A DNA stretch of 6,324 bases from Nitrospinota bacterium (lineage in GTDB: Bacteria; Tectomicrobia; Entotheonellia; J063): positions 1 to 6,324 of the forward strand of contig RFHZ01000804.1 of the NCBI GenBank assembly GCA_003696125.1. Reading direction: 5' to 3'. The translations under genes and the position numbers were made by a program. Numbering within the stretch: the first letter of the stretch is position 1; every line of letters begins with the position of its first letter. Positions 1 to 6,324 of this stretch are shown here, piece by piece. The notes beneath the pieces are model-generated. The model saw nothing but the letters and a program-made list of their open reading frames with translations, was not told the origin of the DNA and made no database searches.

Positions 1-230
1 ACCAGGGTCTCTGGAGTATGGGTACTGATGTGGTTCATCACATCAAAACCGCTCACCGCACCCATCATGATGTCGGTGATCACCAGATCAAAAGATTCCT
101 GTTCCAGGCAGCGGATACCTTCTTCCCCATCCGCAGCGGTCAACACCGTATGGCCTTCGCTCTGCAATACGCGCTGCAGCATGGTACGGAGGCGGGTTTC
201 ATCTTCGATGATCAGAATCTTCCCGGTCAT
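1..230 (-). CDS. Response regulator, N-terminal receiver domain (partial, runs off left edge)
   Basis: A CheY-like receiver of a two-component system, probably the phosphorylation target of the kinase encoded just upstream. The protein begins MTGKILIIEDETRLRTML. Visible receiver hallmarks are the acidic pocket E9-D10 (E11 follows) after the first hydrophobic strand, and the phosphoacceptor D53 in the strand LVITDIMM. The ATG at 230 is preceded by GAGAGGG (on the minus strand) at a suitable distance. The gene starts 31 bases after the kinase stop, so the two are almost certainly cotranscribed. About 76 codons are visible, and the conserved Thr/Ser and Lys of the receiver and any output domain lie outside the window. 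Given the NtrB-like kinase and the sigma-54-like promoter nearby, an NtrC-type regulator with AAA+ and DNA-binding domains is possible. A single-domain or OmpR-type protein cannot be excluded. Confidence 0.9.
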   Translation of the reverse strand, partial: MTGKILIIEDETRLRTMLQRVLQSEGHTVLTAADGEEGIRCLEQESFDLVITDIMMGAVSGFDVMNHISTHTPETL

Positions 231-261
231 GTGTGCTACCCTCTCTGTTGTTCGTCATCTA

Positions 262-1938
262 TCACTGAATCCCTTTGCCTACGATATGGGGGTGAAACTC
301 GGGTAAGAAGATAGAGAAGGTCGTTCCCTGACCCGGCTGGCTTTCCACCTCGATGGTGCCCCCATAGTTGTTGATGATGTTGCGGCAGACGGGAAGCCCC
401 AGTCCCATCCCTTCCCCGCTATCTTTCTTGGTGGAGAAGAAGGGTTCAAAGAGGTGGGGGAGGTGCTCGGCCGGAATCCCGATGCCGGTATCCCCTACCT
501 TGATGATTACCCCCCCTGGCGCCTGGGCCGTCTGGAGGGAGAGGACTCCACCTTGGGGCATCGCCTCCCTGGCATTCTTAATCAGGTTGAGCAAGACCTG
601 TTTCAGGTGATCGCGTGAGGCCCGAATCTCCGGCAGGTTGGGTGCCAGGTCCAGCCGGCATTTCACCTTATGCTCGGCCAGATCCCGTTCGACAAAACGG
701 ATCAGGTGCTGAATCTCTTCGTTGATCCGCAAGGCCCGGATCTCGGTAGAGGGGCGGGCAAAATCGAGCAGTTGCCTGATGATGCGGGCAATCCGCTTGA
801 TCTCTTCCTCGATGATGGCGATGTTCTCTTTGTTCGGATCCTGCTCGGACATGGTTTTATGGATGAGGTGCATGGAGGTATTGATGATGGCCAGGGGATT
901 ATTGACCTCGTGCGCTACCTTGGCGGCCAGTTTTCCGACCGCGGCCAGCTTCTCGTTCTGGATCAGCTGCTCCTGCGTCTCCTTGATCATCTTGTTGGCC
1001 ATCTCGAGCCGATGCTTCTCTTCGGCCAGATGGGTGATATGCTGCCGCAACGCCTCCCGCATCTCTTCGAAACGCCGGGCGAGGTACCCGACCTCGTCCT
1101 GGGCGGTGATGGTGATGGGATGATCGTAGTCCCCCTGGGCCACGGCATTGACACCGTTTACCAGTTGTCGAATCGGTCTGGAGATCAGGCTGGCCAGGAA
1201 GATGGCTTCTCCGGTGCCGAGGATGATGGCCACCAGTCCGAGAAGAACCAGGTTTTGACGAATCTTTTGGATTTCAGCGACTGCCCTGGTCAGGGAAAAG
1301 CCGATCCGTATGGTCCCCCATTTGCGGGCCCCACCCGGGATGAAGAAGGGGATGGCCACATCGTATCCTCTCTCCCCTCCTGGCAGGACGATTTCCTGGA
1401 GGAGAGGCCGATCGGCCTTGATGGCCTGCTGGCTGACCGGGTCCTCGAGCACTTTCCCCTGGTAGTCGCTATGCCCACTGTAGGCCGCCACTTTCCCGTC
1501 GTGCAGGTGGACGATGGCGTAAGCTACTCCGTCTTCGGAGGCGATCTTCTCTACCGTCTGCTCTAATTTAACGAAGTTGTAGGTGAGCAGATACCCCTCG
1601 CTGAGGGCAGCCAGGTTGGTCGCCTGGGAGAAGGCCCGCTTCTGGTACTGCTCCAGGATCATGCGGCGTTGCTGCTTTTCGATGACCACGGTGGTGAGGA
1701 GCATCAGGGAGATCTGCACCAGCACAATCACCCAGGCGAATTTGGTCTTGAGACTTCGCGGGGACACGGCCAGGCGTGAGAAGAGCAGGGGGTTACTCCA
1801 CCAGAGCTTTACAAGCTCTTCCCCTCTCCTCATCCATGCCTTGCCCCTCTTCACCATCCGTTCCCAGGTCCAGGGGCAGGACGGGAGAGCTCCTTCTCTT
1901 ACCGGCAGCAAGGCAAAGAGGTGAACAGGTACCATCAT
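262..1938 (-). CDS. Membrane sensor histidine kinase (HAMP-HisKA-HATPase)
   Basis: A sensor kinase that autophosphorylates on His and passes phosphate to the adjacent receiver protein. Numbered from the ATG at 1938 (558 aa): TM1 at about 67-86, an extracytoplasmic Cache/PAS-like sensor at 87-228, TM2 at 229-252, HAMP at about 251-303, a coiled-coil linker at 290-329, HisKA with H343 in AHEVNNPLAII, and HATPase with N-box N455 (NLIKNAREAM), G1 box DTGIGIP from D483, F box LFEPFF at about 496-501 and G2 box GMGLGL from G510. All catalytic motifs are intact, and the HExxNPL H-box resembles NtrB/AtoS/ZraS-type kinases. The start is uncertain. The frame is open to a GTG at 2022, which lacks a good ribosome site. 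The ATG-ATG at 1938/1935 follows AAAAGGGG, and ATGs at 1857 and 1833 are also possible, the last after AAGAGGGG. All options keep both membrane segments. The ligand is unknown. Control of the neighbouring proteases is only suggested by position. Confidence 0.93.
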   Translation of the reverse strand: MMVPVHLFALLPVREGALPSCPWTWERMVKRGKAWMRRGEELVKLWWSNPLLFSRLAVSPRSLKTKFAWVIVLVQISLMLLTTVVIEKQQRRMILEQYQKRAFSQATNLAALSEGYLLTYNFVKLEQTVEKIASEDGVAYAIVHLHDGKVAAYSGHSDYQGKVLEDPVSQQAIKADRPLLQEIVLPGGERGYDVAIPFFIPGGARKWGTIRIGFSLTRAVAEIQKIRQNLVLLGLVAIILGTGEAIFLASLISRPIRQLVNGVNAVAQGDYDHPITITAQDEVGYLARRFEEMREALRQHITHLAEEKHRLEMANKMIKETQEQLIQNEKLAAVGKLAAKVAHEVNNPLAIINTSMHLIHKTMSEQDPNKENIAIIEEEIKRIARIIRQLLDFARPSTEIRALRINEEIQHLIRFVERDLAEHKVKCRLDLAPNLPEIRASRDHLKQVLLNLIKNAREAMPQGGVLSLQTAQAPGGVIIKVGDTGIGIPAEHLPHLFEPFFSTKKDSGEGMGLGLPVCRNIINNYGGTIEVESQPGQGTTFSIFLPEFHPHIVGKGIQ

Positions 1939-2036
1939 CGATCCCCTTTTCGCTGTTGGAGCTGGTGCTGGTTCCACCAGTTTCCTCCCTCTCTTCTCAT
2001 TATCATGCCTCTTTTCTCTCACCGGATCCCGATATT

Positions 2037-2053
2037 TGCTATTTTTGTGCCAA
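2037..2053 (-). promoter_or_regulatory. Candidate sigma-54 (-24/-12) promoter for the kinase gene
   Basis: On the minus strand this reads TTGGCAC, five A, TAGCA. It has the invariant GG and GC dinucleotides separated by exactly ten bases, and the -24 box TTGGCAC is a perfect match to the sigma-54 consensus (YTGGCAC-N5-TTGCW). The -12 box has one mismatch (TAGCA for TTGCA). Transcription would begin near 2026, placing the GTG at 2022 almost at the 5' end and favouring a kinase start at or below 1938. The DNA just upstream (2054-2090) is AT-rich, as expected for an IHF or bending site. A weaker sigma-70 alternative is TATAAC at 2065-2070 with a poor -35. This is a single match found by eye. Confidence 0.5.
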
Positions 2054-2089
2054 AAAGGGTCTATGTTATATTTTCTTCATTTTTTTCTG

Positions 2090-2125
2090 AAAAACCCTGT
2101 TGTTACAGGCGGTTTGCCGCCAGGG
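2090..2125 (-). terminator. Likely intrinsic terminator of the subtilase operon
   Basis: Read on the minus strand, CCTGT (2105-2109), loop AACA and ACAGG (2096-2100) form a hairpin followed by G and five T (2090-2094). An alternative longer fold pairs CCCTG (2121-2125) with CAGGG (2095-2099) and encloses GGCGG-CAAA-CCGCC (2108-2121). It lies about 80-115 bases past the subtilase A stop and upstream of the putative kinase promoter, where termination between the two units is expected. The short T run and modest 5-bp core stem keep confidence moderate. Confidence 0.5.
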
Positions 2126-2142
2126 CTTTCTCCCCCCCTGGC
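2119..2142 (-). other. Inverted repeat competing with the terminator stem
   Basis: GCCAGGG (2136-2142 on the minus strand) can pair with CCCTGGC (2119-2125) across a ten-base loop containing a G run. The downstream arm overlaps the CCCTG arm of the long terminator fold, so the two structures exclude each other in RNA. This geometry resembles an antiterminator/terminator pair, but there is no leader peptide or known ligand motif to support active control. Confidence 0.35.
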
Positions 2143-2154
2143 CGCTGCCCTGAA

Positions 2155-2179
2155 CTGGCATGCAATTTTTGCATGCCAG
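2155..2179. other. Perfect 11-bp inverted repeat (hairpin) 3' of subtilase A
   Basis: CTGGCATGCAA at 2155-2165 is the exact reverse complement of TTGCATGCCAG at 2169-2179, leaving a TTT loop. No T run follows on either strand, so it is not a standard intrinsic terminator. It lies about 30 bases past the stop of subtilase A. It could stabilise the 3' end of the mRNA, act with a C-rich Rho-loading stretch, or be a protein binding palindrome. Confidence 0.6.
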
Positions 2180-2180
2180 C

Positions 2181-2205
2181 GGGCAAAAAGGGAGGGGGAG
2201 AGGGG
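2181..2205 (+). other. G-quadruplex-type motif on the template strand
   Basis: Four G runs (2181-2183, 2190-2192, 2194-2198, 2202-2205) with loops of 6, 1 and 3 bases satisfy the usual G3+N1-7 pattern. A further GGG at 2210-2212 overlaps the last codon and stop region of subtilase A. The G-rich strand is the template for subtilase A, so the transcript is C-rich and G-poor here, as in Rho-loading sites. Whether it folds is not known. Confidence 0.45.
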
Positions 2206-2206
2206 A

Positions 2207-4243
2207 CTAGGGTTCGCATTTGGAAAGACTCTCCCCGTTCAGACAGGTATCGATACCCCCTCCGCCGTTGAGCAGATCCACTCCCTCTCCTCCATCAAGG
2301 AAGTCATACCCGTACCCACCGTCCAGCATGTCGTTTCCTGCGCCACCCACCATGACATCGTCGCCGCCCTGGCCGGAGAGCTGATCGTTCCCTTCTCCCC
2401 CGTCCAGGATATCGTTTCCGTATCCACCGCTGAGCACATCGTATCCGGTGCCGCCTTGCAGCATGTCGTTTCCCCCCTGGCCGTCGAGGAAATCATCCCC
2501 TGCGCCGCCGTCGAGGAGATCATCTCCATAGCCGCCTTGCATGATGTCCTGATCGGGGCCTCCCTGCAGGATATCGCTGCCATCACCCCCGCTGAGGAGG
2601 TTGTTTCCTTCTCCCCCGACCAGCACATCGTTACCATAGCCGCCATCCAGGGCATCGTTTCCTGCACCGGCAATGAGCACATCGTTCCCTCCCTGGCCAT
2701 CCAGGAGATCATCCCCGGGACCACCGTCGAGGAAATCGTCTCCATACCCGGCTTCGATGCTATCATCCCCTGCACCCCCGCAGAGAAGATCGTTGCCGTC
2801 TTTGCCCTGGATGATATCGTTTCCTCCAAGACCGACGATGACATCGGTACCAGGGGTTCCGCTCAGGATGTCGTCCCCTTCTGTTCCCATCATCGTCGCG
2901 TACTGCCCGAAACAGACCAGGGGAGCCAGTTGGGTGGCAAAAGCGGCATCGATGAGGCCGGCTCCCTGCAGGGTGCCGGTGACTCCCAGATCGAGGGCCG
3001 TGTCCTGCAGCACCATCCGGATATCGTCGGGAGTCAGGGAAGGGTTAACCCCGAGCAGGAGAGCGACCAGTCCGCTTACATGGGCGGCCGCCTGGCTGGT
3101 CCCGCTGCCCACTCCATATCCGCCCCCCGGATAGGTGGAGAGGACCGGGACTTCACGCGTTCCCCCCGGCGCCACCACATCGACCTCTACTCCCTCCACA
3201 CTATAGGTGGTAATGTTTGCGGTGCTGTCCGTGGCCCCGACCCCGATCGTCTCCGGGTAGCGGGCCGGGTACTTGACCTGCCAGGTACAGGACGGTCCGG
3301 CACCATCTCCACCGCTACCGTCTCCGCCTTCGCTGTCCCCGCCTTCACTATCCCCACCTTCGCTGGTGGCTCCGATGCTGTCCCCCCCTTCACTGGCCGG
3401 GATACCGCAGTCGTAGTTCCCCACCGAAGTGACCATGACCACACCCTTCTGCTGCAACAGTTGGACAATCTGCTGGAGCAGGGGCGAACCCTGGTAGAAG
3501 CCGAGACTCATGTTCACCACCCGGATGGCCGGTTGCTGGTAGACCCAGCTCAACCCGTTGATCAGATCGGAGAGATACCCCCCTCCGGCCTCGTCGAGCA
3601 CGCGGACCGCGTACAGGGTGGCCTGGGGGGCGATGGTGTGGATGATACCGGCCACATGGGTGCCGTGTCCGTTATAATCCATAAAATCCCCTTCCATCCC
3701 TCCTGCCCTTGCATTGTAGCCTCCCACCACCTGGGGACTGAGCTCGGGATGGGTGGCATCGATGCCGGTATCGAGGATGGCGACCTGGACCCCTGCTCCC
3801 TGTATGGCCGGGTCGACCTGATCAAAACCGATCTGGAGCAGATTCCAGGTGTACCCAAACGGGGCCGCATCCACCGGGGTGATGAGTCCCTGGATGCCGT
3901 TGGACAGCGCTTCGGCCTGAATGGTGGGATCGGTTTCGATCGCCTGGACCTCTGGATGGCTCTGCAGCAGGGCAAGGGCTGCCTGTTCCTGTCCAGAGGG
4001 GAGTTGGATCACCACGGCGTTGAGCAGGGGAAGCTGCTGCAGGATGGTGCTCCCACTCTCTGCCACCACCTGCTCCTGCACCGTCTCCGGGGTGCCTGGC
4101 TGGAAGACGACGATGCGTCGCCCGTTTTCTGCCCAGCTCGTCCCGCCAGGCAGGAGAGAGACGAGGAGCAGGAGGCCGAGTACGATCGGCCAGCAGGATT
4201 GCCACCGCTTCCTCCTCCCTGCTGCATGTATGGTGTTACCCAT
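2207..4243 (-). CDS. Subtilase A: secreted S8 protease with RTX calcium-binding C-terminal domain
   Basis: An exported subtilisin-family serine endopeptidase of 678 aa. A signal peptide (hydrophobic core about 19-31, likely cut after A38 in TSWA) is followed by an inhibitor I9-like propeptide (about 42-105) that normally acts as chaperone and inhibitor until autocleavage. The catalytic domain (about 130-435) has D158 (ILDTGID), H193 (NGHGTHVAG), oxyanion Asn N276 (SVGNYD) and nucleophile S383 (GSGTSQAAAHVSG), so it should be active. Residues 284-314 are an SEGGD repeat insert flanked by C279 and C319. Residues about 454-668 form about 24 GGxGxD-type nonapeptides, expected to fold as a Ca-binding beta-roll, capped by a Cys pair (C666, C675). 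The ATG at 4243 follows a perfect AAGGAGG 7 bases upstream. The gene starts 40 bases after the subtilase B stop and is last in the tandem array. RTX repeats with a Sec signal argue against type I secretion. The substrate is unknown. Confidence 0.95.
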   Translation of the reverse strand: MGNTIHAAGRRKRWQSCWPIVLGLLLLVSLLPGGTSWAENGRRIVVFQPGTPETVQEQVVAESGSTILQQLPLLNAVVIQLPSGQEQAALALLQSHPEVQAIETDPTIQAEALSNGIQGLITPVDAAPFGYTWNLLQIGFDQVDPAIQGAGVQVAILDTGIDATHPELSPQVVGGYNARAGGMEGDFMDYNGHGTHVAGIIHTIAPQATLYAVRVLDEAGGGYLSDLINGLSWVYQQPAIRVVNMSLGFYQGSPLLQQIVQLLQQKGVVMVTSVGNYDCGIPASEGGDSIGATSEGGDSEGGDSEGGDGSGGDGAGPSCTWQVKYPARYPETIGVGATDSTANITTYSVEGVEVDVVAPGGTREVPVLSTYPGGGYGVGSGTSQAAAHVSGLVALLLGVNPSLTPDDIRMVLQDTALDLGVTGTLQGAGLIDAAFATQLAPLVCFGQYATMMGTEGDDILSGTPGTDVIVGLGGNDIIQGKDGNDLLCGGAGDDSIEAGYGDDFLDGGPGDDLLDGQGGNDVLIAGAGNDALDGGYGNDVLVGGEGNNLLSGGDGSDILQGGPDQDIMQGGYGDDLLDGGAGDDFLDGQGGNDMLQGGTGYDVLSGGYGNDILDGGEGNDQLSGQGGDDVMVGGAGNDMLDGGYGYDFLDGGEGVDLLNGGGGIDTCLNGESLSKCEP
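2240..2884 (-). repeat. RTX nonapeptide array with 108-bp higher-order period
   Basis: This encodes about 24 tandem nonamers of the GGxGxDxLx type at the C-terminus of subtilase A, ending in the cap IDTCLNGESLSKCE. The motif Gly-Tyr-Gly recurs at exact 36-residue spacing (Y500, Y536, Y572, Y608, Y644), so four nonamers form one higher-order unit of 108 bp. Units starting at 500 and 572 share YGDD and LDGQGGND. Those at 536 and 608 share YGND and GGEGN, suggesting a 72-residue ancestral duplication. Each pair of nonamers is expected to make one Ca-binding beta-roll turn. Confidence 0.9.
3302..3394 (-). repeat. SEGGD tandem repeat in the catalytic-domain loop of subtilase A
   Basis: 15-bp units encode SEGGD: one copy, a degenerate copy (SIGAT), three more copies, then GSGGD and GAG. 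The tract is more degenerate than the one in subtilase C. It sits between the oxyanion Asn N276 and the conserved segment KYPARYPETI, with C279 before and C319 after, which could staple the loop with a disulfide. Confidence 0.9.
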
Positions 4244-4250
4244 GATCTTT

Positions 4251-4257
4251 CCTCCTT
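4251..4257 (-). promoter_or_regulatory. Ribosome binding site of subtilase A
   Basis: AAGGAGG on the minus strand, 7 bases before the ATG at 4243. It is a full Shine-Dalgarno match and fixes the start. The 40-base gap to subtilase B leaves little room for a separate promoter. Confidence 0.9.
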
Positions 4258-4283
4258 CTTTCCCTTTGTTTCCCTGTTTATCT

Positions 4284-5699
4284 TTACCAGCGCCCGGCCT
4301 GTCGTACCGCCCGCACTGCGTTAATGAGCCCGGCTCCCTGCGCTTCCCAGGGCTCGCCCAGATCGATGGCCGTTTCCTGCAGGATCTGCCGCACCTCCTG
4401 CGGGGTCAGATCCGGATTCACCTGGAGCATGAGGGCGACCACTCCGCTCACATGCGCAGCAGCCTGGCTGGTGCCGCTCCCCCATCCATAGCCCCCCAGG
4501 AGATCGGTGGAGAAGATCGGGTCGGTATGGGTTCCTCCAGGGGCCACCACATCGACCTCTACCCCCCGGATGCTGTACGGGGCGATGCGGGCAGAGATGT
4601 CGGTGGCACCCACGGCGATCGTCTCCGGGTAGCGGGCCGGATATTTGACCTGCTCCAGCGCGGTGCAGCCGCCACCGCTGGCCGCGCCTTCGCCGGCCGC
4701 GCCTTCGCCGGCCGCACCCTCTCCACTGGCACATCCGGTACCGGCTGCGCCCTCACCGGCCGCGCCCTCGCCGGCGGCGCCTTCGCCGGCGGCGCCTTCC
4801 CCACTGGCACCAGTCGTATCGTAATTGCCGGCCGCAGCGACCATGACCACCCCCTCGGCATCGAGGAGCCTGACGACCCGGTGAAGCAGGAAGCTGTCGG
4901 TAGAGAACCCCAGGCTCATGTTGAGCACGATCCGTTCTGCTGGATGGTTACGGGCAAATTTCAAGAGCCGGGTTAACCCCTGGATCAGATCAGACAGGTA
5001 TCCTCCTCCGGCATCGTCCAGCACTTTGATCACGTGTAGCTTGGCACGGGGAGCAATACCCCGGAAATAGGGGTCTTGCAGACTGGCGGCAATGATGCCA
5101 GCAATGTGGGTACCATGCCCGTTGCGATCTACCCAGTCCTGTGGGTCTTCTCCGGCCCGGGCATTGTAGAGGTAGTTGGTCGGTTCCACAAAGGCAGGAT
5201 GGCTCAGGTCAACGCCTGTGTCCAGGATGCCGATGTGGATACCCTGCCCTTTATGCCCGTCCGGCGAGAGCCGGTTCAGAACGATCTGCTCCAGATTCCA
5301 CGGGTACCCTGCTGCGACCTCGGCTGGATCGACCGGGGTGATGAAACTCCCCTGGATCCCTCCACTCAGGGCCTGGGCGGCAATGGAAGCATCGGTTTCG
5401 ATCTCTACAACCTCCGGAGAGCTCTGGAGCGAGGCCAGAGCCGCCTCTTCCCCTCCGCGAGGGAGCCGGATCACCACGGCATCGACAAGCGAGATATGGG
5501 CCAGGAGCCTGCTGCCGCTTGCGGCGATGATCTGCTCCTGCACCTCCTCTGGTGTGCCTTCCTGGAAGACGACGATGCGCCGCAGGTTCCCTGCCCAGGC
5601 CATTTGTCCTCCCAGCAGGAAGAGCAACACCAGGAAGAGGGAGAGCAGAGTCCAGAAGCTACTGCGCTTTCCCTCGAGTCTCCCTTTTTTCCTCTGCAT
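4284..5699 (-). CDS. Subtilase B: secreted S8 serine protease with GEGAA repeat loop
   Basis: An exported subtilisin-family protease of 471 aa, paralogous to subtilases A and C. The signal peptide has a strong hydrophobic core at about 15-30 and a likely cut after A36 (QMAWA). The I9-like propeptide spans about 40-104. The catalytic residues are D160 (GILDTGVD), H195 (NGHGTHIAG), oxyanion N292 (AAGNYD) and S411 (GSGTSQAAAHVSG), so the enzyme looks complete. It ends soon after the catalytic domain, with no RTX extension. Residues 300-340 hold seven GEGAA pentapeptides in a 4+3 arrangement split by GTGCAS, with C323 in the middle and C345 after, at the same loop that carries SEGGD in the paralogs. 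The start at 5699 has GGGAGG upstream. The gene begins 32 bases after the stop of subtilase C, indicating an operon. It is probably secreted and self-activating, with unknown substrate. Confidence 0.95.
   Translation of the reverse strand: MQRKKGRLEGKRSSFWTLLSLFLVLLFLLGGQMAWAGNLRRIVVFQEGTPEEVQEQIIAASGSRLLAHISLVDAVVIRLPRGGEEAALASLQSSPEVVEIETDASIAAQALSGGIQGSFITPVDPAEVAAGYPWNLEQIVLNRLSPDGHKGQGIHIGILDTGVDLSHPAFVEPTNYLYNARAGEDPQDWVDRNGHGTHIAGIIAASLQDPYFRGIAPRAKLHVIKVLDDAGGGYLSDLIQGLTRLLKFARNHPAERIVLNMSLGFSTDSFLLHRVVRLLDAEGVVMVAAAGNYDTTGASGEGAAGEGAAGEGAAGEGAAGTGCASGEGAAGEGAAGEGAASGGGCTALEQVKYPARYPETIAVGATDISARIAPYSIRGVEVDVVAPGGTHTDPIFSTDLLGGYGWGSGTSQAAAHVSGVVALMLQVNPDLTPQEVRQILQETAIDLGEPWEAQGAGLINAVRAVRQAGRW
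4326..4415 (-). repeat. 90-bp block nearly identical to 5771-5860 (B copy)
   Basis: This block encodes LTPQEVRQILQETAIDLGE and the WEAQGAGL segment near the C-terminus of subtilase B. Aligned with 5771-5860 it differs at one base (T at 4374, C at 5819). Flanking coding sequence of the two genes is clearly more divergent. Confidence 0.9.
4680..4802 (-). repeat. GEGAA tandem repeat in the catalytic-domain loop of subtilase B
   Basis: Seven 15-bp units encode GEGAA, four then three, separated by an 18-bp interruption encoding GTGCAS. The units share the core GAAGGC with the SEGGD units of the neighbouring genes and occupy the same loop, suggesting a common ancestral minisatellite that drifted to a different peptide. 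Confidence 0.92.
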
Positions 5700-5706
5700 C
5701 TTCCTT

Positions 5707-5711
5707 CCTCC
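5707..5711 (-). promoter_or_regulatory. Ribosome binding site of subtilase B
   Basis: GGAGG on the minus strand, 7 bases before the ATG at 5699, within the purine-rich 32-base spacer after subtilase C. No terminator-like hairpin is visible in the spacer, consistent with cotranscription. Confidence 0.85.
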
Positions 5712-5731
5712 CTTTGTCCCTAGGTACTGTA

Positions 5732-6324
5732 TCAGTGTTTGGCCTCATCCACCGCCCATTCGGTATCGACGAGCCCGGCTCCCTGCGCTTCCCAGGGCTC
5801 GCCCAGATCGATGGCCGTCTCCTGCAGGATCTGCCGCACCTCCTGCGGGGTCAGATCCGGGTTTGCATCCAGCAGGAGGGCGACCAGCCCGCTCACATGC
5901 GCCGTGGCCTGGCTGGTCCCGCTGGCCAGCCCATAACCGCTGTTCAGGTTGGTGGAGATGACCGGCATCTCCCCGCTCCCCCCGGGAGCCACCACATCCA
6001 CGGCCAGGCCTTCCACGCTGTACGAGGCGATATTCCCCGTCTCATCGGTGGCACCCACCGCAATCGTCTCCGGGTACTGGGCCGGGTATTTCACCTGCCA
6101 GGTGCAGCCGGAACTGCTGTCGCCGCCTTCACTGTCCCCGCCTTCACTGTCGCCGCCTTCACTGTCCCCGCCTTCACTATCTCCCCCTTCACTGGCCGGG
6201 ATGGTGCAGTCGTAGTTGCCGACCGAGGCGACCATGATTACACCCTGCTGCTCGAGCCACTGGATGACCTGGTGGAGGGGGGTGCTCCGCTGGTAGCAGC
6301 CGTGGCTCATGTTCACCACCCGGA
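5732..6324 (-). CDS. Subtilase C: S8 serine protease with SEGGD repeat loop (partial, N-terminus outside window)
   Basis: The C-terminal 196 residues of a third tandem subtilase. The frame is open to the right edge and the first visible residues RVVNMSHG align with RVVNMSLG inside subtilase A, so the signal peptide, propeptide and catalytic Asp and His lie beyond the window. Numbered from the first visible codon, the oxyanion Asn is N36 (SVGNYDC) and the nucleophile is S137 (SGTSQATAHVSG). Five perfect SEGGD repeats occupy residues 44-68, bracketed by C39 and C73. The protein ends soon after the catalytic domain (DEAKH), without RTX repeats. It resembles subtilase A around the loop (NYDC, IPASEGGDS, CTWQVKYPA) but subtilase B at the C-terminal end (LTPQEVRQILQETAIDLGE), so it is a mosaic. 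MSHGC replaces the MSLGF of A and B, with an extra Cys. Confidence 0.93.
   Translation of the reverse strand, partial: RVVNMSHGCYQRSTPLHQVIQWLEQQGVIMVASVGNYDCTIPASEGGDSEGGDSEGGDSEGGDSEGGDSSSGCTWQVKYPAQYPETIAVGATDETGNIASYSVEGLAVDVVAPGGSGEMPVISTNLNSGYGLASGTSQATAHVSGLVALLLDANPDLTPQEVRQILQETAIDLGEPWEAQGAGLVDTEWAVDEAKH
5771..5860 (-). repeat. 90-bp block nearly identical to 4326-4415 (C copy)
   Basis: The partner of 4326-4415, with 89 of 90 bases matching at an offset of 1445. It lies at the C-terminal end of subtilase C. Just outside, the paralogs drop to roughly 80% or less, as expected from a recent local gene conversion tract. Confidence 0.9.
6119..6193 (-). repeat. SEGGD tandem repeat in subtilase C (15-bp units, 30-bp dimers)
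   Basis: Five consecutive 15-bp units encode SEGGD. The third base of a Gly codon alternates C/G, giving a 30-bp dimer: 6121-6150 and 6151-6180 match at 29 of 30 bases. This is the most homogeneous of the three tracts, suggesting recent expansion by slippage or unequal crossing over in whole 15- or 30-bp steps, which keeps the frame. Confidence 0.95.

Follow-up and report, generated by a model that had tools for sequence, protein, structure and literature searches.

Sequence comparisons indicate that the subtilisin-like (S8) proteases of a Nitrospinota bacterium carry, directly after the oxyanion-hole Asn of their catalytic domain, tandem pentapeptide arrays whose peptide is old and kept by purifying selection, with unit number changing slowly. 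The proteases form a probably secreted, subtilisin-like family in which these position-specific arrays appear to be a lineage-specific insertion. The best explanation, to which we give a probability of roughly 45%, is that by analogy with known subtilases the arrays would form a flexible Gly/Glu lip, flanked by Cys in most copies, next to the S1/S1′ sites, gating the substrates of secreted nutritional proteases.

The window (the whole stretch of 6,324 nucleotides analysed here, corresponding to contig C200) belongs to an assembly of 4.18 Mb in 990 contigs (genome G000). All its features lie on the minus strand, where the reading order is the 3′ part of subtilase C (5732..6322, clipped at the contig end), subtilase B (4284..5699), subtilase A (2207..4243), a co-oriented sensor histidine kinase downstream of A (262..2022; sCache-HAMP-HisKA-HATPase in Pfam) and the start of a response-regulator receiver domain (1..232). 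Subtilase A combines a putative signal peptide, recognized by eye, with an N-terminal prodomain (PF22148), an S8 catalytic domain (PF00082, 5e-49) and C-terminal RTX (GGxGxDxxx) repeats. The latter (window positions 2239-2900; nine PF00353 stretches, the best at 606-640) were matched in A and in neither B nor C, and A is alone among the complete paralogues in having them. B consists of a putative signal peptide (also by eye), a prodomain-like region and the catalytic domain (PF00082, 4e-50), and the C fragment also matches PF00082 (6e-33). All three PF00082 scores (A 167.5, B 171.3 and C 114.9 bits) exceed the gathering score of 21.8 bits. The Asp/His/Ser triad and the oxyanion Asn are aligned in A and B (motifs DTG, NGHGTH, SGTSQ and GN), the 5′ part of C being on another contig. 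In A, the oxyanion Asn codon (3416..3418) falls in a column that is invariant across an alignment of 54 S8 sequences, and the aligned catalytic Ser codon (SGTSQ) is at 3095..3097. Among the S8 subfamily models of NCBIfam, the best match was the mycosin model TIGR03921. Its scores (127.8, 132.2 for B, and 98 bits) are far under the curated cut-off of 278.75, and we rejected a mycosin identity for the three proteins.

The left end of the window overlaps the right end of contig C192 over 84 nt (99% identity), where the response regulator continues, and its right end overlaps the left end of contig C231 over about 169 nt (97%). Because of this second overlap, C and the first fragment of C231, which holds its 5′ part, are almost certainly the same gene. 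The overlap (window 6260-6324 versus L012:1-169) contains five amino-acid differences, all at the extreme end of the window, and no synonymous one, the pattern expected of poor contig-end sequence or mixed strains. Together, the two overlaps suggest a single locus in the order subtilases C231d, c and b, then C, B and A, the histidine kinase, a response regulator/HD-GYP protein, two SBP_bac_5 proteins and a further subtilase.

In A, B and C alike, the stretch from the oxyanion-hole Asn (GN-Y-D) to the segment KYPA[RQ]YPETI contains an array of in-frame 15-bp (five-residue) units, as the preliminary description of this DNA had reported. The array of A reads SEGGD SIGAT SEGGD SEGGD SEGGD (3320..3394) and is followed by a degenerate GSGGD unit (3305..3319); that of B is (GEGAA)4 GTGCAS (GEGAA)3 (4680..4802) and that of C is (SEGGD)5 (6119..6193). 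All three were delimited from the sequence and detected by Tandem Repeats Finder (scores 64, 102 and 121-135), and a 30-bp higher-order period occurs in the arrays of C and of paralogue C458. By comparison, a further 338 kb of the genome, in 80 contigs, contains only two period-15 arrays, of about two copies each and with scores of 50 and 60. Moreover, 33 of the 34 genome-wide matches to the pattern EG[GA][D/A/E]-x-EG[GA][D/A/E] are in the array-bearing S8 subtilases, and the reversed control had none; the arrays are thus not due to chance. Except in one SIGAT unit and at their short edges, the loops consist of G, A, S, E and D only; large hydrophobic residues and basic ones are nearly absent. 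Arrays of another kind, with 7-bp units (TTACTCA/AGTAATG), were seen on several contigs of this genome (L167:4432-4492, L202:1635-1674, L241:4099-4213 and L184:3193-3222).

The arrays extend beyond the three genes first described. The genome has 11 S8 domain matches on five contigs, and every S8 protease whose sequence covers the oxyanion loop carries a pentapeptide array there; counting C and the first C231 fragment as one, this makes at least eight distinct genes. The SEGGD type is found in A, C and C231c, the GEGAA type in B, C231b, C231d and C192, and the SEGAD type in C692 and C458, so the units are not paralogue-specific as had been proposed but are carried by further paralogues on other contigs. 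Unit numbers do differ between paralogues (4+3, 3+3, 2+2; 1+3; 5; 4+3). With few exceptions, the units of this genome do retain Glu-Gly, whereas the supposedly shared GAAGGC core is not strict, since GAG, GGG, GGT and GGA also occur. Independent contigs carry the same loops written in different synonymous codons, which makes an assembly artefact an unlikely source of the arrays and answers an objection raised at the outset.

The ends of contigs C692 and C458 (L014:1-213 and L015:7468-7593) overlap at about 95% identity apart from an in-frame difference of 87 nt, corresponding to one sub-array and the spacer SRFCVSTAA. From their sequences the two may be one gene, and the difference could reflect strain variation, assembly collapse or true paralogy, possibly representing a natural array-length variant. 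The suggestion that length can change without loss of frame thus stands for whole units; it does not for one paralogue (C231:4089-5546, i.e., L012:4089-5546), which is frameshifted within its GEGAA array, leaving the C-terminal half in another frame, and is either a pseudogene or an assembly error.

A loop of this kind is unusual among S8 proteases. It spans 33-60 residues after the oxyanion Asn in the array family. In the S8 proteases compared with it, which came from more than 50 genomes including members of the same class, the usual cellular length is 7-16; only two viral proteins (32-34 residues, without repeats) and a distant protein whose alignment is doubtful depart from it. A DNA pattern scan of GTDB for three SEG[GA]D units returned 17 contigs outside this genome, none with the units in an S8 protease; they were in assorted linkers, tails or frames without recognizable protein. 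Protein B had no match in the same contig collection. Outside the genome, our S8 search found an array at this point only in G004, one of the class's four other genomes and a member of another family, where a subtilase 43% identical carries a Cys-flanked array of five SGGDD units at the same point. A profile search of 386 genomes likewise retrieved full family members from these two genomes only, and a looser four-unit pattern matched 11 of the 386, with none of the inspected matches outside the two genomes in a subtilase. Viral contigs yielded only two distant S8 matches. A literature search, with subscription papers mostly outside its reach, found no report of such arrays in subtilase catalytic domains. 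A NuoL-like protein (L104, genome G213), with GGGAL arrays inserted at two places, likewise has short repeats within a conserved enzyme.

Units of the same type differ at third codon positions only, i.e., synonymously, with 14 DNA forms among 21 copies of GEGAA, nine among 15 of SEGGD and five among 14 of SEGAD (a few copies being counted twice owing to contig overlaps). The copies were picked by their peptide, which makes this statement circular on its own, and the comparison of paralogues is the test that counts. In four pairs of the same type (B/C231b, A/C231c, B/C192 and B/C231d), the loops are 91-94% identical versus 51-68% for the surrounding enzyme, a loop figure somewhat inflated by the possibility of aligning repeats in any register, and the share of synonymous differences is alike (40-55%). 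For B/C231b, 50 of 53 loop positions are identical versus 223 of 397 outside (p = 7e-9) at equal synonymous divergence (20/50 in the loop, 104/217 outside); for A/C231c, the values are 37/40 and 224/393 (p = 4e-6). For C231b/C192, one more same-type pair, the loop is 82% identical, still above its flank. The interrupting spacers SIGAT and GTGCAS, which are common to paralogues about 50% identical elsewhere, point in the same direction and are free of the register problem. Loops more identical than their flanks at equal synonymous divergence argue for an old peptide under purifying selection. Recent gene conversion or slippage would lower synonymous differences; we saw no such lowering and rejected both. 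We also considered, and rejected, the idea that the array serves to recombine protease halves: identities of the N- and C-terminal halves show no clear exchange, in a paralogue tree that is unresolved. Some codons are fixed within units: all 21 copies of GEGAA (window 4680-4802 and paralogue arrays) have GCC as their fifth codon while the fourth, also Ala, varies (GCG 12, GCA 5, GCC 4; p = 5e-8), the Gly codon of SEGAD is GGG in 14 of 14 and the Glu codon of SEGGD is GAA in 15 of 15, which may reflect some constraint at the DNA level or shared ancestry.

AlphaFold2 models of A (SEGGD) and B (GEGAA) have overall pLDDT values of 89 and 87, with a core above 90 and an array below 50. The model of A adopts the subtilisin fold (Foldseek E-value 5e-32; by VIA-align, Z 48.2 and an rmsd of 2.2 across 342 residues), and its closest relatives among the structure matches listed are pro-subtilisin E, at Z 48, and pro-Tk-subtilisin, at Z 47. 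Plasmodium SUB1, discussed below, does not appear in the 50 matches listed, an absence from which we draw no conclusion. The disordered array starts five residues past the oxyanion Asn in A and three in B, in agreement with the earlier proposal that it adjoins the active site. The loop is therefore not far from the cleft, and it is also disordered in the models, where low pLDDT denotes flexibility. A Cys pair brackets the insertion in A (an aligned closing Cys at 3287..3289 and a possible partner at 3407-3409), C (6206-6208 and 6104-6106), C231c and the G004 protein. The pair has moved into the array in B (4731-4733 within the array, 4665-4667 past it), C231b and C692, and the first loop of C458 has one Cys. 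Judging from these positions, the bracketing cysteines probably form a disulphide in most copies.

Subtilisins of MEROPS family S8A, such as subtilisin E/BPN′ and Tk-subtilisin, share the fold, triad, oxyanion Asn and prodomain with the array family but have a short turn where the latter has 33-60 repetitive residues. The segment containing Asn155 of subtilisins contributes to the P1 cleft (PMC3168465). In Plasmodium SUB1 (PfSUB1), loop 2 is an insertion at the same point as the arrays; it starts right after the oxyanion Asn, is flexible and tied by Cys521-Cys534, borders S1/S′ and lines the S′ pocket opposite the residues preceding the catalytic Ser, and breaking its disulphide lowers activity (PMC4024747). 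It differs in having 12 residues between its cysteines, the first immediately past the Asn, in not being described as repetitive and in its unrelated lineage. The secreted subtilase AprV2 of Dichelobacter nodosus also has a disulphide-tethered extended loop beside the cleft, I2, which acts as an exosite (PMC2991261), although this is another loop (residues 82-102) and is ordered in the crystal. C458 bears a second array, in the loop preceding the catalytic Ser, which corresponds to the one opposite PfSUB1 loop 2.

The PfSUB1 analogy, this second array and the selection on the peptide lead us to prefer a flexible lip. The array would replace the 7-16 residue turn after the oxyanion Asn with a long flexible Gly/Glu-rich strand, tethered in most copies by the putative disulphide. 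This strand may act as a mobile lip that resists proteases and overhangs the cleft on its S1/S1′ side; the lip's length would shift in five-residue steps over evolutionary time, and it could limit or guide substrate entry as a gate or exosite. The signal peptides, the prodomain and the neighbouring two-component genes and peptide-type family 5 solute-binding proteins (SBP_bac_5 genes adjoin family members in both genomes, including the G004 array subtilase) suggest secreted proteases feeding peptide uptake, i.e., a nutritional role. Against a gate, GEGAA and SEGGD differ in charge, making one common contact surface unlikely, and the disulphide is not uniform, given the single Cys in the first loop of C458 and the location of one of the two in B inside the array. 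Furthermore, low pLDDT does not tell where the loop points.

The strongest rival is a protease-resistant spacer that merely fills a surface gap uncut by its own or sister proteases, selection bearing on composition and not on contacts. The restricted composition and modelled disorder agree with it, as does a design reminiscent of known flexible linkers such as the glycine-rich linker of M13 G3P, a weak match with repeated Gly/Glu/Ser pentapeptides which, however, joins domains whereas the subtilase arrays sit inside a catalytic domain. We consider it rather unlikely, as composition alone leaves identical pentapeptides and spacers in half-identical paralogues unexplained and gives no reason for so long a loop in place of a short turn. 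A bolder extension of the preferred lip strikes us as quite improbable: both lips of the cleft, past the oxyanion Asn and ahead of the catalytic Ser, would bear a selectable, modular polymer, and the tandem sister proteases of one bacterium would differ in array chemistry and length, each for different protein substrates (a repeat-length-tuned enzyme family). Less probable again, and already disfavoured, is a neutral minisatellite tolerated in a surface loop and growing by slippage. Copy number varies among paralogues, C and C458 have their 30-bp period, and the SGGDD units of G004 are identical in DNA (four copies, one variant), from which the expansion in that genome is recent; yet the freely varying minisatellite initially envisaged conflicts with the many DNA variants of GEGAA and SEGGD that leave the amino acids unchanged, with a loop that is the most conserved stretch between paralogues, and with the lack of such arrays elsewhere in the genome (pattern search; repeat scan of 338 kb). 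We give still less credit to a redox switch, in which a labile disulphide near the oxyanion Asn would turn activity on, as reported for PfSUB1: the loop and Cys pair are similarly placed (first Cys three residues past the Asn in A and C, two in G004; PMC4024747), but B, C231b and C192 have no Cys among the first loop residues, C458 has one, and nothing known points to redox change for a secreted enzyme. Least probable is calcium binding, also put forward initially, by a module like RTX, for although SEGGD, SEGAD and SGGDD are acidic and A has true RTX repeats, the 21 GEGAA copies have one Glu and no Asp per unit, the pentapeptide spacing is not that of GGxGxDxxx nonapeptides and the models contain no folded module.

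Low-complexity repeats are usually regarded as filler between domains. Here they belong to a catalytic domain, begin within a few residues of the oxyanion hole and are predicted to be disordered, yet they are the best-conserved stretch between sister enzymes, which suggests that conserved disordered repeats matter for substrate handling by these proteases. The subtilisin fold is heavily used in industry; if the gate reading is true, unit type and number would be a simple natural handle on substrate access in this fold, and the arrays would offer a case for directly testing selection on a disordered active-site loop.
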